Shown one piece after another: positions 1 to 64,000 of a stretch of DNA of 64,000 nt. Both the position numbers and the translations under genes were made by a program. The stretch's first letter is position 1; each line of letters opens with the position of its first letter. The DNA comes from Micromonospora inositola (lineage in GTDB: Bacteria > Actinomycetota > Actinomycetes > Mycobacteriales > Micromonosporaceae): the NCBI RefSeq assembly GCF_900090285.1, contig NZ_LT607754.1, positions 248,001 to 312,000 on the forward strand, read 5' to 3'. Below the pieces are notes generated by a model. That model was not told the origin of the DNA. It ran no database searches and saw only the letters and a program-made list of their open reading frames with translations.

Positions 1-742
1 CGAATCCCGCACCGGCCACGTCGTCCTCGGCGTCCGCGTCCTGCTTCGCGTAGGTGACGTAGACCCGCTCGTCGACCGTGAACACGTTGAACGGCGCGAA
101 CCCGTCGGGGATGTCCTCGTCCTGGAAGGCGAAGTCCGGCAGCGCGACCTTCTCGAAGTCCTCATTGAACACGTCGATGCGCGCGTTGTGGAAATCGGTG
201 GCGAGCAGGAAGTCGCCGAAGTCCGTCTTCAGCAGCGCGACTCCCTTGTAGATCGCGTCGTCCCGGTGGGCGACGACGACCGCCTTGGTGCCCGCGTTCG
301 GGTTCCAGGCCGTGACGTCGCCACCCTCGCTCACGAAGATGAACCGGGCCGGTTCGTCGTCACCCCGTCCCGGCACCTCGAAGCCATCCGTGTCGTTGAA
401 CGCGGCTCCGGTCGGCGCGCCGCCGGGAATGGTGACGGTGAGATCCACCTTCTTGACGGGCTCGCCGTCCACGCCCCCGCGATACACGGTGGCCGTGTTC
501 GTGCCGTTGTTGGCCACCCACAGCGGCGTCCTCGGTCCCAGGGCCAGACCCCAGGAGTTGACCGCGTCGGGGTCGACGACGGCGGGTCTTCGGGATTCCT
601 GGTCTGACACCTGGTTGATGACATCGAAGCGGGGAGCGCGGTCTTCACCGTGACCTCCGTCGTCCGCCATCGCCGGACTGCCCACGGCGGTGGCCGCCGC
701 CACCGCCCCGATTGTCACCAGCCGCGCGATCTTCGTCGCCAT
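1..742 (-). CDS. TIGR03118-like secreted beta-propeller protein (3' end outside window)
   Basis: The reading frame starts at ATG 742 and stays open to the left edge, so about 247 N-terminal residues are seen. A GGAGC ribosome-binding site lies six bases before the start. Residues 1-26 form a signal peptide (MATKIARL, an Ala/Val-rich core, then SPAMA|DD), so the product is exported. The mature part begins with FDVINQVSDQ and NSWGLALGP, followed by repeated blade-like segments (LWVANNGTNTATVY, FLLATDFHNARIDVFN). This fits the TIGR03118 group of NHL-like propellers of unknown function. The family call is from memory of the motifs. No enzymatic residues can be claimed. Confidence 0.6.
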   Translation of the reverse strand, partial: MATKIARLVTIGAVAAATAVGSPAMADDGGHGEDRAPRFDVINQVSDQESRRPAVVDPDAVNSWGLALGPRTPLWVANNGTNTATVYRGGVDGEPVKKVDLTVTIPGGAPTGAAFNDTDGFEVPGRGDDEPARFIFVSEGGDVTAWNPNAGTKAVVVAHRDDAIYKGVALLKTDFGDFLLATDFHNARIDVFNEDFEKVALPDFAFQDEDIPDGFAPFNVFTVDERVYVTYAKQDADAEDDVAGAGF

Positions 743-803
743 TTCTGCTCCTTTGCATCGGCTGACAGGGAAGCCTGCGCCCGCCGGTGAGCCAGGTGGC
801 GGT

Positions 804-828
804 CACGGGCACGGGCACGGGCACGGGC
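804..828. repeat. Hexanucleotide tandem repeat (CACGGG)4
   Basis: Four near-perfect copies of CACGGG lie between the divergent TIGR03118-like gene and the SAM hydrolase gene. No promoter or operator can be assigned to it. It is probably a simple slippage repeat in a non-coding spacer. Confidence 0.7.
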
Positions 829-1020
829 AGCCACAGCTGGCTTCGGAGAGGGGTACTTGTGGAGCCTTTCGCCGTCCCGAGTCGTTGGGCGCCCGTAGCG
901 ACCCTTCCATGAGGGCCGCGAGCCAGGTGTCTGCTTCGTGAATAAATGTCAGCTTTCCACCCGGTGGGGTCGAGCGCCCGCCGCGGAACCCGACCCGGCC
1001 CACGGCGTTAGCCTGCCGGC

Positions 1021-1803
1021 ATGGGCTACACCTGGATCTCGTTGACCACCGACTACGGTTTCGCCGACGGTTTCGTGGCGGCGTGCCACGGCGTGATCGC
1101 CAGAACCGCGCCGGCGGTACGGGTGATCGACGTGACCCACCTGGTGCCGCCGGCCGACGTCCGCCGGGGCGCGGCGGTGCTCGCCCAGACCGTCCCGTAC
1201 CTGCCGGCGGGGGTGCACGTCGCGGTGGTCGACCCGGGGGTCGGTACGGCCCGGCGTGGGATCGCCCTGGCCAGCCCGGGCGGGCTGCTGGTCGGGCCGG
1301 ACAACGGACTGCTGCCCGACGCCGCCGAAGCCCTCGGTGGGGTCACCGCGGCGGTCGAGCTGACCAACCCGGCGTGGCTGGCTCCGGAGGTGTCCCGCAC
1401 CTTCCACGGCCGGGATGTATTCGCGCCGGTCGCGGCCCGGCTCGCGTCCGGCGCACCGCTGGGCGAGGCCGGCCCCGCGGTGGACCCGGAGGCGCTGGTC
1501 CGGTTGCCGGCGCCGGTGGTCCGCCCGACCGCCGACGGGTTCGCCGCCGAGGTGCTCACCGTGGACCACTTCGGCAATGTCCAGCTCGCCGCCCCGGCCG
1601 CCCTGCTGGACGGGCTGCCCGCCCGGGTCCGGGTGGCCGGCCGGCAGGCGGCGCGCGGGCGCACCTTCGCCGACGCGCCGGTCGGCGCGCTGGTGGTGTA
1701 CGTCGACTCCGCCGGCCTGGTGGCGGTCGCGGTCAACAACGGCCGGGCCGCCGATCTGCTCGCCGCCCGCCCCGGGGACGTGCTGTCGGTGACCGGCACC
1801 TGA
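1021..1803 (+). CDS. S-adenosyl-L-methionine hydroxide adenosyltransferase (SAM hydrolase, DUF62)
   Basis: This 260-residue protein belongs to the SAM hydroxide adenosyltransferase/fluorinase superfamily, which splits SAM to adenosine and methionine using water (hydroxide) as nucleophile. N-terminal TTDYGFADGFV binds the ribose and methionine end. The family's Asp-Arg-His triad can be matched to D71 (VVDPGVG), R78 (TARRG) and H129 (TFHGRDVFAP). VGPDNG and the C-terminal DHFGN and VNNGRAADLL motifs are also present. The length is normal. It stands alone, followed by a CPCC protein gene 44 bases on. The physiological reason for SAM hydrolysis in actinomycetes is unclear. Nothing here suggests the halogenating (fluorinase/chlorinase) branch. 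Confidence 0.9.
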   Translation: MGYTWISLTTDYGFADGFVAACHGVIARTAPAVRVIDVTHLVPPADVRRGAAVLAQTVPYLPAGVHVAVVDPGVGTARRGIALASPGGLLVGPDNGLLPDAAEALGGVTAAVELTNPAWLAPEVSRTFHGRDVFAPVAARLASGAPLGEAGPAVDPEALVRLPAPVVRPTADGFAAEVLTVDHFGNVQLAAPAALLDGLPARVRVAGRQAARGRTFADAPVGALVVYVDSAGLVAVAVNNGRAADLLAARPGDVLSVTGT

Positions 1804-1847
1804 GATCGCGTGCCCACCGCCGGCGTCGGGTGTGGAATGCTGCTCCG

Positions 1848-2090
1848 GTGGGTGAGCACTGGGTTCCGGTCGCCTGTCCGTGTTGCGCGTCCCGGACCGG
1901 CGGGGGCACCTGCCCGGTGTGCTTCTGGACCGACGACGGCCAGTCCGACGCGGACGTTGACGTCGTGCGGGAGGGGCCCAACGGTGACCTGAGCCTCGCC
2001 CACGCCCGGCTGAACTTCGCCGTCTACGGCGCCAGCCACCCGCGCTACCAGGACATGGTCCGCACGGCCCGCCCCGACGAGCGGCCCTGA
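1848..2090 (+). CDS. Small CPCC-family cysteine-rich protein
   Basis: An 80-residue protein begins at GTG 1848; a start further upstream in this frame would run through the SAM hydrolase gene. The N-terminus has VACPCC followed by TCPVCFWTDD, a four-cysteine zinc-knuckle arrangement, and then HARLNFAVYGASHPRYQDMVR. This is the pattern of the cysteine-rich CPCC family (PF14206-like), whose function is unknown. Zinc binding is inferred from the CPCC/CPVC spacing. It could be co-transcribed with the SAM hydrolase gene because the gap is only 44 bases. Confidence 0.75.
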   Translation: MGEHWVPVACPCCASRTGGGTCPVCFWTDDGQSDADVDVVREGPNGDLSLAHARLNFAVYGASHPRYQDMVRTARPDERP

Positions 2091-2187
2091 CCGAAACGCC
2101 CACCGGCCCGCTGGCAGGGCGTGTCAGGGAGCCTGACCGGATCGAGCCGTGGCGAACGCATCCGCTGCGGCGAGGGACAATGGGCAG

Positions 2188-3186
2188 GTGCCCGAAGGCG
2201 ACACCGTCTGGAACACCGCCCGCGTCCTGCAGCGGGCGCTGGCCGGCGCCCGGCTCACCGGCTCCGACTTCCGGGTGCCGCAGCTCGCCGCGACCGACCT
2301 GACCGGCTGGACCGTCCGCGAGTCGGCCAGCCGCGGCAAGCACCTGCTGCTCCGGCTCACCGCGGCCGGCGCGTCCAGCGCTGACGGCACGGCCTCGGCC
2401 GGGCAGCCCGGCGGCGGGCGGGACTGGACGCTGCACTCGCACCTGCGGATGGACGGCGCCTGGCGGGCGTACGCGCCGGGCGAGCGGTGGGCGGCCCGGC
2501 CGGCGCACCTGATCCGGGTGGTGCTCCGCTCCGCCGGGGCGGTCGCGGTCGGGTACCACCTGCACGAGCTGGCGTTGGTCCCGACCGACCAGGAGGAGTC
2601 GCTGGTCGGTCACCTCGGGCCGGACCTGCTCGGCCCGGACTGGGACCCGGCCGAGGCGGTCCGCCGGCTGGCCGCGCAGCCGGACGCCACCATCGGCGAG
2701 GCGCTGCTGGACCGGCGCAACGTGGCCGGGGTCGGTAGCAAATTGGTCACAGTCGGGCCGAGTGACTCCGATCTTGTGCGGCGCGGGTTCTGGGTTGAGG
2801 GCGAAGCGGTCCGCCGGCTCGCGGCACAGCCCGACCGGCTGATCGGAGAGGCCCTGCTCGATCAACGAAACCTGGCGGGCCTGGGGACCATCTACACCGC
2901 CGAGGTGCTGTTCCTTGCCGGGGTCAGCACGCTCACCACCGTGGGTCGGGTCGGGGACCTCCGAAGAGTGGTTCGGCTCGCCCGGCGACTCCTGTGGGCG
3001 AACCGTGGGAGAACCGCTCAGGTGACAACCGGCGACACGCGCCGAGGCCGGGGTCTTTGGGTCTATGGACGGCAAGGGCAGCCGTGCCGACGATGCGGGA
3101 CGGTGATCATCCGGGGTCAGCACGGCTCAGAGCCGCTTGCCCGACTGGCCTACTGGTGCCCCTCATGTCAGCCGTCGAGCGAGTAG
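2188..3186 (+). CDS. Fpg/Nei-family DNA glycosylase, chimeric, with a duplicated H2TH segment
   Basis: GTG 2188 gives VPEGDTVW, so the catalytic Pro-Glu sits directly after the start, as in Nei2-type glycosylases that excise oxidised bases and nick the abasic site. The C-terminus keeps a zinc finger (CRRC ... CPSC) and the VYGRQGQPC approach to it. The middle is odd. AVRRLAAQPD plus IGEALLD(R/Q)RN(V/L)AG(V/L)G occurs twice, at nucleotides 2656 and 2806, exactly 150 bp (50 codons) apart and in frame. The protein is therefore 332 residues, about 50 longer than usual. The first copy runs into SKLVTVG instead of the normal helix. The second runs on to IYTAEVLFLAGVS, the usual continuation. DNA from about 2745 onward is less GC-rich. 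It looks like recombination between two diverged nei genes. Whether the enzyme is active is open. Confidence 0.8.
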   Translation: MPEGDTVWNTARVLQRALAGARLTGSDFRVPQLAATDLTGWTVRESASRGKHLLLRLTAAGASSADGTASAGQPGGGRDWTLHSHLRMDGAWRAYAPGERWAARPAHLIRVVLRSAGAVAVGYHLHELALVPTDQEESLVGHLGPDLLGPDWDPAEAVRRLAAQPDATIGEALLDRRNVAGVGSKLVTVGPSDSDLVRRGFWVEGEAVRRLAAQPDRLIGEALLDQRNLAGLGTIYTAEVLFLAGVSTLTTVGRVGDLRRVVRLARRLLWANRGRTAQVTTGDTRRGRGLWVYGRQGQPCRRCGTVIIRGQHGSEPLARLAYWCPSCQPSSE

Positions 3187-3189
3187 TAC

Positions 3190-3540
3190 GGCAGATCGCC
3201 TACCCGGAGGGTGTTCAGCCGTGGGACGCCAGGGCGGGCACTCCGCTCGCCCTCACCAGACTGCTGTCGGCTACGGCGGCGACGATTCGCGGGTCCGCGC
3301 CCGCGGCCTCGTCTTCGCTGCCCCGCGAGTTCTTCCGCCTCCACGATCTCCGCGTCGAGCGCACGGCGCTTCCCGCTGACGGCCAGAGCGACACTCTCCA
3401 CTTCGGCGGCGCGGCGGGGGACATGTTGGCGCGCGGGCGGCCCGTCAGGGGACGCTGGCACAGCTCGCAGAGCACGATGCCGGAGCACAGGTAGGCGTCG
3501 GACCCCGGGCGGCCCGACGTAGAACTTCCACGAACCGGTC
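3190..3540 (-). pseudogene. Possible decayed serine-recombinase C-terminal fragment
   Basis: The 500-base gap before the next gene has no convincing intact CDS. On the minus strand one frame reads SDAYLCSGIVLCELCQRPLTG, like the start of the zinc beta-ribbon of large serine recombinases (LLSGLxxCGxCGxPLTG). No second cysteine pair follows, and another frame then carries LDAEIVEAEELAG. Stops and frame changes prevent a complete protein. Base composition is similar to the neighbouring foreign-looking nei half. This is a weak call based on one motif. It may be chance. The rest of the gap up to 3675 shows nothing else. Confidence 0.25.
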
Positions 3541-3686
3541 AAGATCGCCGAGATACGGATGATTGGGTACTTCCCTCCCCCGGCGTCCGCGTCGCATGCT
3601 GCGGTGGAGTGCTCACCGATCGTCAGCAGGGCGTCCGCCCGTCACGCCGCAGTGACGGCCGTCGCGTCCCGATCCGGGGGAGAGCC

Positions 3687-6600
3687 ATGGCCCTGTTCCG
3701 CAGACTGCGGCCGAGCTGGGCGGACCGCGCGGTCCGCGCCGGCGAGGACCACACCCCGACCGTGCCCGCCGCCCGGACCGGGGAGCCGGGCGACCCCGCG
3801 CCGGCCAGCCTCGACCCGGCCGCCGTGCCGCGCTGCTTCGGTCCGGTGCCCAACTTCGCCGGCAGCCCGCTGCCGGTCGTGGACCGGCACGGCCGGGCGG
3901 TGCCCGGCACCGGCATCCGCAAGTTCGTCGACGCGCTTCCCCTGCCCGGGCCGCTGGGCCGCAACGGGTTGGGGGCCCACCTGCCGGTCGCGGTGCCGGA
4001 CACCATCACCTGGCCGGGCTGCGACTACTACGAGATCGGTTTGCAGGAGTACACCCAGCGGCTGCACCGGGACCTGCCGGCCACCCGGCTGCGCGGCTAC
4101 CGCCAACTCAACCTCGGCACCGACCCGTCCGGGCACAACACGGTGGCCCCGCCGGACCGCCCCTGGCACCTCGGACCGCTGATCCGGGCCCGGCGCGGCC
4201 GGCCGGTACGGATCAAGTTCATCAACCTGCTCCCGACCGGCCGGGCCGGGGAGCTCTTCCTGCCGGTCGACGAGACGGTCGACGGGGCGGGCGTGGGTCC
4301 GCTGGACGGTCCGGCGCCGTACCCGCAGAACCGGGCGGTCCCGCACCTGGCCGGCGCGCAGACGGCCTGGATCAGCGCGGGCAACCCGTGGCGGTGGGTC
4401 ACCCCGGCGGGCGAGATCACCCCGTACCCGATCGGGGTCGGGTTGACGCCGGTGCCGGACATGCCGCCGCCGGGCGCGGGCGCCACCACGCTCTACTTCC
4501 CGAACGAGCAGAGCGGCCGGCTGATGTGGCTGCACGACAACACCGTCGGGCTGTGCCGGCTCACCGTCTACTCCGGACAGCTGGCGCTCTATCTGCTCAC
4601 CGACCCGGCGGAGGAGCGGCTCGTCGCCGACGGCGTGCTCCCGGCCGACCAGCTGCCGCTGGTGATCCAGGACAGGACCTTCGTGCCGGACGACGACCAG
4701 CTCGCCGCCCAGGACCCGACCTGGGACCGGGACCGCTGGGGCACCAAGGGCAACCTGTGGCATCCGCACGTCTACCAGCCCCGGCAGAACCCGTACCGCA
4801 CCGCCGGGACGAACCCGACCGGGCGCTGGGACTACGGGCCGTGGACCCACGACCCCGACGGCGGCGGCAGCCCGTGGGTCGCCCCGGTGCCGAACCCGCA
4901 CCACGACCCGGTCGTCGAGCCGGACGAGCCGCCGCTGACCCCGGGCGTGCCGCACCCATCGGCCGTCCCCGCGGCGTACGGGGACATCATGCTGGTCAAC
5001 GGCGCGGCCTACCCGTACCTGACCGTCGAGCCGAGGGCGTACCGGTTCCGGATCCTCAACGCCTGCGCCGACCGCAGCCTCAACCTCCAGCTCTACCGGG
5101 CCCGCTCGGACGGTCCGCTGTGGCCGGACGACGGCGGCCCGGTCGACCCGGACGCCGGGGAGGTGCCGATGGTCGAGGCGGTCCGGGCGGCGGACCGCCC
5201 GGCGTCCTGGCCCACCGACGGGCGGGACGGTGGGGTGCCGGATCCCCGGGCGGCCGGCCCGGAGCTGGCCCAGATCGGCAACGAGTGCGGCCTGCTGCCC
5301 GCTCCCGTGGTGCTGGCCAACCGGCCGGTGGGCTACCGGTACGACCGGCAGGACCCGACCGTGCTCAACGTGGACGGCCACGCGCTGCTGCTCGCCCCCG
5401 GCGAGCGGGCCGACGTGGTGGTGGACTTCTCCGCCGTGCCCCCCGGCGCCACGCTGATTCTCTACAACGACTGCCCCGCCCCGCTGCCCCGCTTCGACCC
5501 CAGGTACGACCACCACAGCGACGCCCCGGACCGCACCGCCGTCGGCGGGCTCCCGCCCACCCGGCCCGGGTACGGCCCGAACACGAGGACGCTGCTCCAG
5601 ATCCGGGTGGCCGGCGCCCCGGCACCCCGGTACGACCTCGCCCGGCTCGCCGAGCGCCTCCCCGGCGCGTACGCCGCCAGCCAGCGCCCGCCCATCGTGC
5701 CGCAACCGGCGTACGACCCGGCGTTCGGCACCCGGACGCCCCGGGAGACGCTGGTGCCGGCGCGCGCCACCTCGGTCAGCTTCACCCCGCCGGGCGCCGC
5801 CGCCCCGGTCACCCTCCCGCTCGCCGTGAAGACGGTCGGGCAGGTCTTCGAGCCGCGGCACGGCCGCGCGGTGGGCCGGCTCGGCGTCGGCCACCCGCAG
5901 GCCGGCCCGCTCACCCCGGCCACCCTGCCGCTCGGCCCCGTCGACCCGGCGACCGAGGTGCTCTTCGCGGCCGACCCGACCGTTCCGGTGGGCGCCCCGG
6001 CCGACGGCACCCAGCTCTGGCGGATCGTCGGCGACGCCCCGCAGACCCATCCGGTGCACGTGGAGGGCTGCGACGTGCAGCTGGTCAACCGGGTCGGCTG
6101 GGACGGCACCGTCCGCCCGCCGGACGCCAACGAGCTGGGCTGGAAGGAGACCGTCCGGGTCAATCCCCGGGAGGACGTGATCGTGGCGCTGCGCCCGGTG
6201 CCGCCCACCCTGCCGTTCAAGATCGGCGACAGCGTACGGCTGCTCGATCCCACCCGGCCGGCCGGCGCCCGGCTCGACGCCTCGCCGATCAGCCCGCTCG
6301 ACGGGCGGCCCGCCACGGTGGTGAACCAGCTGGTCAACCTCGGCTGGGAGTACCGCTGGCACACCCGGGCCGCGGGCCTGCGGGACCAGGGCATGAGCCG
6401 GCCGCTGGTGCTGCGGGTCTCCCCCAGGGCCCCGACCGGGCTGACCGCCACCCCGGCGCCGGGCTCGGCGACCGCGCTGCCGGCGATCGCGCTGGCCTGG
6501 ACCGGCAACGGCAGTCGACCGCCGGCCACCAGCCACCTGCTGCAACGGGCGACCGACGCCACCTTCACCGCGGGTCTGACCGAGATCACCGTGGCTGCCA

Positions 6601-7295
6601 CCGCCACCCGGTACACCGACGCCACGGTCACCCCGGGGCTGACCTACCACTACCGGATCCGGGCGGAGAACGCGGTGAGCTGCTCGGCCTGGTCGAACAG
6701 CGTCCCGGCGTCGGTGCAGCTCACCGCGCCGGCCAGGCTGAGCGCGGCGGTCCCGCCGGCCGCGCCGCTGCGGGTGGCGCTGCGCTGGGCCAACCGCTCG
6801 TTCGCCACCGGGGTCGACGTGCAGCGGGCCACCAACCCGACGTTCACCAGCGGGCCGGGCACCACCGCCATCGCGGTCGGCGACCACCACGTCGACCCGG
6901 CCGTCGCCCCGGACACCACGTACTACTACCGGGTCCGCACCACCTACCTCGGCGCGGCGTCACCCTGGTCCCCGGTCGCCACCGTGACCACCCCGCCCCG
7001 GCCCGGGACACCGGGCACGGTGAGCGCCACCGCCACCGCCCCCACGCCGGACACCGCGACCGTGATCCTGAGCTGGTGGGCCAGCACCCCCGCCGGGCCG
7101 GGGTCCGGGTTCGTGGTGCAGCGGGCGCTCGACCCGGCGTTCGGCCAGGAGCTGGCCACCTTCACCGTCACCGGCCGGGGCTTCACCAACACCGGGCTGG
7201 CCCGGGGCATCACCTACCACTACCGGATCCGGTCGTTCAACGTCGTGGGCACCTCCGCCTGGACCGGCCCGGTCCCGGTCACCACCCCGGGGTGA
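3687..7295 (+). CDS. Multicopper-oxidase-like protein without copper ligands, with three FnIII-like repeats
   Basis: This 1202-residue protein starts at ATG 3687 behind GGGGGAGAG. Residues about 50-910 follow the cupredoxin layout of large actinobacterial multicopper oxidases: TAWISAGNPW, YFPNEQSGRLM, LTVYSGQLALYLL, IQDRTFVPD, MLVNGAAYPYLTVEPR, FRILNACADRSLNLQL, NRVGWDGTVRPPDANE, WKETVRVNP. All four copper-site motifs have changed. HLHG is HLAG (H220), HDH is HDN (283-285), HPxHxH is HPVHVEG (788-794), and the HCHxxxHE motif is replaced by WHTRAAGLRDQG (H892 region). Residues about 915-1202 are three FnIII-like repeats (LTYHYRIRAEN, TYYYRVRTTY, ITYHYRIRSFN). No signal peptide is visible. Oxidase activity is unlikely. 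A structural or binding role is inferred. Confidence 0.85.
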   Translation: MALFRRLRPSWADRAVRAGEDHTPTVPAARTGEPGDPAPASLDPAAVPRCFGPVPNFAGSPLPVVDRHGRAVPGTGIRKFVDALPLPGPLGRNGLGAHLPVAVPDTITWPGCDYYEIGLQEYTQRLHRDLPATRLRGYRQLNLGTDPSGHNTVAPPDRPWHLGPLIRARRGRPVRIKFINLLPTGRAGELFLPVDETVDGAGVGPLDGPAPYPQNRAVPHLAGAQTAWISAGNPWRWVTPAGEITPYPIGVGLTPVPDMPPPGAGATTLYFPNEQSGRLMWLHDNTVGLCRLTVYSGQLALYLLTDPAEERLVADGVLPADQLPLVIQDRTFVPDDDQLAAQDPTWDRDRWGTKGNLWHPHVYQPRQNPYRTAGTNPTGRWDYGPWTHDPDGGGSPWVAPVPNPHHDPVVEPDEPPLTPGVPHPSAVPAAYGDIMLVNGAAYPYLTVEPRAYRFRILNACADRSLNLQLYRARSDGPLWPDDGGPVDPDAGEVPMVEAVRAADRPASWPTDGRDGGVPDPRAAGPELAQIGNECGLLPAPVVLANRPVGYRYDRQDPTVLNVDGHALLLAPGERADVVVDFSAVPPGATLILYNDCPAPLPRFDPRYDHHSDAPDRTAVGGLPPTRPGYGPNTRTLLQIRVAGAPAPRYDLARLAERLPGAYAASQRPPIVPQPAYDPAFGTRTPRETLVPARATSVSFTPPGAAAPVTLPLAVKTVGQVFEPRHGRAVGRLGVGHPQAGPLTPATLPLGPVDPATEVLFAADPTVPVGAPADGTQLWRIVGDAPQTHPVHVEGCDVQLVNRVGWDGTVRPPDANELGWKETVRVNPREDVIVALRPVPPTLPFKIGDSVRLLDPTRPAGARLDASPISPLDGRPATVVNQLVNLGWEYRWHTRAAGLRDQGMSRPLVLRVSPRAPTGLTATPAPGSATALPAIALAWTGNGSRPPATSHLLQRATDATFTAGLTEITVAATATRYTDATVTPGLTYHYRIRAENAVSCSAWSNSVPASVQLTAPARLSAAVPPAAPLRVALRWANRSFATGVDVQRATNPTFTSGPGTTAIAVGDHHVDPAVAPDTTYYYRVRTTYLGAASPWSPVATVTTPPRPGTPGTVSATATAPTPDTATVILSWWASTPAGPGSGFVVQRALDPAFGQELATFTVTGRGFTNTGLARGITYHYRIRSFNVVGTSAWTGPVPVTTPG

Positions 7296-7313
7296 GCCGC
7301 CCGGAGGCCCGGC

Positions 7314-8093
7314 TCAGGGGGTGCGCAGGGGCGTGCCGACGGTCCGCAGCTCGGCGAGCGCGGCGGCCACCCCGTGCAGCAGGTCGGTCGCCTCGGTGAG
7401 CCGGGCGGCCGCCGGGTGCTCGGTGGTCGGCCGGGCGTCCTCGGCGACGTAGCCGGCCGCCGCCACGACCAGCCGTTCGTACGCGGACACCCCGGCGTCC
7501 AGCTGGGCGACCAGGGTGCCGTGCGCCTCGGCCAGCGGCTCCCGGGCCTCGGCCGGGGCGAGCCGCAGCGCGCGTTCCACGCTGGCCACCCGCCCGGCCA
7601 GGTCCCGCAGCGAGCCGTCGGCGGCGGCCGCCTCCCGCACGGCCGGCTCGGCCAGCCCGGTCAACCGGCCGGTCATCCCGGCCAGGGTCAGCGCGGCCCG
7701 GTCCAGGCGGGCCCAGGCTTCGGCCGCGGTGGTGCCGCGCAGCGCCAGCCGGGAGCGCACCCGGCGCACCTCGGCCAGCACGCCGGGGCCGACTGGCAGC
7801 CGCTCGACGGCGGCGAGCAGCCGGGCCCGGGAACGGGCGGCGGCCTCGGCCGGGTCGAGCGCGGGAGGCGCCGGCACGGCGGCGAGCGCCCGCAGGTCGA
7901 TCCAGCGCCAGGCGGCGACGGCGATCGCGCTGCCGGCCGCGCCGGCCCAGGCCGCGTCCGGCAGGCCGAGACCGGCGTACGGGGTCAGCACGGCGGCGGC
8001 GCCGCCGAGCCCACCGGCCAGTACGCTCCACCGCCGGGCGGAGCGTCGCAACCGCCGCAGCCGGCGGAAGTGTCGCGCTCGCTCGTCTGCCAT
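7314..8093 (-). CDS. pspM: Phage-shock/envelope-stress membrane protein PspM-like
   Basis: A 259-residue protein lies directly downstream of pspA. An Arg-rich cytoplasmic N-terminus (residues 1-22) is followed by two hydrophobic segments at about 23-42 and 47-63, then a long Ala/Leu/Arg-rich helical region. In mycobacteria the order clgR-pspA-pspM is conserved, and PspM anchors PspA at the membrane. The same order is present here, so the name rests mainly on position and topology, not on sequence motifs. The gap to pspA is about 25 bases, consistent with one transcript. Its end faces the convergent multicopper-oxidase-like gene with an 18-base gap. Confidence 0.65.
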   Translation of the reverse strand: MADERARHFRRLRRLRRSARRWSVLAGGLGGAAAVLTPYAGLGLPDAAWAGAAGSAIAVAAWRWIDLRALAAVPAPPALDPAEAAARSRARLLAAVERLPVGPGVLAEVRRVRSRLALRGTTAAEAWARLDRAALTLAGMTGRLTGLAEPAVREAAAADGSLRDLAGRVASVERALRLAPAEAREPLAEAHGTLVAQLDAGVSAYERLVVAAAGYVAEDARPTTEHPAAARLTEATDLLHGVAAALAELRTVGTPLRTP

Positions 8094-8117
8094 CCCCGCC
8101 TCCTCGCCCCGTCCGGG

Positions 8118-8990
8118 TCAGCCCGCGGTGGCGCTGTCCCCGGTGCCGCGTTCCCGGCTCATGGTGGCCCGGATCTCGTCGAGCCGGGCGGCGGCCGCCG
8201 GGTCGGTGGCCGGCGCGCTCTCGCCGGCCTGCGCCACCGCGGGCCGCTCCTGCCGGCCGGTGAGCTGCTCGCCGGCCATGCTCGACCGGATCTGCTCCAG
8301 TCTGGCCGACCCGGCCGAGTCGAGGGTCGCCTTCTGGATCTCGAGCATCCGGCCCTCGACCGAGTTGCCCGCCAGCTCGGCCCGGCCCATCGCGGTGGCG
8401 TACCGGCGCTCGATCCGGTCCCGCACCTCGTTCAGCGACGGGGTGCTGCCGGGGGCGGTCAGCGAGGACATCGACTCCAGCGAGCGGGCCACGCTCTCCT
8501 GCATCTTGGCCTGCTCGAGCTGGCTGAGCAGCTTGGTCCGCTCGGCCAGCTTCTGCTGGAGGATCATCGAGTTGTTCTCCACCGCCTTGCGGGCCTGGGC
8601 GGCCGCGCCGAGCGCCTGGTCGTGCAGCGTCTTCAGGTCCTCGGTGGCCTGCTCGGCGGAGACCAGCTGGGTGGCCAGCAGCTGGGCGGACTGCTCGTAC
8701 CGGCCGGCCTCGGCCTCGTCACCCTTGGCCCGGGCCTGGTCGGAGAGGACCAGGGCCTGCCGGGCGTTGGCCTGGAGCTGCTCGACCTCGGACATCTGCC
8801 GGGAGAGCTTCATCTCGAGCTGGCGCTGGTTGCCGATCACGGCGGCCGCCTGCTGGACCAGCGCCTGGTGCTGCCGCTGGGCCTCCTCGATGGCCTGCTG
8901 GATCTGCACCTTCGGGTCGGCGTGCTCGTCGATCTTCGCGCCGAAGAGCGCCATCAGGTACTTCCAACCCTTGGCGAACGGGTTAGCCAT
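8118..8990 (-). CDS. pspA: PspA/IM30 (ESCRT-III-like) membrane-protecting protein
   Basis: The 290-residue protein starts [20 protein letters not shown], the amphipathic helix that binds stressed membrane. Residues about 25-225 are nearly continuous coiled coil ([19 protein letters not shown] and on). The C-terminal tail is longer than in enterobacterial PspA and contains two similar [13 protein letters not shown] motifs ([19 protein letters not shown] and [17 protein letters not shown]), a small internal repeat. It presumably forms oligomers that stabilise the inner membrane, working with the neighbouring PspM-like protein and under ClgR control, as known for mycobacteria. Confidence 0.92.
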
Positions 8991-9160
8991 CTCCGCGTTG
9001 TCCCCTCAGTAGCGTCGCTCCGCCTCGACCGGGCCGCGCGGCGTGCCTCCATCGTCCCAGCCCGACGCCAGCCCGGCATCAGTCCGGCGAGGGGGCGGTC
9101 GCGCGACCCTGATCAAACCCTACGCGGCGGGGGCCACCCCGGCCACGGTGCGCGCGCGGG

Positions 9161-9601
9161 TCAGGCGGCGCAGACCACGTCCCGCTCCTTGGGGCGAACC
9201 CGGGTGCTGCGCAGCGTGGCCTTGAGCGGCGAGTCCTGGCGGACCTGGACGGCCACCGCGCCGTCGGAGGTGACCTGGCGGACCCCCCGGTTGGTGGCCT
9301 TCCGGACGGCGGCCGCCGGGACCGGCGCCGGCTCGTCGACCACCGGGACCAGCACCCCCGGCATCTGCTCGGCCAGGGCGACGGTGTCGCTGACCTCGCG
9401 GAGCAGCTCGGAGAGGCGGGCGCCGAGCGCGTCGCAGATGGCGGCCAGCAGCTCGCTGGAGGGCTCCTTCTGGCCGCGCTCGATCTCGGAGAGGTAGCCG
9501 AGGCTCACGTTGGCGGCGGAGGAGACCTCGCGCAGGGTGCGCTGCTGCCCCTGCCGGCGCGCCCGCAGTGCGTCACCGATCACGCGGCGTAGCAGGACCA
9601 T
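9161..9601 (-). CDS. clgR: XRE-family regulator ClgR
   Basis: ATG 9601 lies behind GGGGGAGG. The 146-residue product has one Cro/C1 helix-turn-helix at about residues 4-60 ([20 protein letters not shown] followed by ERGQKEPS), identical in layout to ClgR, the activator of Clp protease genes and, in mycobacteria, of pspA. It ends in VVCAA. In Streptomyces ClgR the two terminal alanines are a ClpP degradation signal, so the same feedback is likely. It sits upstream of pspA-pspM on the same strand with a 170-base gap, which leaves room for a separate pspA promoter. Confidence 0.9.
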
Positions 9602-9838
9602 CGCACCTCCCCCTGACGGGACCACCATCTCCGACCCGGCGGGCCGCGCCGGACGCGGCGGGCCGCCCCGGCGCCGACGTCGACCGTCGGAGCCTTCCCG
9701 CAACCGTACCCGTTGACCGTCCCGGCGACATCCCGCCCCGCCCCTCCAATCCAGCCGATCCGCCCGCACCGGTCCCCGGCGGCGGGGTGGGCGGCGTCCA
9801 CGCCGTCGGGCGGGTCGGGTTCCGCACCGCGGCCCGGG

Positions 9839-10393
9839 TCACCGGTGACCCGGGCCCGCCGGGTCGGCGGCCCGGGCCGCGTCGGCCTCGTCGGCGTCGC
9901 GGATCCGCTCGGCCAGCAGCCGCAGCGCCTCGATCACCGCGGCCGAGCGGATGTGGTCCCGGCCGCCGTCCAGGTCGAGCTGCCGCACGTCCGTCCCGGC
10001 CGGGCCGGACACGGCGACATACACCAGGCCGACCGGCTTGCCGTCCTGCGGCTCCGGCCCGGCCACGCCGGTGGTGGCCAGCCCCCAGTCGGCCCCGCAG
10101 CGCCGGCGTCCGCCGTCGGCGAGCGCGACCGCCACGTCCGGATCGACCGGCCCGCGCTCGGCGAGCAGTTTCGCCGGTACACCGGCCAGCTCGGACTTCA
10201 GCTCGGTGGCGTAGACCACCAGGCCGCCCCGGTAGACGCCGCTCACCCCGGCGATCTCCACGACCGAGGCGGAGAGCAGCCCTCCGGTGAGGGATTCGAC
10301 GGTGGCCAGGGTCTCGTGCCGCTCGTGCAGGCTGTGCACCACGCCCGCCGCCGGATTACCGGCGGTCCGCTCGTGCTTCGCGTCCGTCCCCAT
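9839..10393 (-). CDS. cinA: CinA C-terminal-domain protein (nicotinamide-nucleotide amidase)
   Basis: This is a 184-residue stand-alone CinA domain. ATG 10393 was chosen because GGAAAGGAGAG precedes it; a longer frame would run into the palindromic repeat. Motifs are TVESLTGGLLSA, YRGGLVVYATELKSELAGV, LADGGRRRCGADWGLATTGVAGP and PVGLVYVAV. The family deamidates NMN (PncC activity) in the pyridine-nucleotide cycle. Here it lacks the N-terminal MoCF-like domain, as is usual in actinobacteria. It lies between pgsA and clgR, a conserved actinobacterial order. Confidence 0.88.
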   Translation of the reverse strand: MGTDAKHERTAGNPAAGVVHSLHERHETLATVESLTGGLLSASVVEIAGVSGVYRGGLVVYATELKSELAGVPAKLLAERGPVDPDVAVALADGGRRRCGADWGLATTGVAGPEPQDGKPVGLVYVAVSGPAGTDVRQLDLDGGRDHIRSAAVIEALRLLAERIRDADEADAARAADPAGPGHR

Positions 10394-10449
10394 GCCCCGC
10401 TCTCCTTTCCCTCCCAGTCCCGCCCTACTCATCCGCCGCCCCGATTCTT

Positions 10450-10507
10450 TGATCATGAAGTGATCGCCACGACACGCCGGGCCGGCGGACAACAACTTCA
10501 TGATCGC
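10450..10507. repeat. Palindromic intergenic repeat, arms GATCATGAAGT / ACTTCATGATC
   Basis: Between cinA and pgsA the arm GATCATGAAGT (from 10452) is matched by ACTTCATGATC (to 10505), enclosing about 30 bases that include CGACACGCCGG. A related element lies at 48016-48071 with the same ACAACTTCATGATC arm and a CGACACGTCGG core. The shared core and arm suggest a dispersed REP-like element. It may act as a terminator or mRNA end for pgsA. Confidence 0.7.
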
Positions 10508-10555
10508 CGGGGCGCGCCGGGGCCCGGGGGGCCGGGGCCGGGGCCGGGTGGGGGG

Positions 10556-11218
10556 TCAGGGGGTGGAGCGGCGGAGGCGGAGGGCCTGGGCGATGTAGTC
10601 GAAGCCGGTCAGCACCGTGACGATCACGGCGACGCCCATGATCCACGGACCGACGGCGGCCAGGGCGGCGGGCATCGGCCACAGGTACCAGGTGATGGCC
10701 AGGATCTGGAGCGCGGTCTTGATCTTCCCGCCCCGGCTGGCCGCGATCACCCCGTGCCGGATCACCCAGAAGCGCAGCGCGGTGATCCCCAGCTCGCGGG
10801 CGAGGATCACCGCGGTCACCCACCAGGGCAGCAGGTCGTACCAGGAGAGCAGCACCAGGGCCGCCCCGGTGAGCGCCTTGTCGGCGATCGGATCGGCGAC
10901 CTTGCCGACCGAGGTGACGAGCTTGAACCGGCGGGCGATCCAGCCGTCCACCAGGTCGGTCACCGACGCGACGACGAAGATCAGGCAGGCGGTCATCCGC
11001 CAACCGGCCTGGGTCAGGCCCGAGGCGACCACGGTCGCCGCGAAGACCGGGACCAGCGCCAGCCGCAGCGCGGTCAACGCGTTCGCCGCGTTGAGCACCG
11101 GCACCCGGGCCACCACCGTGGACTCCGCTCCGATCATCGCCGCACCCCGCTCCGGCCGCCGTGGCGTCCCTGGCACCCCACCACGTGGCTCCCCCGTTTT
11201 GTCCGGGCCCGTCGTCAC
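10556..11218 (-). CDS. pgsA: CDP-diacylglycerol-glycerol-3-phosphate 3-phosphatidyltransferase
   Basis: PgsA makes phosphatidylglycerol phosphate, the first committed step to phosphatidylglycerol and cardiolipin. The CDP-alcohol phosphatidyltransferase signature is complete: [10 protein letters not shown], then [13 protein letters not shown] (DxxDGxxAR...GxxxDxxxD). Five or so membrane helices follow the [16 protein letters not shown] start. The GTG at 11218 overlaps the rimO stop (GTGA), suggesting translational coupling and a 220-residue protein. An ATG at 11137 (MIGAESTVV) would give a more typical length and cannot be excluded. Confidence 0.9.
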
Positions 11219-12825
11219 CGTGCCGCGCCGGGCGCCGCCGAGATCATCTCATCCGGCACGGCGACCAGGTCGACACCCTCGGTCGCGGTGACCGTGGCCC
11301 GGACCAGGTCACCGGGGCGCAGCGCCGCCAGGTCGACCCCGCCATCGTCCGGCACGACCAGGGTGGTCGAACCGTCGACCTCGGGGGCCTGATGGGCCGC
11401 CCGCCCCTCGACGACGCCGTCGGCGACCGAGTCGACCAGCACCTCGACCGCCGAGCCGATCCGGTCCTCGGCCCGCTGCGAGCAGAGCTCGTCGGCGAGC
11501 GCGCTGAGCTTGTCGTACCGGCGCTTGATGGTGGCGGCCGAGACCTTGCCGGGCAGCCCGGCGGCCTCGGTGCCGTCCTCGTCGCTGTAGTCGAACATGC
11601 CGATGGCGTCGAGCCGCGCCTCGGTCAGGAACCGGACCAGCTCGTCCACGTCGGCCCGGGTCTCCCCGGGGAAGCCGACGATGAAGTTGCTCCGGGCGCC
11701 CGCCGTCGGGGCCAGCTCGCGGGCGCTGGCCAGCAGCTCCAGGAATCGGTCGGTGGAGCCGAAGCGGCGCATCCGGCGCAGCACCGGCTCGCTGGAGTGC
11801 TGGAACGACAGGTCGAAGTAGGGCGCGACACCGGGCGTGGTGGCGATCACCTCGACCAGGCCGGGTCGGGTCTCGGCGGGCTGGAGGTAGCTGGCCCGCA
11901 CCCGGACGATCCCGTCGATCGCGGCGAGCTGCGGAAGCAGCTTCTCCAGCGCCCGCGGGTCGCCCAGGTCCTTGCCGTACGACGTCGAGTTCTCGCTGAC
12001 CAGCACCAGCTCGCGGACGCCGGTCTTGGCCAACCACTCCGCCTCGGCCAGCAGCTCGTCCGGCGTACGCGAGACGAAGGCGCCGCGGAAGGCGGGGATG
12101 GCGCAGAACGCGCAGCGCCGGTCGCAGCCGCTGGCCAGCTTGAGCGAGGCGACCGGGCCGGTGTCGAGGCGGTGCCGCAGCACCTGACGCAGGTGGGCCG
12201 GGGTGTGCTCGTCGGTCTCGGTGACCGCCCGGGTGGGGGTGCCGTGGCCGGGCAGCGAGACGGCCGAGTCGCGCCGGGAGACCGGGGTGAGCGGCAGCAG
12301 CTCGCGCCGGTCGCGCGGGGTGTGCGCGTCGATCGCCTCGCCGGCCACCACGGCGTTCAGCCGGGCGGAGATGTCCGGGTAGTCGTCGAAGCTCAGCACC
12401 GCCTGCGCCTCGGGCAGGCTGTCGGCAAGCTCCCGGCCGTACCGCTCGGCCATGCAGCCGGCGGCCACCACCTTGGCGCCGGTGTCGGCGGCGGCGAGCA
12501 GCGTCTGGATCGAGTCCTGCTTGGCCTTCTCCACGAAGCCGCAGGTGTTGACGACCACCACGTCGGCGCCCTCGCCGTCGGTGGTCACCTGCCAGCCGTC
12601 GGCGTGCAGCCGGGCGGCCAGCTCCTCCGAGTCGACCTCGTTACGGGCGCAGCCCAGGGTCAGCAGGGCGACGCGGCGGCCGTCGGCGGCGGACGACAGC
12701 TCCAGGTCGCGGCGCGGCGCCAGACCGGCCTTCATTCGGTCCGGAGCGCCGCCCAGCGGCGCGGAGGCCGAATTATGGCCGCCAGCCGAGCTGGAGTTGT
12801 CGGAAGGGGAGGTGGCAGACACCAT
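11215..12825 (-). CDS. rimO: Ribosomal protein S12 (aspartate-C3) methylthiotransferase
   Basis: RimO is a radical-SAM enzyme that adds a methylthio group to an aspartate of ribosomal protein S12. The UPF0004 domain ([42 protein letters not shown]) carries the second cluster cysteines. The radical-SAM loop is [11 protein letters not shown] (CxxxCxxC). A TRAM-like RNA-binding domain ends the protein. At 536 residues it has an N-terminal Ser/Gly/Ala-rich extension of about 45 residues before the conserved domain; a start near [10 protein letters not shown] would remove most of it. Its stop overlaps the possible pgsA start. Confidence 0.95.
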
Positions 12826-12946
12826 CCGAGGGTACCGGGCCGGGTCCGGGTCCCCGCCAACGGCGGGCCGCCGGCATCGGCCGACTCACATCCGCCGGCT
12901 GGCGCCCGCCGGCCCGGCCACCGCCGCGCCGGCCCGACCGGCCCGC

Positions 12947-13870
12947 TCAGACCGCCGCCGCACCGACCCGGACCAGCCGGTCGAGCAGGAAGACCTCGGT
13001 GCCGGCCAGGCCGGTCGAGCAGAAGACCGAGATCTCGTCCGCGCCGGTCCGGCCCGGGACCGCCCCGGCCAGCACCGCCCCCAGGTCGCGCAGCCGCCCG
13101 GCGTACGGCTCGACCGCGGCGAGCATCGGCGGGGCGTACGCGGCGGCCTGCGCCGGCGAGTCGGTGACCAGGACGTCGGCGGCGTCCAGCAGGTCGGCGC
13201 CGAACTCGTGCCGGTTGGCCTGCTTGAAGCCGACGGTGTTGACGTGGGTGCCCGGGGCGAGGTCGGCGGCGTCGAGCACCGGGGTGCTGCTGGTGGTGGC
13301 GAGCACCACCAGGTCCCGGCCGGCCACCGCCTCGCGGGCGGACCCCACCGCCCGGGCCGGCACCCCCAGCTCGGCCCGGACCCGGGCGGCGAACGCCTCC
13401 CGCCGGGCCGCCGACCGGCTGTGCACGGTGACCTTGCGCAGCGGGCGCACCGCGGCGGCGGCCCACACCTGCGTCCACGCCTGGCGGCCGGAGCCGACCA
13501 CGCCGAGGGTGGCCGCGTCGGGGCGGGCGAGGGCGTCCACGGCCACGCCGCCCAGTCCCCCGGTCCGCCGGGAGCCCAGCTCCTCACCGACCGCGATCGC
13601 CCGTACCGCCCCGGTCCGCGCGTCGTGCAGCACGACCAGCTGCCCGCTCTCCGGGTGCCCGAAGGTGTCGTACGACCGGAAGCCGTACCACTCCCCGGTC
13701 AGGTGGCCGGCGGTGAGCACCATCCGGCCGCCGCCGAGCGGCGCGCTCGCCCGGGGCGGGGCGACCAGCCGACCGGCGTACGCGGCCAGCAGGGCGTCCC
13801 GCATCGCGACGACGGTGACCGTGGCGTCCAGGGTGGCGGCGACGTCCTCGTCGGAGAAGAGCAGCGTCAT
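12947..13870 (-). CDS. Ornithine cyclodeaminase / mu-crystallin family protein
   Basis: The 307-residue protein (ATG 13870) begins LLFSDEDVAATLD, then has a Rossmann NAD-binding motif LGVVGSGRQAWTQVWAAAAV, HSRSAARREAFAARV, VVLATTSSTPVLDAADLAPG and GTHVNTVGFKQANRHEF. These match the ornithine cyclodeaminase/mu-crystallin/alanine dehydrogenase group. The exact substrate cannot be read from sequence; family members act on ornithine, alanine or imines in siderophore and amino-acid pathways. It is a lone gene, divergent from the riboswitch-controlled exporter. Confidence 0.85.
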   Translation of the reverse strand: MTLLFSDEDVAATLDATVTVVAMRDALLAAYAGRLVAPPRASAPLGGGRMVLTAGHLTGEWYGFRSYDTFGHPESGQLVVLHDARTGAVRAIAVGEELGSRRTGGLGGVAVDALARPDAATLGVVGSGRQAWTQVWAAAAVRPLRKVTVHSRSAARREAFAARVRAELGVPARAVGSAREAVAGRDLVVLATTSSTPVLDAADLAPGTHVNTVGFKQANRHEFGADLLDAADVLVTDSPAQAAAYAPPMLAAVEPYAGRLRDLGAVLAGAVPGRTGADEISVFCSTGLAGTEVFLLDRLVRVGAAAV

Positions 13871-13995
13871 GACCCCATCCTGCAACCTGAAGTTAAGTTG
13901 AGATCCACCGGTGGTGGGGTACCTCACCGCCGCCGTGCCCGGCCGGTGCTAACGTCGGCTGCGGCGGCACCGCCGGCGCACCAACCGCCGAGCCG

Positions 13996-14042
13996 CCCCG
14001 GACGAGTCGTGGGCGTACCCGGTCAGGCCAAGACGCCCCTGC
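13996..14042 (+). promoter_or_regulatory. Guanidine-III riboswitch (ykkC-III)
   Basis: The leader contains CCCCGGACGAG, then GGGCGTACCCGGTCAGGCCA and AGACGCCCCTGC. This matches the short, highly conserved pseudoknot of the ykkC-III class: CCGGACGAG, GTACCCGGTCAGG and CAAGACG in order with a complementary GGGCG/CGCCC pair. It lies about 60 bases before an SMR exporter of the type these riboswitches control, and free guanidine would be expected to turn expression on. The match is by eye to the remembered consensus; the gene context is strong support. Confidence 0.88.
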
Positions 14043-14101
14043 GTGACCACTCCGACTCGTCCCGGCCCCGGCGGCCGGGCCCGCCCGCAGAGGTGACTGC
14101 C

Positions 14102-14416
14102 ATGGCCTGGATCGTGCTGGTGCTCTCCGGACTCCTCGAGACCGCGTGGGCGATCTCCCTCGACCGCAGCGCGGGCTTCAGCCGCCCCCTCCCCTCCGCC
14201 GTCTTCGCCGTCACCCTGGTGCTGAGCATGGGCGGCCTGGCGTACGCGCTGCGCGAGATCCCGGTCGGCACCGGCTATGCGGTCTGGGTCGGCATCGGCG
14301 CGGTGGGCACCGCCCTGGTCGGCATGCTCGCCCTGCACGAGCCGGCCAGCCTCCCCCGGATCGTCTGCCTGCTCCTGGTCGTGGCCGGCGTCGTGGGCCT
14401 GAAGGTCTTTCACTGA
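14102..14416 (+). CDS. gdx: SMR-family guanidinium exporter (Gdx/SugE type)
   Basis: A 104-residue protein has four membrane helices. The first carries the essential glutamate (LSGLLETAWAISLDRS, E14). Helix-2/3 motifs IPVGTGYAVWVGIGAVGTA are those of the SugE/Gdx branch of small multidrug resistance proteins, which works as a dual-topology dimer exchanging guanidinium for protons. AGAGGTG precedes ATG 14102. The guanidine-III riboswitch just upstream supports a guanidinium rather than a general quaternary-ammonium substrate. A single gene is present, consistent with a homodimer. Confidence 0.92.
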   Translation: MAWIVLVLSGLLETAWAISLDRSAGFSRPLPSAVFAVTLVLSMGGLAYALREIPVGTGYAVWVGIGAVGTALVGMLALHEPASLPRIVCLLLVVAGVVGLKVFH

Positions 14417-14519
14417 CCGGTACCACCCCCGCCGGGGCGTATCGCACCGGATGCGTACCGCGAGCGCGGACTGGGTAGAGACCGGTCACCCACCGAAGGG
14501 CCTACTCACGGAGGACACC

Positions 14520-14765
14520 ATGGCAGACATTCACGCCACCGCCCGCCCGCGCAGCGGCGCCGCGCGGATCTGCACCATCCTGGGTTTCGTCTTCGCCGTC
14601 ATCGCGGTGTTCTTCCTGCCGCCGTTGTTCGGCCTGGCCGGTCTGATCCTCGGCATCGTCGGCGCGGTCCTCGGCGACAAGCCGCTGGGCTGGTACGCCG
14701 CTGGCGCGAGCGTGGTCGGCGCGATCCTCGGCATGATCATCGGCGCCGCGCTGATAAACTCCTGA
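14520..14765 (+). CDS. Small two-helix Gly/Ala-rich membrane protein
   Basis: An 81-residue protein follows a clear GGAGG ribosome-binding site five bases before ATG 14520. After a polar N-terminus it has two long hydrophobic segments (ICTILGFVFAVIAVFFLPPL and GWYAAGASVVGAILGMIIGA). The layout resembles small DUF4190-type proteins. No function can be assigned. It lies 100 bases after the exporter gene and ends at a strong terminator. Confidence 0.75.
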   Translation: MADIHATARPRSGAARICTILGFVFAVIAVFFLPPLFGLAGLILGIVGAVLGDKPLGWYAAGASVVGAILGMIIGAALINS

Positions 14766-14783
14766 CCAACCGCGGCACGACCG

Positions 14784-14809
14784 AGGCCCGCCGGATCCCG
14801 GCGGGCCTT
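14784..14809 (+). terminator. Hairpin terminator after the small membrane protein gene
   Basis: GGCCCGCCGG pairs perfectly with CCGGCGGGCC across a three-base ATC gap. A short TT follows. It is symmetric, so it could also serve the convergent ftsK gene, which ends at 14838. Confidence 0.85.
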
Positions 14810-14837
14810 GTCGCGTCGGGGCATACCCGGGCGGGGC

Positions 14838-17285
14838 CTACTCCTCGCCGCCGCGCAGGCCGACCAGCACCTCTTCCAGCTCGTCGGGCTTGACCAGCAC
14901 GTCGCGCGCCTTGGAGCCCTCGGACGGGCCGACCACGCCCCGGGTCTCCATCAGGTCCATCAGCCGGCCCGCCTTGGCGAAGCCGACCCGCAGCTTGCGC
15001 TGGAGCATCGACGTCGAGCCGAACTGCGAGGTGACCACCAGCTCGACCGCCTGCACCAGCAGGTCCAGGTCGTCGCCGATGTCCTCGTCGATCTTCTTCT
15101 TGCTGTCCTGCGCCGGGGCGAGCACGTCCGGGCGGAACTCCGGCTCGCGCTGGTTCTTGCAGAACTTCACCACGTCGGCGATCTCGCGCTCGGTCACCCA
15201 GGCGCCCTGGATGCGGATCGGCTTCGAGGCGCCCATCGGCAGGAAGAGCCCGTCGCCGCGGCCGAGCAGCTTCTCCGCGCCGGGCTGGTCGAGGATGACC
15301 CGCGAGTCCGCGAGGGAGGAGGTGGCGAACGCCAGCCGGGACGGCACGTTCGCCTTGATCAGGCCGGTGACCACGTCGACCGAGGGCCGCTGGGTGGCCA
15401 GCACGAGGTGGATGCCGGCGGCCCGGGCGAGCTGGGTGATCCGGACGACCGAGTCCTCCACGTCGCGCGGGGCGACCATCATCAGGTCGGCCAGCTCGTC
15501 CACGATCACCAGCAGGTACGGGTACGGCCGCATCTCCCGCTCGCTGCCCGGCGGGGCCTTGATCTCGCCGTTGCGCACCTTGCGGTTGAAGTCGTCGATG
15601 TGCCGGACCCCGTTGGCGGCGAGGTCGTCGTAGCGCATGTCCATCTCGCGGACGACCCAGTCCAGCGAGTCGGCCGCCTTCTTGGCGTTGGTCACGATCG
15701 GCGTGACCAGGTGCGGGATCCCCTCGTAGCCGGTCATCTCGACCCGCTTCGGGTCGATCAGCAGCAGCCGCACCTCGTCCGGCGTGGCCCGGGTAAGGAT
15801 CGACACGAGCAGGGTATTGAGGCAGCTCGATTTACCAGCACCCGTGGCCCCCGCAATGAGGATGTGGGGCATCTTCGCGAGGTTGGCCACCACGTAGCCG
15901 CCCTCGATGTCCTTGCCGAGCGCCACCACCATCGGGTGGTGGTCGCTCTTCGCGGCCCGCGAGCGGAGCACGTCGCCGAGCGCGACGTTCTCGGGGTCGG
16001 TGTTGGGGATCTCCACGCCGACCGCGCTCTTGCCCGGGATCGGGCTGAGGATCCGCACGTCCGGCGACTTCACCGCGTACGCGATGTTGCGGGAGAGCTG
16101 GGTGATCCGCTCGACCTTGACACCGTGGCCCAGCTCGACCTCGTACCGGGTGACCGTCGGGCCCCGGGTGAAGCCGGTGACGGCGGCGTCCACGTCGAAC
16201 TGGTCGAAGACGCCGGTCAGCGCCGCGATCACCTCGTCGTTGGCCTTGCTCCGGGTCTTCGGGGCGGCGCCGCTGCTGAGCATGTTGGCCGGCGGCAGGG
16301 TGTAGTCGCCGGCCAGCCCGGTGAGCGCGAGCTGCTCGGCCCGGGTGGGCGCGGGCGAGTGCTCCGGCGGCTCGGCCGGCTTGCGGCTGGCGGGCACCTT
16401 CGCCGGCGGCTTGCGGGGCAGCACCAGGGTGTCCTGGAGGTCGACGCCCTCGTAGTCGGCGTCCGGGTCGTCCGGGTCCAGCGGCGGCATTCGCTTGGCC
16501 GGCCGCTTGCGGGCCGGCTTCTCGACCGCCTCGACCTCGTCGGTGGCCGGCGGCGCGACCAGGGTGCCGGCGAGCAGCCCGAGCCGCTCCGGGATCTTGT
16601 TGATCGGGGTCGCGGTGACCACCAGCAGGCCGAAGAGGAGCAGCAGGATCAGCAGCGGCACGGCCACCCAGGCGGTGATCGCCGTCTCCAGCAGGTCCCC
16701 GATGCCCGCGCCGATCAGGCCGCCCGCGTAGTCCCGCTGCACGGAGTCGACCGGGTCCTGTCCGATGTGCAGCATCGCCGCCGTGGCGATCAGCATCGAC
16801 CCCCAGCCGACCAGGCCACGGCCCCGGTGCTCGGGATCGGCCGGCGTGCGCATCAGCCGCCACGCGCCGATCATCAGCAGCACCGGCACCACGATCGCGA
16901 TCGCGCCGAGGAAGAGCCGCACGGTGTCGGCCAGCCGGGCGCCGACCGGCCCGGCGCCGCCGAACCAGATGGCCACCGCGGTAAGGATGGCGAAGCCGAA
17001 GAGCAGCAGCCCGGCGCCGTCGCGGCGGTGCTCCGGATCCAGGTCGCGGGCCGTCGCGGCCTGCCGGCCGGCCGCCCGGACCGCCCAGCCCACCCCGTGC
17101 GCCAGCCCCATCCAGACCGCGCCGACCGCGCGTCCGACGTAGACGGCCGGGCCGGGCCGGGCCGCGGGTCGCCGCCGGGCCGCGGCCCGGGTGGTCTTCT
17201 TCGCCGGCTGGCGGGCACGGCTGTTCGTGGTGCCGCGCGGCGACGCGCCGCGCCGCCGGCTCGCCTGAGAGGTACGGCCCGCCAT
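14838..17285 (-). CDS. ftsK: DNA translocase FtsK/SpoIIIE
   Basis: This 815-residue motor moves chromosomal DNA during division or sporulation septation. A basic N-terminus is followed by four membrane helices (about residues 88-220), a Pro/Lys-rich linker, and the RecA-like motor with Walker A GATGAGKSS at about 475, LLLIDPKRVEM and Walker B-type LLVIVDELADLMM. A C-terminal gamma winged helix (QFGSTSMLQRKLRVGFAKAG) reads KOPS-type sites. The linker is short compared with E. coli FtsK, as usual in Gram-positives. It lies apart from rnj by a protease and a YbjN pair. Confidence 0.96.
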   Translation of the reverse strand: MAGRTSQASRRRGASPRGTTNSRARQPAKKTTRAAARRRPAARPGPAVYVGRAVGAVWMGLAHGVGWAVRAAGRQAATARDLDPEHRRDGAGLLLFGFAILTAVAIWFGGAGPVGARLADTVRLFLGAIAIVVPVLLMIGAWRLMRTPADPEHRGRGLVGWGSMLIATAAMLHIGQDPVDSVQRDYAGGLIGAGIGDLLETAITAWVAVPLLILLLLFGLLVVTATPINKIPERLGLLAGTLVAPPATDEVEAVEKPARKRPAKRMPPLDPDDPDADYEGVDLQDTLVLPRKPPAKVPASRKPAEPPEHSPAPTRAEQLALTGLAGDYTLPPANMLSSGAAPKTRSKANDEVIAALTGVFDQFDVDAAVTGFTRGPTVTRYEVELGHGVKVERITQLSRNIAYAVKSPDVRILSPIPGKSAVGVEIPNTDPENVALGDVLRSRAAKSDHHPMVVALGKDIEGGYVVANLAKMPHILIAGATGAGKSSCLNTLLVSILTRATPDEVRLLLIDPKRVEMTGYEGIPHLVTPIVTNAKKAADSLDWVVREMDMRYDDLAANGVRHIDDFNRKVRNGEIKAPPGSEREMRPYPYLLVIVDELADLMMVAPRDVEDSVVRITQLARAAGIHLVLATQRPSVDVVTGLIKANVPSRLAFATSSLADSRVILDQPGAEKLLGRGDGLFLPMGASKPIRIQGAWVTEREIADVVKFCKNQREPEFRPDVLAPAQDSKKKIDEDIGDDLDLLVQAVELVVTSQFGSTSMLQRKLRVGFAKAGRLMDLMETRGVVGPSEGSKARDVLVKPDELEEVLVGLRGGEE

Positions 17286-17397
17286 ACGCTCACCGTAACG
17301 GCGTCACCCGGCAGATCGCCGCTTTTCCGGGTCGTGTCCGCGCGTCGCAGCACGGGCCGCGCCGTCCGTTGTGTTATTCGCCTCAGAAGGGATGCCG

Positions 17398-17877
17398 ATG
17401 GCGTCGCCGGAGATCGAGGACGGTCCGGACGGCCCCCTGGCCGGACACCCGCAGGCGTTGCGGCCGCTCACCGGCGAGCTGATCGCCGCGGTGCTGGCGA
17501 ACCGGGGCTACGCGGTCGCCGCGGACGCCGACGGCGACCTGGTGGGCCGCGGGGAGGAGAGCCTGATCTGGTTCTTCCGTCGGGGCGCCGCGGGCGAGCT
17601 GTTCCAGGTCCGCACCGTGGCCGCCCCCCGCTTCGGCATCGAGCAGGTGCCGGACCTGTACGCCTTCTGCAACACCTGGAACCACGACCGGCTCTGGCCC
17701 AAGGCGTTCGTGCACGTCGCCGACGACGGGCTGGCCCAGGTCTGCGGCGAGGTGATCACCGATCTGGAACGCGGGGTCACCCCGCACCAGCTCGACCAAC
17801 TGATCGACTGCGGCATCTCCACCGGCTGCCAGCTCGCCGCCGCCGTCGGCGGCCTGCCCGGCGGGTCGGTCCGGTGA
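17398..17877 (+). CDS. YbjN-domain protein
   Basis: ATG 17398 lies behind GAAGGG; an in-frame ATG six bases earlier is the alternative. The 159-residue product is a single YbjN/type III secretion chaperone-like fold: LTGELIAAVLANRGYAV, LIWFFRRGAAGELFQVRTV, LYAFCNTWNHDRLWPKAFVH and TDLERGVTPHQLDQLIDC. Actinobacterial YbjN proteins have no settled function. The stop overlaps the start of the next gene (GTGA), which has its own YbjN domain, so the pair is probably coupled and may form a complex. Confidence 0.8.
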   Translation: MASPEIEDGPDGPLAGHPQALRPLTGELIAAVLANRGYAVAADADGDLVGRGEESLIWFFRRGAAGELFQVRTVAAPRFGIEQVPDLYAFCNTWNHDRLWPKAFVHVADDGLAQVCGEVITDLERGVTPHQLDQLIDCGISTGCQLAAAVGGLPGGSVR

Positions 17878-19526
17878 CCACCTCCCGGGACCGGGGGCTG
17901 GCCGAGGCGCTCGCCGACGCCCGGGACCTGCCCGACGGCGAGGCCCGCTTCGCCGAGCTGGAGCGGATCGCCGGTCAGGCCGACGCGACCGGCGAGCCGG
18001 CCACCGGGCTGGCCGCCCGGTTCGCGCTGATCGAGGCGTACCTGCACCACGGGGAGCGGTGGCGGCTGCTCGAACCGGTGCGCCGCTGCCTGGCGGCGGT
18101 CGACCGGGCGCCCGGGCTGCTGGACGGCCGCCCCGGCGACGCGGAGGCGCTGCGCCGCCACCACCGGCAGGCGGTGGAGGCGTTCCTCGGCACCCCGCGG
18201 GTCGGCCTGGACCAGGCCCGGTCGCTGCTGGACGACCTCGCCGACCGGCTCGGCCCGGACGCCGCGCCGGTCGCCGAGCTACGCTGCCGGCTCGCCGACC
18301 ACCTCGGCGACGAGCCGACCGCGCGCCGGGAGTACGACCGTTGGCGCCGCGACCCTGAACAGTCGTACGACCATTCCGGCTCGGCGCGTCTGACGCCGCG
18401 CCAGGACCCGGAACAGCCGGCCGTGCCCGACCCGGCCGGCGGCTGCCCCGGCTGCGCCCCGGCCCGCCGGGGCGAACTGCTGGCCGGCTGGGGCGAGCGC
18501 GCGGCGGCGCTCGACGCGCTGCGGCCGGTGCTCGACGGCGAGGTGCGCTGCACCGACCAGCCGGAGCGGGCCCTCGCGGTGGCGCTGCTGCCGTGGCTGC
18601 GCGGCGGCGAGCCGGAACGGGCGGCCCGGGCGCACCTGCGGGCGTACCGGCGGCACCGGCGGGAACGCACCGCCTTCCCGCAGCTCGCCGCGCACCTGCG
18701 GTTCTGCGCGCTGGGCGGGCACCTGGACCGGGGGCTGGACATCCTCGCCGAGCAGCTGCCCCGGCTCGACCACCCGTACGACGACCTGTCCGCGATGGAG
18801 TTCGCCGCCGCCGGCGCGCTGCTCTGCGCGCTGGCCGCCGAGGCCGGCCGGGGCGGCCGCCGGGTCCACCGTCCCGGACACGGCCGGCGGCCGGCGGCGG
18901 AGGTGGACGTGGCGACCCTCGGCGCGGACCTGTTCGCGCTGGCGACCGAGCTGGCGGGCAGCTTCGACGCCCGCAACGGCACCGGCCACCAGTCCGGGCG
19001 GATCGCCTCCTGGCTGGCCGAACGGCCGGTCGCCGACCTGGTGCCGCTGCCGGCCGACGACGACTCCGACGAGTGGCCGGCCGACGACCCGGCGGGGCGG
19101 GCCGAACCGGCCGAGGAGGAGTTGGCCCCGCTCAGCCTGGCCCTGGTGACGGCCGCGCTGGACCGGCGTGGCGACGGGTACGTGGTGGAGCCGGACGGCA
19201 CGGTGGTGGGCCGCTGGGGTGAGGCGGTGATCCGGTACCGCCGGCTGGGACGGCGCGGGGAGATCCTGCACGCCCGGGTGGTCGCCACCCGCCGGCTGCC
19301 GGCGGCCCGGCGCGCGGAGGCGTACGCGTTCTGCAACGCCTGGAACCACGACCGGCTGCTGCCCAAGGCGTACGTGCACGAGGTGGCCGAGGGCGAGCTG
19401 CTGCTGGCCGGGGACGTCAGCACCGACCTGGAGCACGGGGTGGCCCCCGTCCAGCTCGACGTGCTGATCGACGCGACGGTGGCCACCGGCGTCGGGTACG
19501 CCGCCGCGGTCGCCGCCCTGCCCTGA
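17874..19526 (+). CDS. Helical-repeat protein with C-terminal YbjN domain
   Basis: The GTG at 17874 overlaps the preceding stop. The 550-residue product has an N-terminal region of about 400 residues made of Ala/Arg/Leu-rich helices that look like degenerate TPR/SEL1 repeats (RFAELERIAGQADATGEPAT, LLDDLADRLGPDAAPVAELR, AARAHLRAYRRHRRERTAF). A small CPGC motif lies at about residue 189. After an acidic DDDSDEWPADDPA linker comes a YbjN domain with YAFCNAWNHDRLLPKAYVHE, closely matching the neighbour's YAFCNTWNHDRLWPKAFVHV. The function is unknown. The design suggests a scaffold that pairs with the single-domain partner. Confidence 0.75.
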   Translation: MTTSRDRGLAEALADARDLPDGEARFAELERIAGQADATGEPATGLAARFALIEAYLHHGERWRLLEPVRRCLAAVDRAPGLLDGRPGDAEALRRHHRQAVEAFLGTPRVGLDQARSLLDDLADRLGPDAAPVAELRCRLADHLGDEPTARREYDRWRRDPEQSYDHSGSARLTPRQDPEQPAVPDPAGGCPGCAPARRGELLAGWGERAAALDALRPVLDGEVRCTDQPERALAVALLPWLRGGEPERAARAHLRAYRRHRRERTAFPQLAAHLRFCALGGHLDRGLDILAEQLPRLDHPYDDLSAMEFAAAGALLCALAAEAGRGGRRVHRPGHGRRPAAEVDVATLGADLFALATELAGSFDARNGTGHQSGRIASWLAERPVADLVPLPADDDSDEWPADDPAGRAEPAEEELAPLSLALVTAALDRRGDGYVVEPDGTVVGRWGEAVIRYRRLGRRGEILHARVVATRRLPAARRAEAYAFCNAWNHDRLLPKAYVHEVAEGELLLAGDVSTDLEHGVAPVQLDVLIDATVATGVGYAAAVAALP

Positions 19527-19548
19527 CCGACCGCCGGACGCGGCGCGA

Positions 19549-19613
19549 CCCCCGGCCACCGGGCGGTGGTGGCCGGGGGCCGCGGTCCGGATCGCCGGGC
19601 GGGCCGCCCGGCG
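19549..19613. terminator. Two tandem bidirectional hairpins
   Basis: CCCCCGGCCACC (19549) pairs with GGTGGCCGGGGG (to 19579), and CGCCGGGCG (19593) pairs with CGCCCGGCG (to 19613). They lie between the convergent YbjN and protease genes and probably end both transcripts. There is no T-tract, which is common in high-GC actinomycetes. Confidence 0.8.
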
Positions 19614-19618
19614 ACGAC

Positions 19619-21184
19619 TCAGCGGGCGGCGAAGGCCAGGGTGTACGCCCCGGCGCCGTCCAGCCCGACGACCCGGTAACGGTAGACGCCGGCCGGGGTG
19701 TCGGCGGTCAGCCGGGCCAAGCCGCCGGAGGTGTCGGCGCTGGCCACGGTCTCGAACGAGGTCCCGGTGAAGCGTTGCAGCCGCACCGCCACCAGGGCGC
19801 CCTCCGGCGCCTCCAGGCAGGCCTCCTGGCTCCCGGCGGCGGCCCGGAACCAGCGACCGTCCGGCTGGTTCTGCGCCCGGCCGGCGGCGATCTGGCCGAC
19901 GCGGCTCACCTGGCCGGTGCACGCGGCCTGCTCCCCGGCCGGCGGCGCGCCCGGGGCGGCGGTGGCGGGCGGGGCGGTGGCGCCGCCCCCGGCGGGCGGC
20001 TCGGACGGCGGCGCCGACCGGCCGGTCGCGGTGACCAGGGTCAGGTTGTTGCGCTGGAGGATCTCGTTGACCGGCTGGAAGAACGTCACCCCGCCCTGCG
20101 TGCAGTCCCCGGACCCGCCGGAGGTGACCCCCTGCGCCTGGTCGCCGGAGAGCCACGCGCCGCCGGAGTCGCCCGGTTCGGCGCAGACGTTCGTCCGGGT
20201 CAGCCCGGTGACCGTCCCCTCCGGATAGTTCACCGTGGCGTTCTTGGTCTGGATCACGCCGCACCGGGTGCCGGTGGTCGAGCCGGAGCGGCAGACCGAG
20301 GCGCCGACCGCGGCCTCGGTGGAGCCGTTCACCGGCACCGTGCCGCCGTTGAAGTCGTTCACCACGCCCTGCGGCGTCCACTCGCCGTTCACCTCGACGA
20401 CCGCCCAGTCGTCTCCCGGGAACGACGAGGCGGTGAAGGTGCCCTGGGCGATCCGGTTCGCGCCGGTGGTCCGGTCGCCCGGTTGGCCGCAGTGCCCGGC
20501 GGTGACGAATCCGCCCACCACCGAGAAGCCGACCGAGCAGCGGCCGGCGTTGTTGATGAAGAAGGCGTCGCCGCCGCGTACGTCGAACAGCGGGCGGGGC
20601 GCCTCCGCGGCGGCCCGCACCCGGACCGACCCGGCGGGCACGCCGCTGGCCTCGGCGAACCGCCGGCCGGCCGCCTCCGCGCCGGGCCAGGCGAGCACCA
20701 CCACCGAGTTGGTGGCGACGTCGACGTACCAGCCGGAGACGTCCGGGCTGGCCTGGCCGCCGGCCGCGTCCAGGCGGCTCTTCACCGCGTCCAGCTCGCG
20801 GACGCCCCGGTCCACCGGTTTCGGCACCGCACCGGCCGCCCGCACCCGATCCGCCCGCGCCGGGTCGGCCACCGCCACCATCAGCTGGCTGCCGTCGGCG
20901 CTGAGCCAGCTGCCGCCGTAGTCCTCGCCCAGCTCGGTCCGGAGCCGGGCGACGGTGGCGGCCGCCCGGCGCTCGGTCGTCAGGCGCTTCGCGGCCTGTT
21001 CCCGGCTCAGCGAGAGGTCGCGGCTCAGCGCGTCGACCACCTCCGGCGCGACGCCGTCGGACGCCGCGGACGCACCGCCGCGGGGCGCCGCGCCCTCCCC
21101 GGCGAACGACGGCAGGGTCACCGCCGCCGCCGCTCCCGCCGCCGCCACCAGTACGCCGATGGCTGTGATCCGTCTGCGGTCCAT
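19619..21184 (-). CDS. Secreted S1-family serine protease (streptogrisin-like) with C-terminal extension
   Basis: This 521-residue preproprotein starts at ATG 21184 (GGGAGGAGC upstream). It has a signal peptide (MDRRRITAIGVLVAAAGAAA), an alpha-lytic-protease-type propeptide with a second pro-segment (VPKPVDRGVRELDAVKSRLD), and a chymotrypsin-fold domain. The triad is TAGHCG, DDWAVVEV and GDSGGAW. Cysteine pairs (RCSVGF/GHCG, VCRS/RCGV, VCAEPG/GDCTQ) fit disulfides. After about residue 395 a Pro/Ala/Gly linker leads to a C-terminal beta domain (ACTGQVSRVGQIAAG... YRYRVVGLDGAGAYTLAF) that may bind substrate or the cell surface. It is inserted between rnj and ftsK. Confidence 0.92.
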   Translation of the reverse strand: MDRRRITAIGVLVAAAGAAAAVTLPSFAGEGAAPRGGASAASDGVAPEVVDALSRDLSLSREQAAKRLTTERRAAATVARLRTELGEDYGGSWLSADGSQLMVAVADPARADRVRAAGAVPKPVDRGVRELDAVKSRLDAAGGQASPDVSGWYVDVATNSVVVLAWPGAEAAGRRFAEASGVPAGSVRVRAAAEAPRPLFDVRGGDAFFINNAGRCSVGFSVVGGFVTAGHCGQPGDRTTGANRIAQGTFTASSFPGDDWAVVEVNGEWTPQGVVNDFNGGTVPVNGSTEAAVGASVCRSGSTTGTRCGVIQTKNATVNYPEGTVTGLTRTNVCAEPGDSGGAWLSGDQAQGVTSGGSGDCTQGGVTFFQPVNEILQRNNLTLVTATGRSAPPSEPPAGGGATAPPATAAPGAPPAGEQAACTGQVSRVGQIAAGRAQNQPDGRWFRAAAGSQEACLEAPEGALVAVRLQRFTGTSFETVASADTSGGLARLTADTPAGVYRYRVVGLDGAGAYTLAFAAR

Positions 21185-21323
21185 CCGCCACGCTCCTCCC
21201 GGCCGGCGCGGGTTACGCCTGCCGGAGCGGAGTACGGAGACGGACGCCGATCGGTTGAAGCGACCGACGACGATCGACCGAGCGTGGTCGGGGGACATCC
21301 GGGCGTACCCGGAGAGTGACGAC

Positions 21324-21351
21324 GCCGGCCCACCGCGGACGGTGGACCGGC
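21324..21351 (-). terminator. Hairpin terminator downstream of rnj
   Basis: GCCGGCCCACCG and CGGTGGACCGGC pair with one mismatch around CGGA, about 18 bases after the rnj stop on the minus strand. Confidence 0.65.
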
Positions 21352-21368
21352 GTGCGGAGCCGGTGGGG

Positions 21369-23057
21369 TCAGACCTCGACCACGGTCGGGACGATCATTG
21401 GCCGCCGCCGGTACGCGTCGTTGACCCACCGCCCGACGGTGCGCCGGACGATCTGCTGGAGCTGGTGCGGGTCGGTGATGCCGTCCGCGGCGGCCCGGTT
21501 GAGCGCCTCGGTGACCAGTGGGATCACCGGGTTGAACGCCGCCGGGTCCTCGGAGAAGCCCTTCGCCGACAGGGTCGGGCCGGCAACCACCTTGCCGGTC
21601 ACCGAGTCGACGACAACGGTGGTGGCGATGAAGCCGCCGTCGCCGAGGATCCGCCGCTCGGTCAGCAACGACTCGCTGACGTCGCCGACGGCGAGACCGT
21701 CGACGTAGACGTACCGGCTCTTCACGTGCCCGACCAGGCTGGCGCGGCCCTCGACCAGGTCGACCACGTCGCCGTCCTCGCAGAGCACCACCCGGTCCGG
21801 GGCGACCCCGGACTCGATGCCGAGGCGGGCGTGGGCGCGCAGGTGCCGCCACTCGCCGTGCACCGGCATGAGGTTGCTCGGGCGGACCATGTTGAGCAGG
21901 TAGAGCAGCTCCCCGGCGGGGGCGTGGCCGGAGACGTGCACCTTGGCGACGTCCTTGTGCACGACCACCGCGCCGGCCCGGGCCAGCCGGTTGATCACCC
22001 GGTAGACGGAGGTCTCGTTGCCGGGCACCAGCGAGGAGGCCAGCACCACCGTGTCGCCGGGGGCGATGGTGATGTGCCGGTGGTCGCCGCTCGCCATCCG
22101 GCCCAGGGCGCTCATCGGCTCGCCCTGCGAGCCGGTGGACATCAGCACGATCTGCTCGGGCGGCAGCGTGGTCGCCTCCTCGATGCCGACCACCAGGCCG
22201 GCCGGGATGTTGAGCAGGCCGAGGTCCCGGGCGATGCCCATGTTCCGGACCATGGACCGGCCGATCAGCGCGACCTTGCGGCCGTGCTCGATCGCCGAGT
22301 CGAAGACCTGCTGCACCCGGTGCACGTGCGAGGCGAACGAGGCGACGATGATCCGCCCCTTGGCCTTCGCGAAGATCGAGTCGAGCACCGGCCCGATCTC
22401 CCGCTCCGGGGTGACGAAGCCGGGGATCTCCGCGTTGGTGGAGTCCGACAGCAGCAGGTCGACGCCCTCGGCGCCGAGCCGGGCGAAGCCGGCCAGGTCG
22501 GTGATCCGGCCGTCCAGCGGGAGCTGGTCCATCTTGAAGTCGCCGGTGTGCAGCACCAGGCCGGCCGGCGTGCGGATGGCCACCGCGAGCGCGTCCGGGA
22601 TGGAGTGGTTGACGGCGAAGAACTCCAGCTCGAACGGGCCGAGCCGCTCCCGGCCGCCCTCCCGCACGGTCAACGTGTACGGCTGGATCCGCCGCTCGGC
22701 CAGCTTCGCCTCGACCAGGGCGAGGGTGAACTGGGAGCCGACCAGCGGGATGTCCGACTTGTGGGCGAGCAGGTACGGCACCGCGCCGATGTGGTCCTCG
22801 TGACCGTGGGTGAGCACGATCGCCTGGACGTCGTCGAGCCGGTCCAGGATCGGCCCGAAGTCGGGCAGGATAAGGTCCACGCCCGGCTGCTCGACGTCGG
22901 GGAAGAGCACCCCGCAGTCGACCACCAGCAGCTTGCCGTCGTACTCGAAGACGGTCATGTTCCGGCCGATGGCGCCGAGTCCGCCGAGCGGCATGATCCG
23001 CAGGCCGCCCTCCGGCAGCGGCGGGGGCAGTTCACCCTCGAAATGCGCCTCGGTCAC
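21369..23057 (-). CDS. rnj: Ribonuclease J
   Basis: This 562-residue metallo-beta-lactamase/beta-CASP nuclease performs endo- and 5'-exonucleolytic RNA decay. The zinc motif VLTHGHEDHIGAVPYLL gives H84, H86, D88 and H89. Other signatures are DCGVLFPD, VNHSIPDALAVAIRTP, LLSDSTNAEIPGF, FASHVHRVQQV, STGSQGEPMSALGRMASG, SGHAPAGELLYLLNMVRP and FMPVHGEWRHL-type region (NLMPVHGEWRHLRAHA). The length is normal. It is downstream of dapA and thyX on the same strand, a conserved actinobacterial cluster. Confidence 0.97.
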   Translation of the reverse strand: MTEAHFEGELPPPLPEGGLRIMPLGGLGAIGRNMTVFEYDGKLLVVDCGVLFPDVEQPGVDLILPDFGPILDRLDDVQAIVLTHGHEDHIGAVPYLLAHKSDIPLVGSQFTLALVEAKLAERRIQPYTLTVREGGRERLGPFELEFFAVNHSIPDALAVAIRTPAGLVLHTGDFKMDQLPLDGRITDLAGFARLGAEGVDLLLSDSTNAEIPGFVTPEREIGPVLDSIFAKAKGRIIVASFASHVHRVQQVFDSAIEHGRKVALIGRSMVRNMGIARDLGLLNIPAGLVVGIEEATTLPPEQIVLMSTGSQGEPMSALGRMASGDHRHITIAPGDTVVLASSLVPGNETSVYRVINRLARAGAVVVHKDVAKVHVSGHAPAGELLYLLNMVRPSNLMPVHGEWRHLRAHARLGIESGVAPDRVVLCEDGDVVDLVEGRASLVGHVKSRYVYVDGLAVGDVSESLLTERRILGDGGFIATTVVVDSVTGKVVAGPTLSAKGFSEDPAAFNPVIPLVTEALNRAAADGITDPHQLQQIVRRTVGRWVNDAYRRRPMIVPTVVEV

Positions 23058-23109
23058 GCGTCCACCTCATTCTGCGACGCCGTCACTCGGCGTCCGTCGT
23101 GTCGTTCGA

Positions 23110-24036
23110 TCATTCGGGCAGTTCCAGGCCCGCCGCCGCGCAGTCCGCGCGCAGCTGGGCCAGTTCGTCGGCGGTGGCGTCCACCAGCGGCGGTCGTACC
23201 GGGCCGGCCGGCAGGCCCTTGGCCGCCAGGCCCGCCTTCACCAGGATCACGCCCTGGGTACGGAAGATGCCGGTGAACAGGGGCAGCAGCCGCCGGTGCA
23301 GGCGCAGCGCGGTGGCGGTGTCCCCCGCGTCGTACGCCTCGATCATCTGCTTGGCCAGCGCCCCGGTGAAGTGCGTCGAGGTGCCGACCAGGCCGACGCC
23401 GCCGACGGCGAGCGCGGGCAGGGTCAGCGAGTCCTCGCCGCAGTAGTAGGCCAGGTCGCTGCGGGCGAGCACCCAGGAGGTGGCGGTGAGGTCGCCCTTG
23501 GCGTCCTTGACCGCGACGATCCGGCCGTGCTCGGCGAGCTTCACCAGCGTCTCGGTGGCGATCGGCACGCCCGATCGGCCCGGGATGTCGTAGAGCATGA
23601 TCGGCAGCCCGGTGGCGTCCGCGACCGCGGTGAAGTGGCGCAGCAGCCCGCTCTGCGGCGGCTTGTTGTAGTACGGGGTGACCACCAGCAGCCCGTGCGC
23701 GCCGGCCTTCTCCGCCGACGCGGCCAGCTCGATCGTGTGCCGCGTGTCGTTGGTGCCGACCCCGGCGACGATCCTGGCCCGGTCGCCGACCGCCTCCACG
23801 ACGGCGCGGATCAGGATCTCCTTCTCCGCGTCGGTGGTGGTCGGCGACTCGCCGGTGGTGCCGTTGATCACCAGCGCGTCGTTGCCCTGCTCCTCGACGA
23901 GGTGCTGCGCGAGGCGTACGGCGCCGTCGAGGTCGAGGGACCCGTCCGGGGTGAACGGGGTCACCATGGCCGTGAGCAGTCGCCCGAACGGGCGCGACGC
24001 GCCCCGGTCGGGGGCGGCAGGGTGGTCGTGCGTCAT
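23110..24036 (-). CDS. dapA: 4-hydroxy-tetrahydrodipicolinate synthase
   Basis: DapA condenses pyruvate and aspartate semialdehyde, the first step of the diaminopimelate/lysine branch. The 308-residue TIM barrel shows INGTTGESPT, VVTPYYNKPPQ and the Schiff-base lysine in IVAVKDAKGD (about residue 177). ATG 24036 was preferred over GTG 24042 because TAGGTT, a possible -10, lies six bases upstream, which would give a leaderless message. dapB lies 14 kb away in this window. Confidence 0.95.
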   Translation of the reverse strand: MTHDHPAAPDRGASRPFGRLLTAMVTPFTPDGSLDLDGAVRLAQHLVEEQGNDALVINGTTGESPTTTDAEKEILIRAVVEAVGDRARIVAGVGTNDTRHTIELAASAEKAGAHGLLVVTPYYNKPPQSGLLRHFTAVADATGLPIMLYDIPGRSGVPIATETLVKLAEHGRIVAVKDAKGDLTATSWVLARSDLAYYCGEDSLTLPALAVGGVGLVGTSTHFTGALAKQMIEAYDAGDTATALRLHRRLLPLFTGIFRTQGVILVKAGLAAKGLPAGPVRPPLVDATADELAQLRADCAAAGLELPE

Positions 24037-24089
24037 GTTCACAACCTAGCGGACGACCACCGGGGCCCCGGCGGGGAAGGGTTCAGGAG

Positions 24090-24836
24090 TCACTCGGCGT
24101 GCGGGCTGGCCGCCACCTCGGTGCCGTCCGGCAGGGCGGAGATCACGAAGTCCGCGAAGACGTTCGGCGCGACGCCCTTGAGCTGCCGCAGGCACTCCAC
24201 GGCCAGCTCGCGGATCTCCACGTCGGCGTGCTCGGTGGCGCGCATCTTGATGAAGTGCCGCCAGGCCCGGTAGTTGCCGGTGACCACGATCCGGGTCTCG
24301 GTGGCGTTGGGCAGCACCGCCCGGGCCGCCTGCCGGGCCTGCTTGCGGCGCAGCGTCGGGTTCGGCTCGTCGGCGAAGCGCTGCTCCAGGCCCTCCAGCA
24401 GCTCGTTGTACGCCCGGACGCTCGCCTCGGCGGCCTCGACGAACTTCTTGTGCAGCTCCGGGTCGTCGGCGATCACCGTCGGCTCGACCATGGCGGCGTC
24501 CCGCTCCGGGACGTACCGCTGGGACAGCTGGGAGTACGAGAAGTGCCGGTGCCGGATCAGCTCGTGGGTGAACGAGCGGGACACGCCACTGAAGTAGAAG
24601 CTCACCGAGCCGTGCTCCAGCACCGACAGGTGCCCGACCTCCAGGATGTGCGCCAGGTAGCCGGCGTTCGTCGCGGTGGCCGGGTTCGGCTTCTTCCAGC
24701 TCTGGTAGCAGGCCCGACCGGCGAACTCGGCGAGCGCCTGGCCGCCCTCGGCGTCGGTCGACCACGGCACGTCGTCCGGGGCCTGGAACTGGGTCCACGC
24801 GATCAGCTTGACCTGGGGCTGCACCATCTCCGGCAT
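24090..24836 (-). CDS. thyX: Flavin-dependent thymidylate synthase
   Basis: ThyX makes dTMP from dUMP with FAD, NADPH and methylene-tetrahydrofolate. The signature [14 protein letters not shown] is complete, and [14 protein letters not shown] and [18 protein letters not shown] are typical. From ATG 24836 the protein has 248 residues. An in-frame ATG at 24827 is possible. No good Shine-Dalgarno is seen for 24836, but a promoter-like pair places transcription start at the A of this ATG. It heads the thyX-dapA-rnj cluster. Confidence 0.95.
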
Positions 24837-24843
24837 TCCTGGG

Positions 24844-24873
24844 ACTGTAGTGGCCTCCGGGGCCCGTACCCAA
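24844..24873 (-). promoter_or_regulatory. Probable leaderless promoter of thyX
   Basis: On the minus strand TTGGGT and TACAGT are 18 bases apart, and the ATG at 24836 begins eight bases past the -10. This is the usual geometry of actinobacterial leaderless transcripts. Inferred from spacing only. Confidence 0.5.
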
Positions 24874-24922
24874 GCCAGGCTCGCCCGGTGCAACCCCGGT
24901 CACGCGGAGACCGCGCGACCGG

Positions 24923-25546
24923 TCAGACGTACAGGGAGGTGAAGGGGGCCCAGGGCAGGTTGCGCAGCACCGAGAAGGCGAGCCAGGCGGCGAGGAAGCC
25001 GCCGATCACCTTGGGGCTGAGCCGCAGCTCCGGCAGGCGCCAGCCGAACGCCTGGTTTCCCGCCCAGGCGACGAAGAGATAGGCGAGGAACGGCAGCGAG
25101 AAGACGAACAGGAAGTGGTGCCGGGCGGCGGCCGGCAGGTCCCCGTGCAGCACGTACCAGAGGGCGCGGGTGCCGCCGCAGCCCGGGCAGTCCAGCCCGG
25201 TGGTGAGCTTGAGCAGGCAGGTCGGCCGGGCGTCCGGGTCGCTGTGGGTGGGGTCGCTGACCAGCGCGTACGCCATGCCCATGCCGACGCAGCCGAGCGC
25301 TGCCAGCGGCACCGCCCAGCGCGGGGCGCGCTCATGGAGACGGATCACGAGCCGGGTGAACCGGTCCGGCTCGACAGGCTGGTAGGCCGCCGGCTGCGGC
25401 CAGCCGCCGGCCGGGACCTCGCCGGTGGGCCACGCCGCCGGCCCGGGCTCCGCGTGCCCGACGCCGGGGACCGCCGGGGCGGTCGGGGCGACACCGTCGG
25501 GGACCTGCTGGCCCGGCTGGGTGGCCGGCCGGTCGACGCTCGTCAC
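24923..25546 (-). CDS. DUF2752 membrane protein
   Basis: About 207 residues from GTG 25546; a GTG at 25561 overlapping the upstream gene's end is the alternative. A Pro/Ala-rich N-terminus precedes membrane helices at WAVPLAALGCVGMGMAYALV, HHFLFVFSLPFLAYLFVAWAG and VIGGFLAAWLAFSVLR. The DUF2752 hallmark is DCPGCGGTRALWYVLHGD, with CPxCGxTRA. The function is unknown; the family is widespread in actinobacteria. It follows the YcaQ-like gene with overlap, so it is probably co-transcribed. Confidence 0.85.
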   Translation of the reverse strand: MTSVDRPATQPGQQVPDGVAPTAPAVPGVGHAEPGPAAWPTGEVPAGGWPQPAAYQPVEPDRFTRLVIRLHERAPRWAVPLAALGCVGMGMAYALVSDPTHSDPDARPTCLLKLTTGLDCPGCGGTRALWYVLHGDLPAAARHHFLFVFSLPFLAYLFVAWAGNQAFGWRLPELRLSPKVIGGFLAAWLAFSVLRNLPWAPFTSLYV

Positions 25547-25550
25547 GCGC

Positions 25551-26780
25551 TCACCGTACACCGGCGACGCCCGCCAGCGCGGCGGCCAGCGGCACCGCGA
25601 GGTCCCCCGCCACGGGCGGGGCCACCGCGTCGAGACCGAGCCAGCCGGCCAGCCGGTAGAGCTCGGCGGCCAGGGCCATCGCCGTCTCCCCCGGGACGGC
25701 CCCGGGCTCGGCCCAGGCGGCCGGCACGAGCAGCACTCCCGTCTTCCGGTCGGCCTTCAGGTCGACCCGGGCGGTGAACCGCTCCCCCTGGAGGAACGGC
25801 AGCACGTAGTAGCCGTGCACCCGCTGCGGGGCGGGCACGTAGATCTCGATCCGGTAGCTGAAGTCGAAGAGCCGCTCCGTGCGGGCCCGCTCCCAGACCA
25901 GCGGGTCGAAGGGGCTGACCAGCGTGTTGCCCCGCACCCACCGGGGCAGCCGGGCCTGCGCGTGCAGGTACGCCGGCTGCCGCCAGCCCTGCACCGTGAC
26001 CGGCGTCAGCTCCCCCGCCTCGACCAGCTCGGCGACCGCCCGCCGGGCGCCGGCCAGCGGCAGCCGGAAGTAGTCGCGCAGCTCCGGCTCGGCGGCCACA
26101 CCGAGCGACCGGGCGGCGATCGACACCAGGGCCCGCCACGCGTCGGCGTCGGTGGGCGTGGGGGCGTCGAGCACGGCGGCCGGCAGCACCCGCTCGGGCA
26201 GGTCGTAGCGGCGGGCGAACGAGGTGGTGCGCTCGGCGGCGGTCACCTCGCCGGCCCAGAACAGGAACTCCAGCGCCCGCTTCACCGCCGACCAGTTCCA
26301 GCCCCAGTTGCCGGTCTCCCGGGGCGCGTCGTGCTCGATCTCGGCGGCGGTCAGCGGCCCCCGGGCGGCCACCTCGTCGCGGACCCAGGCGACCAGCTCC
26401 GGCTGCTCCTGCGCGATCCGGCGCATGCCGCCCCAGGCTTCGTCCTGCGCCTTGGCCATCCGCCAGCGCAGCGCCGGGTGCAGCCCGACCGGGACCAGCG
26501 ACGCCTCGTGCCCCCAGTACTCGAAGAGCTCGCGGGGGCGGCGGTAGGCGGCGGCGTCGAGCAGCGCGGTCGGGTACGGCCCGAGCCGGCTGTAGAGCGG
26601 CAGGTAGTGCGCGCGCTGCAGCACGTTGACCGAATCCATCTGGATCAGACCGACCCGGTCGAGCGCCCGGCGCAGGTGCCGGCGGGTGGGCGCGCCGCCG
26701 GGGGCCGGGTCGGCGAAGCCCTGGGCCGTGAGGGCGACGCGCCGGGCCTGGGCGAGCGAGAGCGATTCCGGTACAGCCAT
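25551..26780 (-). CDS. YcaQ/AlkX-type DNA glycosylase (winged-helix, HTH_42)
   Basis: The 409-residue protein belongs to the AlkZ-like winged-helix glycosylases, whose E. coli member YcaQ unhooks interstrand crosslinks and removes N7-alkylpurines. The catalytic region reads [20 protein letters not shown]. The IQMD part fits the Q-hydrophobic-D version typical of the YcaQ branch rather than the QxQ of antibiotic-linked Alk[33 protein letters not shown] and [17 protein letters not shown] are further family motifs. It sits beside a DUF2752 gene, not in a biosynthetic cluster, so housekeeping repair is more likely than self-resistance. Confidence 0.85.
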
Positions 26781-26858
26781 CGTCGGGCACCCTAATCCAC
26801 GGGTACGACGCCGGAGCGGACGCTGGACCGATCGCCCGCGAGGGAATAGAACGGACGG

Positions 26859-27410
26859 ATGCTCACCATTCGCCGGGAGGAGCCGGACGACGCCGAGGCG
26901 ATCGCCCGGGTGCACGTGCGGAGCTGGCAGGCCGGCTACGCCGGGTTCATGCCGGACGAGGTGCTGCGTCGGCTCAACCCGGCGGCCTGGGCGCAGCGCC
27001 GCCGGGACCTCGGCACCGCCGACCCGGAGCACCCGTTCACCACCCTGGTCAGCGAGGTCGACGGCGCGGTCACCGGCTTCGCCACCTTCGGGCCGTACCG
27101 GAACGACCAGGACCGGGCCGACCTCGACCCGGCGTACGGCGAGATCGTGACCATGTACGTGGAGCCGGCGCGTTGGGGCGGCGGGACCGGCCGGGCGCTG
27201 CTGGCCGCGGCCCGTGCCGGACTGGCCGAGCGGGGCTGGACCGAGTACCGGCTCTGGGTGCTGGCCGACAACGTCCGGGCCCGCAGCTTCTACGAGCGGG
27301 CCGGGCTGTCACCCGACGGGGCGGAGTCCGTCTACCCGGTGCCGCTCTCCGGCGGCCGCGAACCCGTCGGCCTGGTCGAGCTGCGGTACACCGCCCGGCT
27401 CGACGGCTGA
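26859..27410 (+). CDS. GNAT-family N-acetyltransferase
   Basis: The 183-residue protein starts [19 protein letters not shown] and has the acetyl-CoA loop [17 protein letters not shown] followed by [23 protein letters not shown], which complete a GNAT fold. The substrate is unknown. It is divergent from the YcaQ-type gene. Its last about 100 bases overlap, tail to tail, the end of the mannosyltransferase frame on the other strand. Confidence 0.9.
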
Positions 27411-28646
27411 CCCGGCCGGCCCCCGCTCACCGACGGAACCCGCCGGCCCCGGCTCCCGGGCCGGCCCGCCGTCGGCCGGCACGGCCCAGCGGCGGATCGG
27501 CAGGCCGAGCAGCAGCGCCAGGCTGATCCAGACGTAGGTGTTGCTGCCGAGGAAGCCGTCCACGCCGGTGAAGTCCTTCTCCCAGGCCCAGACGATCCGG
27601 CTGATCAGGAAGCCGTACCCGATGATCGCGGCGGCCAGCAGGACGCGGCGCCGGCGGCCGCGCGCGGGCGCGGCCATGGCGTTGTCCACCAACAGGATCA
27701 GTCCGGGGATCAGCCAGACCAGGTGGTGCACCCAGGTCACCGGGCTGACCAGGCACATCATCGCGCCGGTCAGCGCCAGGCCGGTGGCCTCGTCGCCGGC
27801 GGCCACCGCGGCCCGGGACCGCCAGGCCCAGACGGCGAGGGTGGCCAGCACCAGCGCCAGCCAGGCCACCGTGCTGGGGTGCTCCGGATCGAGCCGGGCC
27901 ACCACCCCGCGCAGCGACTGGTTGGAGACGAACGCCAGCTCCCCGACCCGGCCGGTGTTCCACAGCGCCGACGTCCAGAACTCCCGCGAGGCGTCCGGGA
28001 AGAGCGCCGCGGCGAGCAGGGTCGCCCCGGCGGCGGCGGCCATCGCGGTGAACGCGGCCCGCCAGCGCCGGGTGACCAGCAGGTAGACGATGAAGACGCC
28101 CGGAGTCAGCTTGATCGCGGTGGCCAGGCCGATGCCCACCCCGGCCCACCGGTTTCCGGCCGGCAGCAGTCGCAGCAGGTCCACCGCCACCAGGAAGAGC
28201 AGCAGCGTGTTGACCTGGCCGAAGTTGACCGTCTCGCGCATCGGCTCGAACGCGGCGGCCAGGCAGAGCGCCACCGCGAGGGCGAACCAGCGGGTCCAGC
28301 CGGCCCGGCGGGCGATCGGGTCGACCAGCCACCAGATCAGCACGGCGCTGGTCACCACGCTGGCGACCACGCTCACCGTGATCGCCGCCGGCCAGGGCAG
28401 GTACGCCATCGGCAGCATGACCAGCGCGGCGAACGGCGGATAGGTGAAGCCGTACTGGGTGCCGGCCTTGAGGAAGTCGTAGACCTCCCCGCCGTCGTGC
28501 ACCCAGAAGGTCAGCGCGCCGTAGTAGACCTTCAGGTCGAAGAAGCCGTGCCGCACGGCCGCGACGGAGAGGAAGGCGGCCACCGCGGCGGCGAGCACCA
28601 GCACCCCGACGACCTGCCCGTACGTCCGCCTGGCACCCTGCGCCAC
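27309..28646 (-). CDS. GT87-type (DUF2029) polyprenol-linked mannosyltransferase
   Basis: This 445-residue integral membrane protein uses GTG 28646 behind GGGAGG. The luminal loop after helix 1 has FFDLKVYYGALTFWVHDGG with the DLxVYY element of GT-C/GT87 enzymes such as mycobacterial lipomannan alpha-mannosyltransferases. About ten membrane helices follow, with TYPPFAALVMLPM, NFGQVNTLLL and SPVTWVHHLVW. It presumably adds mannose (or another sugar) from a polyprenyl phosphate donor outside the membrane. Its hydrophilic C-terminal tail (PAREPGPAG and on) extends antisense into the GNAT gene by 102 bases. Confidence 0.85.
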   Translation of the reverse strand: MAQGARRTYGQVVGVLVLAAAVAAFLSVAAVRHGFFDLKVYYGALTFWVHDGGEVYDFLKAGTQYGFTYPPFAALVMLPMAYLPWPAAITVSVVASVVTSAVLIWWLVDPIARRAGWTRWFALAVALCLAAAFEPMRETVNFGQVNTLLLFLVAVDLLRLLPAGNRWAGVGIGLATAIKLTPGVFIVYLLVTRRWRAAFTAMAAAAGATLLAAALFPDASREFWTSALWNTGRVGELAFVSNQSLRGVVARLDPEHPSTVAWLALVLATLAVWAWRSRAAVAAGDEATGLALTGAMMCLVSPVTWVHHLVWLIPGLILLVDNAMAAPARGRRRRVLLAAAIIGYGFLISRIVWAWEKDFTGVDGFLGSNTYVWISLALLLGLPIRRWAVPADGGPAREPGPAGSVGERGPAGSAVEPGGVPQLDQADGFAAAGERHRVDGLRPVG

Positions 28647-28681
28647 CGTCGCCTCCCTCGCCCTGCGTAGGCTCACGTCCC

Positions 28682-29263
28682 ATGGCTCTCGGGTACGTCC
28701 GCCCGGCGCGTCCCGAGGACGCCGGCGAGATCGCACGCATCCAGCTCGCGACCTGGCGGGTCGCGTACCGCCGGATCCTGCCCCGGCACGTGCTCGACAA
28801 CCTGGACGAGGCGTACCTCGCCCGGCGGTGGAGCGCGGCGGTGCAGGAGCCGCCCTCGGGCGCGCACCGCGTGCTGGTCGCCGTCGAACAGGCCGAGCAA
28901 TCGTATCTGGTGGGTTTCGCCGCATCGGGTCCGGCCGACGCGGAGGCACTCGCCCCGGGCGAGCCGGCCGACGCGCTCGCCGACGGCGTGGTGGCGGTGA
29001 CCGACCTGCTGATCGAGCCGCGTTGGGGCCGGCGCGGGCACGGCAGCCGGCTGCTCGCCGCCGCCGTGGACCTCTGGCGCGCCGACGGCTTCACCCGGGC
29101 GGTGGCCTGGGCGTTCGACGGGGACGAGGCGACCCGGAAGTTCCTCACCAGCACCGGCTGGGAGCCGGAAGGCGCGGCCCGGGCCCTCGATGTCGACGAC
29201 ATGCTGGTCCCCCAGCTCCGGCTGCACGTCGCCGTCCCCACCGAGCCGGTCCCGGAGGCCTGA
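28682..29263 (+). CDS. GNAT-family N-acetyltransferase
   Basis: A 193-residue acetyltransferase, divergent from the mannosyltransferase with a 35-base gap. GYVRPARPEDAGEIARIQLA begins the fold. DLLIEPRWGRRGHGSRLLAA is the acetyl-CoA binding turn, and WAFDGDEATRKFLTSTGWEPE ends it. It differs clearly from the GNAT gene at 26859 and is not a tandem duplicate. The substrate is unknown. Confidence 0.88.
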   Translation: MALGYVRPARPEDAGEIARIQLATWRVAYRRILPRHVLDNLDEAYLARRWSAAVQEPPSGAHRVLVAVEQAEQSYLVGFAASGPADAEALAPGEPADALADGVVAVTDLLIEPRWGRRGHGSRLLAAAVDLWRADGFTRAVAWAFDGDEATRKFLTSTGWEPEGAARALDVDDMLVPQLRLHVAVPTEPVPEA

Positions 29264-29342
29264 GCACGCGCCACGCGTCGTCCACCCCCCCGTACGCCAC
29301 AAGCAGGAGCACCAAGACCGCCACGGAGAGTGAGGAGACCAG

Positions 29343-29723
29343 ATGTTCAGGGACACGAAGGCGTTCAGCGGGTTCTCGGTGGACGACATCGACCACGCCG
29401 AGCGGTTCTACGCCGAGACGCTCGGCCTGCGGGTGTCGCGGGACGACGAGATGGGCGGGCTGCTGACGCTGCACATCGCCGGGGATCGGCCGGTCCTGGT
29501 CTATCCGAAGGCCGACCACGTGCCGGCCAGCTACACGGTGCTCAACTTCCCGGTGGCGGACGTCGACCGGGCGGTCGACGAGGTGACCTCGCGCGGGGTG
29601 CGGTTCGCCCGGTACGAGGGGATGCCCCAGGACGAGAAGGGGATCATGCGCGGCCACGGCCCGACCATCGCCTGGTTCACCGACCCGGCCGGCAACGTCA
29701 TGTCCGTGCTCGAACAGCGGTGA
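29343..29723 (+). CDS. VOC-family (glyoxalase/bleomycin-resistance fold) protein
   Basis: A 126-residue single-domain vicinal-oxygen-chelate protein. GAGGAGA precedes the [42 protein letters not shown] and [11 protein letters not shown]-type ending ([18 protein letters not shown]) form the paired beta-alpha-beta-beta-beta modules. It could bind a small metabolite or metal; no substrate is evident. It lies 79 bases after the GNAT gene in the same direction. Confidence 0.88.
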
Positions 29724-29767
29724 ACCGTCGGCGGTTCCCGGGCGCGCGGCCGGGAACCGCCGACGGT
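29724..29767. terminator. Perfect 18-bp bidirectional hairpin
   Basis: ACCGTCGGCGGTTCCCGG (29724-29741) is exactly complementary to 29750-29767 around GCGCGCGG. It begins at the VOC stop and ends five bases before the convergent permease stop, so it should terminate both. Confidence 0.9.
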
Positions 29768-29771
29768 CGGG

Positions 29772-30665
29772 TCAGCCCTTGTCGGCGCCCTCGTTGGCGC
29801 CCCGGACGAAGTACCGCTGGAAGATCACGAAGAGCACCGCCACCGGGATGGTGGCCAGCAGCGCGGCACCCAGCTTCAGCGGATACTGCGTGCCCTTGCC
29901 GAGCGAGCCGCTGACCAGGTCGGCCAGGCCTCGGGGCAGGGTGAACAGGCCCGGGTCCTGGACCGCGACGAGGCTGTGCGGGAACTCGTTCCAGGAACCC
30001 TGGAACGACAGGATGGTCAGCGTGATCAGCGCCGGCTTCGCCATCGGCAGCACCACCGACCAGAAGGTGCGGAAGGTGCCGGCGCCGTCGATCCGGGCCG
30101 CCTCCTCGACGCTGACCGGGATCGACTCGAAGAACTGCTTCATGATGAAGACGCCGGCCGCGTCGGCGAGCAGCGGCACGATCAGCCCGGCGTAGCTGTC
30201 GTAGAGGCCGAGCTGGTTGAGCACCAGGAACTTCGGGATCAGCAGCACCACACCGGGCACCGCCATCACCGCGATGATCGCGGCGAACAGCCCGGCCCGG
30301 CCGCGGAACCGCAACCGCGCGAGGGCGTACCCGGCGAGCGAGTCGAAGAACACCCGGCCGAGCGTCACCAGCACCGTGACCAGCAGCGAGTTGCCCAGCC
30401 AGAGCGGGAAGGCGGTGCCCGCGAAGATCCGCTCGAAGCCGGCCAGCGACAGCGGGTCGGGCACCGGGGAGAGCGGGTTCGCGGCCGCGTCCGGCTCGGT
30501 CTTGAGCGAGTTGCCGATCTGGATGACGAACGGGTAGAGGAAGACCAGCCCGAAGAAGATCAGGACGGCGTACCCGACGAAACTGTTAACCAGGGTGCGC
30601 GGACCGCGGTCGGCGCGGCGCGCGGTGGCCGCCGGCGCCGGCGGCCGGTCTGTCAGCGCGGTCAT
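29772..30665 (-). CDS. Carbohydrate ABC transporter permease (MalG type)
   Basis: A 297-residue inner-membrane permease with six helices. The EAA loop that contacts the ATPase is VEEAARIDGAGTFRTFWSVV. ATG 30665 overlaps the upstream permease stop (ATGA). It pairs with the MalF-type protein. No ATPase gene follows; in actinomycetes such operons often share a general MsiK-like ATPase encoded elsewhere, and that is inferred here. Confidence 0.93.
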   Translation of the reverse strand: MTALTDRPPAPAATARRADRGPRTLVNSFVGYAVLIFFGLVFLYPFVIQIGNSLKTEPDAAANPLSPVPDPLSLAGFERIFAGTAFPLWLGNSLLVTVLVTLGRVFFDSLAGYALARLRFRGRAGLFAAIIAVMAVPGVVLLIPKFLVLNQLGLYDSYAGLIVPLLADAAGVFIMKQFFESIPVSVEEAARIDGAGTFRTFWSVVLPMAKPALITLTILSFQGSWNEFPHSLVAVQDPGLFTLPRGLADLVSGSLGKGTQYPLKLGAALLATIPVAVLFVIFQRYFVRGANEGADKG

Positions 30666-31786
30666 GTCTGCGACCCTTCCGGTACGCGTCGCCGCCACCG
30701 GCCGCGCCGGGGCCGGGGCTCGTCCCGGTCGGCCATGACCCGGCGCTGGACCAGGGTGAGCACGATGATGATCAGGAAGAGGACGAACGAGATCGCCGCC
30801 CCGGAGCCGTAGTCGAAGTCCCGGAACGCGGTCCGGTACGACAGGTACGCCGGGGTGAGCGTGGTCTTGGCCGGCTCCCCCTGGCTCATCACATACACCT
30901 GGTCGAAGACCTGCCAGGAGCCGATCAGGCCGAGGGTGAGCACCAGGAACGTGGTCGGCTTGATCAGCGGCAGGGTGACGTGCCGGAACCGCTGCCAGCG
31001 GGTGGCCCCGTCAAGGATGCTCGCCTCGTCCAGCGCCACCGGGACGTTCTGCAGCGCGGCGAGGAACATCAGCATGAAGGTGCCCGAGGTGGTCCACACC
31101 ACCAGGCTGATGATCGAGATCATCGCGACGCTGGGCCCGGCGAGCCAGTCCCACCAGGTCAGCCCGAACGGGCCGCCGGCGGTGAGCGCGGCGGGCGGGG
31201 AGTCCACGCCGACCGCGCCGAGCAGCAGGTGCAGCACGCCCCGCGAGTCGGCGAACCACTGCGGTCCGTCGATGCCGAAGAGGCGCAGCAGCGCGTTGAC
31301 CGCGCCGGAGTTGGCGAACATGAACAGGAAGACCACGCTGATCGCCACCGAGCTGGTGACCGAGGGGAAGTAGAAGGCGGTCCGGAAGAACCCCTTCCCT
31401 TTGAGCATCCGGTTGTTGACCACCAGGGCGAGCGCGAGGGCGAGCACCGTCTGCGTCGGCACCACGATCACCACGTAGTAGACGTTGTTCCGGATGCTGG
31501 TCATGAAGTCGCGGCGGGCCAGCCCGTCCTCGCTGAACAGCCGGGTGTAGTTCTCGCCGCCGACGAACGGCACCTTCCCGGTGAAGGGGCTGCCCTGCCC
31601 GTTCCAGTCGGTGAGGCTCACCCAGAGCGCCATCAGGATCGGCAACAGCAGGAACAGCCCGAGGATGACGATCACGGGCGCGACGAAGAGCCACCCGGCC
31701 ATGTTCTCGTTGCTCCGGATGCCGCGTCCCGGGCCGGGTGGGCCGGCCTGCGCGATGGCCGCCCCGGCGAGTGCTTCGGTTGCCAT
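30662..31786 (-). CDS. Carbohydrate ABC transporter permease (MalF type)
   Basis: The 374-residue permease has helices from WLFVAPVIVILGLFLLLPIL onward and the EAA loop LDEASILDGATRWQRFRHVT. GGGAGGGG lies before ATG 31786. A periplasmic-side segment around ALLRLFGIDGPQWF is larger than in its partner. It is the second gene of the transport operon after the binding protein, separated from it by a hairpin. Confidence 0.93.
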   Translation of the reverse strand: MATEALAGAAIAQAGPPGPGRGIRSNENMAGWLFVAPVIVILGLFLLLPILMALWVSLTDWNGQGSPFTGKVPFVGGENYTRLFSEDGLARRDFMTSIRNNVYYVVIVVPTQTVLALALALVVNNRMLKGKGFFRTAFYFPSVTSSVAISVVFLFMFANSGAVNALLRLFGIDGPQWFADSRGVLHLLLGAVGVDSPPAALTAGGPFGLTWWDWLAGPSVAMISIISLVVWTTSGTFMLMFLAALQNVPVALDEASILDGATRWQRFRHVTLPLIKPTTFLVLTLGLIGSWQVFDQVYVMSQGEPAKTTLTPAYLSYRTAFRDFDYGSGAAISFVLFLIIIVLTLVQRRVMADRDEPRPRRGRWRRRVPEGSQT

Positions 31787-31814
31787 CTCCCCTCCCTTGG
31801 TGAGTGGGAGCCGG

Positions 31815-31846
31815 CCGGAGGGCCCGGTGCGGGCCGGGCCCTCCGG
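31815..31846 (-). terminator. Intra-operon hairpin after the binding-protein gene
   Basis: CCGGAGGGCCCGG and CCGGGCCCTCCGG form a perfect 13-bp stem with a TGCGGG loop, immediately downstream of the binding-protein stop. Such hairpins commonly lower permease expression relative to the binding protein by partial termination or mRNA protection. Confidence 0.8.
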
Positions 31847-31852
31847 TCCCGC

Positions 31853-33100
31853 TCAGCCGCCGAGCGCCGCCTTGGCGTTCTTGTCGAAGTTCTCCAGGGT
31901 CTTCTTCGGGTCGCCGTTGGTCAGACCCTGCAGGCCGGTGTCCAGGTCACCGAGGACGCTGTCCATCTTCGGGGCGTTCACCGGGCCCTGGGCGTACGCG
32001 GCGCCGTCGATGAACGGCTTGTCGGCCGGGAAGGCGCCGGTGTACTGGTCGCGGACGGACTGCCGGGAGGGCATCACGCCGAACGCCTTGGCGAAGGCCA
32101 TCTGCTGCTCGCCGGCGGTCATCGCCTCGACGAACTTGATCGCCTGGTCCTTGTACTTCGACTTCGCCGCGATCCCCCAGCAGTTGGTGAAGGAGAGCGT
32201 GCCCTGCCCCTTCGGGCCGGCGGGCAGCGGGACGACCTTGTACTTCACGTTCGGGAAGTCGTTCTGCAGGGCGCCCTTGATCCAGTTGCCCTCGATGGTC
32301 ATCACGGCCTTGCCCTTGCCGAACGCCTCACCGGACCAGCCGGCGTCGAGCTGCTTGGGGTACTTCGCGTACCCGCTGGTGAGCAGGGTCTTGACGTACT
32401 GCAGGGCGGCCAGGTTCTCCGGGGTGTCCGCGGTGGGCTGCTTGCCGTCCTTGCTGATCAGCCAGCCGCCGTTCTGCACCAGGAACGCGCCGATCCGGTC
32501 CCGGGTGTCACCGAGCGCGAGCGGCACCAGACCCTTGGCCTTGATCTTCTGGCTGGTGGCGGTGAGCTGGTCCCAGGTGGTCGGCACGTCGGCGTCGGTC
32601 AGCCCGGCCTTCGTCCAGAGGTCGGTGTTGATCTGCAGGGCGAGGGTGGAGAAGTCCTTGGGCGCGCAGTAGAACTTGCCGTCGTAGCTGAACGCGGTGC
32701 GCAGGCTCTCGTAGAAGTCGTCCGGCTTGCTGATCTTGTCGGCGTACGGCTCCAGGGCGCCGACGCTCGCGTAGTCGGCGAACCGGCTGGCGTCGACGTA
32801 GAACACGTCCGGCGGGCTGCCGCCGGCGAGGGCCTGGCCGAGCTGCTGGACGAGGTCCTGGGCGGGGGTGACGGTGGCCTGGTTGCCCGAGGACGACGCC
32901 CACTTCGCGGCGGCGTCCTGGACGGCCTTGGTCTCCGCCTCGCCCGAGGAGCCGATCAGGATCTGCAGGTTCGCCGGGCCGCTGGACTGCTTCGCGTCGC
33001 TGGAGGAGTCGTCGAAGCCGCTGCCGCACGCGGCGGAGCCGAACAGGGCGACGGCGGCGAGGCCGGCCACCGCCGCCCGGGTGAGGGATCGAGATGCCAT
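31853..33100 (-). CDS. Extracellular sugar-binding lipoprotein of ABC transporter
   Basis: ATG 33100 behind AGGAGAAG gives a 415-residue family-1 solute-binding protein. The signal ends in the lipobox LFGSAACG, so Cys is acylated and the protein is membrane-anchored outside. An SSSDAKQSSG linker precedes the binding fold (LQILIGSSGEAETKAVQDAA, VFYVDASRFADYAS, GNWIKGALQNDFPN, FVEAMTAGEQQMAFAKAFG). It captures the sugar for the two permeases. The sugar is not readable from sequence; the neighbouring glycosidase suggests an oligosaccharide. Confidence 0.93.
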   Translation of the reverse strand: MASRSLTRAAVAGLAAVALFGSAACGSGFDDSSSDAKQSSGPANLQILIGSSGEAETKAVQDAAAKWASSSGNQATVTPAQDLVQQLGQALAGGSPPDVFYVDASRFADYASVGALEPYADKISKPDDFYESLRTAFSYDGKFYCAPKDFSTLALQINTDLWTKAGLTDADVPTTWDQLTATSQKIKAKGLVPLALGDTRDRIGAFLVQNGGWLISKDGKQPTADTPENLAALQYVKTLLTSGYAKYPKQLDAGWSGEAFGKGKAVMTIEGNWIKGALQNDFPNVKYKVVPLPAGPKGQGTLSFTNCWGIAAKSKYKDQAIKFVEAMTAGEQQMAFAKAFGVMPSRQSVRDQYTGAFPADKPFIDGAAYAQGPVNAPKMDSVLGDLDTGLQGLTNGDPKKTLENFDKNAKAALGG

Positions 33101-33129
33101 CTTCTTCTCCTGGTGGGGGAAACGGGGGA

Positions 33130-34119
33130 TCACGCGGTGTGCCGCAGCACCAGCGCGGGCTGGAGCAGCACCTGGGGGTCGGTGGGGTGGCCGTCGAGCA
33201 CGCCGGTGAGCAGCTCGACGCAGCGGGCCGCGGCGACCGCGAGCGGTTGGCTGACGCTGGTCAACCCGACCGCCGCCGCGACCGGGGTGTCGTCGAATCC
33301 GATGACGGCGGTCTCCGCGGCCACGGCCCGGACCGCCTGGAGCGCGCCGAGGGCGAGGGAGTCGCTGGCGCAGACCACGCCGGTCGGCGGCTCGGGGGTC
33401 GCCAGCAGCTCGCGCATCGACCGCTCGCCGTCCGCGACGCCGTCCTCGGTCTCCCGGTGCAGGCCGTCCGGGTCGAGGCCGGCCGCGGTGAGGGTGGTAC
33501 GCCAGCCGGCGCGCCGGTCGTCGCCGACTCCGGAGCCCTCCGGCCAGCCGAGGAAGGCGATCCGGCGGTGGCCGTTCGCCAGCAGCCGCGAGGTGGCCTG
33601 GGCGGTGCCGGCGGCGCCGTCGACGTCGACCCAGGGGTGGGACTCGGGGGCGTCCCAGGGCCGGCCGAAGGTCACGAAGGGCACGCTCCGGTCGGCCAGC
33701 CAGGCCGTCCGGGGATCGCCGTGGTCGGTGCCGGTCAGCACGAAGCCGTCCAGCTCGTACGCGCCGAGCAGGTCGTCGTAGGTGGCGATCTCCTGGCCGT
33801 CGTCGGTGGCGGTGTAGAGCATGACCCGGTAGCCGGCGGCGTCGGCGGTCTCGGTGAGGCCGTGCAGGAACCGGTCGAGCACCGAGCCGTTGATGCCGTC
33901 CCGGGTCGGTTCGATGCGGGCGGCGATCAGCCGCGAGCGGCCGGTCCGCATCTGCCGGGCGGCCTGGTTGGCCCGGTAGCCGAGCGTCGCGATCGCCTCC
34001 TGCACCCGCTGCCGGGTCTCCTCGCGGACGATGTGCGGCGCGTTGAGCACGTTGGAGACGGTCTGCCGGCTGACCCGGGCGTGCCGGGCCACCGTCGCGA
34101 TCGTCACCTTGTCAGCCAC
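33130..34119 (-). CDS. LacI-family transcriptional regulator
   Basis: The 329-residue regulator has the LacI headpiece TIATVARHARVSRQTVSNVL and a periplasmic-binding-like sensor domain. Its gene is first in the minus-strand order lacI - binding protein - two permeases (30 bases to the next gene), and divergent from the glycosidase gene. It most likely represses both directions until a sugar ligand binds, acting at the paired sites at 34138-34179. Autoregulation is implied by position. Confidence 0.9.
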   Translation of the reverse strand: MADKVTIATVARHARVSRQTVSNVLNAPHIVREETRQRVQEAIATLGYRANQAARQMRTGRSRLIAARIEPTRDGINGSVLDRFLHGLTETADAAGYRVMLYTATDDGQEIATYDDLLGAYELDGFVLTGTDHGDPRTAWLADRSVPFVTFGRPWDAPESHPWVDVDGAAGTAQATSRLLANGHRRIAFLGWPEGSGVGDDRRAGWRTTLTAAGLDPDGLHRETEDGVADGERSMRELLATPEPPTGVVCASDSLALGALQAVRAVAAETAVIGFDDTPVAAAVGLTSVSQPLAVAAARCVELLTGVLDGHPTDPQVLLQPALVLRHTA

Positions 34120-34137
34120 TAAATCCCTCTCGCCGTC

Positions 34138-34179
34138 TTGAACGATCCAACTCCCTTACGGCAGGATTAGATCGTTCAA
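34138..34179. promoter_or_regulatory. Pair of LacI-type operators in the divergent promoter
   Basis: TTGAACGATCCAA (34138-34150) and TTAGATCGTTCAA (34167-34179) are the same 13-base imperfect palindrome in opposite orientations, 29 bases centre to centre. They lie just upstream of lacI and about 120 bases before the glycosidase start. The CG-centred TTGaa...CAA form fits LacI-family sites. Binding by the neighbouring regulator is inferred. Confidence 0.7.
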
Positions 34180-34297
34180 AGTTTCTGGAATGTTTCGCAC
34201 TTTGCACCGGCCGGGACGATCTGTCAAGACATCCGTGCCCACCCGGGACGACCCGGTCGCGACACCCCGTACCACCGATCAGCACCTGGAGTTCCCC

Positions 34298-36484
34298 GTG
34301 ACCGAACGCCACCTGCAACCCCTGCTGCACGACCTGGTCGGGGTGGTCCTCGCCCCCACCAGCGCGCTGGGTGACGCGGCCGGCCAGATCCGCCCGCGCG
34401 GTGTCCAGGGCGTCTTCCACGCCGACGCCCGGGTGCTGTCCCGGGCCGAGCTGCGCGTCGACGACCAGGAGCCCGAGGCGCTGACCCGCGGCCAGGTCGA
34501 CGCGCACACCACCCGCTTCGTCGGCCTCACCCGCTGGCTCGGCGACCCCGGACCGGACCCGACCGTCCGGGTGGACCGGGTCCGCCGGGCCCAGTCCACG
34601 GGCCTCAGCGAGGAACTGCACGTCGTCTCCACCGCGACGACCCCGGTGCGCGCCACGGTCAGCGTCGACCTCGGCTGCGACCTGGCCCCGATCGAGGTGG
34701 TCAAGTCCGGCGGCGGCGCCGCGCCGCTCGAGGCGAAGGCCGGCCAGCCCGGGCAGCTCAGCTGGGCCGCCGACGGGATCACCGTGACCGTCACCGGCGA
34801 GGCGGCCCGGGTGGACGCCACCGGCGAGCGGACCACCGCGCCCCGGCTGAGCTGGCCGGTCGACCTCGCCCCCGGCGCGACGGTGACCCTGCGCTGGCGG
34901 CTCACGGTCGACGACCCGAACGCCGTGGTGACCGCCCCCACCGGCCCGGCGAGCTGGTCCGACCCCGAAGTACGCGCCGACGACCGCCGGCTGGTCCGGC
35001 TGGCTGACCGGTCGCTGGCCGACCTGCGCGGGCTGCGGCTGGCCGACCCCGCCCGACCGGCGGACGTCTTCCTCGGCGCCGGCGTGCCCTGGTTCCTCAC
35101 CCTGTTCGGCCGGGACAGCCTGTGGGCCGCCCGGATGATGCTGCCGCTCGGCACCGAACTGGCCGCCGGCACGCTGCGGGTCCTCGCGCGCCGGCAGGGC
35201 ACCCGGGTCGACCCGGCCACCGGCGAGGCCCCCGGCAAGATCCTGCACGAGTTGCGCCGGCACGAGTTCGCCCTCGGCGACGCGGGGCTGCGGCTGCCGC
35301 CGGCGTACTACGGCACGGTCGACGCGACCATGCTCTGGATCAGCCTGCTGCACGACGCCTGGCGCTGGGGTCTCGCCGCCGACCAGGTCGAGCCGCTGCT
35401 GCCGCACCTGGAGGCCGCGCTGGGCTGGCTCGCCGACCACGCCGACGCCGACGGCGACGGCCTGGTCGAGTACGTCGACACCACCGGCCACGGGCTGTCC
35501 AACCAGGGCTGGAAGGACTCGGGCGACGCGGTCCGGTTCCGCGACGGCCGGCTCGCGCAGGCGCCCATCGTGCTGGCCGAGGTGCAGGGGTACGCGTACC
35601 GGGCGGCGGTGGACGGGGCGGCCCTGCTCGACGCGTTCGACCGGCCCGGCGCCGACCGCTGGCGCGGGTACGCCGACCGGCTGGCCGGGAAGTTCCGGGC
35701 CACGTTCTGGGTGGACGGCCGGCACGGCCCCCAGCCGGCCCTGGCCCTAGACCGGGACAAGCGCCCGGTCGACTCACTGACCAGCAACATCGGCCATCTG
35801 CTCGGCACCGGGCTGCTGTCGGCGGACGAGTCGGCGCAGGTGGCGGCGCTGCTCACCAGCGACGCGCTGGCCGGCGGGTTCGGGCTGCGCACCATGTCCA
35901 CCGACGACGCCGGCTTCAGCCCGCTGTCGTACCACTGCGGGTCGATCTGGACGCACGACACCGCGATCGTCCTCGCCGGGCTGGCCCGGGCCGGCTTCGC
36001 CGACGCCGCGCTCGGCCTGGCCGAGGGGCTGCTCGCCGCCGCCGAGGCGTTCGACTACCGGCTGCCCGAGCTGTACGGCGGGGACGACCGCGCGGTGGTC
36101 GGCCGCCCGGTGCCGTACCCGGCGGCCTGCCGGCCGCAGGCCTGGTCGGCGGCGGCCGCGGTCATGCTCCTCCAGGCCGGTGTCGGGCTCTACCCCGACG
36201 TGCCCGCCGGCCGGGTGACGGTACGACCGCTGGCCGGCCCGGAGCTGGGCGCGCTCGCCGTCGACCGGTTCCGCGTCGCCGGCACCCCGGTCGACGTCCA
36301 CGTCGACCGCTCCGGCCACCCGACGGTCACCGGCCTCGCGGCCGGCCTGACCCTGACCGTGGACGCCCGACCGACCGGCGGCCCGGTCCCCTCCCCCCGC
36401 CGGGGTCAGGAGGCCGGCGACAGTTCGGCGACGACCTCGTCGCCCTCCATCGCGCCGGTGGGAACGAAGCCCATGGACTCGTAG
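34298..36484 (+). CDS. Glycogen-debranching-type glycosidase (amylo-alpha-1,6-glucosidase-like)
   Basis: GTG 34298 was chosen because GGAG lies six bases before it and the conserved domain starts at once (HLQPLLHDLVGVVLAPTSALG). An in-frame ATG at 34190 is the alternative. The N-terminal beta domain (glycogen-debranching N-terminal type) is followed by an (alpha/alpha)6 barrel with PWFLTLFGRDSLWAARMML, GLSNQGWKDSGDAVRF and HCGSIWTHDTAIVLAGLARAG. These residues are typical of GH-type enzymes acting on alpha- or beta-linked oligosaccharides. No signal peptide is present, so it acts on imported sugar. Its last 26 codons run antisense over the next gene. Confidence 0.85.
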   Translation: MTERHLQPLLHDLVGVVLAPTSALGDAAGQIRPRGVQGVFHADARVLSRAELRVDDQEPEALTRGQVDAHTTRFVGLTRWLGDPGPDPTVRVDRVRRAQSTGLSEELHVVSTATTPVRATVSVDLGCDLAPIEVVKSGGGAAPLEAKAGQPGQLSWAADGITVTVTGEAARVDATGERTTAPRLSWPVDLAPGATVTLRWRLTVDDPNAVVTAPTGPASWSDPEVRADDRRLVRLADRSLADLRGLRLADPARPADVFLGAGVPWFLTLFGRDSLWAARMMLPLGTELAAGTLRVLARRQGTRVDPATGEAPGKILHELRRHEFALGDAGLRLPPAYYGTVDATMLWISLLHDAWRWGLAADQVEPLLPHLEAALGWLADHADADGDGLVEYVDTTGHGLSNQGWKDSGDAVRFRDGRLAQAPIVLAEVQGYAYRAAVDGAALLDAFDRPGADRWRGYADRLAGKFRATFWVDGRHGPQPALALDRDKRPVDSLTSNIGHLLGTGLLSADESAQVAALLTSDALAGGFGLRTMSTDDAGFSPLSYHCGSIWTHDTAIVLAGLARAGFADAALGLAEGLLAAAEAFDYRLPELYGGDDRAVVGRPVPYPAACRPQAWSAAAAVMLLQAGVGLYPDVPAGRVTVRPLAGPELGALAVDRFRVAGTPVDVHVDRSGHPTVTGLAAGLTLTVDARPTGGPVPSPRRGQEAGDSSATTSSPSIAPVGTKPMDS

Positions 36485-36882
36485 AGGCGGGCGGCGGCGG
36501 TGTTGTCCGGGTGGTACGACAGCCGGACGGGGTGGCCGCCGTCCTGCGCCGCGAGCCAGTCAGCCAGGGTGCGGACGGCGGCCCGCCCCACGCCCCGGTC
36601 CTGCTCCGCGGCGTCGATCACCAGGCCGCCGATCCAGCGGGAGCCGTCGTCGTCCACGCCCCACATGACGTGCCCGACCACCGCCTCGTCGGCGACCACG
36701 GCCAGCGAGGTCCAGACGTCCGAGCGCATGGTCAGCACCAGGTACCGGGCGGCCAGGGCGGGCACCCAGTCCCGCTGGTCGTCGCGGGGAGCGACGTCGG
36801 CGACGGCCCGCCAGTTCCCGTCGTCCACCGACCGCAGGGTGACGTGGCGGCCGGCGCGGTCGCGCAACCCGGCATCGATCAT
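36406..36882 (-). CDS. GNAT-family N-acetyltransferase
   Basis: A 158-residue acetyltransferase with VTLRSVDDGNWRAVADVAP, LVIDAAEQDRGVGRAAVRTL (acetyl-CoA loop) and YHPDNTAAARLYESMGFVPT. It resembles spermidine/aminoglycoside-type small GNATs, but no substrate can be named. It is convergent with the debranching-type gene, and the frames overlap by 79 bases. Confidence 0.88.
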   Translation of the reverse strand: MIDAGLRDRAGRHVTLRSVDDGNWRAVADVAPRDDQRDWVPALAARYLVLTMRSDVWTSLAVVADEAVVGHVMWGVDDDGSRWIGGLVIDAAEQDRGVGRAAVRTLADWLAAQDGGHPVRLSYHPDNTAAARLYESMGFVPTGAMEGDEVVAELSPAS

Positions 36883-36947
36883 CGGAGCAGCCTAGGCGGT
36901 CGCCCGCGCGCGGGCGACCGCTTTCGGCCGGCGCCGCCGGCGGAGAT

Positions 36948-37871
36948 TCAGCCGGCGCGGGCGTCGAGGTACGGCCGGGGGTCGCCCGCGCCCAGGTCGG
37001 TGATGCCGGCGGTGTGCAGGGCGCCGATGGCCAGCGTCCGGCGGACCGCCGCGAAGGTGATCACATGGCCGATGGTGCCGCCCAGGGTGTGGGTGGTCGG
37101 CGGCGTGCAGGTGGTGTCGACGAAGGTGTCGCCGAGGGTGCCGTCGGCCAGCGTCCGCGCGACGAAGGCCCGATAGTCCCGACCGGCCGCCGCGTGCCGG
37201 GCCGCCAGCCCTTCGATCGACTGATCGCTCTCGTCCGGCCAGTCGCCGCCACGCAGCGCCGAGAGCCAGTGCTCCTCCTGGGTCACCATCGCGTTGATCA
37301 GCGAACGGAGGGTGGGCCGGTCGTCGATCGTCTCCACCGAGACGGTGACCGGCCGGTCGAGGATCTCCTCGCCCAGCCCGGCGGCCCGGTCGATGACCGC
37401 GGTCAGGGTCTCGACGTGGTGGTCGACCAGATGCTGCAGCACGTTCATTGGGGTCTCCTGGTGCGCGGCCGGCAGCCGCAGGCCGCCGGGAGGTTGGAAG
37501 TGGACACCACTGGGACAGGGCAGCTCCAGCTCCCGAAAGGTGAGCGGTCGGCGCCGTCGCACGGCGGTGGGAACCCGGCCGTACGCCCGCAGGAACGCGC
37601 GGGTGAACGCCTCGTGCGAGCCGTACCCGGCCTCGACCGCGATGTCCAGGACGGTGCGGTCGGTGGTGATGAGCCGGTGGGCCGCCCGCTCGAGCAGCAG
37701 CCGCCGCCGCAGCGCGCCGGGGGGCTCCCCGGTCGCCGCGGCGATCAGCCGGTCGAAGTGGAACCGGGAGAGATGGGCCCGGGCCGCGAGATCGACCGGG
37801 CTGATCGCCGGGTCGTCGAGACCGGTCTGCACCCAGTCGAGGATGCTGGTCAGCCCGTCCGTCGTGGTCAT
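36948..37871 (-). CDS. AraC-type helix-turn-helix fused to a DinB-like domain
   Basis: The 307-residue protein (ATG 37871) has two parts. Residues about 5-115 are an AraC/XylS DNA-binding domain placed at the N-terminus (LAARAHLSRFHFDRLIAAAT and LDIAVEAGYGSHEAFTRAFL). Residues about 145-300 are a DinB-like four-helix bundle starting NVLQHLVDHHVETLTAVID, with possible metal histidines in DHH, TQEEHW and GTIGHVITF. DinB folds include mycothiol-dependent enzymes. The fusion suggests a stress or ligand-sensing regulator. The arrangement with the DNA-binding domain first is unusual for AraC proteins. Confidence 0.85.
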   Translation of the reverse strand: MTTTDGLTSILDWVQTGLDDPAISPVDLAARAHLSRFHFDRLIAAATGEPPGALRRRLLLERAAHRLITTDRTVLDIAVEAGYGSHEAFTRAFLRAYGRVPTAVRRRRPLTFRELELPCPSGVHFQPPGGLRLPAAHQETPMNVLQHLVDHHVETLTAVIDRAAGLGEEILDRPVTVSVETIDDRPTLRSLINAMVTQEEHWLSALRGGDWPDESDQSIEGLAARHAAAGRDYRAFVARTLADGTLGDTFVDTTCTPPTTHTLGGTIGHVITFAAVRRTLAIGALHTAGITDLGAGDPRPYLDARAG

Positions 37872-37958
37872 GGCTCCAGCGTGCACCGTGGACCCGGTCC
37901 GGTGCTTGATCGCCGTTGCGCACCTGCTGCCCGGCCGCGGCCGGGCAACGGTGCGGAG

Positions 37959-38762
<804 letters not shown>

Positions 38763-38867
38763 TCACCCGCCGGGACCATGCCCGTCCCACGGACGACCAT
38801 GATCGACTCCGGTTGCGGCAACCCGCGACATGCCGCATCCCACCGGCCCGCGGGCCGGGACACGGAG

Positions 38868-40283
38868 TCAGCCGGTGAAGTCGTTCTCCCCGAACGGGCC
38901 GACCACAGCCAGGGACATCGGCCGGCTGAGCAGCTCGGCGGCGAGGGCGTTGACGTCGTCGAGGGTCACCGCGTCGACCCGCGCGAGCAGCTCGTCCACC
39001 GGCATCAGGTCGCCGTAGAGCAGCTCCCCCTTGGCCAGTCGGCTCATCCGCGACCCGGTGTCCTCCAGGCCCAGCACGAAGGAACCCTTCGACATGCCCT
39101 TGCCCCGGGCCAGCTCGTCGGCGGTTATCCCGTCGGCGGCCACCCGGCGCAGCTCGGCGCGGGTCAGCTCCAGCACCTCGTCCACCTTGCCCGGGGCGCA
39201 GCCGGCGTAGACCGCGAAGAGGCCGCTGTCGGCGTACTGGCTGGCGTAGGAGTAGACCGAGTAGGCCAGGCCGCGCCGCTCCCGGATCTCCTGGAACAGC
39301 CGGCTCGACATCCCGCCGCCGAGGACGTTGTTCAGCACGCCGAGGGCGAAGCGTCGCTCGTCGGTGCGGTCGATGCCGGGGCAGCCGAGGATGACGTGCG
39401 CCTGCTCGGTCTCCTTCGGCTCGACCAGGGTGGTGGCCGGCTTCGTGCGTACCGCCGGGGTGGCCGGGCGGTGCGGGGCCGGCGTGGCCGGGTCGGCGTC
39501 CAGCGGGGTGCCGCGCAGGGCCTGGCGGACCAGCTTGACCACGGCGGCGTGGTCGAGGTTGCCGGCCGCGGCGATGACGATCTGCGGCGGGGTGTAGCGA
39601 CGCCGGTAGAAGCTCTGGATCTGCCGCCGGGTCATCGGGGTGACCGTCTCCTCGGTGCCGGAGATCAGCCGGCCGAGAGGATGGTCACCGTAGACGGCCC
39701 GGGCGAACAGGTCGTGCACCTCGTCCCCGGGCTCGTCGTCGTGCATGGCGATCTCTTCGAGGATGACGCCCCGCTCGGTCTCCACGTCGGCCGGTTCCAG
39801 CACCGAGTCGGCGACCGCGTCGCACATCACGTCGATGGCCAGCGGCAGGTCCTCGTCGAGCACCCGGGCGTAGTAGCAGGTGTATTCCTTGGTGGTGAAG
39901 GCGTTGGTCTCGCCGCCCACCGCCTCGATCTCCGAGGAGATCTCCAGCGCGCTCCGCTTCCTGGTGCCCTTGAACAGCAGGTGCTCCAGGAAGTGGGCCG
40001 CGCCGGCCTGCGGCCCGGTCTCGTCGCGGGAGCCGACCGCCACCCAGATGCCGAAGGAGACGCTGCGCATCGCCGGGATCGCCTCGGTCAGCACGCGCAG
40101 ACCGCTGGGCAGCACGGTACGGCGTACCGTGCCACCCAGCGGGTCGTCACTCAGGGTGCGGGTGACCGCCCGGGCCGACCCACCGGCGCGTCCGGGCTGC
40201 GACCCGGTGGCGTGCCGGACGGTGCCGGACGGCGCCACCCCCCGTCGACCCGCAGGAAAAGACGAACGCTGGGCCCGACTCAC
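38868..40283 (-). CDS. M16-family zinc metallopeptidase (processing-peptidase-like)
   Basis: The 471-residue protein has the inverted zinc motif HFLEH (residues 97-101) with a downstream ETERGVILEEIAMHDDEP glutamate. The second, inactive half carries RRGLAYSVYSYASQYADSGL, which lines the cavity in this family. GTG 40283 starts a basic 40-residue extension before the conserved GTVRRTVLPSGLRVL. There is no signal peptide, so it is cytoplasmic. It follows pnp with a terminator between, the usual pnp-M16-dapB order. Confidence 0.93.
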   Translation of the reverse strand: MSRAQRSSFPAGRRGVAPSGTVRHATGSQPGRAGGSARAVTRTLSDDPLGGTVRRTVLPSGLRVLTEAIPAMRSVSFGIWVAVGSRDETGPQAGAAHFLEHLLFKGTRKRSALEISSEIEAVGGETNAFTTKEYTCYYARVLDEDLPLAIDVMCDAVADSVLEPADVETERGVILEEIAMHDDEPGDEVHDLFARAVYGDHPLGRLISGTEETVTPMTRRQIQSFYRRRYTPPQIVIAAAGNLDHAAVVKLVRQALRGTPLDADPATPAPHRPATPAVRTKPATTLVEPKETEQAHVILGCPGIDRTDERRFALGVLNNVLGGGMSSRLFQEIRERRGLAYSVYSYASQYADSGLFAVYAGCAPGKVDEVLELTRAELRRVAADGITADELARGKGMSKGSFVLGLEDTGSRMSRLAKGELLYGDLMPVDELLARVDAVTLDDVNALAAELLSRPMSLAVVGPFGENDFTG

Positions 40284-40332
40284 GGAAACCTGCTCTCACT
40301 TCGACGAGGGGTGGGTGGTGCGGTGTCACAAG

Positions 40333-40367
40333 CCGGCCGGGTGGGGACGACGTCCCCACCCGGCCGG
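40333..40367 (-). terminator. Strong GC hairpin after pnp
   Basis: CCGGCCGGGTGGGGACG (40333) is matched by CGTCCCCACCCGGCCGG (to 40367) around a single A. In practice it forms a 15-bp stem with a small loop. It lies eight bases after the pnp stop. Confidence 0.9.
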
Positions 40368-40374
40368 TCACTGC

Positions 40375-42750
40375 TCAGCTGTGGCGGGTCCGACGGCGCG
40401 GACGCTCGCCGCCCTCGCCACCCTCGCCGCCGCCCGGGCCGCGCTCGCCGCGCTCCGGGCCCCGGCTGCCGCGCTCGCGGTCCCGGTCGCCGCGGTCCCG
40501 CGGGCCACGGTCGCCACCGCGGCCGGCCGGACGCTCGCCACCCTCGGCCTCACCGGCGGCCGGCGCCTCGGCGCCCTCCGGGCGGACCTTGTCCAGGTAG
40601 ATCTTGCCGCGGGCGTCGATATCCGCGATCTCCACCTCGACCCGGTCGCCGACGTTGAGGAAGTCCTCGACCTTTTCGACCCGCTTGCCGTCGCCCACCT
40701 TGGAGATGTGCAGCAGGCCGTCGCGGCCCGGCAGGAGCGAGATGAATGCGCCGAACGCGGCGGTCTTGACCACCGTGCCGAGGAACCGCTCCCCCACCTT
40801 CGGCAAGGTCGGGTTGGCGATGCCGTTGATCCGGTCCACCGCCGCCTGGGCGGACGGGCCGTTGGTGGCGCCGACGTAGATCGTGCCGTCGTCCTCGATG
40901 GAGATCTCGGCGCCGGTCTCGTCCTGGATGGCGTTGATGGTCTGCCCCTTCGGGCCGATCACCATGCCGATCTTGTCCACCGGGATCTTGACGGTGGTGA
41001 CCCGCGGCGCGAACTCCGACATCTCGGCCGGCGCCTCGATGGCCCGCTTCATCACGTCGAGGATGGTCTGCCGAGCCTCGTTCGCCTGCTGCAGCGCGGC
41101 GGCCAGCACGTCCGACGGGATGCCGTTGAGCTTGGTGTCGAGCTGGAGTGCGGTGACGAACTCCGGCGTACCGGCGACCTTGAAGTCCATGTCACCGAAC
41201 GCGTCCTCGGCGCCGAGGATGTCGGTCAGCGTCACGTACTGGGTCTTGCCGTCCACCTCGTCGGAGATGAGACCCATGGCGATGCCGGCGACCGGCGCCT
41301 TCAGCGGCACACCGGCGCTGAGCAGGCCCAGCGTCGAGGCGCAGACCGAACCCATCGAGGTGGAGCCGTTGGAGCCGAGCGCCTCGGAGACCTGCCGGAT
41401 GGCGTACGGGAACTCCTCGCGCGACGGCAGCACCGGGATCAGCGCCCGCTCCGCGAGGGCGCCGTGGCCGATCTCGCGCCGCTTCGGCGAGCCGACCCGA
41501 CCGGTCTCACCGGTCGAGTACGGCGGGAAGTTGTAGTTGTGCATGTAGCGCTTGCGGTTCTCCGGAGAGAGGGTGTCGATCATCTGCTCCATGCGCAGCA
41601 TGTTCAGCGTGGTGACGCCCAGGATCTGGGTCTCGCCCCGCTCGAACAGCGCCGAGCCGTGCACCCGCGGCAGCACGCCGACCTCGGCGGTCAGCGGACG
41701 GATGTCGCGCGGGCCGCGGCCGTCGATGCGGACCTGCTCGCGCAGCACTCGGTTGCGCACCTCGGACTTGGTGAGCGACCGGAAGGCGGCGCTCAACTCC
41801 TTCTCCCGGCCCTCGAAGCGCGGGCCGAGCTCCGCGGCGACCTTGGCCTTGACCCGGTCCAGGGCCTCCTCGCGGTCCGCCTTGCCGGCGATCTTCAGGG
41901 CCTCAGCGACCTCAGCGCGGGTCAGATCGGCCACCGCGTCGTACGCGTCATCCTGGTAGTCCAGGAAGACCGGGAACTCGGCGACCGGCTTGGCGGCCAC
42001 CTCGGCCAGCTCACTCTGCGCGCGGCACAGCTCGCGGATCGCCGGCTTGGCGGCCTCCAGGCCGCTGGCCACGATCTCCTCGGTCGGCGCGGTGGCGCCG
42101 GCCGCGATCAGGGCCACGGCGTGCGGCGTCGCCTCCGCCTCGACCATCATGATCGCGACGTCGCCGTCGGCGAGCGCCCGGCCGGCCACGACCATGTCGA
42201 AGGTGGCCCGGGCCAGCTCCTCCAGGGTCGGGAAGGCGACCCACTGGCCGTCGATGTGCGCGACCCGGGTCGCGCCGATCGGGCCGGAGAAGGGCAGGCC
42301 GGAGAGCTTGGTCGACATCGAGGCGGCGTTGATCGCCACCACGTCGTACGGGTGCTGCGGGTCGAGCGCGAGGATGGTCTCGACGACCTGGACCTCGTTG
42401 CGCAGGCCCTTGACGAACGACGGGCGCAGCGGCCGGTCGATCAGCCGGCAGGTGAGGATGGCGTCCTCGCTGGGGCGACCCTCGCGGCGGAAGAACGAGC
42501 CGGGGATCCGGCCCGCGGCGTACATCCGCTCCTCGACGTCGACGGTCAGCGGGAAGAAGTCGAACTGCTCCTTCGGCTGCTTGCCGGCGGTGGTGGCGGA
42601 GAGGACCACCGTCTCGCCCAGCTGGGCGACGACGGAGCCGGCGGCCTGACGGGCCAGCCGGCCGGTGGAGAAGGTGATCTCACGGGTGCCGAAGGACCCG
42701 TTGTCGATCACAGCGGTGCGGGATTCGGTGCCGAGGTTGGTCTCGGTCAT
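40375..42750 (-). CDS. pnp: Polyribonucleotide nucleotidyltransferase (PNPase)
   Basis: PNPase degrades RNA phosphorolytically and can add 3' tails; in actinobacteria it was also named guanosine pentaphosphate synthetase I. From ATG 42750 the protein has 791 residues. It has two RNase-PH domains ([39 protein letters not shown]), then KH ([20 protein letters not shown]) and S1 ([20 protein letters not shown]) domains. An Arg/Gly/Asp-rich tail with repeated RGDRD-like units ends the protein. It is downstream of rpsO, as in most bacteria. Confidence 0.97.
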
Positions 42751-42935
42751 GTGCTGTCGTGCTCCTTCGCGTCGGGGGCCCACGACACGGGAGCTGCTCA
42801 GACGGCCGGTCTTCGATCGAAGCGCCCGGATGGCCGGCATGATGCCGGGGTGCCCGGGGGCCACTACCGGAGACCGGTGCGCTGACCGGCTCCCTCTCGG
42901 GTGGTCGAGCGGCCCTGTTCTTCTGTGGTACCGGA

Positions 42936-42967
42936 ACGGGGGAGCGGCCGTGTGGCCACTCCCCCGT
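42936..42967 (-). terminator. rpsO-pnp intergenic hairpin
   Basis: ACGGGGGAG...GGCC pairs with GGCC...CTCCCCCGT, immediately after the rpsO stop on the minus strand. It is probably the attenuating terminator or processing site often found between these two genes. Confidence 0.8.
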
Positions 42968-42971
42968 CACG

Positions 42972-43241
42972 TCATCGGCGCAGGCCGAGCCGCTCGATGA
43001 GCGACCGGTAGCGGTTGATGTCCTTCTTCTGGACGTAGTTGAGCAGCCGACGGCGACGGCCGACCAGCAGCAGCAGCCCACGGCGGCTGTGGTGGTCGTG
43101 CTTGTGCACCTTCAGGTGCTCGGTGAGCTCGGCGATCCGCTTGGTGAGGACCGCGACCTGCACCTCCGGCGAACCGGTGTCGCCCTCGGCGGTCGCGTAC
43201 TCCGCGCGGATCTTGGCCTTGTCTTCCTGGTCGAGCGCCAT
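42972..43241 (-). CDS. rpsO: 30S ribosomal protein S15
   Basis: An 89-residue, full-length S15 that binds 16S rRNA and helps assemble the platform. [40 protein letters not shown] and [20 protein letters not shown] are canonical. It is preceded by a 195-base gap that must hold its promoter. Confidence 0.99.
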
Positions 43242-43349
43242 GTTCTCCCTGTTTCGATGGGTTGATCACTGATGTCCGTCGTCGGGGTCCGGGGGACCGG
43301 AGACGGACGAACCTCGCACCCGCGGCGTCGTGCAGGCACGCGAGGCCCC

Positions 43350-43367
43350 ACGTCGGTCAGCCGACGT
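43350..43367 (-). terminator. Small hairpin downstream of ribF
   Basis: ACGTCGG and CCGACGT pair around TCAG about 70 bases after the ribF stop. The stem is short, so this is a tentative terminator. Confidence 0.4.
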
Positions 43368-43435
43368 CCCCGCCAGCCTACCAGCTTGAGGCGGGGCCGC
43401 CCGGTGAAGGGCCGCGAGGCGGGACGGCGGGGCGC

Positions 43436-44365
43436 TCAGCCGAGGGCCCGGCGGGTCCGCTCCACGTCCTCGGCGATCTGGGCGACCAGCGGCTCGATCG
43501 AGTCGTACGTCCGCTGTTCGCGCAGATGCGCGACGAAGTCCAGGGCCAGCCGCTCGCCGTACAGGTCACCGGTGAAGTCCAGCGCGTACGCCTCCACCCG
43601 GCGCTCCCGCCCGGAGAAGGTCGGGTTGGTGCCGATCGACACCGCCGCGGCGAGCGGCTCCCGCTGCCCCCGGCGCACCAGCCGGGCGGCGTACACCCCG
43701 TCGGCGGGGATCGCCGCGTACCGGTGGCAGAGCAGGTTGGCGGTCGGGTAACCCAGCTCACGTCCGCGCTGGTCGCCGCGGACCACCACGCCCTCCACCC
43801 GGTGCGGGCGGCCCAGCGCGGCGGCCGCCGCCACCACGTCGCCCGCGTCGACGCAGGAGCGGATGTACGTGGAGGAGAAGACGGTGCCCGCCTCGGCCAC
43901 CAGCGGCCCGGACTCCACCCCGAAGCCGAAGGTCCGGCCGAGCCGCTCCAGCAGGGCCACGTCACCGGCGGCCCGGTGCCCGAACCGGAAGTTGGCGCCG
44001 ACCACGACCAGCGCGGCGTGCAGGTGCTCGACGAGGATGTCGTGCACGAACTCCTCGGCCGGCAGCCGGGAGAACTCCGGAGTGAACGGCACCACGCAGA
44101 GGACGTCGACGCCGAGCGCCTCGATCAGTTCCGCCTTGCGGGCCGGCTCGGTCAGCACGGCCGGGTGCGAGCCGGGGCGGACCACCTCCGCCGGGTGCGG
44201 GTCGAAGGTCACCACCACCGACTTGACGCCCAGCTCGCGGGCGCGCGCCACGGCGTGGCCGATGGTCGCCTGATGCCCCTTGTGCACGCCGTCGAAGACG
44301 CCGATGGTGACGACCGACCGCCCCCAGCCACCGGGCGCTGCCTCGTACCCCCGCCACCGTTGCAT
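43436..44365 (-). CDS. ribF: Bifunctional riboflavin kinase / FAD synthetase
   Basis: RibF makes FMN and then FAD. The N-terminal nucleotidyltransferase domain has TIGVFDGVHKGHQATIG and FTPEFSRLPAEEFVHDI. The C-terminal kinase domain has GYPTANLLC and GVYAARLV with SIGTNPTFSG. It is 309 residues long and follows truB with a 60-base gap, as is common. Confidence 0.97.
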   Translation of the reverse strand: MQRWRGYEAAPGGWGRSVVTIGVFDGVHKGHQATIGHAVARARELGVKSVVVTFDPHPAEVVRPGSHPAVLTEPARKAELIEALGVDVLCVVPFTPEFSRLPAEEFVHDILVEHLHAALVVVGANFRFGHRAAGDVALLERLGRTFGFGVESGPLVAEAGTVFSSTYIRSCVDAGDVVAAAAALGRPHRVEGVVVRGDQRGRELGYPTANLLCHRYAAIPADGVYAARLVRRGQREPLAAAVSIGTNPTFSGRERRVEAYALDFTGDLYGERLALDFVAHLREQRTYDSIEPLVAQIAEDVERTRRALG

Positions 44366-44425
44366 GCCGCTCCTCCCCTGCTGTCCCGCCGGCCGGCGCC
44401 GGCCGGGTGGCTCCGCGCCCGGCCG

Positions 44426-45310
44426 TCAGGCCGGGGCGAGCACGATCTCCGCGCGGGCCCGCCCGTCCCGCTCGCTGACGATAGCGATGAGGCCGCCGTC
44501 CGGGCCGAAGACGGCGTACGGCCCGGTGATGCCGGCCGGGTCCAGCGGCCCGCCGTGGGACAGGATCCGCGCCTCCTCCGGCGTGGCGTCCCGGCGCGGG
44601 AAGTACCGCTCCGCGGCCGCGTCGAGCGGCAGGTTGACCACCTCCGGCGCGCGCTGCTCCAACTCGTCGAGGGTGGCCGCCTCGGCCAGGGTGAAGCCGC
44701 CCACCGCGGTCCGCCGCAGCGCCGTCAGGTGACCACCGACCCCCAGCGCCAGGCCCGCGTCCCGGGCGATGGCCCGGATGTACGTCCCGGACGAGCAGGT
44801 CACGTCCACGTCCACGTCCACCACGTCAGTCTGGTCCCGACGGATCGAGCGGACGTCCAGCCGGGAGATGGTGACCCGGCGGGCCGGCAGCTCGACGCTC
44901 GCCCCCTCGCGGACCCGCTTGTACGCCCGCTCGCCGTTGATCTTGATGGCGCTGACCGCGCTCGGCACCTGGTCGATCTCCCCGGTCAGCGCGGCGAGCG
45001 CGCCGTGCACCGCCTCGTCGGTCACCGTGCCGGCCGGCGTCGTGGCGATCACGTCGCCCTCGGCGTCGTCGGTGACGGTGGCCTGGCCGAGCCGGATCGT
45101 CGCGGTGTAGCTCTTGCCGGCGCCGATCACGTAGGTGAGCAGCCGGGTGGCCCGACCCACCCCGATCACCAGCACGCCGGTGGCCATCGGGTCGAGCGTG
45201 CCCCCGTGCCCCACCCGGCGGGTCCGCGCCAACCGCCGGATCCGCGCCACCACGTCGTGCGACGTCATGCCGCCGGGCTTGTCGACCACGATCAGTCCGT
45301 CTGTGCTCAC
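44426..45310 (-). CDS. truB: tRNA pseudouridine(55) synthase
   Basis: TruB makes pseudouridine 55 in the T-arm of tRNAs. GTG 45310 (VSTDGLIVVDKPGGMTSHDV) gives 294 residues. The catalytic aspartate is in GHGGTLDPMATGVL, and CSSGTYIRAIARDAG is the second motif. It is divergent from a small membrane-protein frame at 45341. Confidence 0.96.
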   Translation of the reverse strand: MSTDGLIVVDKPGGMTSHDVVARIRRLARTRRVGHGGTLDPMATGVLVIGVGRATRLLTYVIGAGKSYTATIRLGQATVTDDAEGDVIATTPAGTVTDEAVHGALAALTGEIDQVPSAVSAIKINGERAYKRVREGASVELPARRVTISRLDVRSIRRDQTDVVDVDVDVTCSSGTYIRAIARDAGLALGVGGHLTALRRTAVGGFTLAEAATLDELEQRAPEVVNLPLDAAAERYFPRRDATPEEARILSHGGPLDPAGITGPYAVFGPDGGLIAIVSERDGRARAEIVLAPA

Positions 45311-45340
45311 GACCGTCAAGCCTGCCAGAGGAGGATTCCG

Positions 45341-45548
45341 ATGCCCGCGGGTGGTCGCCGTCGTGGCCACGCTGCTGGTCGCCGGGGTCCTGTACCTGTA
45401 CGGCAAGCTCCTGCGGGCGAGCTCTGACCCGTGCGGACCGCCGGCCCGCACGGTGGGCGGCCGCTACGCGAACGGGGCAGCGTGGTCGGTCCGACGCGTG
45501 CAAAGATCATCCGCCGCTGTCCCTCCCTACCTTGGAACCCCGACATGA
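45341..45548 (+). pseudogene. Small membrane-protein gene with an apparent 1-base frameshift at its start
   Basis: AGAGGAGG stands six bases before ATG 45341, an excellent start, but that frame encodes only 28 polar residues. One base later the +1 frame, open from GTG 45351, gives VVAVVATLLVAGVLYLYGK, a clear membrane helix, and ends at 45548, overlapping the next gene's ATG (ATGA). Removing one C from CCCGCGGG would join ATG to this frame as MPRVVAVV. The simplest reading is a one-base insertion, real or a sequencing error. Alternatively GTG 45351 is used with a distant ribosome-binding site. Codon choice loses its GC3 bias near the 3' end. Confidence 0.45.
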
Positions 45549-46570
45549 CCGACGACGAGCCCACCTCCGCGCCTCCGCGCCGCCTGGACAACCTCTTCGC
45601 CGCCGACCCCGAACCCATCCGCATCCCGGACTGGATGCGCCAGCCGGCGACGGACCACGAGCTGACCCGCGCCGAGCGGCTCCGCCTCGGCTGGGAGAAG
45701 CACAGCGGCAAGCTGCTCGGCGCCGTCGGCCTGCTGCTGGTCGTCGGTTTCCTCGGGTTCCTGGGCACCGCCGGCTACCGCTTCGTCGACAAGGTCAACC
45801 ACGGTGAGGTCGTGCTGCCGGTGCGGTCCCGGGCGACCACCGCGCCCCGCCCGGTCGACGCCGACGGCAACACCCTGGGCGTCTTCGTCGGCACCCCGGC
45901 CGAACGGTTCGCCGAGTGCGAGGCGGGGATCACCCTGCCGGCTGCCCGGCCCTCCGGGCCGTTCACCGCGAAGCAGGTGGCCGACGGGCTGGCCGCCGTC
46001 CGCGCGGCGCTGGTCGAGGGCCGGCTGGAGCCCGGCATGCTGCACTTCGACGATCAGGACCGGTTCCTTGCCCGGCTCGCGCCGGACGCCCGGACGGCGG
46101 TCCGGGCCGACCTGGCCAAGGGCGCGAGCCTCGGCTACGCCACCCGCATCGCCCGTGACGCGAACCCGGCGTGGGTGCCGGAGGACGGGATCCGGGTCAG
46201 GGGCACGATCGAGTACGCGGCGACCACCGACCGCGACGGCATCCGGGTGCTGTCGATCACCACCCGGTTCTTCTGGGTCTACTCGTTCGATCTCTTCCAG
46301 GCACAGACGTACCCGCCGGGGGCTGAGTTGATCACGCTGCGCGACCAGGTGGTCTGGCAACTGCCCCACCCGGACGACGTACGCCCCAGCTCGCGGGGGC
46401 TCTGGATCGCCGACGCCGACGTCACCATCCTCAACTCCACCTGCGCCGCGCTCGACAAGGGCTTCATCGCGCTGGAGGCCGAACCGGCGCTGCTGCGCCG
46501 ACTGAAGCCCCAGCCGACCGGCGACGTCTACGACGACAGTTGGCGGCCGGGCGACGGCGAGGAGTGCTGA
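45545..46570 (+). CDS. Single-pass membrane protein of unknown function
   Basis: The 341-residue protein (ATG 45545) has a cytoplasmic N-terminus of about 55 residues, one membrane helix (LLGAVGLLLVVGFLGFLGTA) and a large exported domain with two cysteines (FAECEAG, NSTCAAL) and a C-terminal EEC. LFWVYSFDLFQ-like and GIRVRGTIEYAATTD strands suggest a beta-rich fold. I do not recognise the family. Its start overlaps the preceding small membrane frame, so the two may be translationally coupled. Confidence 0.75.
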   Translation: MTDDEPTSAPPRRLDNLFAADPEPIRIPDWMRQPATDHELTRAERLRLGWEKHSGKLLGAVGLLLVVGFLGFLGTAGYRFVDKVNHGEVVLPVRSRATTAPRPVDADGNTLGVFVGTPAERFAECEAGITLPAARPSGPFTAKQVADGLAAVRAALVEGRLEPGMLHFDDQDRFLARLAPDARTAVRADLAKGASLGYATRIARDANPAWVPEDGIRVRGTIEYAATTDRDGIRVLSITTRFFWVYSFDLFQAQTYPPGAELITLRDQVVWQLPHPDDVRPSSRGLWIADADVTILNSTCAALDKGFIALEAEPALLRRLKPQPTGDVYDDSWRPGDGEEC

Positions 46571-46572
46571 CA

Positions 46573-46620
46573 GCGGTCCACTGACGACAGGAAGGCTTCC
46601 TCCCGTGGTCAGCGGACCGC
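46573..46620. terminator. Bidirectional inverted repeat
   Basis: GCGGTCCACTGAC and GTCAGCGGACCGC (12 of 13 pairs) flank GGAAGGCTTCC. The structure begins at the stop of the membrane protein gene and overlaps the stop of the convergent MATE gene. Confidence 0.6.
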
Positions 46621-47940
46621 GCCGACCACCGCCCAGCCGCCGGAGCGCACCCGCAGCAGCAGCGCGGCCAGCCGGAGCACCACGAAGAGCGTCAGCCCGG
46701 CCCAGATCCCGCCGAGGCCGAGGTCGAGCCCGTAGGCGAGCCAGATCGCCGGCAGGAACCCGCCCAGCGCCGCCACGATGGTGAGGTTGCGCAGGTAGCG
46801 GACGTCTCCCGCGCCGATCAGCACGCCGTCGAGGGCGAAGACCACCCCGCCGATCGGCTGCAACGCCACGAACCACGGCCAGGCCACCATGGCCTGCTCG
46901 CGTACCTGCGGATCGGAGCTGAACCAGGACGGCACGACCCCGGCGCCGGCGGCGATGAGCAGCGCGAAGGCGACGCCGCAGGCGCCGCCGAGCAGCGCGA
47001 TCCGGCGCGCGAGGGCGCGGGCGCCGGCCGCGTCGCCGGCCCCGAGCGCGGCGCCGATCAGAGACTGGGCGGCGATGGCGAGCGCGTCCAGCACCAGGGC
47101 GGTGAAGAACCAGAGCTGGAGGGCGATCTGGTGGGCGCCGACGGCGGCGGCGCCGAACCGGGCGGCGACGGCGGTGGCGGAGAGAAAGCTTGCCTGGAAG
47201 GCGACGCCCCGGATCAGCAGGTCCCGGCTGAGCACGAGCTGCTGCCGGATCAGCCCCGGACGGGGTCGCAGGGAGACCCGCTCGCGCACCAGCGCCGCCG
47301 CGAAGAGACCACCGGAGAGGGTCTGCGCGACGGCGTTCGCCACCGCCGAGCCGGCCAGGCCGAGCCCGGCGGGATAGACCAGCAGCGGGCAGAGCAGCGC
47401 GGAGAGCAGGTTGGGGGCGAGCACGAAGAGCAGCGGCCGTCGGGTGTCCTGGATGCCGCGCAGCCAGCCGTTGCCGGCGGCGGCGAGCAGCAGGCCCGGG
47501 GCGCCCAGCGCCGCGATCCGCAGCCACTGCGCGGCCGCGTCGGCCACGTCGCCCGAGCCGCCGACGAGGGTGCCCGCCAACGCCCCGCCGCCGACCTGCA
47601 TGGCGAGCGCCACCAGCACCCCGACGGCCAGGGCGAGCCAGGACGACTGCACGCCCTCGGCCACCGCCGCGGCCCGGTCGCCGGCCCCGAACCGCCGGGC
47701 CGACCGCCCCGTCGTGCCGTACGCGACGACGGTGCCGATCCAGGCGGTCAGCGTCATGACCGTGCCGCCGACGGCGAGCGCGGCGAGCGGCACCCGGCCC
47801 AGGTGCCCGACCACCGCGGTGTCGACCAGGACGTAGAGCGGCTCGGCGGCGAGCACCACGAGCGCCGGCAGGGCGAGGGCGGCGATCCGCCGCGGCGACG
47901 CGGCGTCGGACGCGGGCGAGGTGGCGACGGTCTGACTCAT
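46609..47940 (-). CDS. MATE-family efflux transporter (DinF-like)
   Basis: The 443-residue protein has twelve predicted helices in two similar halves. ALPALVVLAAEPLYVLVDTA and VVGHLGRVPLAALAVGG are the typical first-half start, and QPIGGVVFALDGVLIGAGD the second-half equivalent. It exchanges drugs or metabolites for protons or sodium. A MATE/dinF gene near truB-nrnA is common in actinomycetes. The substrate is unknown. Confidence 0.93.
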   Translation of the reverse strand: MSQTVATSPASDAASPRRIAALALPALVVLAAEPLYVLVDTAVVGHLGRVPLAALAVGGTVMTLTAWIGTVVAYGTTGRSARRFGAGDRAAAVAEGVQSSWLALAVGVLVALAMQVGGGALAGTLVGGSGDVADAAAQWLRIAALGAPGLLLAAAGNGWLRGIQDTRRPLLFVLAPNLLSALLCPLLVYPAGLGLAGSAVANAVAQTLSGGLFAAALVRERVSLRPRPGLIRQQLVLSRDLLIRGVAFQASFLSATAVAARFGAAAVGAHQIALQLWFFTALVLDALAIAAQSLIGAALGAGDAAGARALARRIALLGGACGVAFALLIAAGAGVVPSWFSSDPQVREQAMVAWPWFVALQPIGGVVFALDGVLIGAGDVRYLRNLTIVAALGGFLPAIWLAYGLDLGLGGIWAGLTLFVVLRLAALLLRVRSGGWAVVGAVR

Positions 47941-48015
47941 CGCCGCCGATCCTGGCACGCCTCCCGTAACGGCCGCAACCCCACACCGCCACTTACTTCT
48001 CCAAGCCCGAGTCGG

Positions 48016-48071
48016 TGATCACGAGGAGGTTGTCCCGACACGTCGGCGCGGGCGACAACAACTTCATGATC
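48016..48071. repeat. Palindromic intergenic repeat, second copy (TGATCACGAGGAGG...TTCATGATCA)
   Basis: TGATCACGAGGAGGTTGTC is an imperfect inverse of GACAACAACTTCATGATCA, around CCGACACGTCGG. It resembles the element at 10450-10507 in its right arm and core. It lies between the MATE gene start and the kinase gene end. Confidence 0.7.
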
Positions 48072-48103
48072 AACGCCCAATGGGGGTGGGAGGGGGCCGT
48101 GGG

Positions 48104-48616
48104 TCAGGGTCGGGGGAGGGTGGTGAGCCAGTGGTGGAGGTCGGCGCGGGTGCGGAGGCGGACGACCGGCAGGGCGGGGGCGACCGACGCGACCGCGGCG
48201 AGGACCCGCGGGCGGGAGTGCCGGGGGTAGCGCCAGATGTAGCGGAGAAACTCCAGGTCGACCTGCTCGGGGCAGCCCTCGGGGAGGTCGGGGCGGGGCG
48301 TGGCGCGGTGGGCCCAGCGGCGGCGGAGCACCCGGGCGAGGCAGCGCAGCCGGGGCGGGTCGCAGAGCACCAGCAGGTCGGCGCGGGGCAGGCGGAGGTC
48401 GAGGGTGGCGCCGTAGTTGCCGTCCATCACCCAGGCCGGGCGGGCGGCGAGCGCGGCGATCTCGGCGCGGAAGCCGGCGTCGTCGGGGGCGACCCACCCG
48501 GGCCGCCAGTAGTGCCGGTCGAGGTGGATCAGCGGGAGGTCGAGCCGGCGGGCGAGCTCGCGGGCGAGGGTGCTCTTGCCGGCGCCCGCGCTGCCGACGA
48601 TGAGGATGCGGCGCAC
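48104..48616 (-). CDS. P-loop kinase related to topology-modulation/adenylate-kinase-like proteins
   Basis: A 170-residue AAA/P-loop protein: ILIVGSAGAGKSTLARELAR (Walker A), LIHLDRHYWRPGWV, WVMDGNYGATLDLRLPRADL and LVLCDPPRLRCLARVLRRR. This is the FlaR/topology-modulation group of small adenylate-kinase-like proteins. The substrate is unknown. It interrupts the nrnA-MATE-truB order. Confidence 0.85.
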   Translation of the reverse strand: MRRILIVGSAGAGKSTLARELARRLDLPLIHLDRHYWRPGWVAPDDAGFRAEIAALAARPAWVMDGNYGATLDLRLPRADLLVLCDPPRLRCLARVLRRRWAHRATPRPDLPEGCPEQVDLEFLRYIWRYPRHSRPRVLAAVASVAPALPVVRLRTRADLHHWLTTLPRP

Positions 48617-48724
48617 CGGGCGACGGTAGCGCCGGAAGGCCGGCGATGGGAGCGGGGGCGGCCGGGGTGGCGGTGACGCTGGCGACGGAGCGACGTCGGC
48701 GGCGTCACCGCCGGACGGCGTACG

Positions 48725-48826
48725 TCACTGACGGGTGTCCATCGAGGTCTGCAGCGCGCGGCGCATCTGCTCGCGGGCCTCGTCGGTGGTCTCGGGCTGC
48801 GGCTTGCGGGTGGGCTTGGTCGCCAT
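48725..48826 (-). CDS. Predicted 33-residue small protein
   Basis: ATG 48826 lies behind AAGGGATCTGGAG, and the frame reads MATKPTRKPQPETTDEAREQ then MRRALQTSMDTRQ, a basic N-terminus and a likely amphipathic helix. Codon use is strongly GC3 and the frame ends at a TGA. No homologue is recalled. The upstream 264-base gap is non-coding; its far end has promoter-like sequence on this strand (around 49035-49085). Confidence 0.5.
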   Translation of the reverse strand: MATKPTRKPQPETTDEAREQMRRALQTSMDTRQ

Positions 48827-49089
48827 CTCCAGATCCCTTCCAGGGTGCGGACCACCACGGCGCGGTGGCCCTGCGGGCGGTCTTGCTGAGCGCCCGGCGG
48901 CGGTCCGGGATCACCGGAGCGGCTCGCCTGGCAGCGTGAGCCCGGGTCGGTCTGACCCTGGAGGGAGGCGGCACCTGGTGCGGCGCCACCGCCCACGACC
49001 TGCGTCGCGGCGCGGCGCCGGTCCTTTCCCAAGCTATCGTTCAGTTCCACATACTGCCCAGTGTTCCCGACATTTGGACAAGCGGCGGG

Positions 49090-49302
49090 TCACCGGGCGA
49101 GAAAGTGCCAACCCAGCCACCACCAGAAGCCGAACAGGCCGATCCGCCCCACCGGCACCGGGCCGACCTCGTACCGCATCACGAACGCGCAGACGTCGCC
49201 GAGCGACGGGACGCGGGAACCCGCCCGCCGGGACGCCCACTCCACCGCCGCGAAGAGCAGCACCGCGGTCAGGAAGCCACCGATCGCCAGTGCCCGCATC
49301 AT
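49090..49302 (-). CDS. Small DUF6186-like membrane protein
   Basis: Seventy residues: an N-terminal membrane helix (IGGFLTAVLLFAAVEWAS), a basic RRAGSRVPSLGDVCAFVMR loop and a second helix ending FWWWLGWHF. The layout fits DUF6186 proteins of actinobacteria, of unknown function. Its ATG overlaps the stop of the upstream membrane gene (ATGA), so the two are coupled. Confidence 0.75.
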   Translation of the reverse strand: MMRALAIGGFLTAVLLFAAVEWASRRAGSRVPSLGDVCAFVMRYEVGPVPVGRIGLFGFWWWLGWHFLAR

Positions 49303-49706
49303 CGCCGGACCAGTCCCCAGAACGCGGCCAGCCAGGCGAACCAGGCCGTGGACCGGACCAGGTGGTCCTCCAGCAGCGGATCCGCCAGCCGGGAGAAGGT
49401 GGGGAAGTCGTCACCCACCGCCAGCACGAAGGTCGCCCCCTCGAGGACCCCGAAGACGGTCACCGGCAGCAGCCACCAGACCGCGCCCGGGGTCAGCCGG
49501 CGGGGAGCGGGCCGCCGGGGCACCCGGTTGCCCAGCCCGAGCCAGATCAGCGCCCCGCCGGTGCCCAGGGTGTAGAGGTTGGCCTGCGCGGAGAAGGACG
49601 GCAGTTGCCCACCGACCAGGGAGAGGCAGATCAGCATCGGTACGGAGACGGCCGGACGGTCCCAGGCTCGGGGCGCCTCGGCGGTGAGCTCTCGGGGGTG
49701 ATCCAT
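49299..49706 (-). CDS. Membrane protein of unknown function, coupled to the DUF6186-like gene
   Basis: A 135-residue protein from ATG 49706. It has four hydrophobic segments (PMLICLSLVGGQLPSFSAQA, LYTLGTGGALIWLGLGN, VWWLLPVTVFGVLEGATFVL, TAWFAWLAAFWGLV). I do not recognise a family. The four-base overlap with the next gene suggests a two-subunit membrane complex. Confidence 0.7.
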   Translation of the reverse strand: MDHPRELTAEAPRAWDRPAVSVPMLICLSLVGGQLPSFSAQANLYTLGTGGALIWLGLGNRVPRRPAPRRLTPGAVWWLLPVTVFGVLEGATFVLAVGDDFPTFSRLADPLLEDHLVRSTAWFAWLAAFWGLVRR

Positions 49707-49771
49707 CACCCGATTGTGCCCACCGTCACGGAACGCGGGAAGACCGCCACACCCCGGAGTCGACCCTGATC

Positions 49772-50809
49772 TCAGGCCGCGAGCAGCGCCCCGTCGAGCT
49801 CGGCGCGGATCCGGTCGACCACCTCGTCGACGCTGCCCCGACCGGTGAACCCGGCGGCGAACCGGTGACCGCCGCCGCCCAGCGCCACCGCGACCCGGCT
49901 CACGTCCACCGCGCCCTTGCTCCGCAGCGACACCGCCCACTCCCCCGACACCGTCTGCTTGACCACGCAGCTCACGTCCGCCTCGGCCGTGCAGCGCACC
50001 GAGTCGATCAGCGCCTCCAGCACGTACGGCGGCTGGTCGTGCCGGGCCAGGTCGTCCAGGGTCGCGTACGTCCAGACCAGGCCGCGGCCGCCGGCCGCGC
50101 CCGGCTCCAGGCGGGCCCGGCCGAGCACCTCGCCGAAGAGCCGGACGGCGCCGAACGGGCGGGTGTCGAAGATCCGCCGGGAGATGTCCCCCGGTCGGAT
50201 GCCGGTGGCCAGCAGCCGGGCCGCCATCTCGTGCACCGCCGGGGTGGTCGCCTCGAACCGGAAAGAGCCGGTGTCCGTGCTCAGCGCGACATAGAGGCAG
50301 GCGGCGATGTCCGCGTCCAGCGGCACCCCGAGCCGGTCCAGCAGCCCCTCGGCGACCACCGAGGTCGCCGCCGCGTGCGCGTCGACCAGGTTGATGTCGC
50401 CGAAGCGGGTGTTGGAGGCGTGGTGGTCGAGCACCAGCGACGTGCCCGCCGACCCGAGCCGGTCCAGCAGGTCACCCAGCCGCGACTCGCTCGCCGCGTC
50501 GAAGCAGATGACCAGGTCCGGGTCCGGGTAAGCGGCGTCCTGCGGCACCAGCAGGTGGAGCCCGGGCAGCCAGCGGAACGGCTCCGGCACCTCCGGGGGC
50601 CCGGGGAAGGTCGCCTGGAGCTGCCGTACGCCCAGCCGGCGCAGCCCCAGCCCGAAGCCGAGCATGCTGCCCAGCGCGTCCCCGTCCGGGTTGACGTGGC
50701 AGATCAGCAGCACCCGCGCGTCAGCGGGGAGTTGGCGTACCGCGGCGACCGCAGCCGCCCACTCGGCCCCGGTGGGCGCCTCGGGGGCGCCCGCGGCGGC
50801 GTCGGTCAC
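49772..50809 (-). CDS. nrnA: NrnA-type oligoribonuclease / pAp phosphatase (DHH family)
   Basis: The 345-residue DHH-DHHA1 protein removes the last nucleotides of short RNAs and hydrolyses 3'-phosphoadenosine 5'-phosphate. LLICHVNPDGDALGSMLGFG, VICFDAASESRLGDLL and SLVLDHHASNTRFGDINLVD hold the metal ligands. DHHA1 ends with VALGGGGHRFAAGFTGRG. GTG 50809 overlaps the rbfA stop (GTGA). Confidence 0.95.
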   Translation of the reverse strand: MTDAAAGAPEAPTGAEWAAAVAAVRQLPADARVLLICHVNPDGDALGSMLGFGLGLRRLGVRQLQATFPGPPEVPEPFRWLPGLHLLVPQDAAYPDPDLVICFDAASESRLGDLLDRLGSAGTSLVLDHHASNTRFGDINLVDAHAAATSVVAEGLLDRLGVPLDADIAACLYVALSTDTGSFRFEATTPAVHEMAARLLATGIRPGDISRRIFDTRPFGAVRLFGEVLGRARLEPGAAGGRGLVWTYATLDDLARHDQPPYVLEALIDSVRCTAEADVSCVVKQTVSGEWAVSLRSKGAVDVSRVAVALGGGGHRFAAGFTGRGSVDEVVDRIRAELDGALLAA

Positions 50810-51297
50810 GGGCGGTCGCCGCCGCGCGGCTCGCCCTCGGTCCCGGCAACCCCGGTCTCGGCGGCGGCGTCCTCGACCTCGTCCTCGAGGCGGTACGGCT
50901 GGGCCTCGCCGGCGTACTTCGCGCTCGCGGCCAGCCGCTGCACCTCGGCGTCGGCGTTGCGGGCCGCGGCGAGCAGGTCGTCGATGTGCTTGACCTGGTC
51001 CTGCACGTCGTCCAGGACGAAGGTCAGGGTCGGCGAGTGCCGCAGCCCGAGGGCCTTGCCGACGGTGCTGCGCAGCATGCCCTTGGCGCTCTCCAGCGCG
51101 GCGGCGGTGCTGGACTGGGCCGCCGCGTCGCCGAGCACCGTGTAGAACACCGTGGCGTCGCGCAGGTCGGCGGTGATCCGGGCGTCGGTGATGGTGATCA
51201 TCCCGAGCCGGGGGTCCTTGATCTGGCTCCGCACCACCGACGCGACCAGTTCACGGATGCGCTCCGCGTGCCGGCGTACCTTGGCCGGATCCGTCAT
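50806..51297 (-). CDS. rbfA: Ribosome-binding factor A
   Basis: The 163-residue KH-type protein matures the 16S rRNA 5' end and aids cold adaptation. RHAERIRELVASVVRSQIKD, GMITITDARITADLRDATVF and LRHSPTLTFVLDD are canonical. An acidic C-terminal tail (RLEDEVEDAAAETG) follows. It sits in the infB-DUF503-rbfA-nrnA order. Confidence 0.96.
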   Translation of the reverse strand: MTDPAKVRRHAERIRELVASVVRSQIKDPRLGMITITDARITADLRDATVFYTVLGDAAAQSSTAAALESAKGMLRSTVGKALGLRHSPTLTFVLDDVQDQVKHIDDLLAAARNADAEVQRLAASAKYAGEAQPYRLEDEVEDAAAETGVAGTEGEPRGGDRP

Positions 51298-51474
51298 CTC
51301 CCCCACCTCCAGGGCATCCTGCTTCCGGCCGGGAACGGCGGCGCGGGGCGCTGCCGGGCCCGACCGCCCGACATCTCGAACACTACCCGCGCGATCGTGA
51401 CCGTCGCGGCGGGCCGCCGGTGGCGACGGCCACCCCGGATCCGGCCCGCGTCGGGGCCGACGGCCGTCCCGGCG

Positions 51475-51780
51475 TCAGTCCTCGTCGCCGTACAGTCGGC
51501 GGCGCACCGACAGCAGTTCGGCCTCGGGGCGGTCGGCCACCAGGTGCTCGCACGAGTCGAGCACCTCACGGACGTGGGCCGCCTCGGCGGCCACCACGGC
51601 CACCCCGATCTGGGCCCGACCGTGCAGGTCGAGCGCCCCCACCTCGGCGGCCGACACCTCGAAGCGGCGCAGCGCCGCCACGATCGGCCGTACATATGAT
51701 CTTTTCGCCTTGAGCGACCGGGAGTCGCCCGGCAGCAGCAGGTCGAAGACCGCGGTTCCGGTGAACATCGCCCCGGACAT
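51475..51780 (-). CDS. DUF503 protein (YlxP-like)
   Basis: A 101-residue protein: FTGTAVFDLLLPGDSRSLKA, KRSYVRPIVAALRRF, VGALDLHGRAQIGVAVVAAE. DUF503/YlxP proteins are always near infB and rbfA and are thought to help ribosome assembly, without a proven activity. ATG 51780 was used; the family start MFTG at 51768 is equally possible. Confidence 0.88.
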   Translation of the reverse strand: MSGAMFTGTAVFDLLLPGDSRSLKAKRSYVRPIVAALRRFEVSAAEVGALDLHGRAQIGVAVVAAEAAHVREVLDSCEHLVADRPEAELLSVRRRLYGDED

Positions 51781-51797
51781 TACGGTCACCCCCAGAC

Positions 51798-51841
51798 GTG
51801 ATCAAGGGGTTTACGCCTTTCGGCGTAAACCCCTTGATCAC
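51798..51841. repeat. Perfect 20-bp inverted repeat (GTGATCAAGGGGTTTACGCC arms)
   Basis: The left arm GTGATCAAGGGGTTTACGCC is exactly complementary to the right arm, with a TTTC loop. It lies between the infB stop and the DUF503 start. It could end infB transcription on either strand, or it may be a mobile palindromic repeat. It shares the TGATCA motif with the elements at 10450 and 48016 but not their core. Confidence 0.85.
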
Positions 51842-51856
51842 TGTGTCACCGTCGGA

Positions 51857-54800
51857 TCAGGCGCGCGGCTTCTCCCGCATCTCGAAGGTCTCGATGATGT
51901 CGCCGACCTGGACGTTGTTGAAACCGGCCAGGGTCAGACCACACTCGAAGCCCTCGCGGACCTCCGTCGCGTCGTCCTTGAACCGCTTGAGCGAACTGAC
52001 CGTGAGGTTGTCCGCCACGACCGCCCCGTCCCGCAGCAGCCGCGCCTTGGCGTTGCGGCGGATGACGCCGGACCGGACGATACAGCCGGAGATGTTGCCG
52101 ACCTTGGACGAGCGGAAGACGTCGCGGACCTCCGCGGAGCCCAGCTCGACCTCCTCGTACTCCGGCTTGAGCAGCCCCTTGAGCGCGGCGTCGATCTCCT
52201 CGATGGCCTGGTAGATGACGGTGTAGTACCGGATCTCCACGCCCTCGCGGTCGGCGATCTCGCGGACCTTGTTGGCGGCCCGCACGTTGAAGCCGATGAT
52301 CGTGACCGCCTCGGACGAGGCGCTCGCGAGCATGACGTCGCTCTCGGTGATCGCACCCACGCCCCGGTGGATGATCCTGAGCTGGACCTCCTCCGGGATG
52401 TCGAGGTTGAACAGCGCGTCCTCGAGCGCCTCCACGGAACCGGAGACGTCGCCCTTGAGCACCAGGTTGAGCGAGGTCTTCTCGCCCTCCTTGAGCTGCT
52501 CCATGAGCGTCTCGAGAGTCGCCCGGCCACGGGAGTTGGCGAATGACGCCGCCCGCCGCCGCGCCTGCCGCTGCTCGGCGATCTGGCGCACCGTGCGGTC
52601 GTCCTCGGCCGCCAGGAAGGTGTCACCCGCACCCGGCACCGCGGTCAGACCGAGCACCAGGACCGGACGGGCGGGACCCGCCTCGGCGACCTGGTTGCCG
52701 TTCTCGTCGAGCATCGCCCGAACCCGGCCGTGCGCCCCACCGGCGACGATCGAGTCGCCGGCCCGCAGGGTGCCCTTCTGCACCAGCACCGTCGCCACCG
52801 CACCGCGGCCCTTGTCCAGGTGCGCCTCGATCGCCACACCCTGCGCCGGCCCGTCGATCGGAGCGGTCAGCTCCAGCGACGCGTCGGCGGTCAGCAGGAC
52901 CGCCTCGAGCAGCTCGTCGATGCCGATGCCCGGCTTCGCCGCCACGTTGACGAACATGGTGTCGCCGCCGTACTCCTCGGCGACCAGCCCGTACTCGGTC
53001 AGCTGCTGGCGGACCTTGTCCGGGTTGGCCTCCGGCTTGTCGACCTTGTTGACCGCGACCACGATCGGCACGTCCGCCGCCTTGGCGTGGTTGAGCGCCT
53101 CGATCGTCTGCGGCATCACGCCGTCGTCGGCCGCGACCACCAGCACCACGATGTCCGTCACCTGGGCACCACGGGCACGCATGGCGGTGAACGCCTCGTG
53201 ACCCGGGGTGTCGATGAAGGTCACCGCGCGGTCCTCGCCCTCGTGCGGGACGTGGACCTGGTACGCGCCGATGTGCTGGGTGATGCCACCCGCCTCGCCG
53301 GCCACGACGTTCGCCTTGCGGATCGCGTCGAGCAGCTTGGTCTTACCGTGGTCGACGTGACCCATGACGGTCACGACCGGCGCACGGCTGACCAGGCGCT
53401 CCTCGGCGACCACGGCGTCGAGGTCGATGTTGAACTGCGCGAGCAGCTCGCGGTCCTCGTCCTCCGGGCTGACGATCTGCACGTCGAAACCGAGGTGCTC
53501 ACCCAGCAGCAGCAGGGTCTCGTCAGAGCAGGACTGGGTCGCGGTGACCATCTCGCCCAGGTTGAACATCTCCTGGACCAGCGAACCCGGGTTGGCGTTG
53601 ATCTTGTCGGCGAAGTCCGACAGCGAGGCGCCACGGGAGAGCCTGACGACCTGACCCTGACCCCGGGGGGCACCCGAGCTCATGGTCGGAGCCGACAGGT
53701 TGTCGAACTCCTGTCTGCGCTGCTTCTTGGACTTGCGACCGCGGGTCGGCCGACCACCCGGACGCCCGAAGGCACCCGCGGCGCCACCGCCACGGCCACG
53801 ACCACCGCCACCGGGGCGACCGCCGCCACCGGCCGGGGCACCCGGACGGAAACCGCCGCCGGGAGCACCGCCGCCGGCACCGGGGCCACCGCGGTAGCCA
53901 CCGCCACCGCCGCCGCCACCGGGACCGCCACGGAAGCCACCGCCACCGCCGCCGCCACCGGGACCGCCACGGAAGCCACCGCCACCGCCGCCGCCACCGG
54001 GACGACCTGCGCCGCCACCGGGGCCACCACGACCGCCACCGGGGCCGCCGCCGGGGCGACCCGTGGTGGGCCGCTGGCTCGGCATGGACGCCGGGCTGGG
54101 CCGCGGCGGCATGGACGCCGGGCTGGGCCGCGGCGGCATGCCGGCCGGGCTCGGCCGGGGACCGCCGGCAGCCGGGGGCCGCTGCTGCTGGCCACCCTGA
54201 ATACCGAACGGGTTGTTACCGGCGCCGCGCGCCGGCGGACGACCGCCCGGCCGGGCACCCGGGCCCGGGGTCGGGCCACCGGGACGACCGGCGGCCGGGG
54301 TCGGACGCGGCGGCACCGCGTTCGGACCCGGACGCGGAGCCGGACCCGGACGGGGACCGCCCTCGGCCGGAGGCTCCCGGCGGACGTTCTCCCGCTGCTG
54401 CTGGCGGGCGGCCTGCGCGGCCTTGACCGCGGCCTCCTGCTCAGCCTTGAGGGCAGCGGCGCGCACCTCGGCGGCCGCAACTTCGATGTCGTGCGCGCTC
54501 GCCGGCTTGGCGACCGGGGTCGCCGGCTGCGGCGGGCCGGGGACCGGGCCCTTGGGCTTCGGTCCAGGGGTCGGCGCGGCCGGCCGCCGGGGCGGCATCG
54601 GCCTGGCCGAGACCCGGGGGGCACCCGGGGTCGGGGACGGCGTCGGGGTCGTCGCCGGAGCGGCCGCGGCCGCCGGCGGGGCGGCCGGCGCCGAGGGGCC
54701 ACCGGCGGACGCGACGAATGCGCCACGCAGCCGTCGGGCGACGGGCGCCTCGACGGTGCTGGACGCGGACTTGACGAACTCGCCCATTTCCTTCAGCTTG

Positions 54801-54868
54801 GCGAGCACTGTCTTGCTCTCGACCCCGAGCTCCTTAGCAAGCTCGTGTACGCGGGCCTTACCTGCCAC
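51857..54868 (-). CDS. infB: Translation initiation factor IF-2
   Basis: InfB is a 1003-residue GTPase that brings initiator tRNA to the ribosome. GTG 54868 follows GAGGAG. IF2N domains occupy residues 2-55. A very long Pro/Ala/Gly linker runs to about 390, with near-identical 17-18-residue [12 protein letters not shown]-type units at about 53890-54010. The G domain starts at about 500 ([49 protein letters not shown]), followed by the usual C-terminal domains. Confidence 0.97.
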
Positions 54869-54961
54869 TGCACTCCTCACTCCGAGGTCGTGCGGGCAGT
54901 ACCCGCAGCGACCTCACTCGTGCACTTGAAGCCTGGTCATTTCAGGGACTTCATCGTGTGC

Positions 54962-55294
54962 TCATGTCGGTCGTCCTACCTTGCTAGCGACCCTCGCCCG
55001 GTCGGGCTGACCGGACGTAGTGGTTGGCGCGTCAACATGCTCCGCCAGCTCACCGTGATCGACGACCCCGGTGATGCGCAGTGCCCGCCCGAAGGCGCGG
55101 CGGCGCACCGCCTGCGCGAAGCAGGCCGGATCCGGGTGCATGTTCGCCCCCCGACCCGGCAGTCTGCGGGCCGGATCGGGCCGGAGGCTGTGACCAGCCT
55201 CGTCGCCGACCGCGACGATCCGCAGCAGTTCGCTGGCCGGCGCGCGTCTCCGGCAGCCCACACAGGTGCGCTCCGGCAGCGCGCGTCGTACCAC
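54962..55294 (-). CDS. ylxR: YlxR (DUF448) nucleoid/RNA-binding protein
   Basis: A 110-residue protein with RTCVGCRRRAPASELLRIVA, GRGANMHPDPACFAQAVRRR and AFGRAL. YlxR lies between nusA and infB in most Gram-positives and has been linked to nucleoid binding and ribosomal gene control. The C-terminal 25 residues are less conserved. Confidence 0.92.
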   Translation of the reverse strand: MVRRALPERTCVGCRRRAPASELLRIVAVGDEAGHSLRPDPARRLPGRGANMHPDPACFAQAVRRRAFGRALRITGVVDHGELAEHVDAPTTTSGQPDRARVASKVGRPT

Positions 55295-55310
55295 TGGAGA
55301 AAGTCTACCC

Positions 55311-56354
55311 CTAGCTGCTCGAGATCGCGTCGCCCGCCTCCGGCACGTGATCAGCTGCGCCCCGGCCGGCCGTTTCGGTCTGCTCCGCGTCGGAGCGGAT
55401 GTCGATCCGCCAACCGGTCAGTCGGGCGGCAAGCCGGGCATTCTGCCCCTCCCGGCCGATCGCCAGGGAGAGCTGGAAGTCCGGCACGGTCACCCGGGCC
55501 GTCCGGCTGGCCAGGTCGACCACCTCGACCCGCAGCGCCTTGGCCGGGGAGAGCGCGTTCCCGACGAAGGTGGCCGGGTCGTCCGACCAGTCGATGATGT
55601 CGATCTTCTCACCGTGCAGCTCGCTCATCACCGCCCGGACCCGCTGCCCCATCGGGCCGATACAGGCGCCCTTGGGGTTCACGCCCGGGGTGGTGGAGCG
55701 CACCGCGATCTTCGTACGGTGACCCGCCTCACGGGCGATCGCGCCGATCTCGACGGTGCCGTCGGCGATCTCCGGCACCTCCAGCGCGAAGAGCTTCTTC
55801 ACCAGTGCCGGGTGCGAACGGGACAACGTGATCTGCGGACCGCGCATTCCCTTCGCCACGTGCACCACGACGCAGCGGATCCGCTCGCCGTGCGTGTACC
55901 GCTCGCCGGGGACCTGCTCGGACTGGGGCAGGACGCCCTCCAGCTTGCCCAGGTCGACGCTGACGATGCCCTTCTCGGCGCGCGCCTCGTGCGCCTGCAC
56001 CACGCCGGTGACCAGGTCACCGTCGCGGCCGACGTACTCGCCGAAGTGCACCTCGTCGGTGGCCTCCCGCAGCCGCTGGAGGATCACCTGCTTGGCCGTC
56101 ATGGCGGCGATCCGGCCGAAGTCGTGCGGGGTGTCGTCCCACTCCCGCACCACGGTGCCGTCGTCGTCCAGCTCCTGGGCGTAGACCAGGGCGGCCCCCG
56201 ACTTGCGGTCGATCTCCACCCGGGCGTGCGGCTCGGCGCCGTCGGTGTGCCGGTAGGCGGTCAGCAACGCGGTCTCGATCGCCGCGAGGATCGTGTCGAA
56301 CGGGATCTCCCGCTCGCGCTCGAGTGCGCGCAGCGCCGCGAGGTCGATGTTCAC
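55311..56354 (-). CDS. nusA: Transcription termination/antitermination factor NusA
   Basis: The 347-residue NusA binds RNA polymerase and nascent RNA. It has an N-terminal RNAP-binding domain ([20 protein letters not shown]), an S1 domain ([20 protein letters not shown]) and two KH domains ([40 protein letters not shown]). It lacks the acidic C-terminal repeats of E. coli, as usual in actinobacteria. The GTG start overlaps the rimP stop (GTGA). Confidence 0.97.
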
Positions 56355-57073
56355 CTCTCCTCGTCCTCCACATCATCTTCGTCGTCGATGTCGTCAGTTT
56401 CGCCGGCTTCGCCGGCTTCGTCCGCTTCGTCCGCGTCGTCGAAATCGTCCGCCTCGTCGATCTCGTCGAGGCGGGTGAACTCGACCTGGACCCGACCGGG
56501 TCCCAGCTCGGCGTAGCGGTGCTCCGCGCGGCCGGCGTCCGTCTCCAGCACCACGCGCTCGTCGTCGGCCTCGACCACCCGGCCGGTGACCTGCCGGTCC
56601 CCGGCGGCCCGCTGCTCGGGCAGCGCCGTCGCGCCGCGCACGGTCACCTTGACCAGCCGGCCGACGTTGCGCCGCCAGTGCCGGGGCAGGGTGAGCGGGC
56701 GGTCCACGCCCGGCGAGCTGACCTCGAGCTGGTACTCCCCCGCCACGATGTCGCCGCCGGCCTCCTCCGCGGCGTCCAGCGCCGCGGAGACCGCGCGGGA
56801 GACGTCCGCGACGGCGTCCAGGTTGATCCCGCCGTCGGCGTCCACGATCACGCGTACGACGTGCCGACGGCCGGCCCGGGAGACGGAGAGGTCCTCCAGG
56901 TCGTAGCTGGCGCCCTCGACCACCGGCTCGATCACCTCGCGCAGCCGCGCGCGCCGGGCGCCGAGGTCACCGCCGCGCGGTGCACCGGCCCGGTCCCCGC
57001 CACGGGGTCCGTCGGCCCGCCGGGGTCGCCCGGACGGCCCGGTCGGCCTGGTGGCACGGCCACGCTGCGTCAT
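56351..57073 (-). CDS. rimP: Ribosome maturation factor RimP
   Basis: The 240-residue protein helps assemble the 30S subunit. The conserved core ([58 protein letters not shown]) is framed by a basic 45-residue N-terminal extension and a strongly acidic tail of about 35 residues ([20 protein letters not shown]). The acidic tail has a repeating ADEA/AGEA pattern. It is first in the rimP-nusA-ylxR-infB run. Confidence 0.95.
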
Positions 57074-57232
57074 CTGGCGCCCCTTCTCCTGATCGCGCTC
57101 CGGGCCGGGTCGGCCCGCCATGCCGGCACGCCACCGGGGCGATCGCGCCCGGTGGCTGCGCAGAGCGTAACGCGCGGGGCGGGTGGCGGACCCGGCGGCG
57201 CACCGACGCCAGTGGCCCACGGCCGGCCACGG

Positions 57233-57772
57233 ATGGTGTTGACTTGTCGGGTGGCGACGGGCAGAACGACACAGCGCGACAGTGCATCGGGATATTCCCG
57301 GCGAAAGGTGCTGCGCGCCGGCGCGCTGGTGGTGGTCGGCGGCGCGGCCGTACCGCTGACCGGCTGTGATCTTTTCGACCGGGACGACGACAAGCCGCCG
57401 CCGCCCGATCCGCTCGAGCCGCTCGCGGCCGAGTCCGCCGCGCTGTCCGCCCGGCACCGGGCCGCGATCGCCGCGGACCCGGGCCTGGCCGACCGGCTCA
57501 GCCCGATCGCCGACGCCCACCAGGCCCACGCCGACGAGCTGCGCCGGGTGATCGGCCGCCCGGCACCGTCCGGCGCGCCGAGCGGCACGCCGGGCGCGTC
57601 CGGCGCCGCGGACCCCGCCGACCCCGCCGACCCCCTGGCCGGGCTGCGCGAGGCCGAGCGGGCCGGGCGGGACAACGCCGCGAAGGCGTGCGCGGCAGCG
57701 CCGGCCGAGCGGGCCGCGCTGCTCGGCTCCATCGCCGCCGCCCGGGCGACCCACCTGGAGGCGCTGAAGTGA
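57233..57772 (+). CDS. Tat/lipoprotein-type ferritin-like protein
   Basis: From ATG 57233 the 179-residue product has twin arginines ([20 protein letters not shown]) leading to a lipobox LTGC (Cys about 45). GTG 57251 is an alternative start. The mature part is helical with [26 protein letters not shown] and ARATHLEAL, where H and E residues could bind a metal as in ferritin-like folds. A Pro/Ala/Gly insert ([12 protein letters not shown]) lies in the middle. The stop overlaps the DUF4439 gene (GTGA). The function is unknown; an exported metal-binding partner is inferred. Confidence 0.7.
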
Positions 57773-58218
57773 TCCCGCGTACCGCACCCGCCGGGCCCGC
57801 CGAGGCCCTCGCCGCCGCCCTCACCGCCGAGTACGCGGCGATCTGGGCGTACGGCGTGATCGGCGTACGCCTCGCCGACGCCGCCCGGACCGCCGCCCGC
57901 GCCGCCGAGGCGGGCCACCGGGCCCGCCGCGACGCCCTGATCCTCCAGCTCAGCTCCGGCGGCGGTCAGGTCCCCGCCGACCGGGCCGGGTACGCCCTGC
58001 CGTATCCGGTGACCGACCGGGCGAGCGCGCTCAAGCTGGCCATCGAGGTGGAGGAGCGGACCGCCGGGTTCTGGCGGGCCGCCCTGCCGCACACCACCGG
58101 CGCCGACCGGAACCGCGCCCTGGCCGCGCTGACCGACTGCGCGCTGCGCGCCACCCGGTGGCGGCGTACGGCCGGGGTGACCCCGCTCACCGTTCCCTTC
58201 CCCGGCCGCCCGGTCTGA
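57769..58218 (+). CDS. DUF4439 ferritin-like protein
   Basis: The 149-residue protein (GTG 57769) matches the DUF4439 ferritin-like fold: [34 protein letters not shown], and [20 protein letters not shown]. Glutamates in AEYAA and EVEERT are candidate metal ligands. It has no signal peptide. Translational coupling to the lipoprotein suggests the two form a complex or duplicated halves. Confidence 0.85.
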
Positions 58219-58261
58219 GCGGCGCCCGGCGACGTCCCAGCTCACGGCGCGGGCGCTCCGG

Positions 58262-58290
58262 TTGCGGGTCGCATACCAGGTATGCATACT
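58262..58290 (+). promoter_or_regulatory. padR promoter with overlapping GCATAC operator half-sites
   Basis: TTGCGG (58262) and CATACT (58285) are 17 bases apart. In the spacer and -10, GCATAC-CAG-GTATGC and the palindrome GTATGCATAC give three half-sites (58271, 58280, 58284). This fits PadR autorepression of the padR-ABC operon. Inferred from motif and position. Confidence 0.6.
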
Positions 58291-58298
58291 CCGTTTCC

Positions 58299-58883
58299 AT
58301 GTCCATCCGTCACGGGCTGCTCGCCCTGCTCGAACGCGGCCAGATGTACGGCTACCAGCTGCGCGCCGCCTTCGAGGAGTCGACCGGCTCGACCTGGCCG
58401 CTGAACATCGGGCAGGTCTACACCACCCTCTCCCGGCTGGAGCGGGACGGCCTGGTCCGTTCGCTGCCGGAGCACGAGGGCGGGCAGCGGCCGTACGAGA
58501 TCACCGACGCCGGACGGGCGGACCTGGCGCTGTGGTTCGCCACCCCGATCAGTCGCACCGACCGACCCCGGGACGAGCTGGCGATCAAGCTGGCCCTGGC
58601 GCTGACCACCCCGGGAGTGGACGTCCGCGCGGTGGTGCAGACCCAGCGGAGCGCGACCATGCGGGCGTTGCAGGAGTTGACCCGGCTGAAGTACGCGAGC
58701 GACAAGCCGGAGGACCTCCCGTGGCGGCTGGTGCTGGACGCGATGGTCTTCCAGGCCGAGGCGGAGATCCGCTGGCTCGACCACTGCGAGACGAGCCTGG
58801 TCCGCTACCGCCCCGCGCCGTCCCGGCCCGCCGCGCCCGACGCCAGGGCGGTGGACCGCACCGACCAGGAGGTCCACCGGTGA
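58299..58883 (+). CDS. PadR-family transcriptional regulator
   Basis: The 194-residue repressor has the PadR winged helix (RHGLLALLERGQMYGYQLRA, TWPLNIGQVYTTLSRLERDG, GGQRPYEITDAGRADL) and a C-terminal dimerisation helix domain. It lies directly before an ABC exporter pair, the usual target, with a palindromic operator at its own promoter. The TGA stop is the first codon of a 44-bp repeat. Confidence 0.92.
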   Translation: MSIRHGLLALLERGQMYGYQLRAAFEESTGSTWPLNIGQVYTTLSRLERDGLVRSLPEHEGGQRPYEITDAGRADLALWFATPISRTDRPRDELAIKLALALTTPGVDVRAVVQTQRSATMRALQELTRLKYASDKPEDLPWRLVLDAMVFQAEAEIRWLDHCETSLVRYRPAPSRPAAPDARAVDRTDQEVHR

Positions 58884-58984
58884 GCGCGAGGAGCGAGCCG
58901 GGCCTGCGAGCCCCGCAGTCGCGAACGAAGAACAGCACCGTGAGCGCGAGGAGCGAGCCGGGCCTGCGAGCCCCGCAGTCGCGA
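58881..58984 (+). repeat. Two perfect 44-bp direct repeats, 60-bp period
   Basis: Bases 58881-58924 and 58941-58984 are identical (TGAGCGCGAGGAGCGAGCCG... to ...CGCAGTCGCGA), separated by 16 different bases. A third partial copy begins at 58999 as the next gene's GTGAGCG. Each copy contains CTGCG...CGCAG and can be read as VSARSEPGLRAPQSR. The repeat supplies the padR stop and the spacer before the ATPase start. Confidence 0.9.
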
Positions 58985-58998
58985 GCGGAGCTGGTCCG

Positions 58999-59727
58999 GT
59001 GAGCGATGGGGCCGTGCTGGAGCTGCGGGACGTGCACCGGACACACGGCGCCGGCGAAGCCACCGTGCACGCGCTGCGCGGGGTCGGCCTCACGGTCCGC
59101 CCCGGCGAGTTGGTCGCCGTGATGGGCCCCTCCGGCTCCGGGAAGTCGACCCTGCTGGCGCTCGCCGGCGGGCTGGACCGCCCCACCGCCGGCGAGGTGC
59201 TGGTCGAGGGGGCGGCGCTCGGCGCGCTGGACCGCCGGGAGCTGGCCCGGCTGCGGCGACGGCGGATCGGCTACGTCTTCCAGGATCTCAACCTGCTCGG
59301 CAGCCTCACCGCGGCGGAGAACGTCGCGCTGCCGCTGGAACTCGACGGGACGGGCGTCCGGCAGGCCCGGAGGCTGGCCCTAGCCGCGCTGGCCGAGGTG
59401 GACCTGACCGGGCTGGGCGGCCGCTTCCCGGACCAGATGTCCGGCGGTCAGCAGCAGCGGGTGGCGATCGCCCGCGCCCTGGTGGGCGATCGCCGGCTGG
59501 TGCTCGCCGACGAGCCGACCGGGGCGCTCGACTCGCAGGCCGGGGAGGCGGTGCTGCACCTGCTGCGCCGCCGGGTGGACGCCGGCGCGGCGGGGGTACT
59601 GGTCACCCACGAGGCGCGGCACGCCGGCTGGGCGGACCGGGTGGTCTTCCTCCGGGACGGGGTCCTGGTCGACTCGACGGCGCCGCTGATCGGCGTCGAG
59701 CAGCTGCTGACCGGCAGCGGGCGGTGA
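58999..59727 (+). CDS. ABC transporter ATP-binding protein (MacB/LolD type)
   Basis: A 242-residue ATPase: Walker A GPSGSGKST, signature MSGGQQQRVAIARAL, Walker B LVLADEPTGALD and a Q-loop in YVFQDLNLLGSL. It powers the FtsX-type permease encoded next (GTGA overlap). Such pairs export peptides, lipids or antibiotics, or act on the cell surface. PadR control suggests induction by a toxic compound. Confidence 0.93.
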   Translation: MSDGAVLELRDVHRTHGAGEATVHALRGVGLTVRPGELVAVMGPSGSGKSTLLALAGGLDRPTAGEVLVEGAALGALDRRELARLRRRRIGYVFQDLNLLGSLTAAENVALPLELDGTGVRQARRLALAALAEVDLTGLGGRFPDQMSGGQQQRVAIARALVGDRRLVLADEPTGALDSQAGEAVLHLLRRRVDAGAAGVLVTHEARHAGWADRVVFLRDGVLVDSTAPLIGVEQLLTGSGR

Positions 59728-62435
59728 GTCGGGGCCGGCTCGCCGGGGCGGTCGGCTCGTGGCTGGTCGCGCTGCGCATCGCGCGGCGGGAGGCGCGGCG
59801 GGCACGCGGTCGTACCGCGCTGGTGCTGGCGATGATCACGCTGCCCGTGCTGGCGCTCAGCTTCACCGCGGTGAGCTGGGACATGGCGCAGCTGACCCGG
59901 GCGGAGAAGGTGGACCGGCGGCTCGGGGGCGCCGACGCGGAGCTGCGCTGGTCGGCCGAGAACGCGCTGGTCCAGGACGCCTGGGGGGAGAGCTCCTGGC
60001 CGGCCCAGGGCGAGACGGTGCCGCGTACCCGCCCGGTGACCGCCGCCGAGATCACCGCGCTGCTGCCCCCCGGTAGCCGGGTCAGCCGGGTCCGCTGGTG
60101 GGTGCCGTTCGAGGTACGGCTCGACGGCCGGAACGTGTCGTTCGACGCGCGGAGCGTGGACCTGACCGATCCCGTCGCCCGGCCGCTGGCCAGGCTGCGC
60201 GCCGGCCGGCCGCCGGCCGCGCCCACCGAGATCGCGGTCAGCCCGGCGGCCATGCGCCGCCTGGAGGTACCGCTCAACGGCACGGTCCGCACCGCGGACG
60301 GCGGCGGACCGTACCGGGTGGTCGGGGTGGTGGAGTTCCCGGACAACCTGCGCGAGGTGGTCACGTTGCCGCCGGAGGCGCCGGCCGGGCCGGTCACCCC
60401 GCCCGACGAGAGCTGGCTGGTGGACGTGCCCGGCCGGCTGGACCCGGCGCTGGTCGACCGGCTGAACGCGCGCGGCGTGACGGTGCGTGCCCGCACCGCC
60501 GTCCCCGGCCGGGACGACGCCGCCGACGTCACGTCGGTGCCGGACGCGGCGGAGGCCGGCGACGCGGTGCTGGTCGGCGGCCTCGGGCTGCTGGAGGTGG
60601 TGCTGCTGGTCGGGCCGGCCTTCGCGGTCGGCGTACGGCGGCGGCGCCGGGACCTCGCGCTGGTCGCGGTGGCCGGCGGGGACCACGTGCACCTGCGGCG
60701 GGTGGTGCTGGCCGACGGGGTGGTGCTCGGCGCGGGCGGGGCCGCGGTCGGGCTGCTGCTCGGCACCGCCGCGGCGTTCGCCGGCCGGCCGCTGGTCGAG
60801 CAGTACGTCACCGCCGCCCGGTCCGGCGGGTACCGCATCTTCCCGGCCGCGCTGGCCGCGATCGCCGCGGTCGCGGTGCTGGCCGGGGTGCTCGCCGCGC
60901 TGGCTCCGGCCTGGGCCGCCGCCCGCGAGGACGTGGTGGCCGGGTTGGCCGGACGGCGGAGCCCGCCCCGGCACCGCCGGCGCTGGCTGGTCATCGGGGT
61001 GCTGCTCACCCTCGGCGGCGCCGCCGTCGCCGCGCTCGGCGCGGCCCGGACCACCCCGACGGTGATCCTGGCCGGCCTGATCCTCGGCGAGCTGGGCCTG
61101 GTCTTCGGCACCCCGACGCTGATCGGGCTGCTCGCCGGGGCCGGCCGGCTGCTGCCGCTGGCGCCGCGGCTCGCGCTGCGCGACGCGAGCCGCAACCGCG
61201 CCTCCGCCGCGCCGGCCATCTCCGCCGTGATGGCCGCGGTCGCCGGCAGCGTCGCCCTCGGCGTCTACGTGGCCAGCGACGAAGCCCGCGCCCGGGCGGA
61301 CTGGCAGCCCAGCATCCCACCCGGCAACGTGCTGCTGCTCCGGTCGGACGCCTCCGGCGCCGAACTGCCCCCGGCGGCGCAGGTCGCCGAGCGGGTCCGG
61401 GCCGTCCTGCCCGACGGCACGGTGGCCCGGCTCGATCTGCCCGCCTGCGCCGCGCCGACGTCCCCGGACGACTACTGCCTCGCGGTGGCGGTGGTCCCGC
61501 CCGACCGGGAGTGCCCGTACGAGCTGACCGGGTACCCGACCGCCGACGGCCGCCGGCGGGCCCTCGCCGACCCGCGCTGCGCCCGGCCGTCGCGCAGCCC
61601 GGACGGCCTCTACCTGCCGGCGTCCGTGGACGACGGCTCGGCGCTGCCCGCGCTCACCGGCGCACCGGCCGCCGAGGTGGCCGCCGCGACGCGGGTGCTC
61701 CGGGCCGGCGGGGTGGTGGTGACCGACCCGCGGCAGGTGGTCGACGGGTGGGTGACCGTCGCCGCCAGCCGGACCGCCGACGGGCAGGATGCGCCGTCCA
61801 CCGTCACCGCCACCCTGCCCGGGTACGCGCTGCGCGCGGGCGTCCCGGTCGACCGGCTCTTCCTCTCCGCCGCGGCGGCGGCCCGGATCGGCCTGGTGGG
61901 CGAGCAGCTCGGCTACGTGGTGGACACCACCGGGCCGCCGACGGCGGCGCAGCAGCAACGGCTCGCCGCCGACCTGCCGCGGCTCGCCCCGATGCAGGTG
62001 CAGGTGGAGCAGGGCGAGCCGGACGCGGACCGGCGGCCGCTGCTGCTCCTGCTGGCGATCGGCTCCGGCGTGATCACCCTGGGCGCCGCCGGGGTGGCCA
62101 CCGGCCTCGCCGCCGCCGAGGGCCGCCGGGACCTGTCCACCCTGGCCGCGGTGGGCGCCAGCCCCCGGGTACGCCGGGTGCTCTCGCTCTGCCAGGCCGG
62201 CGTGATCGCGGTGCTCGGTTCGGCGCTGGGCATCGTCGCCGGCCTCGGTTCGGCGGTGATCATCCTCTCCTCAGTGAACCGCCGGTACGCCACGGCCTGG
62301 CCGGTCGAGACGCCGTACCCGGTGGTGGTGCCCTGGTTGACCCTCGGCGTGCTGGTGGCGGTCCCGCTGCTGGCGATGCTCGGGGCGGGGCTGGTGACCC
62401 GGTCCCGGCTGCCCGTGGAGCGCCGGCTGGACTGA
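59724..62435 (+). CDS. FtsX-type ABC transporter permease
   Basis: The 903-residue permease starts with an N-terminal helix (ALVLAMITLPVLALSF), a large extracellular domain, then two FtsX-type membrane modules at about residues 280-420 (AAVGLLLGTAAAFAGRPLVE) and 770-900 (ITLGAAGVATGLAAAEGRRD, RVLSLCQAGVIAVLGSALGI). A second large extracellular region with several cysteines (LPACAAPTSPDDYCLAV, ECPYEL, DPRCARP) lies between them. The fused two-module form is common in actinobacteria. The substrate is unknown. Confidence 0.92.
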   Translation: MSRGRLAGAVGSWLVALRIARREARRARGRTALVLAMITLPVLALSFTAVSWDMAQLTRAEKVDRRLGGADAELRWSAENALVQDAWGESSWPAQGETVPRTRPVTAAEITALLPPGSRVSRVRWWVPFEVRLDGRNVSFDARSVDLTDPVARPLARLRAGRPPAAPTEIAVSPAAMRRLEVPLNGTVRTADGGGPYRVVGVVEFPDNLREVVTLPPEAPAGPVTPPDESWLVDVPGRLDPALVDRLNARGVTVRARTAVPGRDDAADVTSVPDAAEAGDAVLVGGLGLLEVVLLVGPAFAVGVRRRRRDLALVAVAGGDHVHLRRVVLADGVVLGAGGAAVGLLLGTAAAFAGRPLVEQYVTAARSGGYRIFPAALAAIAAVAVLAGVLAALAPAWAAAREDVVAGLAGRRSPPRHRRRWLVIGVLLTLGGAAVAALGAARTTPTVILAGLILGELGLVFGTPTLIGLLAGAGRLLPLAPRLALRDASRNRASAAPAISAVMAAVAGSVALGVYVASDEARARADWQPSIPPGNVLLLRSDASGAELPPAAQVAERVRAVLPDGTVARLDLPACAAPTSPDDYCLAVAVVPPDRECPYELTGYPTADGRRRALADPRCARPSRSPDGLYLPASVDDGSALPALTGAPAAEVAAATRVLRAGGVVVTDPRQVVDGWVTVAASRTADGQDAPSTVTATLPGYALRAGVPVDRLFLSAAAAARIGLVGEQLGYVVDTTGPPTAAQQQRLAADLPRLAPMQVQVEQGEPDADRRPLLLLLAIGSGVITLGAAGVATGLAAAEGRRDLSTLAAVGASPRVRRVLSLCQAGVIAVLGSALGIVAGLGSAVIILSSVNRRYATAWPVETPYPVVVPWLTLGVLVAVPLLAMLGAGLVTRSRLPVERRLD

Positions 62436-62456
62436 TCGGCTCCGATGTGGACCAAC

Positions 62457-62490
62457 CTGCTCGGTGGGTGCCGCCGCGGCGGCTGAGCAG
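62457..62490 (+). terminator. Hairpin after the ABC permease
   Basis: CTGCTC...GCCGCC pairs with GGCGGC...GAGCAG around GC, 22 bases after the permease stop. It is probably the operon terminator. Confidence 0.65.
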
Positions 62491-62503
62491 GCAGACTGGG
62501 CCG

Positions 62504-62998
62504 GTGTCCGTCCTGGGAACCCTCACGCGCCGACTCGGCCACCACAAGTGGTTCGGCGCCACCATGCGCCTGCTCGTTCCCGCCGACCGGCTGGTCGGCC
62601 GACTCACCAGGGGCCGGGTGGTCGCGCTCGGCCTGGTGCCCTCCCTGGTCATCACCACCACCGGCCGCCGCTCCGGCCAACCCCGCAGCAACCCGCTGCT
62701 GTACGTGCCGGACGGCGACGCGTACGTGGTGATCGGGTCGAACTGGGGGCAGCGGCACCAGCCCGGCTGGGCGATGAACCTGCTGGCCCAGCCGGCCGCC
62801 GAGGTGGACGTCGAGGGGCGCCGCGTCCCGGTGCGCGCAGAGGTGGCCACCGACGCGGAGCGGGAACGGCTGTGGCAGCTGCTGCTCACGGAGTGGCCCG
62901 CGTACCGGACGTACGTGGAGCGGGCCGGCGGCCGGGAGATCCGGATCTTCCGGCTGGTCCCGGTCGGCGCGGAACGGGTCGGCGCCGACCCGTCCTGA
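62504..62998 (+). CDS. Deazaflavin (F420)-dependent nitroreductase family protein
   Basis: GTG 62504 gives a 164-residue split-barrel protein of the DDN family: VPSLVITTTGRRSGQPRSNP, LLYVPDGDAYVVIGSNWGQ and HQPGWAMNLLAQPAAEVDVE, which bind F420 in homologues. N-terminal helices (LRRLGHHKW-like) precede the barrel. The reduced substrate is unknown. F420 biosynthesis is typical of actinomycetes. Confidence 0.92.
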   Translation: MSVLGTLTRRLGHHKWFGATMRLLVPADRLVGRLTRGRVVALGLVPSLVITTTGRRSGQPRSNPLLYVPDGDAYVVIGSNWGQRHQPGWAMNLLAQPAAEVDVEGRRVPVRAEVATDAERERLWQLLLTEWPAYRTYVERAGGREIRIFRLVPVGAERVGADPS

Positions 62999-63040
62999 CT
63001 TCCGGGCGCGCCACGCCGGCATGGCGGACGGGCGTGGCTA

Positions 63041-64000
63041 GTGCCGTGTCCACAAACGTTGGCCGGGTTGGTCGCCGGTGGGGAAAGTGTCGTAGGGGTG
63101 GTGTTGGCTTGGGTTGTGCCTCGTCGTCGAGATCCTGGCGCTACGCGGGTCGTGCATCGCACGGCCCGTATCGCTGTGCGGGCGACAGCCGGCCAACGGC
63201 GGCGGTGTTTTGGCCTGCTCCGCTCCGCCGGTGACGTATGGGCGTGCGTGCTGGAAGTCAACGCGTGGCGCCGCCGCCGCGGCGACGCGCCGCTGGTCGG
63301 TTATCAGCAGTTGTGTCGGGAGCTGTCCGCGTCGGGGCCGGGCACGTTCGCCGAACTGGACTCCACGGGTGCCCGGTCGGTGTTGCGCCGGTTCTCCGAC
63401 GCGTGGTTCGCGGCGGCGAAACGCCGCACAGCCGGTGAGCCGTCGGCGCGTTTCCCCCGTCGGCGGCGGGGGTTGGTGCCGGTGCGCTGGTATCACGGCA
63501 CGTTCACCCTCGACGGCCGGCGGGTCCGGATCCCGACCGCCAAAGGCAGTGCGCCGTTGTGGGTGCGCCTGGCCAGGGAGGTGCCGTACCCGGCCGAGCA
63601 GGTCCGCTCGATCACCCTGCTGCGTGAAGGCGGCCGGCTGTTCCTCGACGTGACCGCCGAGGTGCCGGTGGCGGTATACCCGCCCGGTGAACAACCGGAT
63701 CCGGGCCGGGTCGCCGGGGTGGACCTGGGGATCATCCACCCCTACGCCGTGGCCGGCCCCGACGGCGAAGGGCTGCTGGTGTCGGGGCGGGCGATCCGCG
63801 CCGAACACCGCATGCACCTGGCCGACACCAAGGGCCGCCGCCGTGCCGTGGCCCGGCGGGCGCCGAAGCCGGGTCAGAAGGGGTCACGCCGGTGGCGGCA
63901 GTACCGCCGTCGGGCCCGCCTGGTGCAGGGTAGGCACCGGCGGCGGGTGCGTCAGGCCCAGCACGAAGCCGCCCGCACGGTCGTCTCGTGGGCGGTGCGG
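63041..64000 (+). mobile_element. IS200/IS605-IS607-type element carrying tnpB, right end outside window
   Basis: The tnpB gene starts at 63116 with a plausible left end just upstream around GTGCCGTGTCCACAAACGTT (63041-63060). No tnpA is seen on this side. The right end and any omegaRNA would lie beyond 64000, so the boundaries are tentative. Confidence 0.5.
63116..64000 (+). CDS. tnpB: TnpB-like RNA-guided nuclease/transposase accessory protein (3' end outside window)
   Basis: GTG 63116 opens a frame of 295 codons that reaches the window edge without a stop. After an Arg-rich N-terminus come ARSVLRRFSDAWFAAAKRR, FPRRRRGLVPVRWYHGTFTL and ITLLREGGRLFLDVTAEVPV, then the first RuvC catalytic aspartate in VAGVDLGIIHPYAVAGPDG. 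Arg-rich RRWRQYRRRARLVQGRHRRR follows, typical of the bridge/RNA-binding region. The remaining RuvC residues and zinc ribbon lie outside. TnpB proteins cut DNA guided by an omegaRNA from the element's end. Confidence 0.85.
   Translation, partial: MPRRRDPGATRVVHRTARIAVRATAGQRRRCFGLLRSAGDVWACVLEVNAWRRRRGDAPLVGYQQLCRELSASGPGTFAELDSTGARSVLRRFSDAWFAAAKRRTAGEPSARFPRRRRGLVPVRWYHGTFTLDGRRVRIPTAKGSAPLWVRLAREVPYPAEQVRSITLLREGGRLFLDVTAEVPVAVYPPGEQPDPGRVAGVDLGIIHPYAVAGPDGEGLLVSGRAIRAEHRMHLADTKGRRRAVARRAPKPGQKGSRRWRQYRRRARLVQGRHRRRVRQAQHEAARTVVSWAVR

Follow-up and report, generated by a model that had tools for sequence, protein, structure and literature searches.

What does a protein do that keeps the build of a multicopper oxidase (MCO) when only part of its copper-ligand set is left? 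This question is raised by a gene on the plus strand of the window, the stretch of 64,000 nucleotides of the Micromonospora inositola contig NZ_LT607754.1 analyzed here. The frame, its length and the positions of four altered copper motifs (HLAG 220-223, HDN 283-285, HPVHVEG 788-794, WHTRAAG 891-897) confirm those of an earlier note on this DNA. Our reading is that the product is probably a catalytically dead CotA-like MCO with an OmpB/MofA-like body and three FnIII-like domains, acting as a copper-free binding or scaffold protein. Its layout is as follows.

3687..7295, plus strand: probably copper-less giant MCO homologue, 1202 aa, with start ATG at 3687 and stop at 7293-7295 in the window sequence (sequence, profile and PDB matches, alignment, model)
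4014..6422, plus strand: MCO (cupredoxin) body, residues ~110-912 (alignment to intact MCOs; model m3746ac950bc3 against CotA)
4695..4922, plus strand: insertion, residues 337-412, common to the intact giant MCO L052 and mostly missing in four ordinary MCOs
6423..6722, plus strand: FnIII-like repeat 1, residues ~913-1012 (weak fn3 match, model, structure matches)
6723..7001, plus strand: FnIII-like repeat 2, residues ~1013-1105 (no fn3 match alone; model support)
7002..7292, plus strand: FnIII repeat 3, residues 1106-1202 (Pfam fn3, model, structure matches)

By sequence, the best PDB match of the window protein was CotA (E 3.7e-36). CotA also provided the top Foldseek matches of the second of two structure models (E 7e-35; CotA-normalised TM 0.68-0.71 at an rmsd of ~8-9.5), which had a pTM of 0.67 and a mean pLDDT of 58, with values below 50 at HDN and WHTRAAG and beside HLAG. 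The first model had a mean pLDDT of 50, and three of the four copper motifs lay below 50. Three cupredoxin-like domains, and with them the MCO fold, are thus supported by the CotA sequence match together with a moderate model. Pfam fn3 scored above its cut-off on the whole protein in two stretches; searched singly, repeats 1 and 3 gave only sub-threshold fn3 matches, and repeat 2 gave none. The FnIII region was mostly modeled at pLDDT 70-90 in the first model and matched solved three-FnIII fragments at E 2e-14, but with a TM to the target of at most ~0.5. The proposed MCO homologue with three FnIII-like repeats is therefore upheld by the CotA matches, the fn3 matches and the modeled array.

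Ligand positions were defined as the 12 common to five intact MCOs, and their state in the window protein was read from the alignment.

4344..4355, plus strand: HLAG; H105-equivalent kept (H220), H107-equivalent changed to A222
4377..4379, plus strand: Ala231, equivalent to CotA Asp116; Ala in 41/41 family rows, Asp in 5/5 intact MCOs
4533..4541, plus strand: HDN; H153-equivalent kept (H283), H155-equivalent changed to N285 (Asn in 40/41 rows)
6048..6068, plus strand: HPVHVEG; H419- and H422-equivalents kept (H788, H791), H424-equivalent changed to E793
6357..6395, plus strand: WHTRAAGLRDQGM, aligned without gaps to WHCHxxxHExxxM

Within WHTRAAGLRDQGM, H892 and M903 are kept, the type-1 Cys is replaced by Thr893, the H493- and H497-equivalents by Arg894 and Leu898, and the E498-equivalent by Arg899. 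Six of the 12 positions are thus retained in the window protein, namely five His (H220, H283, H788, H791, H892) and the axial Met (M903), and the type-1 Cys is absent. The claim that all copper motifs had been replaced holds insofar as each motif is changed, but half of the ligand residues are still present. This retention, the replacement of two second-shell acids and a giant body plan common to an intact MCO are points that go beyond the earlier description.

The gene was found at 46 loci of the Micromonospora group. Ligand columns and dN/dS were analyzed in 41 rows (the window and 40 loci), leaving out three cut sequences (L004, L011, L036), two with an odd start (L012, matching only from residue 70, and L022, from residue 41), one with runs of N (L034) and an ordinary Nostoc MCO (L047); full-ligand counts and dN/dS pairs used the 39 full rows without the cut L040 and L044. 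All 12 positions can be read in these 39 sequences, which keep 2-7 ligands each. None has the type-1 Cys, so the type-1 His/Cys/His site of an MCO enzyme is missing throughout, and at most four of the eight trinuclear His occur in any one of them, short of an MCO enzyme's set. The Asp116-equivalent is replaced in 41/41 rows and the Glu498-equivalent in 39/39; for CotA, passages of PMC2944330 discuss Asp116 and report severe impairment when Glu498 is changed to Thr or Leu. Non-ligand His within five residues of lost ligands do not occur in the window protein and are rare in the family (position 225 in 4/41 rows, position 890 in 1/41), so no compensating His is conserved; the presence of compensating His was what the earlier note had named as counting against it.

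The remaining His might instead be arranged as a new site, mono- or dinuclear, for a metal or a small ligand, with other chemistry. Each of the four motifs has at least one His in the window protein (two in HPVHVEG), and part of the cavity is conserved, as His is found at 220 in 39/41 rows and at 283 in 37/41, with Asn at 285 in 40/41 (90-98%). Some metal binding may accordingly persist, given five His and a Met at ligand positions. Against a remodelled site, His occurs at 892 in only 12/39 rows with a letter there, at 791 in 20/39 and at 788 in 27/39, residue 793 varies among D, E, A and G, and the ligand strings differ between clades along the tree (39 full rows and two intact giants). Several of the retained His vary too, so the family has no complete new metal site in common, and we regard this alternative as unlikely.

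The loss is concentrated on the ligand columns. The ancestral residue was kept in a mean of 38.5% of rows at the 12 ligand columns vs 83% (median 100%) at 82 other, non-ligand columns that do not vary among five intact MCOs (three of these columns fall within the N-terminal tail). This selective loss is not due to chance (Mann-Whitney p 1.3e-5). The greater variability of ligand columns would also be expected if the MCO part were a slowly decaying passenger, with selection confined to the FnIII array or, alternatively, to the N-terminal cupredoxin part; few columns are invariant at residues 701-800 (16-18%), and the median dN/dS is 0.28 for FnIII columns vs 0.34 for the MCO body. Conversely, 63 of the 82 non-ligand columns are kept in >90% of rows, 60% of columns are invariant at residues 101-150 and frames are open over their full length, which leaves the passenger explanation slightly less credible than a remodelled site. 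Invariant columns were counted in 47 rows (the window and all 46 loci), among them five loci cut off by a contig end and some whose start is misplaced. The drift could also stem from weak constraint on the third cupredoxin domain, the protein being retained for its other parts.

At 41/46 loci the gene is covered by a stop-free frame that closes with a stop codon, the other five running off the contig; as frames were chosen as stop-free stretches, it is their full length that counts as evidence. Pairwise dN/dS had a median of 0.34 (range 0.11-0.51, 741 pairs), which is only moderate and involves a dS biased by GC-rich codon use. The earlier note's view of a selected non-oxidase role is backed by the full-length frames, the dN/dS, the want of a conserved compensating His and the conserved neighbors and leader. 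Decay to a pseudogene was rejected on account of the open frames and purifying selection. The six remaining ligands of the window protein and an axial Met in 33/39 rows could be cited for a functional oxidase whose ligands are shifted or non-canonical, but this is very improbable given the missing type-1 Cys, the lack of a conserved compensating His near the lost sites and the replaced second-shell acids; a canonical oxidase was rejected on ligand-column loss and 0/39 type-1 Cys.

The preferred reading thus remains a copper-free binding or scaffold protein. All 39 full sequences lack the type-1 Cys, four or more of the eight trinuclear His and both second-shell acids, while constraint persisted on most other columns conserved among MCOs, on the frame, on the gene place and on the leader. 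Such a protein would bind no copper, and its cupredoxin body and FnIII array may present surfaces to a partner, as passages of PMC2661564 propose for FtsP/SufI; it is by this analogy that we infer the role.

Location may have a part in this. No hydrophobic N-terminal stretch was found in the first 70 residues (best 15-residue mean hydropathy 0.82). The prediction of no export signal uses this coarse measure, by which the highest of 41 family rows reached 1.04 and four intact MCOs ranged from 1.31 to 2.15. Judged from sequence, the protein probably stays inside the cell or is released with no Sec/Tat signal, and this could account for copper sites that are no longer maintained. Bacterial FnIII domains occur mostly on exported proteins, which speaks against an intracellular location.

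The gene place and leader were conserved as well. A Nei-like gene was found at 45/46 loci and PspA at 37/46, the other nine reaching a contig edge before the PspA position; at L012, none of the upstream neighbors was found within the 7 kb examined. Genes at 1021-14765 of the window resemble SAM hydrolase, Nei2, PspM, PspA, CinA, PgsA, RimO, a dehydrogenase-like protein and a small membrane protein (Nei2, PspM and PspA named by a profile library, the others by eye). They look like housekeeping genes, with no partner, operon or phenotype pointing to a process. The 140 bases ahead of the ATG are conserved (commonest-base share 0.72-0.87, mean per 20-base block, 40 rows), and those from -240 to -141 less so (0.22-0.61). 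Leader alignments comprised 40 of 47 leaders, or 25 in one analysis.

3562..3574, plus strand: conserved leader element 1, core TTGGGTANTTCC (leader alignment)
3593..3616, plus strand: conserved leader element 2, core GCATGCTGCGGTNGANNGCTCAC (leader alignment)
3676..3684, plus strand: ribosome-binding-site-like GGGGGAGAG ahead of ATG 3687 (sequence; largely kept among 25 leaders)

GGGTAC in the leader resembles the -10 of SigB-type promoters, but no matching -35 was seen by eye 14-16 bases upstream, and a promoter of this type was rejected. The best Rfam match (19.1 bits, cut-off 44.5) lay outside the conserved part, and a known RNA family was rejected.

Among known systems, FtsP/SufI, an E. 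coli cell-division protein, is the best precedent and likewise combines an MCO fold with lost copper ligands; passages of PMC2661564 describe SufI as a periplasmic Tat substrate with 2/12 ligands kept, no metal seen in crystals and a proposed scaffold role. The SufI cavity is described as water-filled or blocked. In contrast to the ~450-residue SufI chains, the window protein has 1202 aa, FnIII domains and no predicted export signal. FtsP/SufI is exported to the envelope, with septal localisation; for the window protein, the coarse measure shows no hydrophobic N-terminal stretch. Its match to CotA (E 3.7e-36) is much stronger than that to the SufI entry 2uxt (E 1.7e-7), and FtsP membership was rejected (47 bits on the NCBIfam FtsP equivalog model, cut-off 581). 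CotA, the Bacillus spore coat laccase, ranks first among solved structures for both the sequence and the MCO model and is not known to carry a classical signal peptide either, but is an active laccase with a full ligand set and no FnIII.

Of the intact relatives found, the closest was L052, a giant MCO encoded on an IMG/VR contig. This protein contains Ig and fn3 domains as well and shares 42% identity with the window protein across 844 aligned positions (four ordinary MCOs, 35-40% over 516-575). The giant body and its inserts are common to both proteins, with 70 of the 76 positions of the 337-412 insertion filled in L052 vs 9-16 in the ordinary MCOs. The putative OmpB/MofA link runs through L052, placed by resemblance to their description. 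Passages of PMC5566968 report an FnIII domain in OmpB, which is outer-membrane-associated, and predicted export of MofA homologues with cytochrome-like or copper-chaperone genes nearby. Unlike these, the window protein has broken copper motifs, and no cytochrome/MofC-like or copper-chaperone neighbor was recognised at 1021-14765. Of the EXXE iron motifs reported for OmpB in those passages, a single, non-conserved EXXE occurs at 411.

In the passages of the literature cited here, FtsP/SufI is the sole copper-free bacterial MCO fold found, and title searches (MCO with FnIII in Micromonospora/Salinispora, MCO pseudoenzymes, lost ligands in actinobacteria) gave nothing on this family among the matches listed. 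A syntenic family with at least 46 loci and graded loss would offer a case for studying how a metalloenzyme fold loses its metal yet is retained for another job. As a more tentative proposal, this could be a second, separately derived copper-free MCO lineage from a giant metal-oxidase-like ancestor, moved intracellular as a multi-domain scaffold with a clade-conserved regulatory leader, and might have a part in the development or envelope stress of sporulating Micromonospora. For annotation, these genes score as multicopper oxidases by family models and should not be counted as oxidases. Among plasmids, the window protein matched 50 records by tblastn (the best 40 of 50 all <60% identity), and the four matches examined have the full ligand set; the L052 protein matched 125 plasmid records (25 of 125 listed) and 68 phage records, where the matches listed (15 of 68) fall in its Ig repeats.

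A GGGGGAGAG site precedes the ATG of the multicopper-oxidase (MCO)-like gene, and Cu-oxidase_2 (764-837) and fn3 were both found above the Pfam cut-off in its product, the window protein.

3687-7295, + strand: MCO-like gene, open frame from ATG, 1202 aa encoded

CotA laccases were the best solved structures by sequence, with E 3.7e-36 for the window protein and 3.6e-42 with the profile of its family (the window protein and its orthologues in the Micromonospora group). The top entry in both searches, 4a66, is titled as the CotA Asp116-to-Ala mutant. An AlphaFold model of the MCO part (813 residues; pTM 0.67, mean pLDDT 58) was weak, too weak for cavity inspection, and its best matches were CotA entries (TM normalised to CotA, 0.68-0.71). 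Confidence in a longer, likewise weak model (1162 residues; mean pLDDT 50, pTM 0.34) was mostly confined to the FnIII region, which matched solved three-FnIII fragments.

The family was aligned with five intact MCOs, from Streptomyces atratus, S. clavuligerus, Deinococcus ficus, Haloprofundus and the giant MCO of IMG/VR contig L052, each of which has 12/12 ligand residues. The window protein retained H220, H283, H788, H791, H892 and M903, with replacements at the other ligand positions (A222, N285, E793, T893, R894 and L898). Among the 39 complete family rows, seven ligands were retained in 3 rows, six in 3, five in 18, four in 9, three in 3 and two in 3; the type-1 Cys was absent from all 39, and none had more than four of the eight trinuclear His.

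Ancestral ligand residue retained in the family (% of rows with a letter, 41 rows; order by CotA residue)
H105 95%, H107 2%, H153 90%, H155 2%
H419 69%, H422 51%, H424 0%, H491 31%
C492 0%, H493 0%, H497 36%, M502 85%

Of the non-ligand columns, 82 are identical across the five intact MCOs; the family retained these at 83% on average (median 100%), and 63 of them above 90%. Within the family, ligand columns varied more than other core columns, both by entropy (1.19 versus a mean of 0.59, p 0.0008) and by parsimony, where two giants served as the outgroup (5.2 versus 3.6 steps, p 0.02). It follows that the ligands were lost and many of the leftover ligands then drifted while the fold frame was kept; H220, H283 and N285, conserved at 90-98%, are exceptions to this drift. 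Second-shell acids were also replaced, the CotA Asp116 equivalent by Ala in 41/41 family rows, as in 4a66, and the Glu498 equivalent by Arg in 39/39. According to one study, the proton channel of CotA depends on Glu498, and Thr or Leu at this position severely impairs the enzyme; CueO and Fet3p mutants at the Asp116 equivalents indicate that this residue matters, with proton transfer by Asp116 itself doubted by the authors (PMC2944330).

Loss of the copper sites, retention of the fold columns, constraint on the gene, and its stable position and leader are all shown by the data; the window protein is probably without metal and activity. FnIII arrays are often protein- or glycan-binding modules. 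By a coarse measure, none of the 41 rows had an N-terminal hydrophobic stretch (best 15-residue mean 1.04, versus 1.31-2.15 in four intact MCOs), which suggests a location reached by neither Sec nor Tat export. SufI (FtsP) retains 2/12 ligands and gave crystals without visible metal, and the authors of that study favour a scaffold, showing that an MCO fold can serve after copper loss (PMC2661564). Compared with the 2/12 reported there for SufI, the window family retains 2-7/12 and has added the FnIII array. Based on this precedent, the FnIII array and the missing hydrophobic stretch, we favour a copper-free binding or scaffold protein that is not Sec- or Tat-exported, the scaffold role itself being suggested by analogy. 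Among the titles listed in searches of mostly non-subscription literature for MCOs with FnIII, MCO pseudoenzymes and actinobacterial ligand loss, none concerned the copper-less family.

The closest intact relative seen was the 1737-aa giant MCO of L052, which carries Ig and fn3 domains. It shared 42% identity with the window protein over 844 aligned positions, versus 35-40% over 516-575 for four ordinary MCOs, as well as inserts absent from those four, and the window family probably originated from such a giant MCO. A second IMG/VR contig, L054, likewise carries an intact giant MCO.

L052 (56 kb): 2833-8046, giant MCO; 8165-9382, next gene
L054 (185 kb): 4343-9283, giant MCO; 9379-10839, next gene

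The next gene has, by eye, a CxxCH haem motif in both contigs, and in L052 it received no name from Pfam or NCBIfam. The L052 pair resembles OmpB/MofA with MofC by their description in PMC5566968; as the link runs through this description and the next gene is unnamed by those databases, the OmpB/MofA name is applied to L052 tentatively. If truly viral, the two contigs would hold a phage-borne metal-oxidase-like pair; they are possibly host DNA. L054 also has a gene resembling, by eye, a GIY-YIG endonuclease, and the match to a giant MCO in this contig starts 342 bases ahead of the listed start, so that the 5' end may be disturbed.

Relatives were found with six exact peptide seeds across 84,980 species genomes. 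Of the resulting 47 loci, 46 were family members (best-segment identity 70-93%) in Micromonospora, Verrucosispora, Salinispora and one 'Micromonosporaceae bacterium'; the 47th, from a Nostoc MAG, encodes an ordinary MCO and falls outside the family. As all six seeds came from one protein, distant members would be missed. A stop-free frame runs through the gene to its stop codon in 41/46 loci, and the other five leave the contig first. Nei-Gojobori dN/dS over 741 pairs of 39 sequences, a rough estimate given GC-rich codon use, had a median of 0.34 (range 0.11-0.51), with 0.54 for the N-terminal 105 residues, 0.34 for the MCO body and 0.28 for FnIII. Two orthologues (L013 and L041) have ATC at the aligned start codon (position 7001), so their start must lie elsewhere, e.g., at the next codon, GTG.

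Nine window neighbours were compared by tblastn with the 46 loci. An upstream Nei-like gene was present in 45/46 and a SAM hydrolase-like gene in 42/46; three of the four loci without the latter begin too close to the MCO-like gene, and the fourth (L012) had no recognised upstream neighbours. PspA lay downstream in 37/46, the other nine reaching a contig edge before it. Given the same neighbours across these loci, the MCO-like gene looks like an old chromosomal gene of vertical inheritance, with no evident operon partner among the neighbours compared.

The gene is also preceded by a conserved non-coding leader of ~140 bp with two standout elements.

3547-3686, + strand: conserved leader
3562-3574, + strand: leader element 1, TTGGGTANTTCC
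3593-3616, + strand: leader element 2, GCATGCTGCGGTNGANNGCTCAC

The commonest-base share was 0.72-0.87 per 20-base block in the leader (40 rows), dropping further upstream to 0.53-0.61 (-180 to -141) and 0.22-0.32 (-240 to -181), and a second conserved patch is found between -280 and -241 (window about 3407-3446). Each element had exactly one match in 28 of 54 loci, every time directly upstream of the MCO-like gene; eight of the 54 are from outside the family. Element 1 occurs at one extra place in the window, at 8953, with two mismatches. The minus strand at about 3400-3500, which partially overlaps the conserved patch, reads by eye SDAYLCSGIVLCELCQRP, presumably resembling a recombinase zinc ribbon.

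Two neighbouring features of the window flank the MCO-like gene:

2149-3186, + strand: Nei2-like DNA glycosylase frame, Nei2 model match
7314-8990, - strand: phage-shock genes pspM and pspA, running convergently with the MCO-like gene

In the window, pspM sits between the MCO-like gene and the PspA gene. An envelope-stress link is possible. The Nei2 model matched the Nei2-like frame in three stretches, under its cut-off, and this frame may be a rearranged gene. By eye, it also contains two copies of an internal repeat, EAVRRLAAQPDxxIGEALLDxRN.
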